Shown here piece by piece: positions 1 to 64,000 of a stretch of 64,000 nucleotides of DNA. Numbering within the stretch: the first letter of the stretch is position 1; each line of letters starts with the position of its first letter. The notes under the pieces were generated by a model. That model did no database searches. It saw nothing but the letters and a program-made list of their open reading frames with translations, and was not told the DNA's origin. Source of the stretch: Prochlorococcus marinus CUG1433 (lineage in GTDB: Bacteria > Cyanobacteriota > Cyanobacteriia > PCC-6307 > Cyanobiaceae); NCBI GenBank assembly GCA_017644425.1, contig JAEPLN010000001.1, forward strand, positions 868,001 through 932,000, given 5' to 3'. The position numbers and the translations under genes were made by a program.

Positions 1-756
1 AATGAATTAAAAGAATCTCTCGGTACTTTATTTGCAGCACTAAAACCAAAACAATTTACTGCTGTCTATGATGCATTTGGTGGAAATGATGAACCAATAG
101 ATTCTTTAGCAAATAAATTAAGAGAACTTGGACAAAAAGAAGCTTTTTCCCCTTTAAGAGTTAAAAATATTCCAGATCCCATTGTTTATCAACAATTCGA
201 AGAAGCTGGAACTGACTTGGGTCAATTGATCAATAAAAAGAAGAACATTGCCTCTATGAAAAGCCTTGATTCAAATTTAGATAAAGCTTTAGGTAGATTA
301 AGTGGAGGGTTATATGTAGTTACAGCAAGCCAAGGAGAAGGTTCGACATTTAGACGAAGTGCAATGGTCGCAAGTTGGGTTAGTCAAGCAAGCTTTTCTC
401 CACCAGGTATTACAGTTGCAGTAGCAAAAGATAGAGCTATTGAATCATATATGCAAGTTGGGAAAGGTTTTGTTGTGAATATCTTGAGAGAAGATAACTA
501 TCAAAAAATGTTCAGACATTTTTTAAAAAGATTTGCGCCTGGAGCTGATAGATTTGCTGATGTAGATGTAATTAGCAACATCGCTGAAGGAGGACCAGTC
601 CTCTCAGATTCACTCGCCTTTTTAGATTGTAAAGTTAGTTCCAGACTGGAGACCCCAGACCATTGGATAATTTACGGAATTGTTGAAAATGGTAATGTTT
701 CTGACTTGTCATGCAAGACAGCAGTTCATCACAGAAAAGTTGCTAATCACTATTAA
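1..756 (+). CDS. Flavodiiron (diflavin) protein, C-terminal part
   Basis: The reading frame is open from base 1, so the gene continues off the left edge. The visible 251 residues hold the end of a flavodoxin-like domain and then a flavin reductase domain (GRLSGGLYVVTAS, WVSQASFSPPG, AVAKDR, AVHHRK near the end). The C-terminal domain closely matches that of the complete flavodiiron gene at 2089. In cyanobacteria such pairs form heteromers that reduce oxygen to water with electrons from photosystem I. The N-terminal metallo-beta-lactamase part with the diiron ligands is outside the window, so the subtype cannot be read here. By pairing with the ligand-poor neighbour it may be the Flv3-like partner; that is inference. 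Confidence 0.93.
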   Translation, partial: NELKESLGTLFAALKPKQFTAVYDAFGGNDEPIDSLANKLRELGQKEAFSPLRVKNIPDPIVYQQFEEAGTDLGQLINKKKNIASMKSLDSNLDKALGRLSGGLYVVTASQGEGSTFRRSAMVASWVSQASFSPPGITVAVAKDRAIESYMQVGKGFVVNILREDNYQKMFRHFLKRFAPGADRFADVDVISNIAEGGPVLSDSLAFLDCKVSSRLETPDHWIIYGIVENGNVSDLSCKTAVHHRKVANHY

Positions 757-911
757 CCGGACTTTACATTTAGATTATTTATAAACCATTGATATCGTTA
801 CTTTCAAATAGCAAAAAAATTTTTTATAAATCCAGAAAAAAAATATAGCATAAAGTTATAACTAGGTTTTTTTTAGTTGAAATTGACTCCCAATATTAAA
901 TAAAAACATAA

Positions 912-1355
912 TTATTTACATTCGGCATTGCCAATTCCTGCACCTAAAACTGCACCCAAAGGGATGCTCCAACCATATGCATCACTTTTTGATAGAGACG
1001 CTGCAATTCCACCACCAATCAACCCGCCTAGAGTTGTGCTTCCAATACATTTTGGAGCAGGTTTATATTTCACATATGAAGTTTGGTGTTCATTCTTATG
1101 ATGATAATGTTTGAATGCATTGCGCTCACTATTGCATGGGATGGAAACTTTCTCACGATAAGATTTAACATAACCAGGAGACATTGAATTACCTGGTATA
1201 TATTCTTCCCTATATTCATAACGGAAGCACTTGTTTTCATATGCGTATCCTTTTTGTGACTCGTACGCTTCTCGATTACTGCGATCTCCAATGCTCTCAT
1301 AAGCATTTAGTGGAACAGAAGTACCCAATATAAGAGTTGCTATAAGAATTTTCAT
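912..1355 (-). CDS. Secreted glycine-zipper protein, unknown function
   Basis: A 147-residue protein starting at ATG with a clear signal peptide (ILIATLILGTSVPLNA). The middle is rich in Tyr, Glu and Lys with a few cysteines. The C-terminus has a glycine-zipper pattern (GGLIGGGIAASLS and then GAVLGAGIGNAECK) like the 17-kDa surface antigen/2TM glycine-zipper families, which insert in or associate with the outer membrane. Four cysteines follow the signal peptide and could form disulfides. It stands alone between the two flavodiiron genes on the opposite strand. The function is not known; an envelope location is inferred from the signal peptide and zipper. Confidence 0.75.
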   Translation of the reverse strand: MKILIATLILGTSVPLNAYESIGDRSNREAYESQKGYAYENKCFRYEYREEYIPGNSMSPGYVKSYREKVSIPCNSERNAFKHYHHKNEHQTSYVKYKPAPKCIGSTTLGGLIGGGIAASLSKSDAYGWSIPLGAVLGAGIGNAECK

Positions 1356-1440
1356 TTTAAAATTAGAGTATTTTCACAACTCACTCACACAATTAAAATA
1401 TAAATTATTTGTTTTAAATTTAAAGTTAAAATATTATTCT

Positions 1441-1767
1441 TTAGCAACTGTCACATGTGACAGTTAAGCAACATTCCACTATCCCTTTCCAAGCTGTAAA
1501 TCCATTAAGTGAATTTAAGAAAAAAATAAGAGGGCATTTGTTTGCCCTCTTCGAGTCGTATGCACCTCGCTGCCCACAAAGTCGATGAAGTGCTTTTGAA
1601 TCCTGAATTATTTCTACTCCAACTGAATGGAAAATGATAGTCGTGACAACCACAAAGAACAAATACTCGGGTAGAAATGCCCTATAAATTTTAAGTAAAA
1701 AGGAGGACAATATAAGTGTAGATACGGGAGGTCTTATGAAACTAATTACTCCTTTCACTATTCTCAA
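1441..1767 (-). CDS. Doubtful small membrane ORF
   Basis: A 108-residue frame with one strongly hydrophobic stretch (LPEYLFFVVVTTIIF) followed by a Cys/Arg/Lys-rich part. It runs straight through a 9-bp-stem hairpin with a T-tract (1518-1551, read on this strand) that looks like a rho-independent terminator, and it overlaps a rightward small ORF at 1736 with a better ribosome binding site. The central residues VEIIQDSKALHRLCGQRGAYDS look protein-like, so a shorter peptide is possible. I regard the full-length ORF as uncertain. Confidence 0.25.
   Translation of the reverse strand: MRIVKGVISFIRPPVSTLILSSFLLKIYRAFLPEYLFFVVVTTIIFHSVGVEIIQDSKALHRLCGQRGAYDSKRANKCPLIFFLNSLNGFTAWKGIVECCLTVTCDSC
1446..1465. 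repeat. Perfect 20-bp palindrome
   Basis: The sequence AACTGTCACATGTGACAGTT is its own reverse complement over all 20 bases. It lies in the small-gene segment between the two flavodiiron genes, just past the hairpin of the candidate sRNA. Its half-site order (TCACA-TGTGA) is the inverse of a CRP box and does not match NtcA (GTA-N8-TAC). It could be an operator for a dimeric regulator or a DNA structure; no function can be assigned. Confidence 0.6.
1518..1551 (-). terminator. Rho-independent terminator (leftward)
   Basis: A GC-rich 9-bp perfect stem with a 6-base loop stands out in AT-rich sequence and is followed, in the leftward direction, by ATTTTTTTC. In the rightward direction no T-run follows, so it acts on minus-strand transcripts. 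Confidence 0.6.
1518..1627 (-). ncRNA. Candidate small RNA with own promoter and terminator
   Basis: On the minus strand a TTGTTC (1657-1662) and TATCAT (1634-1639) pair with a 17-bp spacer looks like a sigma-70-type promoter. About 110 bases further a perfect 9-bp stem (AAGAGGGCA/TGCCCTCTT, 1528-1551, 6-base loop) is followed by a run of seven T, a textbook intrinsic terminator. The predicted transcript is about 110 nt. It could be a non-coding RNA or carry a short peptide from the overlapping frame at 1441-1767. No known family was recognised. Confidence 0.4.
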
Positions 1768-1882
1768 TCAAAACTTCCATGAAATAGATTTGATTAAAGA
1801 CGCAATGAAGAATAAAAGATTAGCAACTGAAAAATTGCATGATAATTACAGAAAAATTTATAAAAATCATCAATTTGCTTAG
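1736..1882 (+). CDS. Small 48-residue ORF, unknown
   Basis: An ATG follows GGGAGG at good spacing, the best ribosome binding site in this segment. The 48-residue peptide begins MKLITPFTILNQNF and ends KIYKNHQFA. It is basic, lacks a membrane segment or signal peptide, and its C-terminal two thirds (DLIKDAMKNKRLATEKLH) could form an amphipathic helix. It overlaps the start of the doubtful minus-strand ORF. No family is recognised; the case rests on the start signal and on its protein-like composition. Confidence 0.4.
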   Translation: MKLITPFTILNQNFHEIDLIKDAMKNKRLATEKLHDNYRKIYKNHQFA

Positions 1883-1953
1883 ATAATCAAAAAGAAATCG
1901 TGTTCTAGTTGAAAACCCTACATTTAATAACTCATTAATGGTGCTGTTATAGG

Positions 1954-1959
1954 TATAAT
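1954..1959 (+). promoter_or_regulatory. Possible -10 box for the flavodiiron gene
   Basis: A TATAAT hexamer lies about 130 bases before the ATG of the flavodiiron gene at 2089, which would give a leader of roughly 120 nt. No good -35 element is seen. The 206 bases between the small ORF and this gene hold no other feature I can name apart from a weak AGAAC/GTTCT hairpin near 1990. Confidence 0.3.
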
Positions 1960-2088
1960 CTATTGATACATAACGGTTTCACAAGAACTAAATGTTCTGG
2001 TCGATAGTTGAAAATCCGTTGAAAGTCCATATAAAACCACTCCACGACAAATAAGTCGCAAACTATTACTAGAAAATGAGTCTTTAAA

Positions 2089-3891
2089 ATGTCAGATATT
2101 CATATAGGCTTACTTGCAGAAAATCAAAACTTATCCACATTTGAAATTAGCGAGAATTTTTATTGTGTAAGATTCTTAGACCAAAATAAAGAAAGATTTG
2201 AACTTGAATTTAACCTTGAAAAAGGGACCTCTTTTAATACTTTTTTCATTAGAAGTCATGAGGAACTTTTTATTATTCATCCACCTGAGAAAAAATATTT
2301 AAATTTATTTAGTAAAGTAATTTCTAGTTTTTCGGCTCAATTTAAATTAGATAAAATTAATTTCATTTCTGGTCATATTAATCCTCAAATTATTGAAACT
2401 TTAAAAAATGTAAGTTACCAATTTCAAAACACAACTATTACTTGCTCTAATCCAGGCTATAAACTTATTAGCGAACTTTGGAATCAAAGAAATCCTACCT
2501 TAGAAAACTTTATTGAAATTCAATTGCCTGAAATAAATATAATCAAAAAAGAACTTAATTTAGAATTAAATAACATTTCACTAGAGTTAATCCCCATTCC
2601 AACAGCACGTTGGCCTGGTGGCCTGATAATTTATGAACGTAATCAAGAAATACTTCTTAGTGAAAAAATTTTCTCTGCTCATATTGCTTCTGCTGAGTGG
2701 TCTGAAACAAATCGAATTAGTACAGAAATTGATAGGAAACATTTTTATGATTGCTTGATGGCACCAATGTCTAATCAAGTAGTATCAATAACTGAAAAAA
2801 TTGCAGATTATGACATTAAAACTATTGCACCATTACATGGTCCCGCCATCGAATATAGCTTAAAGAGCTTTTTAAATGACTATATTAGATGGGGCGAGAA
2901 TCTCTCAACAAATAATCCTAAGATCACTCTGATATATGCAAGTGCGTATGGAAATACAGCCTCAATAGGCGATGCATTGGCTAAAGGAATAAATAGAACC
3001 TCTGTAGAAGTTGAAAGTATTAATTGTGAATTTACACCTAATGATGTACTTGTAAAATCTATCAAAAATGCTGATGGATATTTAATAGGCTCCCCTACAT
3101 TGGGTGGTCACGCTCCAACTCCAATAGTTAGTGCACTAGGAACATTATTAGCAGAGGGTAATAGAGATAAACCAGTAGGAATTTTTGGTAGTTTTGGTTG
3201 GAGCGGCGAAGCTATAGATTTACTTGAAACAAAATTAAAAGACGGTGGTTTTAAGTTTAGTTTTGACCCTATAAGGATTAAATTCAGCCCAAATAAACCA
3301 AAGATTAAAGAGCTAGAAGAAATAGGAACTCACTTTGGAAGAAAAATTATAAAAAAAGCAAAGAAAAAACCTCGAAAATCAGACACTGGAATGATTACAA
3401 GCAAAACGGATCCAAAGCTACAAGCTCTTGGAAGAGTCATAGGTTCACTATGTGTCCTGACAGCCTCTAAAGGTAAAGATGAGAACAATATTAAAGGAGC
3501 TATGCTTGCATCTTGGGTTAGTCAAGCAAGTTTTTCTCCGCCCGGATTAAGTATTGCAGTAGCAAAAGATAGATCGGTAGAATCTCTTCTGCAAATAGGA
3601 GATTCATTCGCATTAAATATTCTTAGTGAAAAAGATTTTAAAGAACCTTTGAAAAGATTCACAAAGCCCTTTTCACCAGGAGAAGATAGATTTGAAGGAA
3701 TAAATATTGAATTAACTCCTAATGAGCAGATAATAATTCCTAACTCTTTAGCATGGTTGGATGCGTCTGTAAAAGAAAGAATGGAATGTGGAGATCATTG
3801 GGTAATATACGCTGAAGTACTACACGGTAATATACTAAAATCCGATTGTCTTACTGCAGTTCATCACCGTAAAACTGGTGCTAACTATTAA
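2089..3891 (+). CDS. Flavodiiron (diflavin) protein, ligand-poor type
   Basis: A complete 600-residue cyanobacterial flavodiiron protein. It has a metallo-beta-lactamase-like domain (about 1-260), a flavodoxin domain (about 275-425; TLIYASAYGNTASIGDALAKG binds FMN) and a C-terminal flavin reductase domain (about 445-600). These proteins reduce O2 to water with photosynthetic electrons. The usual diiron segment HxExDHSG reads HINPQIIE here, and the later His of the LHWP motif is Arg (ARWP), so several iron ligands are lost. That is the known pattern of Flv1-type partners, which work as heteromers with a ligand-intact Flv3-type subunit, probably the gene at the left edge. The FMN reductase gene follows after 17 bases. 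Confidence 0.93.
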   Translation: MSDIHIGLLAENQNLSTFEISENFYCVRFLDQNKERFELEFNLEKGTSFNTFFIRSHEELFIIHPPEKKYLNLFSKVISSFSAQFKLDKINFISGHINPQIIETLKNVSYQFQNTTITCSNPGYKLISELWNQRNPTLENFIEIQLPEINIIKKELNLELNNISLELIPIPTARWPGGLIIYERNQEILLSEKIFSAHIASAEWSETNRISTEIDRKHFYDCLMAPMSNQVVSITEKIADYDIKTIAPLHGPAIEYSLKSFLNDYIRWGENLSTNNPKITLIYASAYGNTASIGDALAKGINRTSVEVESINCEFTPNDVLVKSIKNADGYLIGSPTLGGHAPTPIVSALGTLLAEGNRDKPVGIFGSFGWSGEAIDLLETKLKDGGFKFSFDPIRIKFSPNKPKIKELEEIGTHFGRKIIKKAKKKPRKSDTGMITSKTDPKLQALGRVIGSLCVLTASKGKDENNIKGAMLASWVSQASFSPPGLSIAVAKDRSVESLLQIGDSFALNILSEKDFKEPLKRFTKPFSPGEDRFEGINIELTPNEQIIIPNSLAWLDASVKERMECGDHWVIYAEVLHGNILKSDCLTAVHHRKTGANY

Positions 3892-3908
3892 ATTTATTTA
3901 TCTTATTT

Positions 3909-4433
3909 ATGACTGGAACAAAAGAGCTAATAATTATTTCAGCTAGTTGCGGGAAAAATCTAGAACTTTCTGAGAAATTCCTTAAAAAAAGTAATGAACT
4001 TAACATAAGTTCCGAAATTTTAGATCTTACCACTCTTAATATTCCATTATTTAATCCAAGAATTCACAGCAAAGAAAATATTCCAAATGAAATACGAGAA
4101 TTAAAAAAAAAGCTTTTCAAGATTGAAAAGTGGGTGATTTGTGCGCCTGAATATAATGGATCTATACCTCCCATTCTCTCCAACTTTATAGCATGGCTTT
4201 CTATTTCGGGAGATGACTTTAGAAATTTATTTAATGGTCAACCGATTGCAATTGCAACGTTTTCTGGCGGGATAGGATTAGAACTTCTCACTTCATTACG
4301 CATACAACTAGTTCATTTAGGAAGTCAGGTATTAGGAAGACAACTTTTGTCCTCTTACAGTAAACCAATAGATATAAAATCTATTGAAGATATTATTAAA
4401 AGGCTTATGCAAATGAAAAAATTACAAATATAA
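3909..4433 (+). CDS. NADPH-dependent FMN reductase family protein
   Basis: A 174-residue flavodoxin-fold protein. The N-terminal strand and phosphate-binding loop (IIISASCGKNLELSEKF) and the later CAPEYNGSIPPILSNFIAWLS segment match the NADPH-dependent FMN reductase family, in which PEYNxSxPxxLKNxIDW is the signature. It probably reduces flavin or a quinone with NAD(P)H. It starts 17 bases after the flavodiiron gene in the same direction, so a shared transcript is likely and a link to flavin-dependent electron transfer is reasonable but unproven. Confidence 0.85.
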   Translation: MTGTKELIIISASCGKNLELSEKFLKKSNELNISSEILDLTTLNIPLFNPRIHSKENIPNEIRELKKKLFKIEKWVICAPEYNGSIPPILSNFIAWLSISGDDFRNLFNGQPIAIATFSGGIGLELLTSLRIQLVHLGSQVLGRQLLSSYSKPIDIKSIEDIIKRLMQMKKLQI

Positions 4434-4455
4434 ACTTTTAAAACTTAAAAGAATT

Positions 4456-6243
4456 TCATTTTTTTTCGTTCCAAACTTTCAAAATTTCCTTAGCCATAGG
4501 AAGTGCATGTACAGATCCGCCACCAGGAGTATTTTGTGCAAAAGCAACTACGAGTAATTCACTTCCCTCTGACGGAGTAAAGCACACAAACCAAGCATGG
4601 TCCAAGCCAGTCTTCCAATCTTCAGCCGTCCCTGTTTTGCCAGAGACTGGCGGCAAATTAGTTATTCCAGTATTAATTGCCACTCCAGTACCTGATTCAA
4701 CAACTTTCCTCAAGCCTCTATTTATTAATTTGATATGTTCAGGATCAATATCAAGTTTAATTCGTGACTGATCATACAAAAATTCTCCATCTTTTTTAAC
4801 TAAATAAGGAGTTACTAAATAACCTCCATTAGCAATAACAGCATATGCTCTAGCGATTTGCATTGGAGTTACTTGAACGACCATTTGTCCAATAGACATA
4901 CTCGCAATATCTTCTGCCACCCACGGGGTTCTTCCTGGCTCGCCCCAGCCTCTACCTTCTTTTGCCCACTTACTACTTGCTACAAGGCCTATATTCTCCT
5001 GTTCAGAAATTTCGATCCCAGATAAAGAGTTAAAACCAAGCTTTCTTGAAACCTCATAAATTTCATCAACGCCTACACCATATCCAACTTGATAAAAGAA
5101 AGTATTACTTGAAACTCTTAACGCATCTTCATACCCTATTACTCCAAAACCTAGATCATTGTGCTCTCTAAAACATTGACTTCCATATGTGATACATGGT
5201 TTTGTTTCTAGCAAAGTATCTATAGGAAATTTTCCACTTTCTAAGCCAGCTAAAGCCGTTACAATTTTCCAAACACTTCCTGGATCATAAGCATTTAATG
5301 CCCTATTAAAAAGGGGTTTTTCAGGAGAATTAAATATATTATTATATTCTTTTTCAGGCTTAAAATCCTTTGAAAAAAAATTCAAATCAAAATTAGGCCT
5401 ACTTGCCATGGCTCTTATTGCACCGTCTCTTGGATCCATAACTATTATCGCTCCAGCTTTTTTATCTTTTAGAACTTCCTCAGCAACTAGTTGCAGATTA
5501 AGGTCGAGGGTTAGTTCAATATCTTTACCTTGTACTGAAGGTCTTGTACCCAATGATCTTTGAAATTTTCCTAATGAATTTACTTCAACCATTTCTCCAC
5601 CCCATTCACCTCTTATTGAATCTTCGTAAACGTATTCAATTCCTGTTCTTCCTATTAAGTCATTTAATTTATAACCCTTCTTAGACAAGAATTTATATTC
5701 AGATTCAGTAATTGGCTGAGTATAACCAATAACATGCGCAGCAACCGATTTGTAAGGATAATTTCTAATTAATTTAGTAGTTATTTCAAAACTAATTAAA
5801 TTATCTTCATTTTCCTTGAATTTAATTAATTGATCTACATTTAAATCATCAAGAATAGTTACTGAAAGTTTTTGATTTTTTATACCATCAGAAAATTTTT
5901 TTTGAATTGAATTACTGTCAATATTTAACAAGTTAGAAATGCTTGATTTGTGTTTTTCCCAATTGTTTTTATTAACAGATTGAGGCTTTATTATTAAAGA
6001 GTATTTAACCCTACTATCTGCTAAAACAGAACCATTTTTATCTAGTATTCTTCCGCGTATTGGCTGTGAAGCAATAAGTCTGATCCTATTCTCATCTGAC
6101 ATCTTCTTAAAAGATTCATAATTTAAAAGTTGTAAAAAAATTAACCTTAATAGAATCAGTAAAAACGAAAAAGAAGTAAAAATAAGTAAAACCAGAGGTT
6201 TTCTCTTTAATAAAATATGTTTTTTATTAGGACTTGTTTGCAA
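4456..6243 (-). CDS. mrdA: Penicillin-binding protein 2 (peptidoglycan DD-transpeptidase)
   Basis: A 595-residue class B penicillin-binding protein that cross-links peptidoglycan during side-wall elongation, normally with the SEDS glycosyltransferase RodA. One N-terminal membrane anchor (about residues 16-40) is followed by the dimerisation/pedestal domain and the transpeptidase domain. The active-site motifs are intact: SVWK (Ser323, Lys326), SSN (378-380) and KTGT (536-539). The only start available at the expected place is TTG. A 47-residue ORF ends 10 bases upstream, which suggests co-transcription. Confidence 0.95.
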   Translation of the reverse strand: MQTSPNKKHILLKRKPLVLLIFTSFSFLLILLRLIFLQLLNYESFKKMSDENRIRLIASQPIRGRILDKNGSVLADSRVKYSLIIKPQSVNKNNWEKHKSSISNLLNIDSNSIQKKFSDGIKNQKLSVTILDDLNVDQLIKFKENEDNLISFEITTKLIRNYPYKSVAAHVIGYTQPITESEYKFLSKKGYKLNDLIGRTGIEYVYEDSIRGEWGGEMVEVNSLGKFQRSLGTRPSVQGKDIELTLDLNLQLVAEEVLKDKKAGAIIVMDPRDGAIRAMASRPNFDLNFFSKDFKPEKEYNNIFNSPEKPLFNRALNAYDPGSVWKIVTALAGLESGKFPIDTLLETKPCITYGSQCFREHNDLGFGVIGYEDALRVSSNTFFYQVGYGVGVDEIYEVSRKLGFNSLSGIEISEQENIGLVASSKWAKEGRGWGEPGRTPWVAEDIASMSIGQMVVQVTPMQIARAYAVIANGGYLVTPYLVKKDGEFLYDQSRIKLDIDPEHIKLINRGLRKVVESGTGVAINTGITNLPPVSGKTGTAEDWKTGLDHAWFVCFTPSEGSELLVVAFAQNTPGGGSVHALPMAKEILKVWNEKK

Positions 6244-6253
6244 AAATATAAAT

Positions 6254-6397
6254 TTATTTAAATATTGTTTTTTTCAATAAAGCAATAGATAATTTAATTT
6301 CTTTAAGTCTATTGATTAAAACTTCATAGTCACTAACTTCTTTGTTCAGATAAAACTCATCATTATCAATATTATTTGAATTCCAATTTTCACTCAT
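6254..6397 (-). CDS. Small 47-residue protein upstream of mrdA
   Basis: A short ATG-started frame beginning MSENWNSNNIDNDEFYL and ending in a basic helix-like tail (EVLINRLKEIKLSIALLKK). It has no signal peptide or membrane segment, and the second half could be a short coiled coil. It sits in line with mrdA and ends 10 bases before it. No family is recognised. The composition and position suggest a real small gene, but no strong ribosome binding site is seen. Confidence 0.45.
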   Translation of the reverse strand: MSENWNSNNIDNDEFYLNKEVSDYEVLINRLKEIKLSIALLKKTIFK

Positions 6398-6505
6398 GAA
6401 ACTTATGCTATTTAAAGTGCTTATTCTAATTAATATTATTTTAAATAAGAAAATTATTTTTTCATAAATATATTAACTTAGATACTTTAAAAATATCAAA
6501 AAAAC

Positions 6506-7120
6506 TTAATTTAATTGATCAATATTTTGTTCAAAATAAGGATTGCAACTATTTTTAGATATTCCTAAAGACCAGCCAACAAATGATGAAACAAATATCG
6601 TTATGATTAATGGCAGGATAGCTTGTTGAGTATTTTCAAGACTCAACCATTCTCTCCAACTACTAAAAAACCTTTCTCTTTGAAATTTTCTCTTTTCATT
6701 TTCCAATAATCTTGCTTTTTTAGCAAAAGATTTAGCCACCCACTTTTCAAAAGGAATTTTCTTTATAATTGCCATCTTTCTTTCAACTTCCAACAATTGT
6801 CCTGAACTTAAATAAGGATGGAATGTATTTATCAATTCAAGAGTTTTCAAAAACATTTCAACAGTTGCATCTTTTATCAGCTTTTGATCATGGCTTAAAT
6901 CTGACCACTCTAATTCTGGGTAAAATCGGCTCCTATTGGGTTTTATTTGATCCTCTGACATTTGTCCAGGTTCGCGAAGCCATCTGTATGTATTTTCATC
7001 AAATCTCCGCCAATACAAAAAAGGATTAATAAAAATTTTTTTGCCAGAAACTTTTACTACATCTTGTTGAAGATGATTTGTTATCTTTCTTTCTGAGTTT
7101 GTTGATTTTATCAAAATCAT
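6506..7120 (-). CDS. Conserved-looking single-pass membrane protein, unknown
   Basis: A 204-residue protein starting at ATG. Residues up to about 165 are hydrophilic and rich in Trp, Arg and Lys (NPFLYWRRFDENTYRWLREPGQM; later KKARLLENEKRKFQRERF, probably helical). A single membrane segment near the C-terminus (AILPLIITIFVSSFVGWSLG) would anchor it, with most of the protein on one side. It lies between the mrdA cluster and the Cas4-like nuclease, all leftward. I do not recognise the family. Confidence 0.75.
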   Translation of the reverse strand: MILIKSTNSERKITNHLQQDVVKVSGKKIFINPFLYWRRFDENTYRWLREPGQMSEDQIKPNRSRFYPELEWSDLSHDQKLIKDATVEMFLKTLELINTFHPYLSSGQLLEVERKMAIIKKIPFEKWVAKSFAKKARLLENEKRKFQRERFFSSWREWLSLENTQQAILPLIITIFVSSFVGWSLGISKNSCNPYFEQNIDQLN

Positions 7121-7194
7121 AAATTAATAATCTAATTAAAGATTATCTATTATTTGCTATTTTTCCAGAAAAATCATAAATTTTTCTATGCGTC

Positions 7195-7908
7195 TTATTT
7201 TATTGACAATTGCCAGCGCTTTTTCAAATAACTACAGTACTCACAATTCGATGAAGATTTTGGAAAAATATCTGAACGCAGTAAATTAACAGTCTCGATT
7301 ATCTTAGATTCTACCCATGATGTTGAACAATCTAGTCTAATTAAATGAACATCAAAATTTAATTGATTATTAAAAACTTGTTCGTTTTTTTTTGCATTAA
7401 AATATAAAAGATAAGCTTCATTAGCAACTTGAAAACCGTTTTTTCTAAATAACCACTGATACATTTCCAATTGTCTTTTATAAGCTTTTGCATATTGATA
7501 TTTATTAAAAGTCTCTGACCAATCAAAATTATTTTTAGATGTTGCCTTTACATCAACAATAATTAGATCGCCATTTTTTTTCTGCCAAATATCATCCACA
7601 GCCCCACCAAAATCATATTTATATTCAATTGACTTATACCTGATCCCTTGAAAATTGCTTCTCCAACTCTCTAAATCATTATGTTTAAAAGGAACAGCAT
7701 CAATACCATGTTCAATAAATAAAGGATGTGGCTCCTGAATTTTTCTATAATAATCAAATTCATTTTTACATAAATTATCCACAGCAATATTTAGGGTGAA
7801 TGGTAATGAAGGGGGTTTTATTTGATATTTTTTATCAAGTACGCAACATCTTGGACAATTTAAATATTTTTCCACAGTAGATCTACTTAATTTAATAATC
7901 TTGCTCAT
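7195..7908 (-). CDS. Cas4/RecB-like PD-(D/E)XK nuclease with probable Fe-S cluster
   Basis: A 237-residue protein with the RecB-type nuclease core: GGAVDDIW, then DLIIVDVKATS, giving the D...DxK catalytic pattern. It continues with the QLEMYQWLF helix that carries the conserved Gln-Tyr region of Cas4/AddB-type nucleases. An N-terminal CPRCC (about residues 18-22) and a C-terminal CEYC could supply the four cysteines of a 4Fe-4S cluster. No cas genes or repeats are nearby, so it is a stand-alone nuclease and probably a repair or DNA-end-processing enzyme. It appears to be the last core gene before the accessory island. Confidence 0.8.
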   Translation of the reverse strand: MSKIIKLSRSTVEKYLNCPRCCVLDKKYQIKPPSLPFTLNIAVDNLCKNEFDYYRKIQEPHPLFIEHGIDAVPFKHNDLESWRSNFQGIRYKSIEYKYDFGGAVDDIWQKKNGDLIIVDVKATSKNNFDWSETFNKYQYAKAYKRQLEMYQWLFRKNGFQVANEAYLLYFNAKKNEQVFNNQLNFDVHLIRLDCSTSWVESKIIETVNLLRSDIFPKSSSNCEYCSYLKKRWQLSIK

Positions 7909-8367
7909 TAAATTTTAAAAATAATTAAAAAAATTAGAAATGTTCATCTCCCTGATATTTAGTTTCTCAAATAGGACAACATTCAATTTATATGAAAAAA
8001 CCTTGATAAAAAGAATTATTCCCAACATTACTCAAACCGAAAAAGATTGTTGAACTTATTTTAGATAATTCGTTGGGATTTACAATAAAATAGATTAGTA
8101 AATAATTTAATTAAAATATAAAATTTTTAGTAAAAACTATATTCTTCAAAAAAAAATTATTTGAATAAATGAAAGGTTTAGATAATGAGAAACAATTTAG
8201 AACGAAAAATTTCCAAAAAATAATCAGAAATATAATCCTTTTCAATCTCTTATGCTTTCTTTATACACAACTAATTTAAAAAAATATGATATCGGTACTT
8301 ATGAAAACCTTTCAGGAAAATCATAGGCTATAAATTAATATTAAATTACTGAAATTAAATGAATTTT
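7909..8367. other. Gene-poor stretch with remnant of a TPR-sulfotransferase 5' region
   Basis: About 460 bases without an intact gene. Part of it (about 8005-8200) resembles the region in front of the TPR-sulfotransferase at 14599. Both contain GAATTATTCC(C/T)AACATT, then a similar AT-rich leader, then an ATG followed by MKG and a short charged peptide. The remaining sequence is AT-rich and shows nothing else. Confidence 0.4.
8169..8279 (+). pseudogene. Possible N-terminal fragment of a TPR-sulfotransferase paralogue
   Basis: The frame reads MKGLDNEKQFRTKNFQK and stops after 36 codons. The intact gene at 14599 starts MKGFGEQNKFKKKHNK, and the upstream leaders are also similar (see 7909-8367). 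No TPR or sulfotransferase part remains. I interpret it as the debris of a deleted paralogue; a chance resemblance cannot be excluded. Confidence 0.3.
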
Positions 8368-8886
8368 TTAATTACATCTTGGTTTATTTTTCCAAACTGG
8401 GGAGTCACAATTTATATTTCCTGATTGTTTTTTACTCTGAATATTAATGACTTTTGTTACCCAATCAGGTTCATTAGTCTCTCGGGTATATCCTTCAGAA
8501 CCAGTCAAAAAACAAAAATATTTTGCTAAGTTATACCCTATATGTTTACGAGTAATTGGATTCCAATCAAGAGAACTATAAGATCCTTTATTGCGTTTTA
8601 CTTGAATCCCTGCAGAGAAATTATCGCAATTAATTCTTACTTTACCAGTAAATGTCAAAAGATATTTTGAATGCTCTCCAAATTCATTTCGAGTTCCAAT
8701 TCTTTTCATATAAAAACGTAATTTACCATTCCTAACTTGTACATCTTCAGTATCTATTGACCAATTCTTATTGATTTTAATCCATTTATCAGTTTTACCT
8801 TGAGGAATTCCTGCATAACCAGCATTAGGTATTGCGCAAAAAAGTATTAGCAGAAGAAATAATTTTCTCACGGCATAAATTTTCAA
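8368..8886 (-). CDS. Secreted protein, unknown function
   Basis: A 172-residue protein with a signal peptide (LFLLLILFCAIPNAGYAG). The frame opens at a TTG, but a GTG five codons in (at 8871) gives a cleaner signal peptide start, MRKLFLLLILF. The mature part alternates short strands (WSIDTEDVQVRNGKLRFYMKR, YLLTFTGKVRINCDNFSAG) and ends with paired cysteines (NINCDSPVWKNKPRCN). It resembles many small periplasmic proteins of Prochlorococcus but no family is recognised. It begins the accessory island together with the next secreted gene. Confidence 0.7.
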   Translation of the reverse strand: MKIYAVRKLFLLLILFCAIPNAGYAGIPQGKTDKWIKINKNWSIDTEDVQVRNGKLRFYMKRIGTRNEFGEHSKYLLTFTGKVRINCDNFSAGIQVKRNKGSYSSLDWNPITRKHIGYNLAKYFCFLTGSEGYTRETNEPDWVTKVINIQSKKQSGNINCDSPVWKNKPRCN

Positions 8887-9149
8887 TTAAAAAGAATACT
8901 AATTATTTTATTTCATAAATGCAATAAATATATAAAGAACTTATTAGTGTAAGCCAGAAGTAAGCAACAAATAAAATAAATAAAAGTTGAACAAAAATTA
9001 AATCAACGAATATTTTTTTGAGAATATATAAATTAATTCGCTTTACTGGAAATTAATCATAATTGATGCAGAACTGTTTAAAAATTTAAAATTATGAATG
9101 TCTTTACAAATAATATTAAATTCTAAGATCTTCAATGTTAGAAATTTTT

Positions 9150-9737
9150 TTAGAAAAATGGACAGTAGTAAGTACCGCTTTCTGAGCTATATTCTTTATC
9201 TCTTCTATAAACTTGATCTACGAATTTTACATCTAACATAAAAATTCCAGACTTAACCAATATTGGGTTTTTTCGATCAGTTTCATCGATTATTTGATAT
9301 TTAATTGGATTTACCCCAGGTTGCATTGATAAATAAACTTTATTTCTCTTTTTGGAAATTTTAAATTTTATTTTGTCAGAAGCTCTTCCAGAGTCATAAT
9401 CTTTTTGTACTGAGGGGGGGTTACTTGGTGATAAACCCCGAGTAAAATTTTGCAAAACAACAACTAAATCTTCTCTCACAGGAGTCTCATAATCTACAAA
9501 ATATCCTACAGTGGTTTTATTTCTGACACCAGGACATTCTCCTACATAAACAACTCTATCAAGATTCAGAACTCTAAGTGAAGGAGACCCAACACTTTCA
9601 ATACCAAGTGTTGCTTGAGAAATATTAGCGACCATCTCAGCTTTTGATTCGATTACGCTAGAGGTTTGAAAGGAAGAAAGAGTAGTGCAGATTAAAATCT
9701 TAAAAAAAATCTTTAATTTGCTTTTGAAATTGTTCAT
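9150..9737 (-). CDS. Secreted protein, unknown function
   Basis: A 195-residue protein starting at ATG with a signal-peptide-like N-terminus (KIFFKILICTTLSSFQTSSV). The mature part looks like a beta-rich domain (LRVLNLDRVVYVGECPGV, KRNKVYLSMQPGVNPIKYQIID, GIFMLDVKFVDQVYRRD), with two or three cysteines. The gene contains a run of seven G (9414-9420 on the plus strand), unusual for this AT-rich genome and able to slip. No family or function is recognised. Confidence 0.7.
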   Translation of the reverse strand: MNNFKSKLKIFFKILICTTLSSFQTSSVIESKAEMVANISQATLGIESVGSPSLRVLNLDRVVYVGECPGVRNKTTVGYFVDYETPVREDLVVVLQNFTRGLSPSNPPSVQKDYDSGRASDKIKFKISKKRNKVYLSMQPGVNPIKYQIIDETDRKNPILVKSGIFMLDVKFVDQVYRRDKEYSSESGTYYCPFF

Positions 9738-9936
9738 TAATCTAATTAAAGGTTCAATTAAAATAAAATTATAAAAATTTTTGTTTAAATTTCATAAAAT
9801 CATCTCATAGAATTCGCTATGGATCAAATATAATAAAATATTTGGAAATTTTATACGAAATTTCTCTATTTTTCTTAATTAGTTATTGGAATAACATATA
9901 GTATTTAGTAAATAAAAATTTAAAAGACAAGCAAAG

Positions 9937-11229
9937 ATGAGAAGATTCATAAAATTAGTATCAATTAATACCTTATTTTTTTTGCTGAGCATATACTCCC
10001 CAATATACTCTTATGAATTAAAGAACTTAATTTTTTCCAAAAGAAATTTGAGCAATAATTTAATTGCCTCAAATAATAAAGTAAAAACTGTCATCACAAA
10101 GGGTTTTGGTTCAACTGTTGATGAAGCGTCGCAAAATGCTCTTAAGAACGCTTTAAAACAAGTAGTAGGATCTTTTATAGATTCAGAAACTCTTTTTAGC
10201 AAAAAAAAAGAAATTACTAATGGAATAGTTGAACTATCAAAAACAGTAAAGAAAGATATGCAAGATTATTCTCAAGGCTCCATAAAATATTTTGAGATTT
10301 TAAATACAGAAGAAAAAAATGGGATCTTTATTGTTAAAGCAAAAGTTGAGGTTCTAGAAGGAGAATTTTCAAGATTTATTAAAAAATTTGCATTTGCAGA
10401 ATCAAGTTTTCCTGGCGCAGAAATCTCAAACGTGATAGAAACGAACTTAAACAATAAGAAATCAAAAGCAGAATTAATATCTAATAAAATTATCCAACCA
10501 TTAACAGAGGGTACTGTTTATGATATGAAAATAGGAAATTGGCAATTTATAAATGATTGGCAAAATTTTTGCGCAGGAAACTTTTACTATCAAAGTTTGC
10601 TAAATGGATGCGGAATTTTCCAGAACAATAATGTCATTCTTGCAACAGTAGAGATTTCGGTAAATAAAAATTTTCTAAATAATGCATTAAACATTTTTGA
10701 AAAAACAAAATCTAAGACTTTTTATCTGAATAATAATGGTGGTTTTCATGCTGTTTCGGGAAGGTTAGGTAAAAATAATGATTTACGAATTGCAATTAAT
10801 CAACCAACTAGTACTAAGATTTATTTATTCAAAGATATAAGGAATGAGCTTAGTTCCTATAAAGAATATCCTGCATCAAACAGTCATCCTTTATTTTTTG
10901 CTAATTCTCTTCAATTAAAGACATCAAAAGTAGGGATATTAAGATATGGTGCACCATCGATCAGTCTCCTTAATTCAAAGAAAAAAGAAATATTTAGATA
11001 TTCCTGTAATGTATATGAATGTCCGTATAGCAATAATATTAAATTTTTACCTATTTCTAATGGAGTAATACCTCAATTTTCACTATTTGGATGTGCTGAT
11101 ATCGGTAATGGGTGTGTCACTACAGTCATTCCTAAGGCGAAATATTTAGTAATGTTGAACTTTTCTACAGAAGTATTAAAAACAATTAAAGACATAAAAG
11201 TAGAATATCAAAAGCAAAATAACTATTAA
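9937..11229 (+). CDS. Secreted protein with LPP20/FlgT-N-like domain
   Basis: A 430-residue protein with an N-terminal hydrophobic signal (LVSINTLFFLLSIYSPIYS). Residues about 50-150 carry the pattern KTVITKGFGSTVDEASQNALKNALKQVVGSFID, and later GIFIVKAKVEVLEGEF. That is a strand, a helix rich in Ala/Asn with the EAxxNAxxxAL spacing, and a closing strand, as in the LPP20 lipoprotein and FlgT N-terminal domains. The C-terminal half holds a possible beta domain (RIAINQPTSTKIYLFKD) and several cysteines. It is read divergently from its left neighbour and convergently towards two smaller genes with a related pattern. An envelope role is inferred. Confidence 0.72.
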   Translation: MRRFIKLVSINTLFFLLSIYSPIYSYELKNLIFSKRNLSNNLIASNNKVKTVITKGFGSTVDEASQNALKNALKQVVGSFIDSETLFSKKKEITNGIVELSKTVKKDMQDYSQGSIKYFEILNTEEKNGIFIVKAKVEVLEGEFSRFIKKFAFAESSFPGAEISNVIETNLNNKKSKAELISNKIIQPLTEGTVYDMKIGNWQFINDWQNFCAGNFYYQSLLNGCGIFQNNNVILATVEISVNKNFLNNALNIFEKTKSKTFYLNNNGGFHAVSGRLGKNNDLRIAINQPTSTKIYLFKDIRNELSSYKEYPASNSHPLFFANSLQLKTSKVGILRYGAPSISLLNSKKKEIFRYSCNVYECPYSNNIKFLPISNGVIPQFSLFGCADIGNGCVTTVIPKAKYLVMLNFSTEVLKTIKDIKVEYQKQNNY

Positions 11230-11310
11230 AATTTAAAATAAAATGACAAAGAACTTTTAATCAATATTTTTTGGATTCTTGTACCAACAAAATAAAAATT
11301 TTTTAAATTA

Positions 11311-11817
11311 CTAATTCTTTTTTTCTTGAAAAATAGATTTTATTTTTTTTGCTTTTTTGACATTCTTTTCATCCAACAATACTGTGACTTTTACAAAATT
11401 ATTTTTCTCGTAGCATTTCTTTATTGTCTTTATTCCACTCAAAGTAATTTTGCTATCGAAACTACTCTTGGCAATTGCTTTATTAGCCTCTTTTTTAATT
11501 TGTCCACTAATCTTAGACTTTTCATCATTTAATAAAAAATATTTTTTATTATATTCAACTCCAGTTTCCAAAAATCTTGCTATTTTTACAATGGCATTAT
11601 TTTCAGCCTCCATATAGGCATCCTCTATTTCCTCAAAATCGTCAAAATAAACTTTGACTTTTGAAGTAGAGTAAATTTTCAAATTAGGTTGTCTTTTATT
11701 TCTAACTTTTAATCCGGTTTTATACGGATAAAATTTACAGCTTTTTGCTTTTACAGTATCAGTTTTACAACTAATAAAAATCAAACAAAAAATAAAAATA
11801 AATTTATAAATTCTCAA
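11311..11817 (-). CDS. Putative lipoprotein, LPP20-like, paralogue of next gene
   Basis: A 168-residue protein whose start appears to be TTG. The N-terminus FIFIFCLIFISCKTD ends in a lipobox-like cysteine. The mature part (YSTSKVKVYFDDFEEIEDAYMEAENNAIVKIARFL, then IKKCYEKNNFVKVTVLLDEKNVKKAKK) aligns with the neighbouring gene at 11820. Both share the STxKxxVxxDDxEExxDAYxEAxxNA block and the CYxKxxxVxVTL strand of an LPP20-like fold. It starts two bases after the stop of that gene, so the two form an operon. It is very Lys-rich. Function unknown. Confidence 0.7.
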   Translation of the reverse strand: MRIYKFIFIFCLIFISCKTDTVKAKSCKFYPYKTGLKVRNKRQPNLKIYSTSKVKVYFDDFEEIEDAYMEAENNAIVKIARFLETGVEYNKKYFLLNDEKSKISGQIKKEANKAIAKSSFDSKITLSGIKTIKKCYEKNNFVKVTVLLDEKNVKKAKKIKSIFQEKKN

Positions 11818-11819
11818 TT

Positions 11820-12437
11820 TTAGAAATCTTCATCTACGTAATAAAAACCATCAGTTGGTACAAGGCCATCTGAACTACTAGATCTAACTGTATTAGGAGA
11901 TTTTGGGTCATCTACACCAAATTTAATATTATCCCCTAAACCTGCAGCTTGTTTTAAAGTCTTGGGACTTATCCCTAAAGTAATTTGAACATATTTTCCT
12001 TTTTGATAACATTGTTCGACAGTAACAGCTCCCTTGACTAAACCAGAAGTTTTTTCTGTAGTGCCGCAAATTAGCTGTTTTGCAGTTGTTTTGTTATAGC
12101 TTCCGCTTTTTCCATCGGGATTTTTTGAAAGAATTCTATCTGATAATTTATTATTTGATCTTGTACATTCATCAGTTATTTCAGAGCTATTGTACCATTT
12201 AACAATTTCTGTTTTTGCATTTAATGTTGCTTCCGCATAAGCATCTTGTACCTCTTCAACATCATCTATAAGAACAGCAGCTTTACCTGTACTTACTATT
12301 TTAGGTCCTTCTTCAGTAGGAAAGGCTTTTACCCCTGTTCCTCCATATTTATAATTTGAACATCCTTGCGCAAAAACATTAGCCGGTAATAAAATAGAGA
12401 GAGAACCAGCAAAAACTCCAAAGATAAGTTTTTTCAT
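11820..12437 (-). CDS. Secreted LPP20-like protein, unknown function
   Basis: I start it at the ATG at 12437 (a TTG precedes it), giving MKKLIFGVFAGSLSILLPANVFAQG, a clear signal peptide cut after AQ. The mature protein has GKAAVLIDDVEEVQDAYAEATLNAKTEIVKW and TVEQCYQKGKYVQITLGISPKTLKQA, the same two blocks as its downstream paralogue at 11311. The EAxxNA helix and closing strand match LPP20/FlgT-N-type periplasmic domains. The acidic tail (GLVPTDGFYYVDEDF) is its own. The pair are separated by two bases and are probably co-transcribed. Confidence 0.72.
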   Translation of the reverse strand: MKKLIFGVFAGSLSILLPANVFAQGCSNYKYGGTGVKAFPTEEGPKIVSTGKAAVLIDDVEEVQDAYAEATLNAKTEIVKWYNSSEITDECTRSNNKLSDRILSKNPDGKSGSYNKTTAKQLICGTTEKTSGLVKGAVTVEQCYQKGKYVQITLGISPKTLKQAAGLGDNIKFGVDDPKSPNTVRSSSSDGLVPTDGFYYVDEDF

Positions 12438-12898
12438 CAATCAAAATTAATTTACAATATCTTATAACAAGAACGACCAATTTTCGTAGTATATATTACG
12501 AATGTCTTCACTAATAACTAATTTTTTGATCAACTTCATTAAATTTCTTTTTAAAGAACCTTTTTAATCTGAAATATAAATAATTAGTGAGTGAAAAGCA
12601 ATTTATCTAAATTGTTTACAACGAGGGATTTAAGAATCGAAAAGTCTACACAAATAACCTCTTTGTTTTAAGTTCAAAATCTCTTTATTCCCACTCAGTA
12701 AATCCATTGTTCAAACCCCAACTACGAAAGGAATAGATTTTGTGTGAAAAACCTTCTTATTCCAAAAATTATCTAAATAAAGCATAGTTATTTAATTAAT
12801 TTTAGAGGGTTAGTTCTATGTAACTCAAGAATTTTTGTTTTTATATTATGCTTTTAACACTAATATAAGAACTAATAATCAGATTCAAAACATAAAAA
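12438..12898. other. Gene-poor stretch containing a guaA-end-like site
   Basis: About 460 bases without an intact gene. It holds the leftmost copy of the guaA-end-like repeat (12685-12705). From about 12750 it has GAAAAACCTTCTTATTCC, which resembles the leader remnants near 8000 and so may be the 5' region of the TPR-sulfotransferase that follows. No tRNA or terminator is seen. Confidence 0.5.
12685..12705 (-). repeat. guaA-3'-end-like core, copy 4 (degenerate)
   Basis: Read on the minus strand this is GGA TTT ACT GAG TGG GAA TAA, i.e. GFTEWE-stop, against GTIEWE-stop at the true guaA end. On the plus strand TTTATTCCCACTCA is shared exactly with the copy at 19567, and the left flank (AGTTCAAAATC) resembles the flanks of the copies at 17030 and 19567. 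It is the most diverged core copy. It marks the far end of the module holding the sulfotransferases and the rhomboid gene. Confidence 0.55.
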
Positions 12899-14272
12899 AT
12901 GAAAGAATTTGATGAGAAGAAAAATTCAAAAAATATAGGAAAAAAATTAGAATCAAATCTTTCTAAAAATGAAATCATAAGTAAAGCATTCGAATACCAT
13001 TTGCAAGGTAATATTGCTGAAGCATCAAAATATTATCAATTTTTTATCAATAAAGGTTTTAAAGATCATAGAATTTTTTTAAATTCTGGGGAAATCTTAA
13101 AAAATTTAGGCAGATTAGAAGAAGCGGAAGTATGGATACGAAGAGCAATTTCACTCAAACCTGATTACACAATTGCTCACAATAACCTTGGAAATATTTT
13201 GAGAGCTAAAAATAAACTTAAAGAAGCAGAATCATGCTACTGTAAAGCGATTACATTGAATCCCGATTTCACAAAAGCATACTATAATTTATCAACTCTC
13301 ACCTCCACAGACGAAAAGAAAATTTGGCAAAAAAAACTCTTCTCTGAAAGTTTCCTTAAAAATAAATCAAAAAATGATCAATTTAATATTTTTTTCGCAA
13401 GAGCAAATATTCTCCACAAGAAAAAAAATTTTAAAGAAAGTGCTAAATGCCTAAAATTAGCAAATCAATTAAAAATATTAATCTACCCATCCAATTCTGA
13501 TTCATTAATAAAAAAATCTAAGTTATTACTTATCGAATCAAATAGAGCAGATCTTAATTTAAATAAAGAAAAAAATAATCTGCAGACCATTTTTATAGTA
13601 GGTATGCCTAGGAGCGGAACAACTTTAGCGGAATCAATTATCAGCATGAATTCTAAAGTTCTTGACTTAGGCGAAACAAATGCTTTTGAAAGATCCTTTA
13701 AAGAATGGAAAGAAAAAAAAGGAAAATTTGATCTTTATGATTTATATATGCAAAGAATAAATAAAAAAATAAAATCATATATCACTACTAATAAATGGTT
13801 ATACAACTATCAATATGCAGGAATTATTGCAAAACAAATACCAAATTCAAAAATAATTTACTGCTACCGTAATCCACTAGATAATATTCTTTCTATTTAT
13901 CGAACAAACTTTGAAAAAGATAATGAGTATTCCTCCTCGTTAATTGATTGCGCAAACATTTATCTAGACCATAGGCAAATAATGAATGAATACACAAAAA
14001 GATTTCCAGAAAATATTTACGACTTAAATTATGATTTATTAGTTAAAAATCCCGATAAAGAAATAAAATCTTTAATTAATTGGTTGGGATGGAAGTGGAA
14101 TAAAGCATATCTGAAACCTCATTTAAGTACAAGATCAGTTTTCACAGCAAGCGATGTACAAATTCGCTCTAAAATTAATTCGAAATCTATTGGCGGTTGG
14201 AAAAACTACAAAGAGATGCTTAAACCTGCTATCAAAATCATTACTAAAGATGATGAATATAAAAACCTGTAA
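12899..14272 (+). CDS. TPR-repeat sulfotransferase, first of tandem pair
   Basis: A 457-residue protein. The N-terminal part has tetratricopeptide repeats (about residues 23-135, e.g. GRLEEAEVWIRRAISLKPDY). The C-terminal part is a sulfotransferase domain: the 5'-phosphosulfate loop GMPRSGTT (235-242) and the 3'-phosphate segment CYRNPLDNILSIYR. The enzyme should move sulfate from PAPS to a sugar or a tyrosine-bearing target. No signal peptide is seen, so it acts in the cytoplasm. Its closest relative here is the next gene, with near-identical C-termini (IGGWKNYKEMLKPA), so the pair arose by duplication. Cell-surface glycan sulfation is inferred. Confidence 0.88.
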   Translation: MKEFDEKKNSKNIGKKLESNLSKNEIISKAFEYHLQGNIAEASKYYQFFINKGFKDHRIFLNSGEILKNLGRLEEAEVWIRRAISLKPDYTIAHNNLGNILRAKNKLKEAESCYCKAITLNPDFTKAYYNLSTLTSTDEKKIWQKKLFSESFLKNKSKNDQFNIFFARANILHKKKNFKESAKCLKLANQLKILIYPSNSDSLIKKSKLLLIESNRADLNLNKEKNNLQTIFIVGMPRSGTTLAESIISMNSKVLDLGETNAFERSFKEWKEKKGKFDLYDLYMQRINKKIKSYITTNKWLYNYQYAGIIAKQIPNSKIIYCYRNPLDNILSIYRTNFEKDNEYSSSLIDCANIYLDHRQIMNEYTKRFPENIYDLNYDLLVKNPDKEIKSLINWLGWKWNKAYLKPHLSTRSVFTASDVQIRSKINSKSIGGWKNYKEMLKPAIKIITKDDEYKNL

Positions 14273-14598
14273 GAAATGGAGGTTCATAACCCGAATAAAA
14301 TCGTTTCTCTAATCTACATAAAAAACCCGTGACAGAACACTCAAACCAAACTATGACTGATGAAATTACCATAAAACTACTACTACTCGATAGTAAGGCA
14401 AAATTGGACTACCAGAAACATGGTCATATCAATTGATTTAAGGGAATTATTCCTAACATTCTTAAAATGAAGCAAACCTGTTGAGTTAATTGTAGAAAAT
14501 TAGTGATTAAATACTAAAATTTTCACATTTAGAAAATAATATCTCAGAATTTTTAAAGACACTATAATCAAAACTATGTTGAAAATTATTTCTCGAAA
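14273..14598. other. Spacer between the tandem sulfotransferases
   Basis: A 326-base gap. It holds a 27-residue ORF at 14353-14436 and, from about 14450, the leader that is shared with the remnant near 8005 (GGAATTATTCCTAACATTC). No promoter boxes or terminator stand out. Confidence 0.5.
14353..14436 (+). CDS. Very small or truncated ORF, 27 residues
   Basis: The peptide MTDEITIKLLLLDSKAKLDY and a short tail look like the beginning of a soluble helical protein and then stop. It could be a tiny gene or the surviving 5' end of a longer one. No ribosome binding site is evident, and I know no matching family. Confidence 0.25.
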   Translation: MTDEITIKLLLLDSKAKLDYQKHGHIN

Positions 14599-16182
14599 AT
14601 GAAAGGGTTTGGAGAACAGAATAAATTTAAAAAAAAACACAATAAGATAACTAGTCCTTCAAAAGAGAAGATAATCAATCAAGCATTTTTATTCCATTCT
14701 CAAGGAAATATTATAGAAGCAGAAAGATATTATAAATATTGTATTGATCAAGAAATAAATGACTATAGAGTATATTCAAATTATGGTCTTATACTAAAAA
14801 ACAAAGGTAATTTCAAGGAAGCAGAGATATCTCTGAAAAAAGCAATACAGTTAAATCCTAACTGGTCCGAAGGTCACAATAATATTGGAACTATACAAAA
14901 AGATCTTAGAAAATTTTCCGAAGCAAAAATATCTCTGAAAAAAGCAATTGAACTTGATCATAACTCAGTAAATGCTCACTGTAATCTTGGAAATATCCTA
15001 AGAGAATTAAAAAATTTTCAAGAAGCAGAGATATATCTAAGAAAAGTAATCGAACTTGATCCTAATTCGCCACTTGGATATGCGAATTTAGGAGATATGT
15101 TAAAAACTATTGGAAGAGTAAAAGAAGCAAAAATATTACTTATAAAAACAATTGAAATTAATCCTAACTTTGTAAAACCATATTTTTCATTATCAAAACT
15201 TCAATATGAAATTTCTGACAAAAAATGGCATAAATATTTATTTTCTGAACAAATTTTAAATAAAAAAAATGATAGGGAGAAAATTAATATCTATTTTTCG
15301 AGATCTAACATCCTTCACAAAGAAAAAAAATATTATGAGAGTTCTAAGAACCTCCAACTTGCAAATAAATTAAAACTTGCACTTTACTCTTCTGAGTGCA
15401 AGTTTCTTATTAATAGATCACAAAATCTACTTAAAGAATCCGAAAAAAATCAAAAAATTGACAATTCGCAATTATCATATCCCATGAGTATTTTTATTCT
15501 AGGAATGCCAAGAAGTGGAAGTACTTTAGTTGAATCTATTTTAAGTATGAATAAGAAACTGAAAGATTTAGGAGAAGTTAATATCCTAGAAAAAGCATAC
15601 ATAAAAAGCAGAAAATTTAATCAAAAAAAAAGTCTTGCAGATTTATACATGCAAGAGCTAAATCAACTGTTAAAAGAATTCAGCATCACAACTAATAAAT
15701 GGTTATATAACTATCAATATGCTGGAATAATTGCTAATCAAATACCAAATTGTAAAATTATACATTGTCTTAGAAATCCTTTAGATAATATTCTTTCACT
15801 TAACAGAGCAAATTTCGAAAGTGGTAATTATTATTCTTCTTCATTGCGTGATTCTGCAAAAGTTTATTTAGATCAAGAACAAATAATGGATATCTACAAA
15901 GATAAATTCCGCCAAAAGATTTATGATCTGAATTATGATTTACTAGTTAAAAATCCTCACAAAGAGATTAAATCATTAATAAATTGGTTGGGATGGAAAT
16001 GGAATTCCTTGTATTTATCCCCTGAATTAAATAAAAGAGCAGTTTATACAGCAAGTAATATTCAAGTCCGTTCCCCAATCAATTCAAAATCAATCGGTGG
16101 ATGGAAAAAATACAAAGAAATGCTCAGACCTGCTATGGAAATCATCACACAAAAAGATAAATATAAAGACCTTAAGTATTAA
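14599..16182 (+). CDS. TPR-repeat sulfotransferase, second of tandem pair
   Basis: A 527-residue paralogue of the preceding gene with more tetratricopeptide repeats (about residues 22-195, units such as NFKEAEISLKKAIQLNPNWS). The sulfotransferase domain has GMPRSGST (302-309) for the 5'-phosphosulfate and CLRNPLDNILSLNRANF for the 3'-phosphate. The extra repeats account for the 70 additional residues. The unit EAxISLKKAI(E/Q)L recurs almost unchanged, so the array has probably expanded by internal duplication. Cytoplasmic, PAPS-dependent, probably modifying exported glycans or proteins bound by the TPR part; the substrate is unknown. Confidence 0.88.
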   Translation: MKGFGEQNKFKKKHNKITSPSKEKIINQAFLFHSQGNIIEAERYYKYCIDQEINDYRVYSNYGLILKNKGNFKEAEISLKKAIQLNPNWSEGHNNIGTIQKDLRKFSEAKISLKKAIELDHNSVNAHCNLGNILRELKNFQEAEIYLRKVIELDPNSPLGYANLGDMLKTIGRVKEAKILLIKTIEINPNFVKPYFSLSKLQYEISDKKWHKYLFSEQILNKKNDREKINIYFSRSNILHKEKKYYESSKNLQLANKLKLALYSSECKFLINRSQNLLKESEKNQKIDNSQLSYPMSIFILGMPRSGSTLVESILSMNKKLKDLGEVNILEKAYIKSRKFNQKKSLADLYMQELNQLLKEFSITTNKWLYNYQYAGIIANQIPNCKIIHCLRNPLDNILSLNRANFESGNYYSSSLRDSAKVYLDQEQIMDIYKDKFRQKIYDLNYDLLVKNPHKEIKSLINWLGWKWNSLYLSPELNKRAVYTASNIQVRSPINSKSIGGWKKYKEMLRPAMEIITQKDKYKDLKY

Positions 16183-16249
16183 TCTAAAAAATTTGTTATG
16201 AAGATCAAAAAATAAAAAAAATTGTAGAGAAATTTATTTATATCCAAAT

Positions 16250-16897
16250 TTAGATTAAAAATAAAAAACATCCAGCAATAAATCCACTTAGGTGACCCAA
16301 TAAACTTACTCCTGGCAAGAAAGAGAAAATTAATCCTATAAAACAAATTGTCTTTGTCATTTTTTGAACTTCATAATTAGATTTTAAACTAATTTTATTA
16401 CCTAAAAAATAATTCTTTCCATAAAAAGAAGTTAATAATAAGAATCCAAATAAAGCATAAATTATTCCGCTAAATCCTAAAGCAGCATAATTTGGATAAG
16501 TATCAAAAAAATACGATAAGGTCTTCTCGTAAACCCAGATAACAAAAAAATTTAAAAAAGAACAAATTAAAATAAATTTCAAATAAAACGACCTGCTTGC
16601 AATTCCAAGTCTCATTAAAAAATATCTAGTGATAATTATTCCACCGAGATTACTTAATAAATGATTTAAATCTGCATGAACCCAAATTGATGTAAAAATT
16701 CTATAAGGTTGATCACTAATTAATCTTGGGACAAAGTATAAAGATTCTTTATCGAAAACTTTAATAAAATCTGTAAAAATAAAAACTGATATGAGAACAC
16801 AAGCGCTAACTAAATACTGCCAATCATATTTAGATATGTAATTTTTAAAAGGCATAAAAACGTGGAGATTGATTTTAAAAAAATTCTTTATCAGCAT
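16250..16897 (-). CDS. Rhomboid-family intramembrane serine protease
   Basis: An integral membrane protein with about six hydrophobic segments. The rhomboid signature is complete: the HADLNHLLSN segment (first His/Asn cluster), GFSG with the catalytic Ser, and GHLSG with the catalytic His in the last helix. These enzymes cut transmembrane segments of other membrane proteins. I start it at the ATG at 16897 (MLIKNFFKI); a TTG six codons further upstream at 16915 is possible but runs up to the repeat beginning at 16917. It is convergent with the sulfotransferases and belongs to the same module. The substrate is unknown. Confidence 0.85.
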   Translation of the reverse strand: MLIKNFFKINLHVFMPFKNYISKYDWQYLVSACVLISVFIFTDFIKVFDKESLYFVPRLISDQPYRIFTSIWVHADLNHLLSNLGGIIITRYFLMRLGIASRSFYLKFILICSFLNFFVIWVYEKTLSYFFDTYPNYAALGFSGIIYALFGFLLLTSFYGKNYFLGNKISLKSNYEVQKMTKTICFIGLIFSFLPGVSLLGHLSGFIAGCFLFLI

Positions 16898-16916
16898 GTC
16901 TTTAATAATAATCAAA

Positions 16917-17053
16917 CTGTAGAGAAAACAGACTTTATACGATTTCTCCTAAGAGATAGAGAAAAGGTGCTGCGTATAACTCACGTAAAACCGATAGATT
17001 CAAATTATAACTGAGTTCTTAAAATCCGTTTATTCCCAATCAATGGTTCCACG
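16917..17053 (-). repeat. att-like repeat unit, copy 3 (core 17030-17053)
   Basis: The core read leftward is CGT GGA ACC ATT GAT TGG GAA TAA, encoding RGTIDWE-stop, a variant of the guaA end. To its left it shares TAACTGAGTTCTTAAAATCC with the copy at 19567. At 16917 it carries the CTGTAGAGAAAA...GATTTCTC dyad, and at 16982 a TCACGTAAAACC arm-like repeat. Orientation equals that of guaA. It separates the sulfotransferase/rhomboid module from the acyltransferase module. Confidence 0.7.
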
Positions 17054-17385
17054 TTATTTTAATGCTTCAAAGTCATTGGTTTCAATGACTTATTCAAAAG
17101 AGTGATTCTTGTGACAAACCGATAACTGCCATTCTTTATACTTTGCTCTGTAATTAGATGAAATAAGTTTAGTGAATACATTGTTATTTTCAACTTTATG
17201 ACGTGATAACTTGACTTAATAGTCGCTTCAAAAATATTAGGAGTACGAAAAGAAACCATTTCTTAGAAATCTAAAAAATAGAATGGGCAGATCAAAAACA
17301 AGATACTAAAAATTCGAGGTAAGAAAATATGGTTTTGAAAATTACAAGACATCCCATAAAATTAATTTATTATTAGAAATTTTAG
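17054..17385. other. Gene-poor stretch upstream of the acyltransferase
   Basis: About 330 bases without a convincing gene. A 66-residue leftward frame (17059-17259) ends at the repeat, but has no ribosome binding site or recognisable domain; I treat it as chance or debris. The stretch must hold the acyltransferase promoter, which I cannot place. Confidence 0.45.
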
Positions 17386-19263
17386 ATGTCAAAAGATATC
17401 AATAAAAATAAAATTTCTTTTAATAGTGTCTACCGTCCGGAGATTGATGGTTTACGGGCGTTTGCAGTAGTCGCTGTAGTAATAAATCACTTCAATAAAG
17501 AAATACTCCCAAATGGATATCTTGGGGTTGATATTTTTTTTGTTATTTCAGGATTCGTCATAACTTCATCGCTTTATCAAAGACCCAGTAAAAACATAAA
17601 GGATTTCATAACAGGATTTTACGCACGAAGAATAAAGCGATTAATCCCGGTACTTTCAATTTTTGTTTTCATCACCAGTATTGGAATATGTCTGTTTAAT
17701 CCATCTCCAAGCATATCTCTAAAAACAGGAATAACTTCACTATTTGGCTTGTCTAATTTCTTTCTCTATAAACAGTCAACTGACTACTTTGCTCAACCAA
17801 CAGAACTCAATGTATTCATGCACACATGGTCTCTTGGAGTTGAAGAACAGTTCTACATTTTATTCCCGTTCCTTATTTGGTTTTCTGGTTATGGTAGGCA
17901 AACCAAAAATGGTGCTCGAAATTTATTTCTAACAATTGGAGCACTAAGTATTGCATCATGTTTTGGTTTCCTTTACCTCTATCCAATCAACCAATCAGCA
18001 GCATATTTTCTAATGCCAACAAGATTTTGGGAAATATCATCAGGATGTTTACTTTTTATTGGATTGCAAAAAAATAAATTTATTGAACAGTCTCTTGAAA
18101 GGATTCCACCACTCCTATTACTAATATTCATTGTTGGTGCAATGTATCTACCAAAGTCATTAGCAACAGCATCAACTATTGCAGTAGTCATATTATCTTG
18201 TATCCTTATCACCTCTTTGAAGAATCAAACAAGTATTTACAGAATTTTCACTAATACAAAAGTTGTTTATATAGGTTTAATCTCATATTCTCTCTACCTT
18301 TGGCATTGGTGTGTTCTTTCAATTAGTCGTTGGACGATTGGAATTCATTGGTGGTCAGTTCCTTTCCAAGTTGCTTTGACATTTATTCTTGCAATTACTT
18401 CATATCAATGGATTGAACTCCCTCTAAAAAAAAGGTATTGGTTTGGGAAGAAATGGAAGACAATTATTCTTGGAGGAGGAGTAATAATTATACTTACGGG
18501 TGGTATTTTTGCTCTAGGAAAACTACTGAAAGGAAAATTATTTATTGGGAATCAAGAGAACGTATGGAATATGAAAACTTATGGAGAGATCAAAATTACT
18601 CATAGTCCTCTCCTACCTACAATTTATCTTATTGGTGATAGTATTGCTGGTCATTATGGATCAGTTTTAAGTCATCTAGCGGACAAAAAAGAATTCAACT
18701 TTGTAATGCATCCACGTGGAAATGGACTGAAACTCAAAACAAATAAGTCTCCAGAAAAATATGAAGAGTTTATCCTTGCCCCTCTTCGTAAATATAAAAA
18801 CAAATTCAAGAAAGGAGATGTTGTTATTTTTTCTGGACATCAAAATAGGTACTACAAAAATGGAGAGAACTGGACAAAACTATATTCGACTTTCATTCGA
18901 CAAACTCAAAATATCGGAATAAAATTTGTTCTTATTTCCCCAACCCCCTTTTTCTCGGGAGTGCGAGCAGGATACATTTGTCAAGAAGAATGGTTCCGTC
19001 CAAGTTGGGTTATATCTCCACTTTGTATTTCACAAGTAAACAAGAACGAATTTCTTGCATCAGAAATTGTACCTATTCAAAAGATTGATAAGTTTCTCTT
19101 AGCAAACCCACAAGTTTCCTATATCGATGCGTTTTCCATACTATGCCCAAATAAGTACTGCAAAAATCATGACGAAAATAAGTTGATGTATAAAGATAAT
19201 TTTCATCTCAATGGATATGGGGCAATGAAACTAACTAATACTTTTGAAACTTTATTCGATTAG
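17386..19263 (+). CDS. OafA/YrhL-type acyltransferase with SGNH domain
   Basis: A 625-residue membrane protein. Residues about 15-375 form an acyltransferase-3 domain with roughly ten membrane segments, beginning YRPEIDGLRAFAVVAVVINH (the catalytic-His region) and VDIFFVISGFVIT. After the last membrane segment comes an extracytoplasmic SGNH-hydrolase-like domain: LIGDSIAGHYGS (block I Ser) and DNFHLNGYG (the block V Asp-x-x-His). Such enzymes O-acetylate lipopolysaccharide O-antigen or other surface sugars. It is the only gene between two copies of the guaA-end-like site. A role in changing the cell surface, perhaps phage resistance, is inferred. Confidence 0.9.
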   Translation: MSKDINKNKISFNSVYRPEIDGLRAFAVVAVVINHFNKEILPNGYLGVDIFFVISGFVITSSLYQRPSKNIKDFITGFYARRIKRLIPVLSIFVFITSIGICLFNPSPSISLKTGITSLFGLSNFFLYKQSTDYFAQPTELNVFMHTWSLGVEEQFYILFPFLIWFSGYGRQTKNGARNLFLTIGALSIASCFGFLYLYPINQSAAYFLMPTRFWEISSGCLLFIGLQKNKFIEQSLERIPPLLLLIFIVGAMYLPKSLATASTIAVVILSCILITSLKNQTSIYRIFTNTKVVYIGLISYSLYLWHWCVLSISRWTIGIHWWSVPFQVALTFILAITSYQWIELPLKKRYWFGKKWKTIILGGGVIIILTGGIFALGKLLKGKLFIGNQENVWNMKTYGEIKITHSPLLPTIYLIGDSIAGHYGSVLSHLADKKEFNFVMHPRGNGLKLKTNKSPEKYEEFILAPLRKYKNKFKKGDVVIFSGHQNRYYKNGENWTKLYSTFIRQTQNIGIKFVLISPTPFFSGVRAGYICQEEWFRPSWVISPLCISQVNKNEFLASEIVPIQKIDKFLLANPQVSYIDAFSILCPNKYCKNHDENKLMYKDNFHLNGYGAMKLTNTFETLFD

Positions 19264-19382
19264 AATAATTAATTTCATTGGTATGCATCATTCATTATTA
19301 GTTGCCAGAATAAAAAAATTGAGGACACATATGAAAATAGTTCTTTTTTCACAACAAAATGTGCTTCTAATCAATATATCAA

Positions 19383-19590
19383 CTGTAGAGAAAATTCACT
19401 TTATACGATTTCTCTATAGAGACGGTAGAAAGGTGCCACGTAAAATCCACGTAAAACCTAGCAATATTTAATCGCCCAAAAGCACTGCTATGACTTAATC
19501 AATATTTTGAACATTTCTCAAGTAAACCCGATAAATTGAAGTTTTAACTGAGTTCTTAAAATCCGTTTATTCCCACTCAATAGTACCGCC
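19383..19590 (-). repeat. att-like repeat unit, copy 2 (core 19567-19590)
   Basis: Read leftward the core is GGC GGT ACT ATT GAG TGG GAA TAA, i.e. GGTIEWE-stop, the same last six residues as GuaA. The left flank (TAACTGAGTTCTTAAAATCC) matches the copy at 17030 exactly. The unit starts with CTGTAGAGAAAATTC and TTTCTCTATAGAGAC, and has the tandem arm-like CCACGTAAAATCCACGTAAA at 19436. Same orientation as guaA. Confidence 0.75.
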
Positions 19591-19653
19591 AAAAGTTGCA
19601 AATAAAAACACAGTCATAGCAACATGTTTGAACCCATAATAACACACATTTTT

Positions 19654-19678
19654 CCACGGGAAACCTACGGGAAACCTC
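19654..19678. repeat. Tandem arm-like repeat ACGGGAAACCT x2
   Basis: Two adjacent copies of an 11-base unit (ACGGGAAACCT), 64 bases to the right of the copy-2 core. The same double unit occurs at 26940 and 27001, left of the guaA end. Short tandem arm sites beside a core are typical of tyrosine-recombinase attachment sites; that use is inferred. Confidence 0.65.
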
Positions 19679-19762
19679 TTATAAAGAAGATTTTCTAGAG
19701 ATTTGGATTAAATTTAATACTAATTGACAGAATCTTTAAAATTAATAGAAAGGTAAAATTCT

Positions 19763-20125
19763 TTGAAAAAACTATTTCTTCTAACTTTAATATTTGGATT
19801 ATATAACCCTACAAATGCAGAACAATATAAAAGACACAAATATACCTGCCCTGAATCGCAAGGTGAATGTTCTGAAGGAGAAAGAGCAGCAATTAAATTA
19901 GTTAATGAAACTTACTGGGAGATCCTTACAGAAAGAATTAAGGAGAATAAATTTTACAAATATCCTTGGTATTGGGTTTATCAAAAAGATGTCTTCAATG
20001 AGTGTAAATATACAGTTGCAGCAAAAGAGGATATGCGAACTCATACTGCAAATATGGAATGGATTGATGTTGATATTTGCGAAAAAACTACCAAATTAAA
20101 ATATCGTGACGGTAGATATAGATGA
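19763..20125 (+). CDS. Small secreted protein, unknown
   Basis: A 120-residue protein; the start is TTG, preceded by AGAAAGG at suitable spacing. The signal peptide (KKLFLLTLIFGLYNPTNA) is followed by a short mature domain with four cysteines (CPESQGEC, FNECKY, DICEK) and many aromatic residues (KYPWYWVYQKD). The stop overlaps the ATG of the next gene by four bases (ATGA), so they are translated together. No family is recognised. It lies between att-like copy 2 and the restriction-modification genes. Confidence 0.65.
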   Translation: MKKLFLLTLIFGLYNPTNAEQYKRHKYTCPESQGECSEGERAAIKLVNETYWEILTERIKENKFYKYPWYWVYQKDVFNECKYTVAAKEDMRTHTANMEWIDVDICEKTTKLKYRDGRYR

Positions 20126-20673
20126 AACACTTTTTATTTTTATTCTTTTTATTCGATTTAATTTCTTCAGTTAAGGCAGATTCACTCTGTACTCTTACAA
20201 GTGAAGTAGAACCAGATGTGACTATAACTTTGAAATATACTGGTTCTGGTGGCGGTATAGGAACTTTAAATTATAAAAATGAACCTTCTTTTGGTTTCTA
20301 TGTAGGCATCTGGAATGGATATGGTGGTCAGTATTACACGGCAAGATCATATTCACCTGAATTGTTAAACGAAGAAAAAACCTATCAGGAAAGAACAAAA
20401 AATACAAAAGAGATCATAACAGGACCTTTTATTAACTTTGTGGGAAATCAATTAGGAAGAGCAACTTCAAAAGAGGATAGGAAGTCTGGCAAATTAAGAG
20501 CATTAATGCCATCGCTTTCCCAAGGTTATTATTATTCGATTCCTTTTACAGAGAAAGGTCAGTATGGAAGACAGAAATTATCAAAAGAGATGAAAACTAT
20601 TATTGATGCTACAGAGGGTTTTTTTGTGGATTCAGGTGGGTGTAGAAAGTTCTTTCCTTATGGATGGGATTAA
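20122..20673 (+). CDS. Small secreted protein, unknown
   Basis: A 183-residue protein with a strong signal peptide (MKHFLFLFFLFDLISSVKA). The mature part is Gly- and Tyr-rich with probable beta strands (EVEPDVTITLKYTGSGGG, SFGFYVGIWNGYGGQYYT) and two cysteines that could pair (SLCTLT, GGCRKF). It overlaps the preceding gene (ATGA) and converges on the restriction gene, whose end is 19 bases away. No family or function is recognised; the two genes may work together at the cell envelope. Confidence 0.65.
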   Translation: MKHFLFLFFLFDLISSVKADSLCTLTSEVEPDVTITLKYTGSGGGIGTLNYKNEPSFGFYVGIWNGYGGQYYTARSYSPELLNEEKTYQERTKNTKEIITGPFINFVGNQLGRATSKEDRKSGKLRALMPSLSQGYYYSIPFTEKGQYGRQKLSKEMKTIIDATEGFFVDSGGCRKFFPYGWD

Positions 20674-20692
20674 TAAAAATATCTTTTAAAGA

Positions 20693-23353
20693 TTACAGAA
20701 ATTGATTTAATTTGATGTAATCTGCTAAAACTTTGAAAGTATTTGGTTTCGGTTTTAAATTTTTCCAAATTTCTTGACGTATATAAAGACATTGCCAAGA
20801 ATGATCCTGAGAATTAGATGCATCTTCACACCAAACCTGAAGTCTGGCAAACTTTATTGGGTCATTAACAGTTTGTGCACCTTTAGTTTCTACGATCCAC
20901 CTCGTGCCATCGGTCAATTTAATAAAAAAATCAGGGAAATAAGCACCAATAGATCCATCATGTTTAACATATTCAATAGATTGTTTTAGTTGAATATCAT
21001 TTTTAAAAAAAGATATTACATCTTCAAAATGATCCAAATATTCACAAAATTCAATTTCAAACTTACTATCTCCCGATATTAAATTAAAGACTGATTTTTT
21101 CGGTGAATAATAATCTTTTTTTCTAGATGCCAAATATGGTTTTGATTTTGTAATTAATTTACTTTCTAAGGATTCCTTAAAAGGTAATTCTGAGAGAGTT
21201 AACTTATTAATTTCATCTTTAAAGATTTTTCTTATTAATTGAGCGACATCTGGTTCTGATAGATTTCTTAAAACATTTATTGCTTCAATATTTACAAATT
21301 CTCCAAAAAGATAGTTTGATATGAAAATTTTTAATTTCTCATAAATAAAATGATTGATTCCTATATTTCGTATTCTTAAATCACTCAGTATTGTATCCGT
21401 GTAAAAATGCAAAACAGATTGTACATTCACGTGATTCAAATTATCAAAATAAATTGATTTGATTTCTTTATTATCAATCGTTTCTCGAAAAACTATTTTC
21501 TTTAATTCCTCTTCTTTTGAATAACTTTTAAGTTTAATAGGAGTGAAGTTAAAAGATTTTGGAGAAAGTAAATCTAAAGATAGATAATCTCTTCCATGTC
21601 GTCTAGATAATTCAGGAATCTCTATTTCTAATTCATCAAGATTTTTATTTGGATTATCATGATCAACTTCAATTAAAACCGGTCCTGATTCTGGATTTTT
21701 TCCACCAGTAGGAATCTCTTCCAACTCAACTCCTTCTTCAGAAATGCCTTTTACATAATCAATAAAATTATCAGTACCAATAACATCTAATTCCTCGTCT
21801 ATATTTTGATCAAAATACATTCTTCTTAAACCCCTACCTAAAGTTTGTTCAGGAAGAATATGTGAAGCATATGCTCTTAAACCTACTATGGTAGTGACAT
21901 TCTTAACATCCCACCCTTCCTTTAACATCAAGACAGATACTATTGCTCTTATAGGACTAGTAAAATCATCCACTGTGTTAACTAAACTTCTTAGTTTTTC
22001 TAATTCTTGCTTGCCACGTGCAGTATTTTCAGAAATCTCACCAGTTGCATCCTTGGTATTATCTTTGGTATGAATTACAAAAGTTCCGTTTTTTAGTAAT
22101 GGAAATGTTGCACGTAAATAATCTGCTACGTCGTCACAATTTTTTGTATCATCAACCATCACAAATAAAAGCGCTTTTTTCCCAAGTTTTTTATGTTTAT
22201 TAAATTGTTTCTCCCAAGTTTCATAACCAAGATTTAAGTAATCTCTATATCTTTCAGAAAAAACAGAAGAGGAATATTGTTTAAGTTTTTCTCTGCTAGG
22301 TAAATCAGGTATGACAGGTTTTTTCACCACATCTTGATAAATTGCTTCAACCAATGGATAGTCAGAAATAGTTTGAATAAATATTTCTCCTTTTTTATGC
22401 TTAGGGGTAGCAGTTACATCTATTTGAAGGTTTAATTTTTTACCTTTCTGAATAAGTGAATTATCAATATCTTCAATCGCCCTTTTCCATGCATTATCTT
22501 CATGTATGTGGTGTGCCTCGTCGTTTAAAACTATTAAATCATCTAATTTATTCACAATATTTTTAACTCGAACTTTATTATCAATAGTCTTCTTGACTGG
22601 AGTTTTACCCAAAAAGTAATTGCTTAAATCCTCATTACTATTTTCAACATTTCTATTGGAAAATCTTTGTATATTTGTGAGGAAAATATTACCTAGATCC
22701 GAAATAGAACCTATTTGATCTTGGATATGTACTGTAGGTGAAAAGTTCCAGTTTTTATTTGAATAACCATCAAAAGGTATTATTGGGTCCTCATGAAAAA
22801 CTTTTAGACCAACTATATCTTTTTTTAATCGATCTAAAACAATAGTATTTGGTGCTATTAGTAAAAAATTTTTTGATAAAAGAGAATCTTTTTCAAATAA
22901 TTTATGAAAATAAGACCATACTATTAGCAACATGAGAACCTTTGTTTTGCCAGTACCAGTTGCTTGTTTAATTACTAACCTTAACCAAGAGTCATTTAGA
23001 ATTGTTCTAGATATACCAAGAGAATCCAGTTTCATTAAATCAGAAGATGATCTAACTTTTAATTTTTCAAAAAGATATACGACTGATTCGACTGACTCTC
23101 TTTGACCGAAATAATATTGAAAACCAGTGGCATGGGAAGTATTAAACCAGTAGTGCAAAAGTAATCTTGATGTTTCTGAAATTCCTTCATATCCAAATTG
23201 ACGCCACTCGTATATTTCTTCCCTTAATTTTTCAACAAATGGTGCATAAAATCTTTGTACATTTTCCTCTGAAAAATCAATGTCTGGTCTCCAACGATCT
23301 TTTGGATGGATAATATCAAAAGGAGATTTAGAAAAGTTTTTTGATATTGGCAT
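20693..23353 (-). CDS. res: Type III restriction endonuclease subunit (Res)
   Basis: An 886-residue helicase-nuclease. Walker A ATGTGKT (131-137) and the DEAH box (278-281) mark a superfamily 2 helicase core; a later LGRGLRRMYF fits helicase motif VI. The C-terminal PDFFIKLTDGTRWIVETKG is a PD-(D/E)XK nuclease site. In type III systems Res cuts DNA about 25 bases from unmethylated sites after ATP-driven movement, and needs the Mod subunit. Its ATG overlaps the stop of mod (TAATG), so the two are one operon. Length and motif order agree with the family. Confidence 0.93.
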   Translation of the reverse strand: MPISKNFSKSPFDIIHPKDRWRPDIDFSEENVQRFYAPFVEKLREEIYEWRQFGYEGISETSRLLLHYWFNTSHATGFQYYFGQRESVESVVYLFEKLKVRSSSDLMKLDSLGISRTILNDSWLRLVIKQATGTGKTKVLMLLIVWSYFHKLFEKDSLLSKNFLLIAPNTIVLDRLKKDIVGLKVFHEDPIIPFDGYSNKNWNFSPTVHIQDQIGSISDLGNIFLTNIQRFSNRNVENSNEDLSNYFLGKTPVKKTIDNKVRVKNIVNKLDDLIVLNDEAHHIHEDNAWKRAIEDIDNSLIQKGKKLNLQIDVTATPKHKKGEIFIQTISDYPLVEAIYQDVVKKPVIPDLPSREKLKQYSSSVFSERYRDYLNLGYETWEKQFNKHKKLGKKALLFVMVDDTKNCDDVADYLRATFPLLKNGTFVIHTKDNTKDATGEISENTARGKQELEKLRSLVNTVDDFTSPIRAIVSVLMLKEGWDVKNVTTIVGLRAYASHILPEQTLGRGLRRMYFDQNIDEELDVIGTDNFIDYVKGISEEGVELEEIPTGGKNPESGPVLIEVDHDNPNKNLDELEIEIPELSRRHGRDYLSLDLLSPKSFNFTPIKLKSYSKEEELKKIVFRETIDNKEIKSIYFDNLNHVNVQSVLHFYTDTILSDLRIRNIGINHFIYEKLKIFISNYLFGEFVNIEAINVLRNLSEPDVAQLIRKIFKDEINKLTLSELPFKESLESKLITKSKPYLASRKKDYYSPKKSVFNLISGDSKFEIEFCEYLDHFEDVISFFKNDIQLKQSIEYVKHDGSIGAYFPDFFIKLTDGTRWIVETKGAQTVNDPIKFARLQVWCEDASNSQDHSWQCLYIRQEIWKNLKPKPNTFKVLADYIKLNQFL

Positions 23354-25461
23354 TACATTGATACATCAAGAAGTTTCATGGTGTCATTCCCAAAAATATC
23401 GACAACTTTTACTGCTACTTTTGTATTATTTTGTTTAATTAATTTTTCTGAAGTTCTAATTTCTATTTCTTTATTTTTTATATTTCTGAAAGACTGCCAC
23501 TCATTCTCAAAAACATAATTTCCCGTCCAATATTCTTTTATTTCGTTATCTTCAAATACTTTAATTACTTCTTTTTTAGATTCATAATTAAAATCAACCG
23601 ACCAATAATCAATCCAATCTTTCCAAGATTCTGTTAATAACTTTTGCGAAATATTTCCTTCTTCATCTTTAGTCTTTTCAAGAATATTTCCATTTTCTAC
23701 TACTATTTTTGATTTATTTTTTTGAAGTTGTTCATTCAAATTTAAATTATCTTCGCTATAAAATACTGCAAAATCTGTGAGTTCAACAATTAATTTATCT
23801 TTATTCTTGATAACTTTAAAATCAATATATGCTACATCATGAAAAACTACTTCATTATTTGAAACTGCTCTTTTATCAAAAATATCCATTGGGATTTGTT
23901 TATAAATTAGTCTTAAACCTTTATTTTTTGCTTCTTCTTGAATAGTTGGAAATAAACCCATTTCATATTCAAAACCTAAAATATCGACAGAAGTAATATT
24001 ATTTTTTAGACATTCTTCTATTACTTCCTCTACATGATTTCTTGACAGGGGTTGATTAATAGGACCCAAAGAGACAAAGACATCACCCTTTTTCGCATGC
24101 AAAGTTTTAAAACCATTTATTTTAAAAGATTTATATGCCTGAAACACTAAATTCTCAAAATCAGATTCCTTCTTTTTATTAATATCTCTATTATCTCTTG
24201 ATCCATCATAAATATAGTAATCTCTTTGATACTTTCCTAAATTAAGTACCTCAAATGCTCGCCACTGCTTATTGGATGCCTTTAATTCGCGTTGTACATT
24301 AATTAATCTTTTTCGAGTAGTATGAATCGCGAACTTACCAAGGTCAGAACAAATCCACTTTCTGCCTAATTTTTCAGATACAGAGGCAGTTGTTCCTGAA
24401 CCACTAAAAAAATCGCAAACTATATCATTTTCTTTTGTAGCAGATAAAATTATTCTTTTTAAAAGACTTTCAGGTTTTTGTGTTGGATAACCTGTTCGTT
24501 CATTATTACCAGACTGAATACTATTAATATCTGTCCAATAATCTTCTGGAATTTTACCTTCATCTAAGTAATATTTATAATATCTAGTCTCTCCTTGCTT
24601 ATTTTTGGTCCCGTATACAAGTCTATATTTCCTACCATCTTCATCAGTTTCCAATCTCCCACCAAAAGAAGATTTCCCTGACTTCATTTCTACTTTTACA
24701 GCATCAGCATTGAAGAAATTTTGATCTATATTTTTTGCAAACGAAAAAATTGTATTATGTTTTCTAGCAAACATTCTTTTTGATTTTGCTCCTTGAGAAA
24801 AACACCAAATTATCTCGTTTAATTCATTTCTAATTCCAAAAACTTCTTCTAAAACAAGTTTTATTTTTGCTGATAATCGCCAATCACAATGAACAAAAAT
24901 CGTACCATCTTCACTCAAAAGATCTTTCATTAAAACTAATCTCTCATATATCATTTGAAGAAAAGAATCCGATCCCAAACCCCAAGTATCTCTATACGCA
25001 ATTTGCTCAAGAACATTGGGTTTCTTCTCATAAGAATCATCTCCAATATCTAGACTCATAGAAAAATCTGCTCCTACATCAAAAGGAGGGTCAATATAAA
25101 TTAACTTAATGCCGCCTTCTTTCTCTATTTCATGACGTAGAGGTCCATTTTTTAAAGAAGATAGAACATATTTATTATCTCCCCATATCAATTTATTAGT
25201 CCAACCTTTTAACTGCCTTCCAGATTGAAAGTCAATTAAAGATCTCTGTTCAAATTGATGATTTTCATTGCGAGGTTCATCAACTTGTTCAATTATTTGA
25301 AAAGGTAGAACTACATTTGTAAAGTCTCTTGATTTTCCAAACCAATTCAATTCAACTTGATCTGCCTTATTAAATAGTAAAAATCTATATTTTTCAGGTA
25401 AAATAGAGTCTTTCTGGATTAAATTAATAATATCTCTTTTTTCGCTATCAGATAATTTCAT
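23353..25461 (-). CDS. mod: Type III DNA methyltransferase subunit (Mod)
   Basis: A 702-residue adenine-N6 methyltransferase of the beta class: the catalytic motif IV comes first (DPPF, 124-127), the target-recognition region follows, and then the S-adenosylmethionine motif FSGSGT (352-357). The family normally has DPPY; Phe at the last place is tolerated in some members. Mod sets the specificity of the type III system and protects the host. It comes first in the operon, with res overlapping its stop. The upstream flank carries an att-like dyad repeat (25563), so the pair looks like cargo of the island. Confidence 0.93.
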   Translation of the reverse strand: MKLSDSEKRDIINLIQKDSILPEKYRFLLFNKADQVELNWFGKSRDFTNVVLPFQIIEQVDEPRNENHQFEQRSLIDFQSGRQLKGWTNKLIWGDNKYVLSSLKNGPLRHEIEKEGGIKLIYIDPPFDVGADFSMSLDIGDDSYEKKPNVLEQIAYRDTWGLGSDSFLQMIYERLVLMKDLLSEDGTIFVHCDWRLSAKIKLVLEEVFGIRNELNEIIWCFSQGAKSKRMFARKHNTIFSFAKNIDQNFFNADAVKVEMKSGKSSFGGRLETDEDGRKYRLVYGTKNKQGETRYYKYYLDEGKIPEDYWTDINSIQSGNNERTGYPTQKPESLLKRIILSATKENDIVCDFFSGSGTTASVSEKLGRKWICSDLGKFAIHTTRKRLINVQRELKASNKQWRAFEVLNLGKYQRDYYIYDGSRDNRDINKKKESDFENLVFQAYKSFKINGFKTLHAKKGDVFVSLGPINQPLSRNHVEEVIEECLKNNITSVDILGFEYEMGLFPTIQEEAKNKGLRLIYKQIPMDIFDKRAVSNNEVVFHDVAYIDFKVIKNKDKLIVELTDFAVFYSEDNLNLNEQLQKNKSKIVVENGNILEKTKDEEGNISQKLLTESWKDWIDYWSVDFNYESKKEVIKVFEDNEIKEYWTGNYVFENEWQSFRNIKNKEIEIRTSEKLIKQNNTKVAVKVVDIFGNDTMKLLDVSM

Positions 25462-25562
25462 TTTTAAATTTTTATCCGTTACAACAATTCTAAAGTGAAA
25501 GAAAATTTAAGCATTATTTTTTATTAATTCAAAATTTAATTTTCTAGAAATTAATTTTAAAA

Positions 25563-25690
25563 GTGTAGAGAAATTTAAAACTCTACGATTTCTCTATAGA
25601 GACATGATTTTCGCTCTACGGGAAATCTCTTTTTAGGAAGAATTTATTTAATAAAAACTAAGAATTATTTACTCAGTAATAGTAAATTAA
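25563..25690 (-). repeat. Partial att-like repeat unit without a clear guaA core
   Basis: The first 42 bases from GTGTAGAGAAATTT to TCTCTATAGAGACA are identical to those at 26887, and the following CTCTACGGGAAATCTC resembles the arm repeat. No intact guaA end follows; ATTTACTCAGTAATAG near 25667 may be a decayed core. The unit sits between mod and the two unknown genes next to guaA, so it may be an old module border. Confidence 0.6.
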
Positions 25691-25740
25691 ACAATATTAA
25701 TTTGTCAGAACCACCACATTATTAATATTGATTTCTAATC

Positions 25741-26310
25741 TTAAATCAATATCTCTAACGTTCCTTGTTTGAAGTAATCAGCGTCGTACATTTCATTCCC
25801 TTTGGTCGTGAGTTCATTCAACATCCACTCTGCTGCTTCTTGATGAGAAGATGCATCTTCACAAGCATAAAGAGCAAGTCTCATCCAATTAATGCCATCA
25901 TTATTCTTCCACCGATCACCCCGAATCTCGAAGAGCAAATGACATGTTTTTATAATCTTGGGACCTTCACCACTCTTTTTTAATGCTTCCAATATGTCCA
26001 TCCCATTGTCGAAGTAATCCTTAAATTTTTCTCTACCTCCTAATGTTGCTTCCCTTTCAAAAGAACACACATATAAATATTGTTTTTTTATAATTTCATC
26101 TGGTAATTGCTCATTTCTCAAAAAAGTTGCAACCGGAATAGTATCAGCAGGGTTGGAACTCTCAATCTCAAAATGGTCATTTGAATTTGATTCATGCGCA
26201 AAGTTATCTTTATCGAATGGACCAACAAACGTACTGTGGAAAGCAATATAGAAAGCATCTACAGAATCGTGAAACCGTTGTATTTGAGAATTTATTTTTG
26301 CCAACTGCAA
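25741..26310 (-). CDS. Unknown soluble protein in the island
   Basis: A 189-residue acidic protein starting at TTG; no signal peptide or membrane segment. Recognisable features are only general: an N-terminal helix (LAKINSQIQRFHDSVDAFYIAFHS), a Trp-rich middle (FEIRGDRWKNNDGINWMRLALYACEDASSHQEAAEWML). The segment LYACEDASSHQEAAEWML resembles nothing I can name. With its neighbour at 26388 it makes up the module next to guaA. Function unknown. Confidence 0.6.
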   Translation of the reverse strand: MQLAKINSQIQRFHDSVDAFYIAFHSTFVGPFDKDNFAHESNSNDHFEIESSNPADTIPVATFLRNEQLPDEIIKKQYLYVCSFEREATLGGREKFKDYFDNGMDILEALKKSGEGPKIIKTCHLLFEIRGDRWKNNDGINWMRLALYACEDASSHQEAAEWMLNELTTKGNEMYDADYFKQGTLEILI

Positions 26311-26387
26311 TCAATAATTGTTTTTATTTTATACCTAATTTTTCTTAATATATTTACTGATTAAAGATCTAATCCTCAATTACTACT

Positions 26388-26804
26388 TTATAAAGTATTT
26401 ACCCCTGGTTCTATATGTTCTAATAAAAAAGGCGTTTTATTTTTTTTAAACCATAAATTTATTTTTGCTTCTTCAAATTTATTAAAAGTAACTTGATTAT
26501 CGTCATCTGGATACGAGTCATAGTCGTAACCAATATAGTATTCTCCTAATTGCTTTCTAACATATTCTCCATCTATCATATCAACGTAATCATCTTCATC
26601 CTCTACTTCAACGTCTTCTACTGCTGCAAGGGAGCGTGGTGTTGCCATAGAAAGAGAAAAAGTGTCCTTATCAATTTTACGTAGTAAGAAACAAATATCT
26701 TCGGTGTAACCTGGGTAAATAGCATGTTCCCAATAGTAAACTTCTTCGCAATCGCCAACTGCCATTTTTTCTCCAAAATTAATCCAAGATTTTAGATAAG
26801 ACAT
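26388..26804 (-). CDS. Unknown acidic protein in the island
   Basis: A 138-residue protein starting at ATG, with a strongly acidic middle (AAVEDVEVEDEDDYVDMIDGEY) and many Tyr. No signal peptide, membrane segment or known motif is visible. It is read in the same direction as the gene at 25741, 77 bases upstream of it. Small acidic proteins in islands are often anti-restriction or DNA-mimic proteins, which would fit next to a type III system, but nothing in the sequence proves that. Confidence 0.6.
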   Translation of the reverse strand: MSYLKSWINFGEKMAVGDCEEVYYWEHAIYPGYTEDICFLLRKIDKDTFSLSMATPRSLAAVEDVEVEDEDDYVDMIDGEYVRKQLGEYYIGYDYDSYPDDDNQVTFNKFEEAKINLWFKKNKTPFLLEHIEPGVNTL

Positions 26805-26886
26805 TTTAGGATCCTTTATTTTATAAATGGAAATTAAAGATAAGTTCCTTTTCCATTAATCAAAAAAATAACATAAAAAAAACAAA

Positions 26887-27085
26887 GTGTAGAGAAATTT
26901 AAAACTCTACGATTTCTCTATAGAGACAGGATTTTCACTCCACGGGAAACCTACGGGAAACCTCGCTGTTGAGATCCATTGCAAATAGGTTATCAGATTT
27001 CCACGGGAAACCTACGGGAAACCCACTTTTTAAGTCTATAACTGGGTTTATAACCTATTCTTCACTCCCACTCAATAGTTCCAGG
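26887..27085 (-). repeat. att-like repeat unit, copy 1, including the guaA 3' end (core 27062-27085)
   Basis: The core is the last eight codons of guaA with its stop (PGTIEWE-stop). To its left lie the tandem arm repeats CCACGGGAAACCTACGGGAA at 27001 and 26940, a perfect 10-base inverted repeat AATAGGTTAT/ATAACCTATT (26984 and 27050), and the dyad GTGTAGAGAAATTT...TCTCTATAGAGAC at 26887. The flank ATAACTGGGTTTA (27038) resembles TATAACTGAGTT of the other copies. This is the presumed primary site. Confidence 0.75.
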
Positions 27086-28648
27086 AGGTTTGCTTGTAAT
27101 ATCATAAACAACTCTATTAACTAATTGAACTTCATTGACTACTCTATTCGAAATTCTCTCTAGAATCGAAAAAGGAATTTTTGACCAGTCTGCCGTCATA
27201 CCATCTTCACTGGATACACAACGTAGAACTATTGGCCATGAATAAGTCCTTTTATCTCCCATAACTCCTACAGTTTTAACTGGCAGTAATACTGCAAAAG
27301 CTTGCCAAATATCATTATAAAGATTGGCATTTTTTATTTCATCTCGCACTATCCAATCTGCATCTCTTAAGCAGTCAAGTTTTTCATTCGTAACTTCTCC
27401 CAAAATTCTTATCGCTAAACCAGGCCCTGGGAATGGATGCCTTTTAATAATTTCATCTGGCAAACCTAAAACAGTTCCCAATTTTCGAACTTCATCCTTA
27501 AAAAGTTTTCTTAATGGTTCAACTAATTTAAATTGTAAATCTTTTGGTAATCCACCAACATTATGATGACTTTTGATTTTTACAGCTATTCTCTCACCTG
27601 TATTAGGATCAATATTTGTACCAGCACTTTCGATGACATCAGGATAGAGAGTACCCTGCGCTAAGTACTGAAAAGGTCCTAGTCTATTACTTTCTTCTTC
27701 AAATACTCTAATAAATTCTTCACCAATAATTTTTCTTTTTTGTTCTGGATCAGTAATTCCTTTTAATTTTTCAATAAACCTTTCCCTAGCATTAATATAT
27801 TCAACCTTAATATGAAATTTTTTATCAAAAAAATTCATCAAAAATTCAGGCTCACCTTTTCTCATAAAACCTTGGTCTATAAACATACATGTAAGCTGAT
27901 TTCCAATTGCTTTATTTAAAAGAAAAGCAAGAGTTGACGAATCAACTCCTCCTGACAAGGCAAGCAAAACTTTCTTATTTCCTACCTGCTCTTTTATTAA
28001 AGGAATAGTTTCCTCTAAAAAGGTTTCTGTTGTCCAATCAGCTGTACAGCAAGAAATTTTATATACAAAATTTTTAATTACCTTCATCCCATACTCTGAA
28101 TGAATAACTTCAGGATGAAATTGAACCCCAAATAATTTTTTTCTCTCATTTGAAATTGCTGCATGAAGTGTGTTCTCAGTATGCGCAATTTTATTAAATC
28201 CACTAGGCAAAGAATTTATTGAATCGCCATGACTCATCCACATAATTGATTTATCCACTACTTCAGAAAAAAGGTCACAATCACAATCTATATTTAAAGG
28301 TGCTCTCCCATACTCAGCTTTTTTAGTTGCTGCAGTTACGGAACCCCCCAGTTCTTTGACCATTAATTGCATTCCATAACATATACCAAGAATAGGAATA
28401 TCTAAATCAAAAATTTTTTTGTCGCATTTTGGAGCATTTTGATCATATACAGAATTTGGTCCCCCACTCAATATTATCCCTCGAGGATTAATATTTTGAA
28501 TTTCTTCAATTGATATATAGTTACTTACTACAAGAGAAAAAACATAGGTTTCTCTTATTCTTCTAGCAATCAATTCAGAATATTGAGATCCAAAATCTAA
28601 AATTAATATTGAAGGATCTCTTTCTTGTTTTGAAGATTTTTTACTCAT
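27062..28648 (-). CDS. guaA: GMP synthase (glutamine-hydrolysing)
   Basis: A 528-residue enzyme that converts XMP to GMP with ATP and glutamine-derived ammonia, the last step of GMP synthesis. The N-terminal glutaminase has [10 protein letters not shown] (Cys90) and the QFHPEV His/Glu pair. The ATP-pyrophosphatase domain has the P-loop [11 protein letters not shown], and the C-terminal dimerisation domain ends in KPPGTIEWE. The gene is complete, but its 3' end doubles as the first of several repeated att-like sites to its left, so it marks the border between core genome and island. Confidence 0.97.
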
Positions 28649-28695
28649 GTATAAAAGTTAGCTCAATTTATTTAAAAAGCCTAATTAATAAAAAA

Positions 28696-29814
28696 TTAAT
28701 CGCCTTGAAAATAAGAAATATAATCTTTACCATTTTTTCCAAACCATCTTATTTTCCTCTTTCTATCAAAAATAATTGCTGCAATCTTCATATTAGTTTT
28801 TGTATATCTATTAACATATGCAAAGGAGCGCTTTTCAATTGTATTAGATAAATTTTGGAATAATTTATCAGTTATAGATTTATTAAATCCTTCAAGTAGT
28901 CGTAATGCATCCTCAAGATTATTTAATTGAGATAAATCAACTATGATTTCAGGTGGTAACTTTTCTTGAACGGCTAAATAAACAAGAATCTCAATTCTTG
29001 CATCAGCTAAATGATTATGTGTATGAAAAATACCACCAGCTAATTTAATTAATTTCCCGTGATAACCAAAGAGAATTACAGTCTTAACATTTTTTATTGC
29101 AGCATCAACTATTAATGGTCCTATCCAATTTCCAACTTTGATAATTGGTAATTTAACATTATGCGTTTTTGCCAAATTCAACCCATTCTCACCAATAACA
29201 AAAACAACTTTATCTTTAAAATTATTTTTTATTAACTTTGCCAGCTTTGTTTTAGCCTCCTCTAGTTGGTCAGGTGACGCACTCGAATAAGTCTCAGCAG
29301 AAGTTCCAATAATCGATAATCCATCCACAATACCAAATGACTTATTACTAGTTCTTTCAGCTAAAAACTCTCCATTTGGAAAAATAATTTCTAATTTCAA
29401 ATTAAATCCCTTTGGAATAGTATCCAATAAATTTTCATACAAAACTTCTTTAGCAAAATCAGAAATACATATCTCTGATGTATTTACTTTTTTACCTACA
29501 CCCGATCCAGCAATAATATTTATTGGATTTATTGGAACAGAATTATTAAAAGAAATTTTTTCTAAAGAAGCTATTGTCCATATTTCTAAGTTTTGTGTAA
29601 TGTCAAGCTCTAAGCCTGACTTTGCAAAGGAAATCCCTAATGCATGCGAGTCATCTTGAAACAAACCAACGGAATGAATTTCGATTTTTATTTCTTTTTT
29701 TTCATTAGGAATTTTTATTAATTCAAAATTCTCAAATGGTAACCCTACTAGCTTTTTTAATGCTGACTTAGCAGCTCCAGCAACCCACAAAGGTAAAGAA
29801 AATCCTTTTTTCAA
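28696..29814 (-). CDS. cbiD: Cobalt-precorrin-5B C1-methyltransferase
   Basis: A 372-residue CbiD, which methylates C1 of cobalt-precorrin-5B in anaerobic-type cobalamin (here pseudocobalamin) synthesis. Family features include LPLWVAGAAKSALKKL at the start, the NIIAGSGVGKKV segment and GWHGKLIKLAGG-like FGYHGKLIKLAGGIFHTHNH later. The start looks like TTG. Length fits the family (about 370). It lies 47 bases upstream of guaA and is divergent from the aminotransferase gene. Confidence 0.93.
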   Translation of the reverse strand: MKKGFSLPLWVAGAAKSALKKLVGLPFENFELIKIPNEKKEIKIEIHSVGLFQDDSHALGISFAKSGLELDITQNLEIWTIASLEKISFNNSVPINPINIIAGSGVGKKVNTSEICISDFAKEVLYENLLDTIPKGFNLKLEIIFPNGEFLAERTSNKSFGIVDGLSIIGTSAETYSSASPDQLEEAKTKLAKLIKNNFKDKVVFVIGENGLNLAKTHNVKLPIIKVGNWIGPLIVDAAIKNVKTVILFGYHGKLIKLAGGIFHTHNHLADARIEILVYLAVQEKLPPEIIVDLSQLNNLEDALRLLEGFNKSITDKLFQNLSNTIEKRSFAYVNRYTKTNMKIAAIIFDRKRKIRWFGKNGKDYISYFQGD

Positions 29815-29874
29815 ATCAAGTAATTGAAAAATATATAATGAGAACTAATCTAAGAATGACCTATTTAATAAAAA

Positions 29875-31038
29875 GTGGCCATACAACAAAAATTATCATT
29901 GATGATTCCTGGACCCACACCAGTTCCAGAAAAAGTTTTACAAGCATTAAGCAAGCATCCAATAGGTCATCGCAGTAAAGAATTTCAAGATCTCGTAGAA
30001 AGTACTACTAAAAATTTACAGTGGCTTCATCAAACTCAAAATGATGTTCTAACAATTACTGGTAGCGGAACTGCCGCTATGGAGGCTGGAATAATAAACA
30101 CCTTAAGCAAAGGAGATAAAGTAATTTGCGGAGAAAATGGAAAATTTGGTGAAAGATGGGTAAAAGTTGCTAAGGAATTTGGCTTAGAAGTCATAAAAAT
30201 TGAATCTGAATGGGGTACTCCACTTCATCCAGAAAAATTCAAAAAAGTATTAGAGGCAGATGAACGGAAGGAGATAAAGGCTGTTATATTAACACATTCT
30301 GAAACTTCAACAGGAGTAATTAACGATCTAGAAACTATAAGTAGATATATTCGGGAACATGATACAGCTCTATCAATTATTGACTGCGTTACAAGTCTTG
30401 GCGCTTGCAATGTACCAGTGGATGAATGGCAGTTGGATATCGTTGCTTCAGGCTCTCAAAAGGGATACATGATACCTCCAGGCCTTAGTTTTATATCAAT
30501 GAGCCAAAAAGCATGGGAAGCTGCAGAAAATTCTAATTTACCCAAATTTTATTTAGACTTAAAATCGTACAAGAAGAGTCTTTTAAGTAATAGTAATCCG
30601 TATACTCCAGCGGTGAATTTGGTTTTTGCTTTAGACGAAGCTTTAAAAATGATGAGAGAAGAAGGCTTAGATAACATTTTCTTCAGGCACAACAAACATA
30701 AATTAGCAATGAGCAATGCAGTAAAGGCCCTAAATCTAAAATTATTTGCTGATGAAAAATATTTAAGCCCTTCGATTACTGCAATAAAAACTGGAGAAAT
30801 GGATGCTGAAGAATTTAGAAAAACTATAAAAAATAAATTTGATATTTTACTTGCTGGTGGTCAAGATCATTTAAAAGGAAAAATATTTAGAGTGGGTCAT
30901 CTAGGTTATGTTAATGATAGGGATATAATCACAGTAGTTTCTGCGATCAGTAAAACTCTTCTTGATCTAAAGAAGATTACAGCCCAACAAGCTGGAGAAG
31001 CATTAGTTGTGGCGTCTAAATATCTTGACGAAAGTTGA
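29875..31038 (+). CDS. Class V aminotransferase (serine-pyruvate/alanine-glyoxylate type)
   Basis: A 387-residue PLP enzyme starting at GTG. It begins with PGPTPVPEKVLQAL and contains the Schiff-base Lys in GSQKGYMIPPG. These enzymes move amino groups among serine, alanine and glyoxylate, and in cyanobacteria they serve photorespiratory glyoxylate use. Homologues are often mislabelled 'soluble hydrogenase small subunit'; there is no hydrogenase motif here. It is divergent from cbiD, with only 60 bases between them, so the two promoters must be close together. Confidence 0.9.
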   Translation: MAIQQKLSLMIPGPTPVPEKVLQALSKHPIGHRSKEFQDLVESTTKNLQWLHQTQNDVLTITGSGTAAMEAGIINTLSKGDKVICGENGKFGERWVKVAKEFGLEVIKIESEWGTPLHPEKFKKVLEADERKEIKAVILTHSETSTGVINDLETISRYIREHDTALSIIDCVTSLGACNVPVDEWQLDIVASGSQKGYMIPPGLSFISMSQKAWEAAENSNLPKFYLDLKSYKKSLLSNSNPYTPAVNLVFALDEALKMMREEGLDNIFFRHNKHKLAMSNAVKALNLKLFADEKYLSPSITAIKTGEMDAEEFRKTIKNKFDILLAGGQDHLKGKIFRVGHLGYVNDRDIITVVSAISKTLLDLKKITAQQAGEALVVASKYLDES

Positions 31039-31039
31039 G

Positions 31040-31237
31040 TTAGGTACCTGGCTCTTCAACATTTCCGCCTAATTCAACAATCTTTTTTCTAAGAACAATT
31101 GATTTTTTTTCATCACCTTTAGTTTGAGCAATTGCAAGTGCAAACTCTAATTTTTCAAGCTGGTGACCGCCCTCAAAAAAAGATAATTTTTTCTTTATGC
31201 GCTCTTTTTTTGCTCTATAAGAAATTTGTGAAGACAT
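31040..31237 (-). CDS. Small conserved-looking protein, unknown
   Basis: A 65-residue basic protein starting at ATG, with no signal or membrane segment. It is predicted to be two helices (SYRAKKERIKKKLSFFEGG and LEKLEFALAIAQTKGDEKKSIVLRKKIVELGG). It ends one base after the aminotransferase stop, on the opposite strand. A clear protein-like composition and a good position suggest a real gene. The function is unknown. Confidence 0.65.
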   Translation of the reverse strand: MSSQISYRAKKERIKKKLSFFEGGHQLEKLEFALAIAQTKGDEKKSIVLRKKIVELGGNVEEPGT

Positions 31238-31368
31238 AATGTTTTCTCTTTAATTATATTATGCCAACAAAACGGGCCATTACGAGAGCAAACAAAAATA
31301 AAATATGAATATAAACTCAAGCAAAAAAAATTTTTTCTAATATTAAGACCAAACAACCACAAAAATTC

Positions 31369-31881
31369 ATGTTGAACATAAATCTAATCTATTACCTAAT
31401 TGCAGGTGGAATTTTTGGAGCTTTAGCATTAAAAACAGGTATACCAGCAGCTCCTCTTGCAGGCGCTTTATTAGGGGCAAGCATACTCAGCATCAGTGGC
31501 AAACTGGAAACAGCGGAGTGGCCAATTGGCACTAGAACAATATTAGAAATAGGCATTGGAACAGTTATTGGCACATCATTAACTCAAGACTCATTAGTTG
31601 ACCTTCAAAATTTATGGCGACCTGCTATCCTGATAACCTTTACTTTAGTTATGACAGGCTTAGCAATTGGATTATGGACGAGCAGATTACTTAAAATAGA
31701 TGTTATTACAACAATTCTAGGGGCTGCTCCTGGAGGTATTAGCGGCATGAGTCTTGTGGGATCTGAATATGGAGTAGGAGCTGCAGTAGCAACTTTACAC
31801 GCAGTAAGATTAATTACTGTACTTTTAATTCTTCCATTAGTTGTGAAATGTTTAAATTTATTTGGAGTAATTAAATCTTAA
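31369..31881 (+). CDS. AbrB-duplication family membrane protein
   Basis: A 170-residue integral membrane protein with about five hydrophobic segments. The patterns GGIFGALALKTGIPAAPLAGALLGA and LGAAPGGISGMSLVGSEYGVGAAVATLHAVRL match one repeat of the membrane AbrB-duplication family (COG3180, sometimes labelled 'ammonia monooxygenase'). Full-length members have two such repeats (about 350 residues); this is a single-repeat form, common in picocyanobacteria. Its role, perhaps transport, is not known. Confidence 0.82.
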   Translation: MLNINLIYYLIAGGIFGALALKTGIPAAPLAGALLGASILSISGKLETAEWPIGTRTILEIGIGTVIGTSLTQDSLVDLQNLWRPAILITFTLVMTGLAIGLWTSRLLKIDVITTILGAAPGGISGMSLVGSEYGVGAAVATLHAVRLITVLLILPLVVKCLNLFGVIKS

Positions 31882-31937
31882 ATTTCTATAGACATATTTC
31901 CAAAAAAAGATATTTTAAAATAAAAGATTCAATTTTT

Positions 31938-32390
31938 ATGCAAAGACCAAGGCATAACAAATTAATATTATTAATTCTAGGAATTTTTAGTCCATTAGCC
32001 CTGGAAACTCATAAGGTACACTCAAGTTCATTTGGAGCAGAAATTTTTTGTACCATGAGAGAAGGTGGAAATGATCACGAAAGTAGTTGGGATGCAGCAT
32101 ATACATATATAAAAAAACAGAAGGGAGGATTGTTCAAAGTTTCACCTAAAAATGCAGCTGCGCAAATTACCGAAACAGTTATAAGAGAAAAAGGCGAATT
32201 TAAATATTGCGTTCAATACTTAGATAATCTGCACCCAAATAGGAAACTAATAAGAGATCTGGAAAAACAAGAAGAAATTAAAGAAAAACAAGCAAAAGAA
32301 AGAGCGGACAAAAGAAAAAAACTAGAAAAAGAATTAGAAGAAACAAATGAAGAATTTACTGATGAAACTCTTGAAAGATATAGTTATTAA
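31938..32390 (+). CDS. Secreted protein with charged coiled-coil tail, unknown
   Basis: A 150-residue protein. The N-terminus (LILLILGIFSPLALETHKVHS) works as a signal peptide. A small domain follows with two cysteines (IFCTMREGGNDHESSWDAAYTYIKKQ and FKYCVQYLDNL). The last 55 residues are a highly charged Glu/Lys helix (KQEEIKEKQAKERADKRKKLEKELEE) likely to form a coiled coil. The gene lies 56 bases after the AbrB-type gene in the same direction. No function is known. Confidence 0.75.
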   Translation: MQRPRHNKLILLILGIFSPLALETHKVHSSSFGAEIFCTMREGGNDHESSWDAAYTYIKKQKGGLFKVSPKNAAAQITETVIREKGEFKYCVQYLDNLHPNRKLIRDLEKQEEIKEKQAKERADKRKKLEKELEETNEEFTDETLERYSY

Positions 32391-32552
32391 AAGTTTTAAT
32401 TTAGGAAATAACTACAAAAAATTTTTCAAAATATAATTTTGTATCTAACAACACTAAATTTACTTTTTGCTTAAGAATTACGCCTAAAAATAATAAATAA
32501 ATATTGACTTTCAATAAATTCAAGCCATTATTTATTTAATTAAATAGTCTGA

Positions 32553-32951
32553 ATGCATATTAATGATGCGGTGTTTTTAGAGGATTTATGTCCTAAGTTC
32601 AGATTTAGACAGTGGCGAAAATCTATTCACAGATTTACAGGAAAAAGTTGTATATATTGCGGAAAGCCATCTGAATCAATCGACCATGTATTGCCACGTA
32701 GCCAAGGGGGCTTAAGTACAACAGAAAACTGCGTGCCTGCATGTCTCTCCTGCAATGGCGACAAATCAGATGAAAATGCTTTGTATTGGTATAGAAGGCA
32801 AAAATTTTATGATCCCAGAAGAGCTATGGCTATAAGAGCATGGTTAGAAGGAGATTTAAGATTAGCTATAAGATTATTGCAATGGGCTAGTCCAAATTTT
32901 AAGCAAAGTAAGAAAAATTACAAAAAAGACTCAGATTTTAAAGTAGCTTAA
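32553..32951 (+). CDS. HNH endonuclease family protein
   Basis: A 132-residue protein with a compact HNH domain. The two zinc-binding CxxC pairs (CIYCGKPS and CLSCNGDKS) bracket SIDHVLPRSQGGLSTTENCVPA, which carries the catalytic His and Asn. HNH proteins of this size are single-domain nucleases. There is no intron or phage context here, and the gene sits among core genes, so it is probably a resident enzyme, perhaps for repair. The stop adjoins the end of the next gene on the opposite strand. Confidence 0.85.
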   Translation: MHINDAVFLEDLCPKFRFRQWRKSIHRFTGKSCIYCGKPSESIDHVLPRSQGGLSTTENCVPACLSCNGDKSDENALYWYRRQKFYDPRRAMAIRAWLEGDLRLAIRLLQWASPNFKQSKKNYKKDSDFKVA

Positions 32952-33194
32952 CTACCAAACATTACATAATTTTCTAGAATTATGAGCTTCACATATATTT
33001 TCTAGTTCTTTTGGCGATTCTGGAAATATTAAAATTGTAGTCAATGAAATGAGAACAACAAATAATCTTTGATAAACTTTAAAGTTAATTGAATTAACTT
33101 CTTTTTCTCTCAGGTGAGTATAACTTTTGCTAATGCAAAAAATGTTTCTTTTTAAATCAGACTTTAAGGCTATTTTCATTATTAAATAATACAT
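32952..33194 (-). CDS. Small single-pass membrane protein, unknown
   Basis: An 80-residue frame starting at ATG, with one hydrophobic segment (LFVVLISLTTILIF) followed by a short tail with two cysteines (ENICEAHNSRKLCNVW). A shorter start after the KEVNSINFK stretch would give a cleaner small membrane protein. It is tightly convergent with the HNH gene and divergent from the next, with only 20 bases between. The function is unknown; the tail looks conserved and protein-like. Confidence 0.55.
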   Translation of the reverse strand: MYYLIMKIALKSDLKRNIFCISKSYTHLREKEVNSINFKVYQRLFVVLISLTTILIFPESPKELENICEAHNSRKLCNVW

Positions 33195-33214
33195 ATGTAC
33201 TACTCTAATATCTT

Positions 33215-34093
33215 ATGAAGAATTTTGCAAGTAAACTAGGGAATAAAAAAAAATTTTTAATCTTAGGATGTGGTTTTAGCGGTAGTTTCTTTGCAAAAAC
33301 CATAAGAAAATTTGGTTGTACTGCCCTAACAAGTTCGAGATCTGAGAACAAAGATCCAAATAGTTTCATATTTAACAGTGAAAAAGACATAGTTCCTGAT
33401 GAAAAAATTTTTGATGGAGTTACACATATTCTTAGTTGCATACCTCCCGACAAAAATGGTAACGATCCTGTACTAGAAAGTCTTCAAAGTAAACTGCAAA
33501 ATTTATCCCTTGAATGGGTTGGATATTTATCTACTACAGGAGTATATGGAAACACAGAAGGTGATTGGGTATCCGAGATTGACAAGCCTAATCCGCTACA
33601 AAAAAGAAGCCATAATAGATTAAATTGCGAAAAAAAATGGATTGAATCAGGTTTGCCTGTGCAAATTTTTAGGCTACCCGGTATTTATGGTCCTGGAAGA
33701 TCCACATTTGAAGCAATCAGAAATCAAAAAATTCGAGTTATTTCTAAAAAAGATCAAGTATTTTCAAGAATTCATGTTGCTGACATTACTAATGCAATTA
33801 TTCATGTATTAGAAAATAAAGAATCTTTAAAGTTCTACCAAATTATTAATATTGCTGATGATGAACCTTGTTCTCAATTAGCAGTTATTCAATATTGTTA
33901 CGAACTACTTGGTTTAAAAATGCCAGCACCAATATTATTCGAGGAAGCAAAAAATGAATTATCACCTATAGCTAAATCTTTTTGGATGGAAAACAGAAGA
34001 GTTTCTAATAAACTATTGTGCGAAACAATTGGATATAAACTAATTTATAAAAACTATAAATTAGGCTTAAAAAACTGTTTTTTAAATAGTTAA
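33215..34093 (+). CDS. NAD(P)-dependent epimerase/dehydratase-like protein
   Basis: A 292-residue protein with an N-terminal Rossmann motif in atypical form (FLILGCGFSGSFFAKTIRKFG). The short-chain dehydrogenase features are LSTTGVYGNTEGDWVSE and a later FRLPGIYGPGRS, matching the extended atypical SDR group (YeeZ-like). The usual catalytic YxxxK is not obvious, so the function may be binding rather than catalysis. It is read in the same direction as pdxA, which starts 21 bases later, so they may share a transcript. Confidence 0.82.
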   Translation: MKNFASKLGNKKKFLILGCGFSGSFFAKTIRKFGCTALTSSRSENKDPNSFIFNSEKDIVPDEKIFDGVTHILSCIPPDKNGNDPVLESLQSKLQNLSLEWVGYLSTTGVYGNTEGDWVSEIDKPNPLQKRSHNRLNCEKKWIESGLPVQIFRLPGIYGPGRSTFEAIRNQKIRVISKKDQVFSRIHVADITNAIIHVLENKESLKFYQIINIADDEPCSQLAVIQYCYELLGLKMPAPILFEEAKNELSPIAKSFWMENRRVSNKLLCETIGYKLIYKNYKLGLKNCFLNS

Positions 34094-34114
34094 AAAATAA
34101 ATTTTTCACTTTTC

Positions 34115-35149
34115 ATGAATATTAAAAATACAAAGAATAAAATGAAAATTGTAATAAGCGTCGGTGATGAATCTGGTATAGGACCTGAAATAATTTTAAA
34201 AGCTCTTTATTCTCATGAGATATTTGGAAATATTGACTTTATTGTGGTCGGTTCAAAAAAAAATCTGCAAAATTCATATACTCATCTTAAAAGTCTAGGA
34301 TTAGAAAATATCGCAAATCCTAATAAATTAGAAATTCATGATCTCGAAATTTCTTCTTCAAATATTGAATCTAAATCAAGTTATGGTGATTCAAGTTTCT
34401 ATTATTTAACAAAAGCAATAGAAATTGTAAAACAATATCCTAATTCAGCTCTTGTTACAGGCCCTATTTGCAAGAAATCATGGTCACTAGCAGGCCATCA
34501 CTTCTCCGGGCAGACTGAAGTGTTAGCAAAATCATGTGGAGTAAAAAATTTTGGAATGTTATTCACAGCTAAATCACCAATTACAAATTGGAGATTCAAT
34601 ACTTTACTAGCTACCACCCACATAGCACTTTCTGAGGTTCCAAAGAAACTTAATACAAAATTAATCCACGCTAAATTAGATCTTTTTAAAGAATTTTGTA
34701 TCACATACAATAGAAATCCCATTTTAAAAGTTGCGGGATTAAACCCGCATAGTGGCGAAGAGGGAATTCTAGGTAATGAAGAAAAAGATTGGCTTAATGA
34801 AGCAGTGATTTCTTGGAATAAAAAAAATAGAGACATTAAATTACTAGGACCTTTATCGCCAGATAGTTGTTGGAATTCATCTGCAAAAGCTTGGAAAGAT
34901 AAAACTTCTGAAAAACATGATGGGATTCTTGCTATGTATCACGATCAAGGTTTAATACCAATGAAGATTATTGCTCTTAATTACTCAGTCAATACCACAA
35001 TAGGTTTACCTTTTATAAGAACATCTCCAGATCATGGAACAGGATTTGATATTGCTGGAAAAGGAATAGCTCAATCACAAAGCATGATTGAAGCTATAAA
35101 AACTGCTATAGAAATGACTAAAAATTCAAGATTATTTAACACGCATTAA
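34115..35149 (+). CDS. pdxA: 4-hydroxythreonine-4-phosphate dehydrogenase
   Basis: A 344-residue enzyme of the de novo pyridoxal phosphate pathway; it oxidises 4-phosphohydroxy-L-threonine with NAD(P)+. The family segments are GDESGIGPEIILKAL at the start, LVTGPICKKSW, AGLNPHSGEEG and the metal-binding MYHDQGLIPMK and SPDHGTGFDIAGKG. A more internal start at MKIVISVGDESG (nine codons in) is possible. The 3' end overlaps the end of accB by 18 bases on the opposite strand. Confidence 0.95.
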   Translation: MNIKNTKNKMKIVISVGDESGIGPEIILKALYSHEIFGNIDFIVVGSKKNLQNSYTHLKSLGLENIANPNKLEIHDLEISSSNIESKSSYGDSSFYYLTKAIEIVKQYPNSALVTGPICKKSWSLAGHHFSGQTEVLAKSCGVKNFGMLFTAKSPITNWRFNTLLATTHIALSEVPKKLNTKLIHAKLDLFKEFCITYNRNPILKVAGLNPHSGEEGILGNEEKDWLNEAVISWNKKNRDIKLLGPLSPDSCWNSSAKAWKDKTSEKHDGILAMYHDQGLIPMKIIALNYSVNTTIGLPFIRTSPDHGTGFDIAGKGIAQSQSMIEAIKTAIEMTKNSRLFNTH

Positions 35150-35632
35150 AACTTGTCCAAATTCAACTGGCGTTCCATTTTCAACAAGAATTTCTACTAT
35201 TTCTCCGTCGAATTCAGATTCAATTTCATTCATTAACTTCATCGCTTCCAAAATACAAATAGTTTGGCCGACTTTAACATTATTTCCTACTTCAACGAAT
35301 GGCTCCTCACCAGGGGCTGCAGCCCTGTAAAATGTTCCAACCATAGGAGAAGTAATTTCAATGAGGCCAGAACGCCCAGGAGGGGCTACCTGGGATATTT
35401 CAGGCTCATTAACAATTGAGACATTGTCATTGATAGATTTTTGATTAGCAATAGTTTGCCTATCAATCGAAGTATTAGAAACTAAATTATTAGTAAATTG
35501 ATTCTGATCATATAAATTCCGTTTTATTTCAAGTTTGAAATCTTCTCCCTCTAGTGAGAATTCTTGAATATCGCTTGTTGAGATTTTCTCTATTAAGCGA
35601 TTTAGGTCTTCATGATCTAATTTCATAGCCAT
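35132..35632 (-). CDS. accB: Acetyl-CoA carboxylase biotin carboxyl carrier protein
   Basis: A 166-residue carrier. The C-terminal domain (about 90-166) has the biotinylation site EAMKLMNE with the accepting Lys, and the thumb-like GTFYRAAAPGEEPFVEVGNNV segment typical of bacterial AccB. The N-terminal helix (HEDLNRLIEKISTSDIQEFSLE) and a low-complexity linker precede it. It supports the first step of fatty-acid synthesis. Its ATG overlaps the efp stop (TAATG), an arrangement widely found in cyanobacteria, so translation is coupled. Confidence 0.96.
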   Translation of the reverse strand: MAMKLDHEDLNRLIEKISTSDIQEFSLEGEDFKLEIKRNLYDQNQFTNNLVSNTSIDRQTIANQKSINDNVSIVNEPEISQVAPPGRSGLIEITSPMVGTFYRAAAPGEEPFVEVGNNVKVGQTICILEAMKLMNEIESEFDGEIVEILVENGTPVEFGQVLMRVK

Positions 35633-36192
35633 TAATTTTCACGTCCAAGATAACTGTCGTTACGAGTATCAACTTTAATCATTTCTCCAACAGAAATAAA
35701 TAAAGGAACCATAACTTGAGCACCTGTTTCTAGAATAGCTGGTTTGGTGCCCCCACTAGCAGTATCACCTTTAACTCCAGGATCAGTCTCTGTAACTTTC
35801 AAAGTAATAGATATTGGAAGTTCGACTTCTAAAACTTTACCATTATGGAAAATTACATTAACCTCCATTCCCTCTTTCAAGTACTTTGCACCTTTACCGA
35901 TTTGTTCAGAGGAAAGTCGTGTCTCTTCAAAACTTGTCATATCCATAAAAACATAATCTCCAGACTCCACATAAGTATGCTGGAGGTTAGACTTCTCAAG
36001 GATAGCCTGCTGTACTGATTCTCCGGCTCGAAAAGTTTTTTCAACCACGTTGCCGCTTTGAACTGATTTTAATTTTGTTCGCACAAAAGCAGAACCTTTA
36101 CCAGGCTTGACATGTAGAAACTCTACAACACGCCAAACTTGTCCATCTAATTCGATGGTAGTGCCTGTGCGAAAATCGTTACTGGAAATCAT
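35632..36192 (-). CDS. efp: Translation elongation factor P
   Basis: A 186-residue EF-P, which frees ribosomes stalled at polyproline. I start it at the ATG at 36192 ([15 protein letters not shown]), which gives the usual family length; an upstream ATG would add 12 residues not found in the family. The KOW-like domain has [18 protein letters not shown], with the Lys tip of the loop, and the OB domains end in [12 protein letters not shown]. It overlaps accB downstream. The gene upstream is divergent and only 43 bases away. Confidence 0.95.
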
Positions 36193-36235
36193 TCCTGTAT
36201 TACATCCCCAAGGATCATAAACCTGCAAGAGTGCT

Positions 36236-37327
36236 ATGCAAAAATTCTTATCAAATCAGAACAAACTTTTTTTAATCTTATTAACGGTAATTTTACAAGT
36301 TTTTCTCTTGAAACCAATTCAAGTGCTAGCTGATTTACCTACCGGAAATGCAGTAAAAGACCCTAATGCAATCCTCAGAAACGCTCTCCCTATCAAGCAA
36401 GTTGAGTTACAAGAAATTCAACACAAATTAGAAGAGACTAGTGATCTTGTAAGAGGCGGAAGATGGCCCGCTCTTGCGAAAACTGTTACAAAATGTCAAT
36501 CTTTACTAAAAAAATACCAAAGTAAAATTATTCAAGAAATACCAACCGAAAACAAGAAAATTGCTGAAAACACATTTTTAGAACTCAAGGAAAATTTTGA
36601 TAACCTTCAAGATCTTTCTAAATCAAAGGATAAGTATTCGTTTATAGCTACTAGAAAAGAGGCTTTAGATAAAATAGGTGGATTAGAAGAATATTTTCTA
36701 CCAAATCAATTTCCTTACGAAATTCCAAAAGAGTTTGATAATCTTCCGAGATTACTAGGTCGAGCAACAGTAAATATTAAAACCTCCAAAGGAGACATGA
36801 AAGCTATTGTAGATGGATTTAATGCACCACTAACTGCAGGAGCATTTATAGATTTATCTTCAAAAAGTTTCTATAATGATTTACCAATTAATAGAGCGGA
36901 AGAATTTTTTGTGTTGCAAACAGGTGACCCAATTGGAGAAGCAATTGGTTATATAGATCCTGAATCAAATGAAGAACGCCACGTACCTCTAGAAATTAGA
37001 ATTCCTAATGAAATGGATACCTTTTATAATCAAACTTTTGAAGATTTAGGTCTTTATACAGAGACACCAACATTACCGTTTGCAACACTTGGAACTCTAG
37101 GGTGGTCCCATTCAAATAATGCAGTTGATGATGGCTCATCGCAATTTTTCTTTTTTTTATATGAAGCAGAATTAAATCCAGCAGGACGTAATTTAATTGA
37201 TGGAAGAAATGCTGCCTTTGGATATGTTGTAGATGGTTTTGAGGTATTAGAAGAGCTAACTAAAGATGACACAATAATCTCCATTGATGTTTTAGAAGGA
37301 ATAGAAAACCTCAAATTAAATGCATAA
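36236..37327 (+). CDS. Lumenal TLP40/CYP38-type peptidyl-prolyl isomerase
   Basis: A 363-residue protein with an N-terminal export signal ([22 protein letters not shown]). Residues about 50-170 form a helical bundle, and the rest is a cyclophilin-like domain ([30 protein letters not shown] ... [23 protein letters not shown]). This layout is that of TLP40/CYP38 in thylakoids, which helps assemble photosystem II. The cyclophilin active-site Arg is not obvious (the family is often catalytically weak). The stop overlaps the start of thiL by 8 bases. Confidence 0.87.
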
Positions 37328-38306
37328 AGAACTTCTAGAAGACATAGGGGAAAAAGAATTAATTAATAGGCTTGGAAAATTTATGCCTAAAAATCAAATT
37401 TTAGATGATTGTGCTTTAATTAAAGCTAAAAATAACAACTTACTCGTTAATAATGATTCTTTGGTAGAAAATGTTCATTTCAATGACATTACTATTTGCC
37501 CTGAGGACCTTGGATGGAAAGCAGTTATTAGCAATATTTCTGACTTATTATCCAGTGGCAGCATGAAAACGATAGGAATTACAATTAGCTTAATTCTTCC
37601 TGCTAAAACTGAGTGGATATGGGTTAAAGGATTATATAAAGGAATAAATAAAGCTTTAAAAGAATATGGGGGGGAAATACTTGGAGGAGATTGCTCAAAA
37701 GGGAATCAAAAAGTCATATCTATTACTGCCTTTGGGATTCAAGGGGAACTTGAACTACGAAGAAACGGATGTAAACCAGAAGATGTCATCTTAACTACAG
37801 GAATTCATGGCCTTAGTAAATTAGGATTTTTGATACAAAATAACATTAATTTTAATAATAATATTTCTATTAATGAAAGATTAGTCAATAAGGCTATTGA
37901 ACGTTTTTGTCGCCCTAAAGTTTACCCAAATTTACTTAAAAATCTCCTTAAGACTCGCTCTAATAAAAAAATAAAGAAAATAGGATGTACCGATAGCAGT
38001 GATGGCCTATTTCAAGCCTTACAAGATCTAGCAATTGCAAGCAAATGTAAAGCAATTATTAATTATGAAAAAATACCCAAATATAAGAATTGGCCAAAAG
38101 GAGATAAATGGGATGAATATTACTTTTTTGGAGGTGAAGATTATGAGTTAATTTTCTCATTACCAAAAAAATGGGCAAAGAATTTATCTAAGTTTGATAA
38201 AAATATTTATGAAATTGGTTATTTCGCTGATGGTGAACCATCAATAGAATTCAACAGTAAAGATAAAAATAAAATATTAAATAAAATACCTTTCAAGCAC
38301 TTTTAA
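37320..38306 (+). CDS. thiL: Thiamine-monophosphate kinase
   Basis: A 328-residue ATP-dependent kinase that makes thiamine diphosphate, the active cofactor. It belongs to the PurM/SelD-type fold: DDCALIKAKNN with the acidic metal ligands, GWKAVISNISDLLSSGS, GGEILGGDCSKGN, and CTDSSDGLFQAL near the C-terminus are all family segments. It overlaps the end of the cyclophilin gene by 8 bases, so it is co-translated, and its stop is immediately next to the gap2 stop on the other strand. Confidence 0.92.
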   Translation: MHKELLEDIGEKELINRLGKFMPKNQILDDCALIKAKNNNLLVNNDSLVENVHFNDITICPEDLGWKAVISNISDLLSSGSMKTIGITISLILPAKTEWIWVKGLYKGINKALKEYGGEILGGDCSKGNQKVISITAFGIQGELELRRNGCKPEDVILTTGIHGLSKLGFLIQNNINFNNNISINERLVNKAIERFCRPKVYPNLLKNLLKTRSNKKIKKIGCTDSSDGLFQALQDLAIASKCKAIINYEKIPKYKNWPKGDKWDEYYFFGGEDYELIFSLPKKWAKNLSKFDKNIYEIGYFADGEPSIEFNSKDKNKILNKIPFKHF

Positions 38307-39329
38307 TTATTCCCAATTTTTGGCAACAATCTCTGCTAAATCTACAACTCTCTGACTATAACCCCATTCGTTGTCATACCATGCAAGGACCTTAACAAGA
38401 TTATCCCCAATACACATAGTTAGATCACTATCCACAATTGACGATTCATTAGTACCAGCATAATCACTAGACACTAATGGTTCATCTCCATACTTAATAA
38501 TGCCTTTCATTGAACTTAGAGATGCTTCCTTGAGAGCATTATTAACTTCTTCAGCTGTAACAGATTTAGATGATTCAAAAACAAAATCTACTGCTGAAAC
38601 GTTAGGAGTTGGAACTCTCATAGCAATTCCTGTTAATTTGCCTTTCATTTCTGGGTATACCAGAGCTACTGCTTTTGCAGCTCCTGTAGAAGTAGGAACA
38701 ATGTTTGTAGCAGCGGCTCTAGCCCTTCTTAGATCTCTATGACTATTATCTAAAATTCTTTGATCTCCTGTATAACTATGAATTGTAGTCATCAAACCTT
38801 TGTTAATCCCAAAAGTTTGGTCTAAAACTTTAACTACTGGAGCTAAACAGTTTGTTGTACAACTAGCATTACTCAAAATATCATAATCTTTATGTTTATA
38901 TGTATCAGCATTGACTCCAACCACATAAGTACCAACGCCATCGCCTTTACCAGGAGCAGTTAAGATGACTTTTTTTGCTCCTACCTCTAAGTGCTTACTT
39001 GCACCTACGTCTGTATTAAATACTCCTGTAGATTCAATAACCAAATCTACGCCCCAGTCTTTCCAAGGAAGATTCATTGGGTTTCTATCAGAGAAGCATT
39101 TAATTGTCTTATTATTGATTACAAAAGTATCATCAGTATATTGAATATCAACACCATCAAGTTGGCCAAGGACTGAGTCATACTTTAATAGATGAGCATT
39201 AGTCTTAGGATCTGAGGTAACATTAATTCCAACTACTTCAATATTGGTGTAGGCTCCTCTACTAAGCCAACAACGCATAAAGTTTCGACCAATTCTACCA
39301 AAGCCGTTAATTGCAACACGCAAAGTCAT
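38307..39329 (-). CDS. gap2: Glyceraldehyde-3-phosphate dehydrogenase (Calvin-cycle type)
   Basis: A 340-residue enzyme with [12 protein letters not shown] at the N-terminus, catalytic Cys157 in [12 protein letters not shown] and His184 in [10 protein letters not shown]. The photosynthetic Gap2 reduces 1,3-bisphosphoglycerate with NADPH or NADH. A following [10 protein letters not shown] and [17 protein letters not shown] agree with the GapA/B-like Gap2 group rather than glycolytic Gap1. In a phototroph this is the main isoform of the Calvin cycle. Divergent from murC across 193 bases. Confidence 0.95.
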
Positions 39330-39522
39330 AATTAATAATTTCTAAATGATTAACCTAAGTTGCTGATCATACTGAATTTTGTGCAATAACGTAAGGTTTT
39401 TTTGATTTATTAAGCAAATAAGTCTTGTTTTGTATTAATTCAAGAAAAAAAAACATTTTTTTTTAAGAAAAAATAGCAAAATTTCACCTAGAAGTTATTT
39501 TGATTTAAGTAAAAGATAAACA

Positions 39523-40950
39523 TTGGATAAAAAATTATTGTTGAAAAGTCATTTTCATTTTATTGGGATTGGAGGTATTGGGATGTCAGCATTAGCAATA
39601 GGTTTACTTAAAAAAGGTTGTTCAGTTTCAGGATCTGATTTAGTTAAAAACGATGAAACTAAAAAATTAGAGGAATTAGGTGCACTAATCTTTACTTCTC
39701 AAATTAGACAAAATATTAAATTTGTTAATTCAAAATTTACCAACAAATTGATTAATTTTGTTGTAAGCTCCGCGATCAAGCCAGAAAATGAAGAATTTTC
39801 ATACTGCAGAGAAAACAATTTATCGATAAAACATCGTTCAGAGATACTTGCAATGCTAATGCGCACTTATACTACATTAGCGGTAGCCGGCAGCCACGGA
39901 AAAACATCAACCAGTACATTTCTATCTACAATACTTGAGTTATGTACACGTAATTCTTCTTCAATCACAGGAGGAATAATTCCTATTTACAACTCTAATT
40001 GTCATTTAGAAAATACAAAATACTTAGTAGCTGAAATTGATGAATCTGATGGAACAATTAGCAAATATAAGTCTGATATCGGAATAATTAATAACATTGA
40101 TTTCGATCATTGCGATCACTTTTCTGATTTAAGTGAAGTCATATCTTCTTTTAAAAGTTTCGCTAAAAACTCTAAAAAATTACTACTTAATTTTGATTGT
40201 GAAACCGCAAGAAATAATTTTTATTCTAATTATAAGTGGTCAAACGCTACGGCTAAAAACGTAGCTTATGCAATAATTCCGACTGAAATTAATTCAAAGA
40301 ATACAATTGGCAAATATTATGAAAATGGAAATTTCATAAGTAGTATAAATATTCCAATTCCAGGATTACACAATCTATCGAATATCACCGCTGCAATAGC
40401 AGCTTCAAGAATGATTGGAGTAGATTTTATAGAAATTAAGAAAAATATAAAATATCTGAAACTCCCAAAAAAAAGATTTGAATTCAGAGGCCATATAGAT
40501 GAAAGAAGTTTATATGATGATTATGCACATCACCCAAACGAAATAAAAGAGACGATTAAATTAGGACGATTATTAATTCAGCAAAAACATAATCATGAAT
40601 GTCAACAAAGTAGATTAATAGCTTTATTTCAACCTCATAGATATTCTCGAGTAAAGCAATTTACTAAAGAATTGGCTGAAGAATTATCAAAAGCAGATGT
40701 TATTTATGTAACCAGTATTTATGGAGCAGGCGAAGAAAACGAAGATAAACTTACTTCGAAAATTATCACTGATCTGATTTATAAAAAAAATAAAAATGTC
40801 AGTTACATAAATAATTATTATGAAGTTACAAAAAAGTTTTACAAATTAACTCAAAAAGGGGATTTAATTTTGAATATGGGAGCTGGTGATTGTCATAATT
40901 TCTGGTCAATTTTAAATAAAAAACAATTAAAGAAGATCACTAATTTATGA
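39523..40950 (+). CDS. murC: UDP-N-acetylmuramate-L-alanine ligase
   Basis: A 475-residue Mur ligase that adds L-alanine to UDP-MurNAc. The N-terminal Rossmann motif is FIGIGGIGMSALA, the ATP loop is AGSHGKTSTS, and the metal-binding EIDESDGT and DDYAHHP segments follow. The start is TTG (LDKKLLLKSHF), with no ATG in a suitable place. It overlaps murB by four bases (ATGA), so they are one operon. Confidence 0.96.
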   Translation: MDKKLLLKSHFHFIGIGGIGMSALAIGLLKKGCSVSGSDLVKNDETKKLEELGALIFTSQIRQNIKFVNSKFTNKLINFVVSSAIKPENEEFSYCRENNLSIKHRSEILAMLMRTYTTLAVAGSHGKTSTSTFLSTILELCTRNSSSITGGIIPIYNSNCHLENTKYLVAEIDESDGTISKYKSDIGIINNIDFDHCDHFSDLSEVISSFKSFAKNSKKLLLNFDCETARNNFYSNYKWSNATAKNVAYAIIPTEINSKNTIGKYYENGNFISSINIPIPGLHNLSNITAAIAASRMIGVDFIEIKKNIKYLKLPKKRFEFRGHIDERSLYDDYAHHPNEIKETIKLGRLLIQQKHNHECQQSRLIALFQPHRYSRVKQFTKELAEELSKADVIYVTSIYGAGEENEDKLTSKIITDLIYKKNKNVSYINNYYEVTKKFYKLTQKGDLILNMGAGDCHNFWSILNKKQLKKITNL

Positions 40951-41840
40951 ATAATAAAATTTTTTCTGAAAACTGTAATTTAAGTAGTTATACAACTATT
41001 AAAGTGGGAGGAGTAGCTGAATATTTTGCTGAGCCAAGAAGCATTAATGAATTTTCATATCTTATAAAATGGGCTAATTTAAACAAACAAAGATGTCAAA
41101 TAATTGGTGCAGGTTCAAATCTTTTAATAAATAATATTTTCATAAAAGGCTTAATTATTTGTACAAAAAAAATGAAATCACTAAAGATAGAGCCATATTC
41201 AGGAATTGTTGAAGCGGAAGCAGGTGTAATGCTCCCAACATTATCTAATTTACTTGCTAAAAATGGATTACAAGGAGGGGAATGGGCTGTCGGAATTCCA
41301 GGAACATTAGGAGGAGCAATTTATATGAATGCTGGTACGGGTAATTTATCACTAGCAAATAATCTTATTTCCGTAAAAGTTATCAATAATAAAACCCATG
41401 AAAAACTAGAAATTGAAAAAAAAGATATCAATTTTGAGTATAGATCTAGCTCTTTTCAAAGAAATGATTTAACAATTATTAGTGCAAAATTACATTTTGA
41501 ACCTAATGGAAATCTAGAACAATTAATTCAAACAACTAAAAATAACCTTAAATTAAAAACAGAAACACAACCATATCATCAACCAAGTTTTGGTAGTGTT
41601 TTTAAAAATCCTGAAAATAATTATGCAGCAAAATTAATTGATGATTTGGGTTTAAAGGGATTTAAAATTGGCGGTGCTGAAATTTCTACAATGCATTCAA
41701 ATTTTATAATTAACACTTCTTCAGCAAGTTCAAAAGATATTTATGAATTAATAACAGTAATTCAACAAAAAGTACTACAAAAAAAAGGCATTTCTCTGAA
41801 ACCGGAAGTAAGAATGATTGGTTTTGACTATCCTAACTAA
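40947..41840 (+). CDS. murB: UDP-N-acetylenolpyruvoylglucosamine reductase
   Basis: A 297-residue FAD enzyme of the type II MurB family; it reduces enolpyruvyl-UDP-GlcNAc with NADPH to UDP-MurNAc. The FAD-binding segments are [23 protein letters not shown], and [21 protein letters not shown]; the catalytic Ser region is [11 protein letters not shown] with the Glu near the C-terminus (LKPEVRMIG). It starts inside the end of murC, and a small DNA-binding gene follows after 17 bases. Confidence 0.96.
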
Positions 41841-41857
41841 AGAAACTTTTTTACAAA

Positions 41858-42208
41858 ATGGCGGGTTTTGGACTTCCTAACTTTGGACAACTAACAGAAG
41901 CTTTTAAAAAAGCTAAACAAATTCAGCAAGATGCTCAAAAATTACAAGATGAGCTGGAAAATATGGAGATTGAAGGCAAAAGTGATGATGAAATGATAAA
42001 AGTTTGGATAAGTGGAAACCAACTTCCTTTAAAGGTCGAAGTACAAGAAAATATCTTAAATTCAAATAAAGAACAAATAGAGCAAAACATTCTTCAAGCT
42101 ATTCAAAAAGCTCATGAATTATCAACTACAACTATGAAAGAAAGGATGAATGATTTGACTGGTGGATTAAATCTTAATCTTCCTGGTTTTGATAATAGTG
42201 ACTCTTAG
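41858..42208 (+). CDS. YbaB/EbfC family nucleoid-associated protein
   Basis: A 116-residue protein with the N-terminal helix [33 protein letters not shown] and the small central domain ([17 protein letters not shown]) of the YbaB/EbfC DNA-binding family. These bind DNA as dimers and shape the nucleoid. It follows murB closely in the same direction. The 3' end overlaps rsgA on the other strand by 35 bases. Confidence 0.9.
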
Positions 42209-43091
42209 CAGACTCAATCATTTCTTTATAAAAAGGATACCTTTCGAAGGATTTATCTAAATTACATCCCTCATCCATTAAATGCAAACAGTTTCGAAAT
42301 TTACACTTAATTCCTTCTTCAATTACCTGTTTATATATTTCTGAATATAGATTTGGTAACAACTTAATATCAACCTCTAGAGGTTGCATATTAAAACCAG
42401 GAGTATCAACAATGTAACTTTGATTCGAAATAGAAAATAACTCAACATTTCGAGTAGTATTTTTTCCTCTCTTAATTTTATTAGAAACTGGCGCAGTACT
42501 ATTTTGAAGACCTGGAATAATCATATTTAGCAAAGTAGTTTTACCAACTCCGGATGGGCCCATAAAAATTGAACATTCTTTTTGCTTTAACTCAGCTAAT
42601 AAATTTTTAAAGTGATCAGCTTTCTGTAAATTTAAAGTTATTACTTGATACCCCCATTTCTCAAACTTATCAAGTAAATATGATCTTCTTTTATTAGAAA
42701 TTAAATCACACTTTGTCAAAACTAATGAGACTTCAACTCCCATTGATTCTGCTAATATCAAAAACCTATTAACTTGAGATAAATTTAACTCTGGTTCTTG
42801 AACGGAAAAAGTAACGTAGATGTTAGAAATATTTGCAACAGAAGGTCTAACTAAAAGATTTTTTCTTTTTTTTAGACTTGTTATTACCGCGCGTTTACTT
42901 TTAAAATCAATTTTTTCAATCGCCACTTCATCTCCAACATAAATTAATTGATCCTTAAAATTTATAGACTTCTTAACCTTACATAAAAATTTCTCGCTAT
43001 TTCCAGATTTTTGTTGCTTTTTTAAATCAACTAAAAAAAAATCATTAAATTTTTTCGTAACTAAACCTAAATATTTACTATTAGTTTTCAT
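42174..43091 (-). CDS. rsgA: Ribosome small-subunit biogenesis GTPase
   Basis: A 305-residue circularly permuted GTPase that tests late 30S subunits. The N-terminal OB domain is followed by the permuted G-domain in which LTKCDL comes first, then [12 protein letters not shown] (P-loop) and DTPGF. The C-terminal zinc knuckle ([14 protein letters not shown]) is intact. It lies last in the leftward grpE-dnaJ cluster, starting inside the preceding tusA-like gene by 11 bases. Confidence 0.94.
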
Positions 43092-43311
43092 TCAATATTT
43101 TTATTTTTAGAAATTTTTCATTTTCTTTAATTTGCTTAAACAAACATCCCATCTCTTTTAAATTGTTTAATACCATTTCTTCTGGTTCACCTTTATCTAA
43201 TTCAACAATAAGTTGTTCATTTTTTGATAACTTCTCCAAAGCCAATTTAATTTTGACAACATTTAAAGGACATGGAACAGATTTAAGGTCCAAATGCTTT
43301 AAGGATGTCAT
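43081..43311 (-). CDS. TusA-like sulfur-carrier family protein
   Basis: A 76-residue SirA/TusA-type protein. The motif LDLKSVPCPLNVVKIKLAL includes the Cys-Pro-x pattern (CPLN) used by TusA for sulfur transfer. The rest (VELDKGEPEEMVLNNLKEMGC) matches the fold. It starts with the TAATG overlap to dnaJ, so is translationally coupled with it. Its role in sulfur or tRNA thiolation is inferred from the family only. Confidence 0.85.
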   Translation of the reverse strand: MTSLKHLDLKSVPCPLNVVKIKLALEKLSKNEQLIVELDKGEPEEMVLNNLKEMGCLFKQIKENEKFLKIKILNEN

Positions 43312-44435
43312 TAAGATTCTTTACCAAATAATTTACTAAAAAGTCCACTACTGGAATTAATATTTTTATCTGAATATTGAGAAGCTAAGCCCTCTAAAAG
43401 CTCTCGTTCTCCATCTGTTATACGAGTTGGTAATTTTACTTTTACTAAGACTTCATGATTTCCTCTCGCAACTGGATTACCAAGTCTAGGAACCCCTTTG
43501 TTCTCAAGTGAAAGAGTTGTATTTGGCTGCGTGCCACTTGGAATTTTTAAATTAACATCTCCATCAACTGTAGTAATTTTAACCGTGTCACCCAAAATAG
43601 CCTGTAAATAACTCACTGCTATTTCTGAGTAAATAGTCACACCATCTCTTTTAAGTTTTGAATCATTTTTAACTTTTATAAAAACATAAAGATCTCCAGG
43701 AGGACCCCCTTTCAAACCAACATTTCCCTCTCCGGAAACTCTTAATTTAGTCCCAGTGTCAACACCAGCAGGAATATTAATTCTTAATTTTTTTCTGACT
43801 TGTTTTACTCCATTTCCTCCGCAACTTATACATGGATCCGCAATTATCTGACCAGCTCCATTACATGAAGGACATTCAGCTACTTGTGTGAAATTACCAA
43901 AAGGCGTTCTTGTAGCTCTTCTGACTTGTCCACTTCCTCCACATGTTGAACAAGTTTTTGGTCCGGTTCCGGGCTTTGCCCCCGTTCCCTTACAAACTTC
44001 ACATGTCTCAAGATGAGGAATTTTAATTTCTCTTTGTTGACCAAATATTGCATCTTTAAAGTCAACATTAAGGTCATACCTTAAATCATCGCCTTGTTGT
44101 GGGCCTCTTCTTTGAGTTCTTCCACCTTGTGGATTTTGTCCACCAAAACCATTAAAAAAAGTTTCAAATAAATCTGCGAAGCCACCCATATCACCCATAT
44201 CGGGCATTCCAGCAGCACCTCCAAGACCAGCCTCTCCAAACTGATCATATCTAGCTCTAGTTTCAGGATCAGCTAATGCTTCATAAGCCTTACCTATTTC
44301 TTTAAATTTATCTTCAGCACCAGGTTCTTTATTAACATCAGGATGATATTTTCTAGCTAATTTTCTATAAGCCCTTTTTAAGGTATCCGCATCTGCATCC
44401 CTTGAAACTCCAAGTATTTGATAAAAATCAGCCAT
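43311..44435 (-). CDS. dnaJ: Chaperone DnaJ
   Basis: A 374-residue type I Hsp40. The J domain has HPD at residues 31-33, followed by a Gly-rich region, four CxxCxGxG zinc motifs ([32 protein letters not shown]) and the substrate-binding beta domains. It hands substrates to DnaK and stimulates its ATPase. It comes 29 bases after grpE in the same direction and is followed by a coupled tusA-like gene. dnaK itself is not in the window. Confidence 0.97.
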
Positions 44436-44464
44436 TAGATAATACTCAAGTAAAAATTTGGAAT

Positions 44465-45181
44465 TTATACATTTTCAGAAGTATTCTCCTCTGAATTGGC
44501 ATCCCCTTCAACTTTATCTTTTTCTACTTCCTCTTGTGAATTTTGTTTGCCAGGCCCCATAGAAACTTTAACAAGAGCATGTCTCAAAACCTTTCCTTCT
44601 AAATGGTATCCACGCTGCAATTCTTCAATAATGAAATCTTCATTAAGCTCTTCACTTGGCTCTCTTAATACAGCTTCATGCAAATTTGGATCAAATTTCT
44701 GACCAACTACTCTCATCGGTGCAACTCCTTGTTGTTTCAAAACTTCTACTAGTTGTTTATATAATCCTTGATAACTTCTATGAAGAGTTAGAGCTTCTTC
44801 ACTTTCTGGCTTAAGTTGTTGTCTTGCTCTTTCAAAATTATCAACAATAGGGAGTATTGCAGTTAAAGACTTTGATACAAGTTGGATTTTTAAATCATCC
44901 TGATCCCTAGACTGTCTTTTCCTAAAATTATCAAAATCAGCTGATATTCTTACATATTGATTTTTTAGAGTTTCATGTTCTTTTTCTAACTGTTCTAACC
45001 TTGCGTCATTATTAGTAATAGTATTTTTTAATTCTTCAGCATTTATTTCTTCTGTTTTTTGAGATAATCCATCATTTGCCATTATTTGTTCTCCTGTAGA
45101 TGAAGAATCTTCAGGAGAATTATTTTGGTCAGAAATATCATTTTCTTTATTTTCAATATTGTCTGATTGATTTTCAATCAT
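44465..45181 (-). CDS. grpE: Nucleotide exchange factor GrpE
   Basis: A 238-residue DnaK exchange factor. A long acidic, Asn/Asp-rich N-terminus (about 1-45) precedes the long coiled coil ([28 protein letters not shown]) and the beta wing ([40 protein letters not shown]). It is first in the leftward cluster grpE-dnaJ-tusA-like-rsgA; a heat-shock promoter would be expected in the short gap before msrB but I cannot place one. Confidence 0.96.
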
Positions 45182-45234
45182 TTTTCTATAAATTTAATAA
45201 ATCTATTTTCTATTAAAATGATGCACTAAACAAG

Positions 45235-45256
45235 TTGCGGAAGGCCGCACAATTTT
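45235..45256. terminator. Weak hairpin between msrB and grpE
   Basis: A TGCGG/CCGCA stem (45236-45249) with a four-base loop, followed rightward by AATTTTTT. The T-run is on the wrong side for the leftward msrB gene, so a terminator role is doubtful. Confidence 0.3.
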
Positions 45257-45730
45257 TTAATCAGGAACAAATCTTAATGCTAGGCCATTATTACAGTATC
45301 TTTTTCCCGTAGGAGGTGGCCCATCATTAAATACATGCCCTTGATGGCCTCCACATCTAGAGCAATGATATTCGGTTCTTGGAACAATCAACTTGAAATC
45401 GACCTTTGTTTCGATTGATCCTTGAATTGAATCCCAAAAGCTTGGCCAACCTGTACCACTATCATACTTTTTATCTGAAAGAAAAAGAGGTGAATCACAT
45501 CCTGCACAGTGAAAAACCCCTTTTCTTTTTTCATTATTTAATGGACTACTGAAAGCTCTTTCAGTTCCTTCCTCTCTCAAAATATAATATGATTCTGGAC
45601 TAAGCTTAGATTTCCACTCTTCTTTTGAGTTTGATGAAGAAGCTAATACTTGAATAGGTTTAAAGATTGTTTTTAAGATTGACATAATAGGAATTAGAAT
45701 AAAAGATCTTCTTGTTAGAAATTGATTCAT
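45257..45730 (-). CDS. msrB: Peptide methionine-(R)-S-oxide reductase
   Basis: A 157-residue enzyme that repairs oxidised methionine. Catalytic Cys lies in KRYCNNGLAL; zinc is held by FHCAGCDSP and YHCSRCGGH; the segment SGTGWPSFW is the substrate site. The N-terminus (FLTRRSFILIPIMSIL) has an RR motif and a hydrophobic stretch, so it looks exported to the periplasm or lumen, possibly by the Tat route. It overlaps the 5' frame of the divergent dus gene, which I therefore start further in. Confidence 0.92.
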   Translation of the reverse strand: MNQFLTRRSFILIPIMSILKTIFKPIQVLASSSNSKEEWKSKLSPESYYILREEGTERAFSSPLNNEKRKGVFHCAGCDSPLFLSDKKYDSGTGWPSFWDSIQGSIETKVDFKLIVPRTEYHCSRCGGHQGHVFNDGPPPTGKRYCNNGLALRFVPD

Positions 45731-45754
45731 ATATTTAAATCACATAAAAAGGTA

Positions 45755-46759
45755 ATGAGTTTTAATCAATCTAATTCTATGAAAAATATTCATAAATTAA
45801 GTATTGCTCCAATGATGGATTGTACTGATAAACATTTCAGGATGATAATGAGAAAAATAAGTTCTAAAGCCCTGTTATATACTGAAATGATTGTTGCTCA
45901 AAGTTTAGTTTATACAAATAAAAAAGATAATTTTCTAGATTTTAATAAAGAGGAGCATCCAATATCTATTCAATTTGGTGGAGACGATCCTTTAATTCTT
46001 AAAGAGGCTGCTTTAATGGCACAGGATTGGGGTTATGACGAAATAAACTTCAATGTTGGCTGTCCAAGTCCAAGAGTCTGCTCGGGCAACTTTGGCGCTT
46101 CACTAATGAAAGATCCTATAAAAGTTGCAAAATGCATAGAATCTTTAAAAAATAATTGTAGCTTACCTGTCACGATCAAACACAGAATTGGTGTTGACGA
46201 AGATGATAGCTTCAGTCACTTGAATAAATTCGTAAGGTTCGTTGCAAATGCTGGTGCTGATAGATTTACAGTTCATGCTAGGAAAGCCATACTAAAAGGT
46301 CTTAATCCAAAACAAAACAGAACTATACCTCCACTAAAATATGATCTAGTAAAAAAATTAAAAAGATTCAATCCAGAATTATTAATTGAAATCAATGGTG
46401 GTTTTAATAGTATCGATGAATCAATAAAAGCACTAGATGATTTTGATGGTGTAATGATTGGAAGATCAGTGTATAAACATCCTTTGAGATGGTCTAAAAT
46501 TGACCAAAAAGTATATGGAATAAATACAAAACCTAAATCTGCCTCAGATATAATCTTCTCCTTAATTCCTTACATAGATGAACATCTAAGAAATGGAGGA
46601 AAATCTTGGGACATTTGTAAACATCTTATTAACTTAGTCGAGAGTGTTCCAAAAGCAAAAATTTGGAGAAATCAGATTTCAATTAAATCTATAAAAAAGG
46701 AATTAGACACCGATTATCTTATTAAATTGACAACTAAGCTTAAAGAAATGGGATACTAA
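45755..46759 (+). CDS. dusA: tRNA-dihydrouridine synthase, DusA type
   Basis: A flavin enzyme that reduces uridine in the tRNA D-loop. Family features: LSIAPMMDCTDKHFRMIMR, the catalytic Cys in NVGCPSPRVCSGNFGASLM, RHRIGVDE-like KHRIGVDE and VHARKAILKGLNPKQNR (the DusA signature). I start it at the ATG at 45755, preceded by AAAAGG, giving 334 residues; an upstream ATG (45722) would overlap msrB more. It overlaps the 3' end of the RRM gene by four bases. Confidence 0.92.
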   Translation: MSFNQSNSMKNIHKLSIAPMMDCTDKHFRMIMRKISSKALLYTEMIVAQSLVYTNKKDNFLDFNKEEHPISIQFGGDDPLILKEAALMAQDWGYDEINFNVGCPSPRVCSGNFGASLMKDPIKVAKCIESLKNNCSLPVTIKHRIGVDEDDSFSHLNKFVRFVANAGADRFTVHARKAILKGLNPKQNRTIPPLKYDLVKKLKRFNPELLIEINGGFNSIDESIKALDDFDGVMIGRSVYKHPLRWSKIDQKVYGINTKPKSASDIIFSLIPYIDEHLRNGGKSWDICKHLINLVESVPKAKIWRNQISIKSIKKELDTDYLIKLTTKLKEMGY

Positions 46760-47370
46760 TTTTCACCATTTGATTCATTACCATCATTTGAAGCACGCCT
46801 TTTTCTCCTACTTCTTCCACTCTCATATTCTGAATTTTCACTAGAGTTTCCAAAACTTCTATCTTCCCAGCCTTCTGCACCAGAGGATTTATTGGTGTAA
46901 GAGGTATTAAGGTCATTATTACCACCGCTATTACCGCCGCCATAACCACCGCTATTACCGCCGCCATAACCACCGCTATTACCGCCGCCATAACCGCCGC
47001 CGCCATAACCGCCGCTATTACCGCCACCGTAACCACCGCTATTACCGCCGCCATAACCACCGCCGCCATAACCGCCGCTATTACCGCCACCGTAACCACC
47101 TCTTCCACCCCTTCGAGGCCCTCCAGAACCTCTAGGCTCTGCCTTATTAATTCGTAATGGTCTACCCATAAGCTCTGTACCTTGCAAACCATCAATAGCA
47201 GTTGACTCAATTGATTCGTCTGCCATTTCAACAAATGCAAATCCTCTTTTTCTTCCAGTATCTCTCTCAAGAGGAAGAGAACAATTTAAAACTTCTCCAA
47301 AAGGAGCAAACAATTGTAAAACATCTTCACGTTCTGCACGGAATGGCAAATTGCCAACAAAAATACTCAC
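46756..47370 (-). CDS. Glycine-rich RNA-binding protein (single RRM)
   Basis: A 204-residue cyanobacterial Rbp. It starts at GTG with SIFVGNLPFRA (RNP2) and has KRGFAFVEM (RNP1) in an RRM of about 80 residues. A long Gly/Tyr/Asn repeat tail follows (about residues 88-150, units like GGGNSGGYGGG), and a charged end (SRRKRRASND). Proteins of this type bind RNA and help cold acclimation or mRNA localisation. The tail is encoded by perfect repeats (46921-47095), so its length may vary between strains. Confidence 0.93.
   Translation of the reverse strand: MSIFVGNLPFRAEREDVLQLFAPFGEVLNCSLPLERDTGRKRGFAFVEMADESIESTAIDGLQGTELMGRPLRINKAEPRGSGGPRRGGRGGYGGGNSGGYGGGGYGGGNSGGYGGGNSGGYGGGGYGGGNSGGYGGGNSGGYGGGNSGGNNDLNTSYTNKSSGAEGWEDRSFGNSSENSEYESGRSRRKRRASNDGNESNGEN
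46917..47095. repeat. Coding minisatellite in the RRM protein tail
   Basis: Tandem units such as ACCGCCGCCATAACCACCGC repeat many times with small changes and encode GGG(N/G)SGGYGGG. It is by far the most GC-rich stretch of the window. Confidence 0.85.
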
Positions 47371-47487
47371 TTTAATCTCAACAAAGAAAAATTTACCTAA
47401 TTAAAAAAACTACAATAAGCAGTCTTATAACGTTACTCTATTATTCTACTTCAAAGAATACCCTTGTTGTAGAAAAACAATGCAGAT

Positions 47488-48867
47488 TCAAAGTAACAAT
47501 TTTTTTTGCCAATTATTTAACTCCTTTTCTACTTGAGCAAACCCTGTTCCACCTTCACTTGTTCTTGACGTAACTACATTAAAAGGTTGAATATCAACAA
47601 ATACATCCTCTTCGAATTCAAGATGAAATTTTTTAAATTCATCAATTGTAAGGTTTTTAAATAAAATTCTTCTCTCTAAGCAATATTTAACAATTTCACC
47701 CACAACTTGATAAGCGGTCCTAAATGGAACATTTTTACCAACCAAATAATCTGCTAAATCAGTTGCATTAGAAAAGTCATTTTCTACTGAATCAGACAAA
47801 TTTTTTATATTAAATTCTATGCCCTCGTTGATTAAAATAGTCATTGCCTTTATGCAAGATGACAAAGTCTCTGCAGTATCGAATATAGGTTCCTTATCCT
47901 CTTGAAAATCCTTATTGTAAGCAAGTGGCACTCCTTTAACCATGGTTAACAATGCTTGTAGATGTCCATATACTCTTCCTGTTTTACCTCTTATCAATTC
48001 TGGAACATCTGGATTTTTTTTCTGCGGCATTAAGCTACTGCCAGTAGCACAATTATCTGTTAATTTTGCAAAAGAAAATTCATCAGTTACCCATAAAATT
48101 ATTTCTTCTGAAATTTTACTTAGATGAGACATTGCCAAGGCGGAGGCGGATACAAATTCTATACAAAAATCTCTATCACTCACCGCATCAATACTATTTT
48201 TATAGATATTTTCGAAACCCAATTCTGCAGCTGTAAAGTTCCTATCAATTTTTATTTTTGTCCCCGCTAATGCTGCAGATCCCAATGGAGAAATATTGAC
48301 TCTTGCTCTTACCTCTTTAAACCTTTCTCGATCTCTTTGAAACATTTCTAAATATGCCAGTAAATGATGGGCTAAAGATAATGGTTGTGCTCTTTGCATA
48401 TGTGTATATCCAGGAATTAAGGTATAGATATTAGATTTAGCAAGATAAAAAAAGGATTTTTGCAAATCAGTTAACAAAATTTCAAGATAATCAATCTCTT
48501 TTCTGAGCCACAATCTTAAATCTGTACCAACCTGATCATTTCTACTTCTACCAGTATGTAATTTCTTCCCTGTTTCGCCAATTAAGTTAATTAGTTTTTC
48601 TTCAATACAATAGTGAATATCTTCAGAGGGAGGTTTAGGAGAAAATTTACCCTCCAAATACTCAACTTTTATTAACTCAAGACCTTTAATGATTTGCAAA
48701 GTTTCAGAAGAAGTTAAAACTTGAGTTTTGCCAAGCATTTTTGCATGAGCAATCGAACAATCTAGATCCTCTAAAATAAGCTTTTTATCAAAGCCAATTG
48801 AAGCATTAAACTTTTCAATAAAAGGATTAAGAGTATTATCAAATCTTTTACTCCAAACTTTTGCCAT
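47488..48867 (-). CDS. argH: Argininosuccinate lyase
   Basis: A 459-residue enzyme that splits argininosuccinate to arginine and fumarate, the last step of arginine synthesis. The superfamily signature [12 protein letters not shown] is present, along with SIAHAKML and [17 protein letters not shown] (substrate-binding regions) and [10 protein letters not shown] near the end. It starts at ATG; length is typical. It lies alone between the RRM and phosphatase genes. Confidence 0.97.
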
Positions 48868-48928
48868 ATCAATTTTAACTTTAGATATCTCTAATAAAGC
48901 ATTTTTTTATATGGGTGACAAAAAATAT

Positions 48929-50272
48929 CTATTTCACTTTCAAAATGACGATGGATGCATCATCCTCCAAGTGCCTATTTTGCCCTGTAAAGTCATCTAA
49001 TTTTTTAAATATTCTATTTAAAATTTCTTGAGATGTATAGGATTGCTTGCATAGTTTTGTAAGAATTTTAATTAACCTATCTTCATCAAATCTTTGACCT
49101 AAAGAATTAGAAGTATCGATTACTCCATCGGTATAATAAAGCAATAAATCATTTTGATTAAGCTTGATTTCACCGCAACTGTATTCGGCATTCTGTTGTA
49201 AGCCAAGGACAAATCCTTCTGCATCTAATTTTATAATTTTCTGATCTAAACTTTTCCAAAGTAAAGGAGGATTATGCGCTGCATTTGCAAATCTCAATTT
49301 TCTCGTTCTAGGGTCATAGTCTGAATAAAATAATGTCACAAATCTATGTGATTGATCTAAATCATTTATTGCAAGTTGATTCAAATCATGCAAGATTCTA
49401 TCTGGAGGTAAACCTGTAAGAACCTCTGCACGTAGCATGCCTCTTAGCATTGTCATCAGAAGACCAGCAGGAATACCTTTGCCCATAACATCACCTATAA
49501 CCAACGCCCATCTAGCTTTTTGTTTTCTTTTTTCTGAGATATTTGTCTTTAAACACATAAAATCATAATAATCACCGCCTAACTGCAGAGCTGGTCTACA
49601 ATGAGCTGCAAGATCAACTCCATCAATAGTTGGACAATAAACTGGAAGTAATTGAGATTGAATTTCAGCTCCAGTAGAAATTTCTCGATCTACCTGCTCA
49701 TGCTTTTTATTTGTTTTAATTAAGCAGTAATTTTCTAATCCAACGGCTAGAGAATTTTGGATAAAATTAAAATTACAATCATCATGTATTGATTCGTCAG
49801 GTAAACCCTTGCTAATAATATAAATAAATCCTCTACATTTTCCCCTAGATAAAATTTTTTCCGTATCTATTTTATATTCTTTAAAATAATTTTTTAAAGA
49901 ATTTTCAAAAGTTATAATTTCTTTTATTTTAAAATTTTTAGAAAAATTAAATTGGTTTAAAAAATTGTGAATTTCTTCCTCAATCTTCAAAAATTCATCA
50001 CTAGCAGAAATTTTTATATTTTCATGCCATATTTCCCCCTCATAATTAAGAGGAATAATCAATATTATTTTTTGATTATAAATATGTTTAAAAATTAAGC
50101 ATATATAGTCCAGTAATCTATTTACATTAGAGAAAGATTTTAAATAATATGCGAGCGATGATGCAATTTCAGCAAATTTATATTTATTGTTTAAAGATTC
50201 TTCAGATTCATTATCTAAAAATTCTTGAATAAATTTGTTTGAAAATAATTTTTCTTTTTGATTATTTTGCAC
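48929..50272 (-). CDS. PP2C/SpoIIE-type serine phosphatase (RsbU-like)
   Basis: A 447-residue protein starting at GTG. An N-terminal part (about 1-200) may be a GAF-like sensor domain; the C-terminal RsbU phosphatase domain has RPALQLGGDYYDFMCL, WALVIGDVMGKGIPAGLLM and DDASIVILKVK with the metal-binding Asp residues. Such phosphatases act on anti-sigma-factor antagonists. No partner gene is nearby. The N-terminal domain assignment is uncertain. Confidence 0.88.
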   Translation of the reverse strand: MQNNQKEKLFSNKFIQEFLDNESEESLNNKYKFAEIASSLAYYLKSFSNVNRLLDYICLIFKHIYNQKIILIIPLNYEGEIWHENIKISASDEFLKIEEEIHNFLNQFNFSKNFKIKEIITFENSLKNYFKEYKIDTEKILSRGKCRGFIYIISKGLPDESIHDDCNFNFIQNSLAVGLENYCLIKTNKKHEQVDREISTGAEIQSQLLPVYCPTIDGVDLAAHCRPALQLGGDYYDFMCLKTNISEKRKQKARWALVIGDVMGKGIPAGLLMTMLRGMLRAEVLTGLPPDRILHDLNQLAINDLDQSHRFVTLFYSDYDPRTRKLRFANAAHNPPLLWKSLDQKIIKLDAEGFVLGLQQNAEYSCGEIKLNQNDLLLYYTDGVIDTSNSLGQRFDEDRLIKILTKLCKQSYTSQEILNRIFKKLDDFTGQNRHLEDDASIVILKVK

Positions 50273-50339
50273 TACAAATTCAATAGATAAATATGTTTTA
50301 ACATTAAATTTAAACTTTTAAAAAAATTTAATTAAATAT

Positions 50340-51599
50340 TCATTTATCTGCAAGCAAAGCCTCCACAAATTCATAGCTATTAAAAGGTCTCAAATCTTTT
50401 ATACCCTCGCCAGCCCCAATAAATCTAATAGGCAAATTTACTTCTTCAGATACAGCTAAAGAAACACCTCCTCTGGAAGTACCATCTAATTTAGTAATAA
50501 TTGCTCCACTTAAGTTTGCTGATTTAGCAAAACTTTTTGCTTGCTTTAGGCCATTTTGACCTTGACTTGCATCTAAAACTAATAATGATTCGATAATGGC
50601 TTCTGGAGCCTTCTTATCAATAATTTTTTTTATTTTTGCTAATTCTTCCATTAAATTATTTTTTGTTTGTAATCTTCCTGCTGTATCAACTAGCAATAAT
50701 TCAACATTTCTTTTTATTGCAGAATTAATAGCATCAAAAACTACTGCTGCTGGATCAGCATTTTTTGATTGATTAGATATTACATCGACATTACTCCTTT
50801 CACCCCATACTTTTAATTGTTCTACAGCAGCAGCTCTGAAAGTATCAGCAGCAGCAATTAATGTTTTATAGTTACTTTTTGAAGACAAATATGCTAATTT
50901 TCCTAAAGTTGTGGTTTTACCAACGCCGTTAACGCCTACTAGTAGCCAAACATTTAAATTGCCCTTTTGTGGCACTAATAATTCGGTACCTGAATTTTTT
51001 ATTGGTTTGTCGATAATTAATTTTAATTCCTTCTTTAAAAATTTTATTCCTGCTTCTCCACCTACTACTTCTTCGTTCAATTTCTTTCTTAAAGAACTTA
51101 TGACTTTATCAGTTGAAGCAATACCGACATCTGCTCTTATTAATAAAGTCTCTAAATCATCAAGAGATTCTGGAGTGAGAGGATCATCCCCCAATTTATC
51201 CAATAGTTCGGTTACAAAACCTTTTCTTGTCTCTTCTAATCCTCTTTTTAATTTAGTTAACCAATCTATTTCATCTATTGATATTTGATTTACTTTTTTT
51301 CCCTGATTAGCAAGTACCATCGCAGACCAAGTAAAATTGTCATCAAATTCTCCTAATGCAGGCTCAGCAATATCATTAATCTTTTCAGGATGATTTTCTG
51401 AACTAATACTTTCAATTAATTCTTGTTTTTGCTCTTCTTGCTCCTGTAATTCTTGTTTTTGCTCTTCTTGCTCCTGTAATTCTTGTTTTTGCTCTTCTTG
51501 CTCCTGTAATTCTTGTTTTTGCTCTTCTTGTCGTTTTTTTAATAGAGCATAAGCTTGCGCTGCCCACTCTCGAGAATTATCAGCATCAGTATTTGTCAT
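50340..51599 (-). CDS. ftsY: Signal recognition particle receptor FtsY
   Basis: A 419-residue GTPase that brings SRP-bound ribosomes to the membrane. The acidic N-terminal A domain contains perfect repeats of QELQEQEEQK; the NG domain has GVNGVGKTTTLGKLA (G1), DTFRAAAVEQL, DTAGR (G3) and TKLDGTSRGG. The repeats are encoded by a 30-base tandem array (51421-51530). It is followed by the phosphatase gene and preceded by nusB. Confidence 0.97.
   Translation of the reverse strand: MTNTDADNSREWAAQAYALLKKRQEEQKQELQEQEEQKQELQEQEEQKQELQEQEEQKQELIESISSENHPEKINDIAEPALGEFDDNFTWSAMVLANQGKKVNQISIDEIDWLTKLKRGLEETRKGFVTELLDKLGDDPLTPESLDDLETLLIRADVGIASTDKVISSLRKKLNEEVVGGEAGIKFLKKELKLIIDKPIKNSGTELLVPQKGNLNVWLLVGVNGVGKTTTLGKLAYLSSKSNYKTLIAAADTFRAAAVEQLKVWGERSNVDVISNQSKNADPAAVVFDAINSAIKRNVELLLVDTAGRLQTKNNLMEELAKIKKIIDKKAPEAIIESLLVLDASQGQNGLKQAKSFAKSANLSGAIITKLDGTSRGGVSLAVSEEVNLPIRFIGAGEGIKDLRPFNSYEFVEALLADK
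51421..51530. repeat. Perfect 30-base tandem repeat in ftsY
   Basis: Three identical units starting TCTTGTTTTTGCTCTTCTTG and a partial fourth lie head to tail with no mismatch. Being in frame, a unit change adds or removes ten residues in the acidic domain. Confidence 0.95.
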
Positions 51600-51663
51600 T
51601 GATATTTATAAATCGTATTGAATAAATTTTAAATTACTATTTATTTATATCAAATAATAATTA

Positions 51664-52287
51664 CTATTTTACTGTTTGTAATCTCCTTAAAACTCCATTA
51701 ATGAATTTTCTTCCCTTTATATCGCTATATTTATTAGCTAGATTTACAGCCTCATCACAAGCAACAGCAATTGGTGTATTCAAAAAATTAATATCAACAT
51801 AGGCTAAACGCAAAATATCTCGATCAATTCTCGGCAATCTTTTTAATCTCCAGCCATCCATTACTTCATCAATTTCTGAATCAATAACTGACAAATTACT
51901 TACTATATTATGTATTCTCTGATTCACATCCTCTCTAATATCAATTTGTCCACTTGAAACAACCAATTTTGGGAAATCTAAAGTCGTCGAGAGTGTATTC
52001 ATTACAACTTCAATCTTTTTTAAAGATTTTTTAAGTTCTTCTCTAACATTTGAAAAAGAGGAATTAATCCCTTCTTGTAATTCGCTATCTAGTATTTTTT
52101 GTGATGCAATTTCCAACTCTGACTCACAATTATCCAATTCATCTCTGCAATGATTTATGAGAGTATCCAAAGCTGATTCAAAAATATTTTCTATCTGAGA
52201 GTTATTTAATTTAGAATTACCTACATCGTTTATCAAACCTAAAGATATTAAAGATAGTTCCCTAGATAGGGATTTATTATTATGCAT
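51664..52287 (-). CDS. nusB: Transcription antitermination protein NusB
   Basis: A 207-residue NusB. The C-terminal two thirds carry the family helices (WRLKRLPRIDRDILRLAYVDINFLNTPIAVACDEAVNLANKYSDIKGRKFINGVLRRL). A lengthened N-terminal segment of mixed helices is usual for cyanobacterial NusB. It acts with NusE on rRNA operon boxA. It is coupled to the DUF502 gene upstream by the TAATG overlap. Confidence 0.94.
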   Translation of the reverse strand: MHNNKSLSRELSLISLGLINDVGNSKLNNSQIENIFESALDTLINHCRDELDNCESELEIASQKILDSELQEGINSSFSNVREELKKSLKKIEVVMNTLSTTLDFPKLVVSSGQIDIREDVNQRIHNIVSNLSVIDSEIDEVMDGWRLKRLPRIDRDILRLAYVDINFLNTPIAVACDEAVNLANKYSDIKGRKFINGVLRRLQTVK

Positions 52288-53024
52288 TAATTAGGAGAAG
52301 TATTTGTGGAGGCGCGTAATTGAGAAAATAATTTTGAAAAAGTTGGATTTGTATTATTATTTTTCTCATCAGGATTAACTATTCCAGCAGAAATAATTGT
52401 TTTAAAAGCATCTTCAACAGAAATATCCAAATCCTTAACAGAAGCCTCAGGTACCAAGGTATACCAGCCAGTTGTTGGATTTGGTGCTGTAGGAATAAAA
52501 ATACTCAACAGTTTTTCTTTTAATTCTGACTGCAAAGAAGGACCAACATCACCGGTTACAAAGCCTATGCTATATAGTCCCTCACGGGGATATTCAACTA
52601 AGACAACTCTTCTAAATCGATTAGATTTATTACTTAAAAAAGTTTCAAGTAATTGCTTAAGAGTTTTATATACTGCCCCCGCCACAGGAATTTTTGATAA
52701 CGTCCCCTCTCCAAATTCTAATAACCATCTTCCAACAAAATTTCTAGCCATTAAGCCTATTAGCAAAATAGCTAACAAAGGAACAGTTAAACCCAAACTA
52801 AGATTAATTAAATCTTGCAATAAAGGATTTAAATTAATAAAAGGATTTAACTGTTTAGGAACAGATGTAACTAGTGTTAAAACAAATTTACTAACTAAAG
52901 ACGAAAGCCAAATAGTGGTTGCTAAAGGAATTACAACTAACAAACCAGCTATAAGATCATTTTTTAGATCTTGTTGGAGTCTAGATCCTAAGTTTGAATC
53001 TTGATTTTGATTAGAATCAACCAA
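52287..53024 (-). CDS. DUF502 membrane protein
   Basis: A 245-residue protein starting at TTG, with two membrane segments (DLIAGLLVVIPLATTIWLSSLV and LINLSLGLTVPLLAILLIGL) and the DUF502 segments GEGTLSKIPVAGAVYKTLKQLLETF and VEYPREGLYSIGFVTGDVG, later IPTAPNPTTGWYTLVPE. The family is widespread, and its function is unknown. It overlaps nusB by one base in the TAATG arrangement and is divergent from queG. Confidence 0.92.
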   Translation of the reverse strand: MVDSNQNQDSNLGSRLQQDLKNDLIAGLLVVIPLATTIWLSSLVSKFVLTLVTSVPKQLNPFINLNPLLQDLINLSLGLTVPLLAILLIGLMARNFVGRWLLEFGEGTLSKIPVAGAVYKTLKQLLETFLSNKSNRFRRVVLVEYPREGLYSIGFVTGDVGPSLQSELKEKLLSIFIPTAPNPTTGWYTLVPEASVKDLDISVEDAFKTIISAGIVNPDEKNNNTNPTFSKLFSQLRASTNTSPN

Positions 53025-53171
53025 AATAACGTTGCCAAATACAATAACTTTAACAATAATCTAACTGTTTTTACTGAGTAAGGATATATATTTTTTTTAT
53101 AAATTAAAATTATTTATTAGTTTCTTGTCCAAAAAATAACTTTTGAGAGAAATTTTATACATAATGAAGAG

Positions 53172-54128
53172 ATGATCAATAGCATACAAGATAAAAAAAA
53201 GATAAGTAAAAAATTGAAAGAAAGAGCAATTTCTGAAGGCTTTACAATTTCTGGAATTGCTTCAATACCTAGTAGTACTCGCTTAAAATTAAGAACTAAC
53301 GCATTAGAAAGATGGCTATCAAACAACTATCATGGTGAAATGAAATGGATGGAAGCAGAAAGAAGAAAAGATATTTGTTCACTTCTTGATGGAGCGAAAA
53401 GTGTACTAAGCGTTGGATTTAACTACTTTAATTCTCAAAATAATGAAAACCAAATCTTCAAAGTAGGAAAATTTAGTCAAGGAGAAGATTATCATAAGGT
53501 GATTTACAAAAAATTAAAGAATATTGGTGAATGGATTAACTTAGAAATTCCAGATTGCAAATGGAAAATATGTGTCGACACCTCCCCGCTTCTGGAGAAG
53601 GCATGGGCGGAAGAATCAGGTCTTGGCTGGATAGGTAAAAATAGTAATTTAATAAGCAAAAAATATGGTTCCTGGTTTACTTTAGGTTTTTTAATACTTA
53701 CAAAAGACTTAGTACCAGATAAACCTCATCAACCCCTTTGCGGAAAATGTGATAAGTGTATTGAATATTGTCCCACAAATGCAATAGTTGAACCTTTTGT
53801 AATAAATTCTGAACTATGTATTGCATATCACACAATAGAAAACAGAAAAGAAACTATGCCAAAAAAAATAGAAGAAAATTTAAATGGATGGGTTGCAGGA
53901 TGTGATATTTGCCAAGATGTCTGTCCTTGGAATAAGTCAGTGCCATATAACAATACAGTCGACACGGAACCAAAAGAATGGATTAAAAATCTTAATATTG
54001 AATCATTAAATTGGGATGATGAAATGTGGGGAAAAAATCTTAAAGGAACTACATTAAAAAGAATCAAACCATGGATGTGGAAAAGAAACATAAAAGCAAA
54101 TTTAAAAAATCAATCAATTAATGTATGA
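53172..54128 (+). CDS. queG: Epoxyqueuosine reductase
   Basis: A 318-residue iron-sulfur, cobalamin-dependent enzyme for the last step of tRNA queuosine. Two 4Fe-4S motifs are present (CGKCDKCIEYCPTNAI and CDICQDVCPWN), and the N-terminal part has the WLSNNYHGEMKWM and CVDTSPLLEKAWAEESGLGWIGKN segments of the family. Its stop overlaps the ATG of the TPR gene by four bases, so both are translated together. Confidence 0.95.
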   Translation: MINSIQDKKKISKKLKERAISEGFTISGIASIPSSTRLKLRTNALERWLSNNYHGEMKWMEAERRKDICSLLDGAKSVLSVGFNYFNSQNNENQIFKVGKFSQGEDYHKVIYKKLKNIGEWINLEIPDCKWKICVDTSPLLEKAWAEESGLGWIGKNSNLISKKYGSWFTLGFLILTKDLVPDKPHQPLCGKCDKCIEYCPTNAIVEPFVINSELCIAYHTIENRKETMPKKIEENLNGWVAGCDICQDVCPWNKSVPYNNTVDTEPKEWIKNLNIESLNWDDEMWGKNLKGTTLKRIKPWMWKRNIKANLKNQSINV

Positions 54129-54988
54129 AAAAATTTCTTGAAAGTTTAATCTTTATTTATTTAATTAGTTTTTACTGTTTAAAAATAGAGCAAGCCCAAT
54201 CAATAGTTCCTTACTATTACTTTCCATCAACCAAAAATTTGCAAAGAGAAAGTTTATCTATAGGCAAAAATGCATATCAACTTTTATATTTTGGACAATA
54301 TAAAGAAAGCTTAAACTTAGCAAAATTAGCTGTAAAACTTAATAAGTCGGATGAAAAATTATGGTTAATTTTGTCTGAAGCACAAGTAGCTAATAAACTC
54401 TTCAAAAATGCTTTAAATTCTTTAGATCAAGCTCAAAAAATCAATCCAAATATGAGCGAAATTTACTTTGCAAAAAGTACTATCTACTTTGAAATATCTC
54501 AACTAAAAAACGCGAAAACTTCTTTAGAAAAAGGATTAAAATTTGAGCCAGAAAACTACAAAGCTATTTTTCAATTAGGAAATATTTTTTTAATAGAAAA
54601 AAATTTTTCAAAAGCTATCGAGTTATATGATAAATCTTTACAAATTAAATCAAATTTCTGGCAGGCAATCAACAATAAAGGGTTAGCGTATTTCGAAAAA
54701 AACAATATAAATCAATCAATTAAATTTTTTAAAAAGGCAATCTCAATTCAAGAAAACGCAGAACCCTTGCTAGGGCTTGCTTCATGTTTAAGAATAAAAG
54801 ATATTACATTATCTATTGAACTCGCAAAAAAAGCTCTAGCAAAAGATCCCAATTACGTTAACTACCAATATAGAAAAAAACAGTTATGGGGAGAAAAATT
54901 ACAGGCCTCTACAAAAATCCTTTTACAAAATGATCAACTTCAAAAAGACGTAATAATTGCAATATCAAAAATAAATGCGTCTTCTTGA
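54125..54988 (+). CDS. Secreted TPR-repeat protein
   Basis: A 287-residue protein with a signal-like N-terminus (FLESLIFIYLISFYCLKIEQAQS) and about five tetratricopeptide repeats (e.g. ALNSLDQAQKINPNMSEIYFAKS, SKAIELYDKSLQIKSNFWQAINNKG). TPRs bind protein partners. It is coupled to queG by ATGA and is followed by the topoisomerase subunit gene. Its role is unknown; periplasmic or lumenal location is inferred from the signal. Confidence 0.87.
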   Translation: MKKFLESLIFIYLISFYCLKIEQAQSIVPYYYFPSTKNLQRESLSIGKNAYQLLYFGQYKESLNLAKLAVKLNKSDEKLWLILSEAQVANKLFKNALNSLDQAQKINPNMSEIYFAKSTIYFEISQLKNAKTSLEKGLKFEPENYKAIFQLGNIFLIEKNFSKAIELYDKSLQIKSNFWQAINNKGLAYFEKNNINQSIKFFKKAISIQENAEPLLGLASCLRIKDITLSIELAKKALAKDPNYVNYQYRKKQLWGEKLQASTKILLQNDQLQKDVIIAISKINASS

Positions 54989-55062
54989 TTTTCAATACTG
55001 GTAAAAATTTTTTTTCATATTAGTCTTAATTTAATTATAAATAAATATTCAATTTTTCATTA

Positions 55063-57504
55063 ATGGATAAGAACAACTTCACTTCTATCTCTCTCCAAGA
55101 AGAAATGCAACGTTCTTATCTGGAATATGCAATGAGTGTAATTGTTGGTCGTGCTCTCCCAGACGCAAGAGATGGACTTAAACCTGTCCAAAGAAGAATA
55201 CTATTTGCAATGTACGAATTAGGTTTAACACCAGATCGACCATTTAGAAAATGTGCAAGAGTTGTTGGAGATGTACTTGGTAAATACCATCCTCATGGAG
55301 ATCAAGCAGTATATGATGCATTAGTAAGACTAGTGCAAAATTTTTCAACTAAATATCCTACTTTGGATGGCCATGGAAATTTTGGATCAGTAGACAATGA
55401 TCCACCGGCAGCCATGAGATATACAGAAACCAGATTAGCGCCAATTGCCTATAAAGGATTCCTTGAAGAAATTGGATCAGAAACAGTAAGTTTCTCAAAC
55501 AACTTTGATGGCTCGCAAAAAGAACCAGATGTTCTTCCAGCTCAACTTCCATTTTTATTATTAAACGGATCATCAGGTATTGCTGTTGGAATGGCAACAA
55601 ACATTCCACCTCATAACTTGGGTGAAATAGTAGATGGTTTAATCGCTTTAATAGAGAATAATGATATAAGCGATAAAAAACTTAATTCCATTATTAAAGG
55701 TCCTGACTTTCCTACAGGCGGAGAACTAATTTATAATCATGCAATAGAAGAACTTTACGAAACTGGAAAAGGATCAATAACAATCAGAGGGGTTATTAAT
55801 AAAGAAGAACTAAATTTAGGCAAAGGTAAACATAAAAGAAATGTATTAATAATTTCAGAACTTCCTTATCAGATAAGTAAAGCAGGCTGGATTGAAAAAC
55901 TAGCAGAAATAGTTAATGCAGGCAAAATTAATGGGATATCCGATATTAGAGATGAGAGCGATAGAGATGGGATGAGAATTCTAATAGAATTAAAAAAAGA
56001 TGCTAATGCTGAAATTGTAATTTCCAATTTATATAAAAAAACAACTCTCCAAACAAACTTTGGTGCAATATTTTTAGCTTTAGTTAAAGGCAAGCCTTGT
56101 CAACTAAACTTAAAACAATATTTAAACTATTTTCTTGAATTTAGAGAAGAAACAATAAGAAAAAGAACCAAATATTTTCTAAAAAGCACTCTCGAAAAAC
56201 TTGAAATCTTGGAGGGCTTATCAAAAGCGACAAAAGATATAAAAAAAGTTATTCAGATCATTGAAGACTCAAAAAATTCCTTAGAAGCTAAATTAAACAT
56301 AATAGATAGTTTTTTCTTGACTGAGAAACAAGCAAATTCAGTTTTAGATATGCCTCTAAAAAAATTAACTGCTCTTGAAAAAAATCAAATTTATGAAGAA
56401 ATAAAAAAATTACAAGAAAAAAAGAATTATTTTCAAAAGTTATTAAATGAAAGAAAATTGTTATTTAAATTACTAATAGAAGAATTATTAATTTTAAAGA
56501 AAAAATACAACATCAAAAGAAAAACAAAATTACTTAAACATATAGATCAGTCTCAAGAAATAGAAACAATTAATAATCGAATTCTTGAAGACCATATCAA
56601 TAAAAAAACAAAATTATGTATTGATAATAGACTTTACTTGAAAAAAATGTTTATAAACAACTATAAGAAATCATTTGATAATATACAAAGGATTATAGAT
56701 AATAAAAATATTCAAAAATTCATATGTAATATTGATAAAAATTTAAAAATAATTGGCATCACTTTTACAGGAAAAGTTTTTCACATTGATTGGGAATCTA
56801 ATATTAATAATGACTATAAATTAGACAATAAAAATCTTGGTAACATAGATCCTAATGAAATAATAAATTTTCATGCAATAAAAAAAGATAATAAAAATTA
56901 TTTATGTATTTTGAATTCAGATGGGAGATTTAAAAAAGTTTTATTTGATGAAGATATGTTTAAGAGCAATAGATCTTTTGCTATCACAAAGTTAAAAAAT
57001 AATATTAAAACAGTTGATTCCTTTATTTCTAATGAAGAAAAAGATTTAATAATATTAACCTCAATTGGAAGGATATTTAAATTTAATTTATCTAATAAAT
57101 TTTTAACACCAACTACTAAACAATCTCAAGGATTAATACTCGCTAAACTTTTGCCATCTGAAAAAATTGTTTCTTGTTACCCATTTGAAAATGGAGAAAA
57201 AATTTATTTAATTTCTAAGTTAGGAAAAATCTTTTGTATTAATAGCAATGAAATTTACTGGGCAAATGAGTTTAAGTTGGGATACTTGAATGAAAAAAAC
57301 CAACTTAAAAACGATTCTTTCTTCAAAATATTACCAAGTAACAATTACATTGATATTGAAACTAATAAAAATAAATCCGCCAGGTTAAATTGTAGAGAAT
57401 TAGATTTCAAATCAAATAAAACAAATTTTTTAATTGACTTTTTAAATTTAGAACAAAATGAATACCTTGAAAATTGTTTTAGACTTGAAAATTATCTCAA
57501 CTAA
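55063..57504 (+). CDS. DNA gyrase/topoisomerase IV subunit A
   Basis: An 813-residue type IIA topoisomerase A subunit. The catalytic Tyr120 lies in [30 protein letters not shown] at the start and [14 protein letters not shown] are the DNA-gate motifs. The C-terminal beta-pinwheel blades are present but I see no canonical GyrA box (QRRGGKG); TTKQSQG is the nearest. It may therefore act more as topoisomerase IV or as a diverged gyrase; a second A subunit is expected elsewhere. The 3' end overlaps purF by four bases on the other strand. Confidence 0.92.
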
Positions 57505-58961
57505 GATTTATATTCATTTTCAACCCATTGTAGATACTCATCATTTACTGTTTCCGTTACATAAGAACCAGTAAAACAACTCATTTCCAAATCCTTAATA
57601 GAAGATTCACTTATTATTGACTTGCGTAAATTATCAACACTTTGGTAAACGAGGTTATCAATTTCAAGTTGAGCAGCAATTTCACTAATTGTTCTATTAT
57701 GAGCTATTAATTCGTCTCTGTTCGGCATATTTATTCCATAAACGTGAGGAAAACGAACAGGAGGAGCTGCTGATGTAAAAAAAACTTTATTAGCGCCTGC
57801 ATCCTTAGCCATTTGAACAATTTCTTTTGAAGTAGTACCTCTAACTATCGAATCATCAACAATTAGTACATTTTTATTTTTAAACTCTGCACTCATAGCA
57901 TTTAATTTTTGTCTTACAGATTTCTTACGTTTTTGCTGACCAGGCATTATAAATGTTCTACCAACATATCTATTTTTGAAAAAACCTTCCCTATATTCTA
58001 TTCCTAATTGTCTTGCAACTTGCATGGCTGCAGGGCGAGAAGAATCAGGAATAGGCATTACGACATCAACATCTCCAGCATTAATTGTTTCTTTAATTGT
58101 ATCTGCCAAATAATCTCCCATTTTCAAACGAGCTTTATATACAGAAATCCCATTCATAATTGAATCTGGCCTTGCTAAATAAACATATTCAAATGCACAA
58201 GGGAATAACTTTGGATTTTCAGAACATTGCTTAGAAAAAAGCTCACCATTGAGATTTATAAAAATAGCTTCTCCAGGATCTACATCTCTCACAACTTGAT
58301 AATCGTTATTCTCAAGCACTAATGACTCACTTGCAACCATCCATTCTTCTTTGTTGGTTCTTAGTGAAAGTCTTCTTCCTATAACTAAAGGCCTAATACC
58401 AAAAGGATCTCTAAATGCTAATAAACCATGTCCTGAAATTAATGCTATTGAAGCATATGATCCTTGAATTCTCTTATGTAAAGATTTAACCGCATTGAAA
58501 ATAACATCAGGCTCTAATTCTTGATTTTGAATTTGTTCTTGTAATTCTGTTGCAAATACATTTAAAAGCATTTCAGTATCACTTGAAGAATTAGTATGAC
58601 GTTTATCGATATTAAATAATTGCTTTTCTAAATCTCTTGTATTCGTCAAATTACCATTATGTATCAAAACGATTCCATAAGGAGCATTAACGTAAAAAGG
58701 CTGTGCTTCCTCTACGCTTTCCGCTGAACCTTTTGTCGCATATCTAACATGACCTAATCCAATTTTACCAATTAAATTCCTCATATCTCTAGTTCTATAA
58801 GCAGTGTTAACCTGACCTTTAGCCTTATGTAGATGGAAAATTGTATTTTCCATTGTTGCTATACCTGTTGAGTCTTGACCTCTATGCTGAAGAAGCAAAA
58901 GACTATCGTAAATTTGTTGATTTACATCATCTGAAGAAACAATTCCAACTATTCCGCACAT
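57501..58961 (-). CDS. purF: Amidophosphoribosyltransferase
   Basis: A 486-residue enzyme for the first step of purine synthesis. Cys2 after the initiator Met (MCGIVGIV) is the N-terminal nucleophile of the glutaminase. The phosphoribosyltransferase domain has [14 protein letters not shown], the PRPP loop. The segments [16 protein letters not shown] and [16 protein letters not shown] are also as in the family. It follows purL on the same strand, with 44 bases between. Confidence 0.97.
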
Positions 58962-59005
58962 AACTTAATTTTTTAAAAAATCTGGATTATTGAAAAAAGT
59001 TTTCA

Positions 59006-61342
59006 TTATTTAAAGTTATCTGAAATACTATTATTAAATTTTTCGGTTAAATCATCAACATTAATATTGCAGATATTTTTTTCTTGAATTTTTATCTTGA
59101 GACTTTCATTAGATACATATCCTATTTTTTTGACATATATGCTTGATTTATATTGAAAAGATTCTAAATATGAAAGCCAATCTTTTTCTTTGATTTTATT
59201 AATTGAAAAAATTATTCTAGAACCTCCTTCTGCAAATAGTATATTATCTTCTCTAAAATAATCTTCTTTCAATTCTATCGTTGCACCTTTTGATGAGAGA
59301 ATACAACACTCTGCTAAAGCAATAGCTAAACCGCCATCACTAATATCATGAGCCGACACTACAAGATTTTTTTCAATAGCTTTTCTTAAAAAACTCTGAC
59401 ATAACTTTTCATCGAACAGATCTATTTTTGGTGGTCTTCCCGTAATTTCTCCATGAATATATTCCAAATAAGAACTTGCAGCAATTGTTATTTCTGATTT
59501 ATTAGAGCCAATCAACCAAATTTGATCATTAAAATTTTTCCATCCACTACTAATAGCTTTATCAACATTTTGTATCTTACCAACCATTCCAATCACTGGC
59601 GTAGGATTAATAGGAGTAATTTCATTATTATTATTTTTCGATTCATTATATAAAGAAACATTTCCTCCTGTTACAGGCGTTTCTAAAGCTTTACATGCTT
59701 CAGAGATCCCATTACAGGAAGATGAAAGTTGCCAATATCCTATCTCAGTCTCAGGAGAAGAAAAATTTAAATTATTCGTTATTGCTACTGGCTCAGCCCC
59801 AACGCAACTAACATTCCTTGCAGATTCTGCGACAGCAGCAATGGTTCCTCTATAAGGGTCAAGAGAAACCCATCTACTATTACAATCAACTGATGCCGCA
59901 ACACCTGAGAATATCTTATTTTTATTTTTTTCATTTTGTTCTCTTAATCTTATTACAGCTGCATCAGATTCTCCTGGTTTAAAAACTGTATTTGCTTGTA
60001 CCTGAAAGTCATATTGTTTAAAAATCCATTTTTTTGATGCTATAGATGGATTAGAGAGAAGTTTATTAATAATCTGAGAATATGAAAAAATCTTATTTTC
60101 CTTCTTTGAAAATATTTTTTGATCGTAAATTTCTGGTAAATTATCTTCTCTCCATTCCCATTTTTCTAACAAATAATTCGGTGGATTTTTAATAACATTA
60201 CGAAGATTCACAGGAGTATCATCAGATAAAGCGGAAGTAGGTATTTGGGCAACAATTTTACTTTTATGCGAGATTATGACCTCATTTGTCGAGATTACTT
60301 TACCAATAACATTCGCATATAAACCCCATTTTTTAAATTTTTCAATAAGGAAATCAATTTTTTCCTCCTTAATGACAAACAACATTCTCTCTTGCGATTC
60401 AGATAATAAATATTGATATGAAGACATATTATCTTCTCTTGCAGGAACTAAATCTAAATCAATAAATATCCCTAAATTTCCATTTGCAGCCATTTCTGCA
60501 CTACTACAAGTTAAACCAGCTGCGCCCATATCTTGAGCAGCAATTACATCTCCTGTTTTAAAAGCATCTAGACAGGCTTCAATAAGACTTTTCTCAATAA
60601 ATGGATCGCCTACTTGAACTGCAGGTCTATCATCTAATGATGATGTAGTTAATTCTGAACTAGCAAAACTAGCACCACCAACTCCGTCTCTGCCTGTTGT
60701 ATTTCCAACATATAGTACTGGTGAACCAACACTTTTAGCTCCAGAACAAACAATATCTTTAGTTTCCAAAAGTCCTAAAGCCATAACATTAACTAAAGGA
60801 TTTCCAGAATAACTATCATCAAATTCAATTTCACCTCCAACAGTAGGTACCCCTACACAATTACCATAATGTGAAATACCTGAAACAACTCCACGTAGAA
60901 GATCAATATTAGACGATTTATCAAGATTACCAAAACGCAATGAATTCAATACTGCTATTGGCCTTGCTCCCATTGTGAAAATATCTCTTAATATTCCTCC
61001 TACACCAGTTGCAGCTCCTTGGAAGGGTTCTATTGCAGAAGGATGGTTATGACTTTCTATTTTAAAAACAAGTTTTTGATTATTTCCAACATCAATAACA
61101 CCAGCATTTTCCCCAGGCCCTACCAAAACACTCTTTCCTTTAGTAGGAAATTTGGATAACAAAGGTTTTGAATTTCTATAACAACAATGTTCAGACCACA
61201 TAACACCAAACATTCCTAATTCAGTCCTGTTTGGTTTTCTACTTAATCTTTTACAAATTTCTTCATAATCATCAATTGTCAAATTTTCAACTTTAAGTGC
61301 TTCTTTAAGATCATATAGATCATTATCTTCTGGATTTATCAT
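59006..61342 (-). CDS. purL: Phosphoribosylformylglycinamidine synthase subunit II
   Basis: A 778-residue small-type PurL that uses the separate PurS and PurQ partners. Key segments are MWSEHCCYRNSKPLL near the start, FKIESHNHPSAIEPFQGAATGVGGILRDIFTMGARP, and SAHDISDGGLAIALAE in the second half. It turns FGAR into FGAM with ATP and ammonia. It lies between the PRC-barrel gene and purF, all leftward. Confidence 0.97.
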   Translation of the reverse strand: MINPEDNDLYDLKEALKVENLTIDDYEEICKRLSRKPNRTELGMFGVMWSEHCCYRNSKPLLSKFPTKGKSVLVGPGENAGVIDVGNNQKLVFKIESHNHPSAIEPFQGAATGVGGILRDIFTMGARPIAVLNSLRFGNLDKSSNIDLLRGVVSGISHYGNCVGVPTVGGEIEFDDSYSGNPLVNVMALGLLETKDIVCSGAKSVGSPVLYVGNTTGRDGVGGASFASSELTTSSLDDRPAVQVGDPFIEKSLIEACLDAFKTGDVIAAQDMGAAGLTCSSAEMAANGNLGIFIDLDLVPAREDNMSSYQYLLSESQERMLFVIKEEKIDFLIEKFKKWGLYANVIGKVISTNEVIISHKSKIVAQIPTSALSDDTPVNLRNVIKNPPNYLLEKWEWREDNLPEIYDQKIFSKKENKIFSYSQIINKLLSNPSIASKKWIFKQYDFQVQANTVFKPGESDAAVIRLREQNEKNKNKIFSGVAASVDCNSRWVSLDPYRGTIAAVAESARNVSCVGAEPVAITNNLNFSSPETEIGYWQLSSSCNGISEACKALETPVTGGNVSLYNESKNNNNEITPINPTPVIGMVGKIQNVDKAISSGWKNFNDQIWLIGSNKSEITIAASSYLEYIHGEITGRPPKIDLFDEKLCQSFLRKAIEKNLVVSAHDISDGGLAIALAECCILSSKGATIELKEDYFREDNILFAEGGSRIIFSINKIKEKDWLSYLESFQYKSSIYVKKIGYVSNESLKIKIQEKNICNINVDDLTEKFNNSISDNFK

Positions 61343-61345
61343 TCT

Positions 61346-62053
61346 TTATATCCAAGGGTCATCTTCACTTTTATCTCCTAAAGATCTTGATGTTCTCTCA
61401 TTATTATAAAAACTTTTTTGTTTAAAATCCAAGTTTTCATTTATATCTTCATCTTCTTCCAGCCAATCCTCTATTCTATTGGAAGCTATATTTTTAATAT
61501 CATCAAACTTATCAATAATTTTTTTTCCTTTTTGCAAAAATTCATTCTTTATACTCGATTTTATTAAGAACAAATCATCTAAAGAGTGGTTTTCACAAAA
61601 TACTAGACCTGGTTGTTGATCGACAATATTTTCAAGATTTAATTTCCATCTACTAGAACCTGGAATCTTAGGATTCGTTCGTGAAACTAAGTAATATTTA
61701 ATTTGACCTGTTTTAATTTCAAATAAAAAATCAGCTATTACTCCTATTTTCGAACCATTTGTATTTATTAAATTAGCTTCAATTAAAGTTGGAAACCTAT
61801 TTAAAGTTGCCAGGTCCGATATAGCTGGTTCTCCTTTTACATAAATCTCATTATCTACTATTTGAGAAATTTGATTTAATCTCCAAACATTTCGTTTTAA
61901 ATCAAAATTGGAAGGGCGAGAAGACCATCCTAGTATTCTATGAACGGGAGGATGCATCCAAACATTTTCACCATTTCCATAATGGAGGGCAATATTACCC
62001 TTTACATTGTAATTTAATAGTTCAGTTAATAAAATTTCTTTAGGTAGTTTCAA
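61346..62053 (-). CDS. PRC-barrel-like protein next to dnaN
   Basis: A 235-residue protein starting at TTG, two bases after dnaN. Two weak beta-barrel repeats are likely (RRNVWRLNQISQIVDNEIYVKG-like DLKRNVWRLNQISQIVD and SKIGVIADFLFEIKTGQIKYYLVSR), as in PRC-barrel domains. The tail is acidic (DWLEEDEDINENLD). It is placed between dnaN and purL in picocyanobacteria, which hints at constant linkage; its function is unknown. Confidence 0.82.
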   Translation of the reverse strand: MKLPKEILLTELLNYNVKGNIALHYGNGENVWMHPPVHRILGWSSRPSNFDLKRNVWRLNQISQIVDNEIYVKGEPAISDLATLNRFPTLIEANLINTNGSKIGVIADFLFEIKTGQIKYYLVSRTNPKIPGSSRWKLNLENIVDQQPGLVFCENHSLDDLFLIKSSIKNEFLQKGKKIIDKFDDIKNIASNRIEDWLEEDEDINENLDFKQKSFYNNERTSRSLGDKSEDDPWI

Positions 62054-62054
62054 A

Positions 62055-63212
62055 TCAAGAACGAACCTGAACAGGCATGACTAGATAAGTAAAAGAGTTA
62101 AGATTATCTTCTGGAACTAAGACAGCTGGAGTGGTTGGGAGATTACACTTCAAAATTACATTTTCAGAAGTAATAATTTTTAGACCCTCTAAGAGATATC
62201 TAACATTAAAAGCAATATCAAGATTTTCTCCACAGCAAGATACAGGTAATGATTCCTTCGCACTACCTATCTCTTGTGCATCTGCACTTATTGATGCTAA
62301 ATCTGAATTATCTAAGTTAAATTTCACTACGCTACTTTGCTGATCAGCCAAGACCGCAATTCTTTCGAGTGCATCTATTAACTTTTTTGTATTAAAAGTA
62401 AAAGTCTTTGAAAAAGTATCTGGTATTAATTGTGAATAATTAGGATAAGTGCCTTCCAATGTTCGTGTTGTAATTATTTGATTAGATGAAATAAAAACTA
62501 CTTGACCTTTATCATAAAAAAGCTTTATTGAATTTTCTGAACTTCTTAAAGTTACTAGTTTTTCAATTTCTCTTAAGGATCTAGTTGGAATAGTAACTGA
62601 AAAATCATTTTCATTTAAAGATAAATTGTCTTTCTTTTCAGTATTTTCTCCGTTACTAATTAAAGCAACTGCCAATCTATGACCATCTGTAGAAGCAGAT
62701 TCTAAATAGTTTTGTTTAAAGGTAAGATTAACGCCTGTGAGCAATTGCTTCGAATCATCGTTGCTGGCAGCAAAAATAGTAGATTTTAGAGAAGTTAAAA
62801 AAGAATTAGGTTCAATATTCAAAGAAGTACCACTTTCAACAAATGGCAGGTTTGGGTAATCATCTGAAGGTATACCTTTGAGATTGAAAGAACCTCTATC
62901 ACTTTTGATTAAAATATTATCTAAATTCTCATCCACTTTTAAAGAAACAGGTGTTTCGTTAGGTAATTTATTTACTATTTCAGATAATAGTTTCGCAGGT
63001 ATAGTAATGGCTCCACTATTTTTAACAGTTCCATCAAAAGAGGTTTGAATCCCTAAATTAAGATCGAAACCTGTCAGACTAATTTTATTAGTTCCTTGAT
63101 CAGCTGTTAAAAGTATATTTGCAAGAATTGGATGAGTGGGTCTTGATGCAACTGCTTTGCTTACTAGTTGTATGGCATTATTTAACTCATTTTGATTACA
63201 AATAATTTCCAT
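62055..63212 (-). CDS. dnaN: DNA polymerase III sliding clamp (beta subunit)
   Basis: A 385-residue clamp with the three repeated domains; recognised segments include MEIICNQNELNNAIQLVSKAVASRPTHPILANIL at the start, STDGHRLAVAL in domain II and a C-terminal YLVMPVQVRS (the MP-(V/M)-R-L-like end). It encircles DNA and tethers the polymerase. It reads away from the likely origin upstream; the gap to thrC is 336 bases. Confidence 0.97.
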   Translation of the reverse strand: MEIICNQNELNNAIQLVSKAVASRPTHPILANILLTADQGTNKISLTGFDLNLGIQTSFDGTVKNSGAITIPAKLLSEIVNKLPNETPVSLKVDENLDNILIKSDRGSFNLKGIPSDDYPNLPFVESGTSLNIEPNSFLTSLKSTIFAASNDDSKQLLTGVNLTFKQNYLESASTDGHRLAVALISNGENTEKKDNLSLNENDFSVTIPTRSLREIEKLVTLRSSENSIKLFYDKGQVVFISSNQIITTRTLEGTYPNYSQLIPDTFSKTFTFNTKKLIDALERIAVLADQQSSVVKFNLDNSDLASISADAQEIGSAKESLPVSCCGENLDIAFNVRYLLEGLKIITSENVILKCNLPTTPAVLVPEDNLNSFTYLVMPVQVRS

Positions 63213-63548
63213 CGCAATTTGGAATTTTTTACAATTTCAATATACTTTTTTAATAAGCTAAATTCAATAAATCTTTTTATTCTTTTTTCTAACATAAAAT
63301 TAATAATTAAAAAAATATTTATAGTAGTAGTAGTTATTGTGGAAACTGTGGAATATTTAATTTTAATACCTTTTTTATTAGGTTTAAGAGAAATTTAGAT
63401 AGTGGAAAAAATTTTTTTTATGTTAAATAATTTCTTCTTCAACTAAAAAATTAAAAAATTTTCCACAATTAAAACTAATTGTTATTTGTTTTTCAACAAA
63501 AATATTATTTTTTTAAATGATTTCAACAGACACTAATATTTTTGGATT
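63213..63548. other. Probable chromosomal replication origin (oriC) between dnaN and thrC
   Basis: This 336-base, extremely AT-rich gap lies next to dnaN. It contains one perfect cyanobacterial DnaA box TTTTCCACA (63459-63467) and near matches on the other strand: TGTGGAAAC (63338-63346), TGTGGAATA (63347-63355) and AGTGGAAAA (63401-63409). In picocyanobacteria the origin lies beside dnaN. A role as the unwinding element fits the long A/T runs; activity is inferred. Confidence 0.7.
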
Positions 63549-64000
63549 TTAATATCCAAGAATTTTGGTTATATTTTTTAACGAAGGCTCAACATTTTTT
63601 CTAAAAATAGCTTCATTATTTTTAATAGCACAATCAGGATCTTTCAATCCATTTCCAGTTAAAACACAAACAATAGTGGATTCCTTTTGGATCCTATTCT
63701 TATTTTTTAACAGTCCAGCGACAGATGCTGCACTTGCAGGTTCACAAAAAACTCCTTCTTTGGCAAGAATTTTATAAGCATTGATAATTTCTTCATCAGT
63801 GACTGACTGAAAATCTCCTTTACTCTCTTTTTTTACTTTTTTTGCTTTTTCTCTATTTACAGGGTTCCCAATTCTTATTGCAGTAGCAATTGTTTCTGGA
63901 TCTTTGACTATAATGTTTTGCACTAACGGAGCAGATCCTTCAGCTTGAAAACCCATCATGACTGGTAACTTAAAATTTCTTTTTATCTTTGAATATTCTT
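63549..64000 (-). CDS. thrC: Threonine synthase, C-terminal part
   Basis: The frame is open to the right edge, so the N-terminal part is outside. The visible 150 residues hold LPVMMGFQAEGSAPLV, then ATAIRIGNPVNREKA, DEEIINAYKILAKEGVFCEPASAASVAGLL and IVCVLTGNGLKDPDCA, all typical of the PLP-dependent threonine synthase (fold type II) that makes threonine from O-phosphohomoserine. It ends 336 bases from the dnaN start, convergent on the probable oriC. Confidence 0.94.
   Translation of the reverse strand, partial: EYSKIKRNFKLPVMMGFQAEGSAPLVQNIIVKDPETIATAIRIGNPVNREKAKKVKKESKGDFQSVTDEEIINAYKILAKEGVFCEPASAASVAGLLKNKNRIQKESTIVCVLTGNGLKDPDCAIKNNEAIFRKNVEPSLKNITKILGY

Follow-up and report, generated by a model that had tools for sequence, protein, structure and literature searches.

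The stretch between two flavodiiron-like genes of Prochlorococcus marinus CUG1433 (1-756, cut at the window edge, and 2089-3891, both on the plus strand) had been marked in an initial annotation, which placed it correctly between these genes, as a candidate stand-alone small RNA on the minus strand, and the question raised by the locus was whether it is such an RNA and whether its position hints at a function. The window, meaning the whole stretch of DNA that was analysed, is 64,000 nt long; Prochlorococcus are very abundant photosynthetic microbes of the ocean. Judged from sequence, we consider it reasonably probable that the element is one copy of a multi-copy Prochlorococcus small RNA gene family, of about 108 nt, with its own terminator, lying back to back with a peptide gene and acting in trans. 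Both the divergent peptide gene and the multi-copy family had been missed by the initial annotation.

On the minus strand from 1639 to 1520, a TATCAT box was found to be followed by a conserved stretch and then by a 9-pair hairpin with a T-rich tail. The candidate small RNA was placed at 1520-1627 (minus strand, about 108 nt), with its start estimated from the -10 hexamer, its end set at the terminator tail and its boundaries taken from homologue alignments. The 113 nt from 1632 to 1520 (minus strand) folded to -30.3 kcal/mol (z -2.63), with 4 of 200 shuffles folding as low. The strong minus-strand intrinsic terminator that had been described was borne out; it occupies 1520-1551 (AAGAGGGCA-AACAAA-TGCCCTCTT, with a T-rich tail after the stem) and its hairpin, at 1551-1528, has 9 pairs (5 G-C) and a loop of 6, then ATTTTTTTCT. 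A 5-kb scan gave 4 terminator-like sites (2.4 in shuffles), of which this one has the longest stem. Upstream of the terminator, a single-sequence fold gave helix 2 (1553-1602, minus strand), composed of an outer stem (1602-1598/1557-1553) and an inner stem (1593-1587/1568-1562), and before this lies a conserved segment (1603-1622, minus strand; consensus GTAGGAGTAGAAATAATTCAGG) that is mostly unpaired in the fold and may be a seed region for pairing.

The distribution of the element was established with a covariance model, R1, built from 63 copies and searched against 334 genomes of the family (at least 85% complete, 37 genera) with strict filters under which weak matches may be lost. Matches were confined to 2 of the 37 genera and occurred in 121 of the 334 genomes, 102 of 115 in the window's genus (g1) and 19 in a second genus (g25), with one to five matches per matching genome; under these filters the other 13 genomes of the window's genus had no R1 match. 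We take the window's genus to be the high-light type and the second genus to be probably the low-light-I clade. BLASTN with 301 nt found something in 229 of 266 genomes of the genus, partly the peptide region alone, and the R1 count is the better one as it does not take in such peptide-only genomes. An exact core pattern was present at 71 loci, all from Prochlorococcus save 3 from uncultured Synechococcaceae. The source genome has two full R1 matches and one weak partial match (12564-12663, plus strand; model positions 48-147, E 9.2e-5), which by eye is without a good terminator stem and is probably a decayed third copy. Strain MED4 has one match, at 1348250-1348402, and MIT9301 and MIT9312 are presumably also among the carriers; with cultured strains included, expression is open to direct testing. 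If transcribed, this would be a small RNA family in roughly nine in ten of the sampled genomes of the window's Prochlorococcus genus, without an Rfam 15 match and with most copies linked to a short ORF that is itself uncharacterised.

Of 12 genomes searched in the second genus, 7 carried two R1 matches arranged head to head, with an overlap of 26-28 nt between the 5' ends, and the pairs that were inspected flank a palindromic centre with short ORFs on either side. Seven loci of this genus (L121, L122, L125, L128, L131 and L134 among them) were also scanned for neighbouring Rfam RNAs, and 6 of the 7 had a Cyano-1 (Yfr2-type) RNA no more than about 1 kb from the element, as did L087 in genome G024. 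Searching phage records with the element gave nothing at E 1e-3. The exact core was seen on a 6.7-kb IMG/VR contig (L263), where its neighbours are a rhomboid-like ORF and phage ORFs of T4 type; from a reading of these ORFs, the first part of this contig looks host-like and the rest T4-like, and it is possibly a chimaera, or host DNA within a phage.

The promoter that had been proposed was only partly upheld by comparison of the copies. Its letters are present (TTGTTC at 1662-1657, 17 nt, TATCAT at 1639-1634, minus strand), but as a promoter the pair is weaker than described, matching the sigma-70 consensus at 3 of 6 (-35) and 5 of 6 (-10) positions and being absent from the sites found in a promoter scan, which gave 16 promoter-like sites in 5 kb against 19.7 expected and thus no excess. 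The -10-like hexamer (1634-1639) is TAnnnT in 61 of 63 aligned copies. The -35-like hexamer (1657-1662) is not conserved: TTGTTC was found in 1 of the 63 copies, with TAGTGC in 35 and AAGTGC in 12, and no conserved -35 was seen among them. A small conserved inverted repeat does lie 5' of the -10 (1655-1668, minus strand), with GAGTA opposite TTCTT here and TGCTT in most copies, and could possibly be a DNA operator or an RNA hairpin. As for the spacing of about 110 nt between promoter and terminator, counting from the last base of the -10 puts the hairpin about 83 nt away and the last base of the tail at 114 nt; the figure therefore suits the whole RNA.

Alignment A1, on which these comparisons rest, holds 63 of 80 distinct stretches, leaving out the truncated L050, L064 and L079 and several close relatives. 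At least 7 of 8 terminator stem pairs were formed in 60 of the 63 copies, and in 59 the 8 nt after the stem contained 5 or more T. Among 81 distinct copies from both genera, 67 had a hairpin of at least 6 pairs near the 3' end, against 12.1 in shuffles, and 63 combined a hairpin with 4 or more T among the 8 nt after it (2.7 in mononucleotide shuffles), leaving 18 copies that failed this second test. The stem occurs in variants changed on both arms (for example AAGAGGGC/GCCCTCTT, AAAGGGGC/GCCCCTTT, AAGAGAGC/GCTCTCTT and AAGGGAGCGA/TCGCTCCCTT). Across A1, 10 cells were changed on both sides yet still paired; shuffles gave 3.1, and 0 of 500 reached the observed number. The four pairs with such changes all fall in the terminator. 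Counted by pairs over the whole structure, the 4 with both-sided changes did not stand out from shuffles (2.8; 154 of 500 as high), and sliding the structure along the alignment gave 4-8 pairs and 6-13 cells. Standard pairs made up 93.0% of cells against 92.6% in shuffles (17 of 500 as high) and 38-55% in the slid structures, the latter being a lenient control because the structure was derived from these same sequences.

Helix 2 behaved differently from the terminator in the search for homologues with covariation that had been proposed as a check, a search which produced the family and compensated terminator stems but no both-sided change in helix 2 in A1. In its outer and inner stems, 91.7% and 89.4% of cells nonetheless held standard pairs, and these stems appeared in single-sequence folds of 49 and 47 of the 63 copies, respectively. 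In L076, L081 and L087, with GAACTTC/GAAGTTC, helix 2 looks compensated by eye and is out of register in A1. RNAalifold applied to A1 retained only the upstream repeat and the terminator, and lost helix 2.

A small frame overlapping the element and running through the terminator had been noted previously, with a well-conserved protein there named as grounds against the RNA. The frame exists (108 aa, TTG start, 1441-1767, minus strand), and in 35 of the 63 copies a stop or frameshift interrupts it ahead of the terminator, counting this frame only. The stretch is most likely an untranslated RNA gene, with the overlapping frame non-coding. Taken over these comparisons, the call of a stand-alone minus-strand small RNA appears to hold up, on stronger grounds than were first offered: many genomic contexts, a terminator with compensated variants that is kept well above shuffles on the minus strand only, the broken frame and a MED4 copy without a peptide gene.

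Facing away from the RNA, a 48-aa peptide gene of subfamily A was identified at 1736-1882 (plus strand), with a Shine-Dalgarno-like GGGAGG at 1726-1731. In 71 of the 81 distinct copies, a divergent ORF (40-80 aa) that has a Shine-Dalgarno-like stretch begins no more than 340 nt away, a count given without a computed chance level; it supersedes a tally of 103 of 115 loci with a 45-64-aa ORF, in which places were double-counted and loci without an ATG near the expected place were skipped. Subfamilies were sorted by length and motif, and dN/dS was taken over pairs with dS of 0.05-3, giving medians of 0.249 for A (18 sequences, 132 pairs), 0.062 for B (24 sequences, 257 pairs) and 0.168 for C (14 sequences, 91 pairs). 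By these ratios, the three main peptide subfamilies are under purifying selection. For peptide A, Pfam and NCBIfam gave no match above their curated cut-offs, and PHROGs and PADLOC nothing at E of 1 or below; of all the peptides tested, none reached a curated cut-off (Pfam, NCBIfam), PHROGs gave weak matches only (best E 0.056) and PADLOC none.

The purifying selection on the peptide, and the presence of a divergent ORF beside most copies, also suit a different explanation, in which the block would belong to the plus strand as a cis-regulatory 5' leader of the peptide mRNA, and what looks like a terminator on the minus strand would be the mirror image of that leader. Fold stability does not separate the strands, as the plus strand folds equally well: the mean z was -3.56 for minus and -3.62 for plus in 32 of the 63 copies (every second row), and -1.5 and -1.38, respectively, in 32 copies folded without the terminator. 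By eye, one hairpin closer to the centre seems suited to the plus strand, and in the second-genus copies inspected the left arm appears to form a GAGTC..GACTC stem just 5' of a Shine-Dalgarno, on the same strand as a peptide gene. Against this, a T-rich tail follows the hairpin on the minus strand in 63 of 81 distinct copies and on the plus strand in 12, and similarity among the copies stops at the minus-strand tail, beyond which the alignment has no shared sequence. One inner helix-2 pair is U.G in 51 of the 63 copies and U-A or C-G in 9, which favours the minus strand because, read on the other strand, those 51 copies would have A.C mismatches there; G.U is nearly fixed in two columns of the upstream repeat, which favours the same strand. 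With fixed columns set aside, the counts of G.U against A.C were modest (outer stem 12:7, inner stem 17:12, terminator 8:7). Moreover, MED4 retains the RNA block without a neighbouring peptide gene, and in some genomes the peptide start has only the near part of the block (about 54 nt, partial matches) upstream. We therefore consider a leader of the peptide mRNA unlikely.

A minus-strand RNA could also work by transcription attenuation, in which case it would be a leader and its terminator would control a gene further along that strand. Some second-genus loci, such as L121, L125 and L128, have the appearance of this, with the hairpin directly followed by a Shine-Dalgarno-like stretch and a same-strand 56-aa ORF (MTRKRDK...). 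In the window's genus, however, what lies downstream on the same strand varies and is often distant or on the opposite strand, and in the window 164 nt separate the terminator from the start of the next ORF of 55 aa or more, making attenuation quite improbable as an account of the family.

A toxin-antitoxin-like pair, with the RNA silencing the peptide mRNA, would suit the combination of a short peptide and a small RNA in multiple dispersed copies, and the overlapping RNA/short-peptide pairs Yfr8/Yfr9 and Yfr6/Yfr14 of MED4 are proposed to be of this kind in PMC2518516. The transcripts predicted here, with starts that are inferred, would diverge without overlapping, the predicted pairing of the RNA with the peptide-gene strand was no better than in shuffles (mean z -0.75; 5 of 63 below -2) and the block stands alone in MED4, so that we regard this as very unlikely. 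Least probable of all, and highly so, is a selfish repeat (a miniature mobile element or recombination cassette) whose hairpins would promote its own spread and have no RNA role in the cell, since the low peptide dN/dS and the terminator variants changed on both arms argue against it, although the many sites, the variable presence, the insertion between flavodiiron genes and the weak partial copy in the window would fit.

For the preferred reading, a trans-acting small RNA, the family, its boundaries, the terminator, the non-coding frame, the purifying selection on the peptide and the dispersed sites are read from sequence, and transcription, start site, co-regulation and pairing mode are what we infer. 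Transcription would run from a -10-only promoter near 1634 to the intrinsic terminator at 1520, and the product would be an untranslated RNA of about 108 nt made up of the conserved, mostly unpaired 5' segment, an imperfect hairpin (helix 2) and the terminator. As the RNA usually lies back to back with the peptide gene, the two would probably be driven from a shared regulatory centre and move together as a cassette. The RNA itself would act in trans, most likely by base pairing through the conserved GGAGUAGAAAUAAUUCAGG segment, which we propose less firmly than the small RNA reading itself. A target search in 8 genomes gave 115 sequences nearly complementary to the conserved segment and 58 when the pattern was reversed, counts that take in the element's own copies and are not interpretable. 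That RNA and peptide form a two-gene cassette with one shared centre, spreading as a unit and together forming a module for regulation or defence in a lineage poor in regulatory proteins, seems to us rather doubtful.

The redox or light link that had been suggested from the position of the element was not supported. In MED4 the gap between the flavodiiron genes is 17 nt, in the window it is 1332 nt, and at 11 measured element-bearing loci about 0.6-1.75 kb of variable cargo (757-2088 in the window) splits the pair. Sequence comparison indicates that the RNA-peptide cassette in the window is an insertion between the flavodiiron genes. At the right flank of the cargo (L114, 2398-2416) a few bases of the stop-codon region are, by eye, repeated, a possible target-site duplication. 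The element adjoins one or both flavodiiron genes in 23 fetched loci, the window included, a set that was chosen for likeness to the window; in eight other single-contig genomes (G012, G019, G022, G023, G030, G032, G042 and G043; G032 is taken to be MED4) no fetched copy lies beside these genes. Copies occupy many different contexts, with downstream neighbours of many kinds. With the genes 17 nt apart in MED4 and the fetched copies of those eight genomes elsewhere, position therefore offers no functional hint. The second flavodiiron-like gene (2089-3891) resembles the first and has matches to flavorubredoxin and flavodoxin models below the cut-offs. Within the cargo, a 147-aa ORF (912-1355, minus strand) has a weak glycine-zipper match (E 0.015, below cut-off), and at eleven loci of the flavodiiron site (L001-L011) a similar ORF comes after the element; 5' of the window's ORF is a perfect 20-bp palindrome (AACTGTCACATGTGACAGTT, 1446-1465), the surroundings of which recur at several other element loci.

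The element would represent a new family of small RNA, a kind of RNA that is already known. A search of Rfam 15 gave 0 matches in the whole window, the best score in 1400-2000 being 22.9 bits against a gathering score of 50, and neither the known Yfr families nor RF01704 (the glutamine-II riboswitch) reached their gathering scores in the window. Such a family was not found in the literature searched, the scope of which stopped short of the supplementary tables of PMC3898218 (the TibYfr list) and PMC7368042, and the MED4 copy may already be listed in one of these. In a 2008 array and RACE study of MED4, Table 1 gives 14 ncRNAs, none at 1348250-1348402, and the nearest to the MED4 copy is Yfr20, about 12 kb away and called the only ncRNA of island 5 (PMC2518516). 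When the element was compared by BLAST with 13 of these 14 loci (Yfr12 excluded), the RNA block was unmatched and only short matches to the end that carries the peptide start or to the flanks were seen. Rfam matches in the genome taken to be MED4 fell exactly at the Table 1 coordinates of Yfr10, Yfr11 and Yfr20, an RF02360 match lay within the Yfr8/Yfr9 overlap and a second RF02363 match was within one base of Yfr16 (PMC2518516).

In being small, clade-restricted and dispersed, the element resembles the Yfr small RNAs of MED4 (Yfr8/9, Yfr10, Yfr11/16 and Yfr20; RF02360, RF02362, RF02363 and RF02367), which lie partly in islands and in some cases have two similar copies or a short peptide frame (PMC2518516); it differs from them in that its RNA block matches none of the 13 loci compared and has no Rfam match. 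Likewise Yfr103 is an ncRNA of picocyanobacteria that occurs in multiple copies and has an imperfect palindrome ahead of its start, but is 290-328 nt long in Synechococcus and has homologues in Synechococcus and in the low-light strains SS120, NATL1A/2A, MIT9303 and MIT9313 (PMC5069720). With R1 matches in 2 of the 37 genera under strict filters, the element may differ from Yfr103 in its distribution as well.

The glutamine-II riboswitch (downstream-peptide motif, RF01704), which precedes short peptide genes, is a structured RNA of the same organisms, and at three loci of the second genus (L125, L131 and L134) one lies no more than about 1 kb from the element. The element is unlike it in that RNA and peptide are divergent here and the window is without an RF01704 match. 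In MED4, Rfam places a glutamine-II riboswitch at 627894-627956 (L105 395-457, minus strand), opposite to Yfr14 (627811-628062, plus strand), and Yfr14 would therefore be antisense to the riboswitch.
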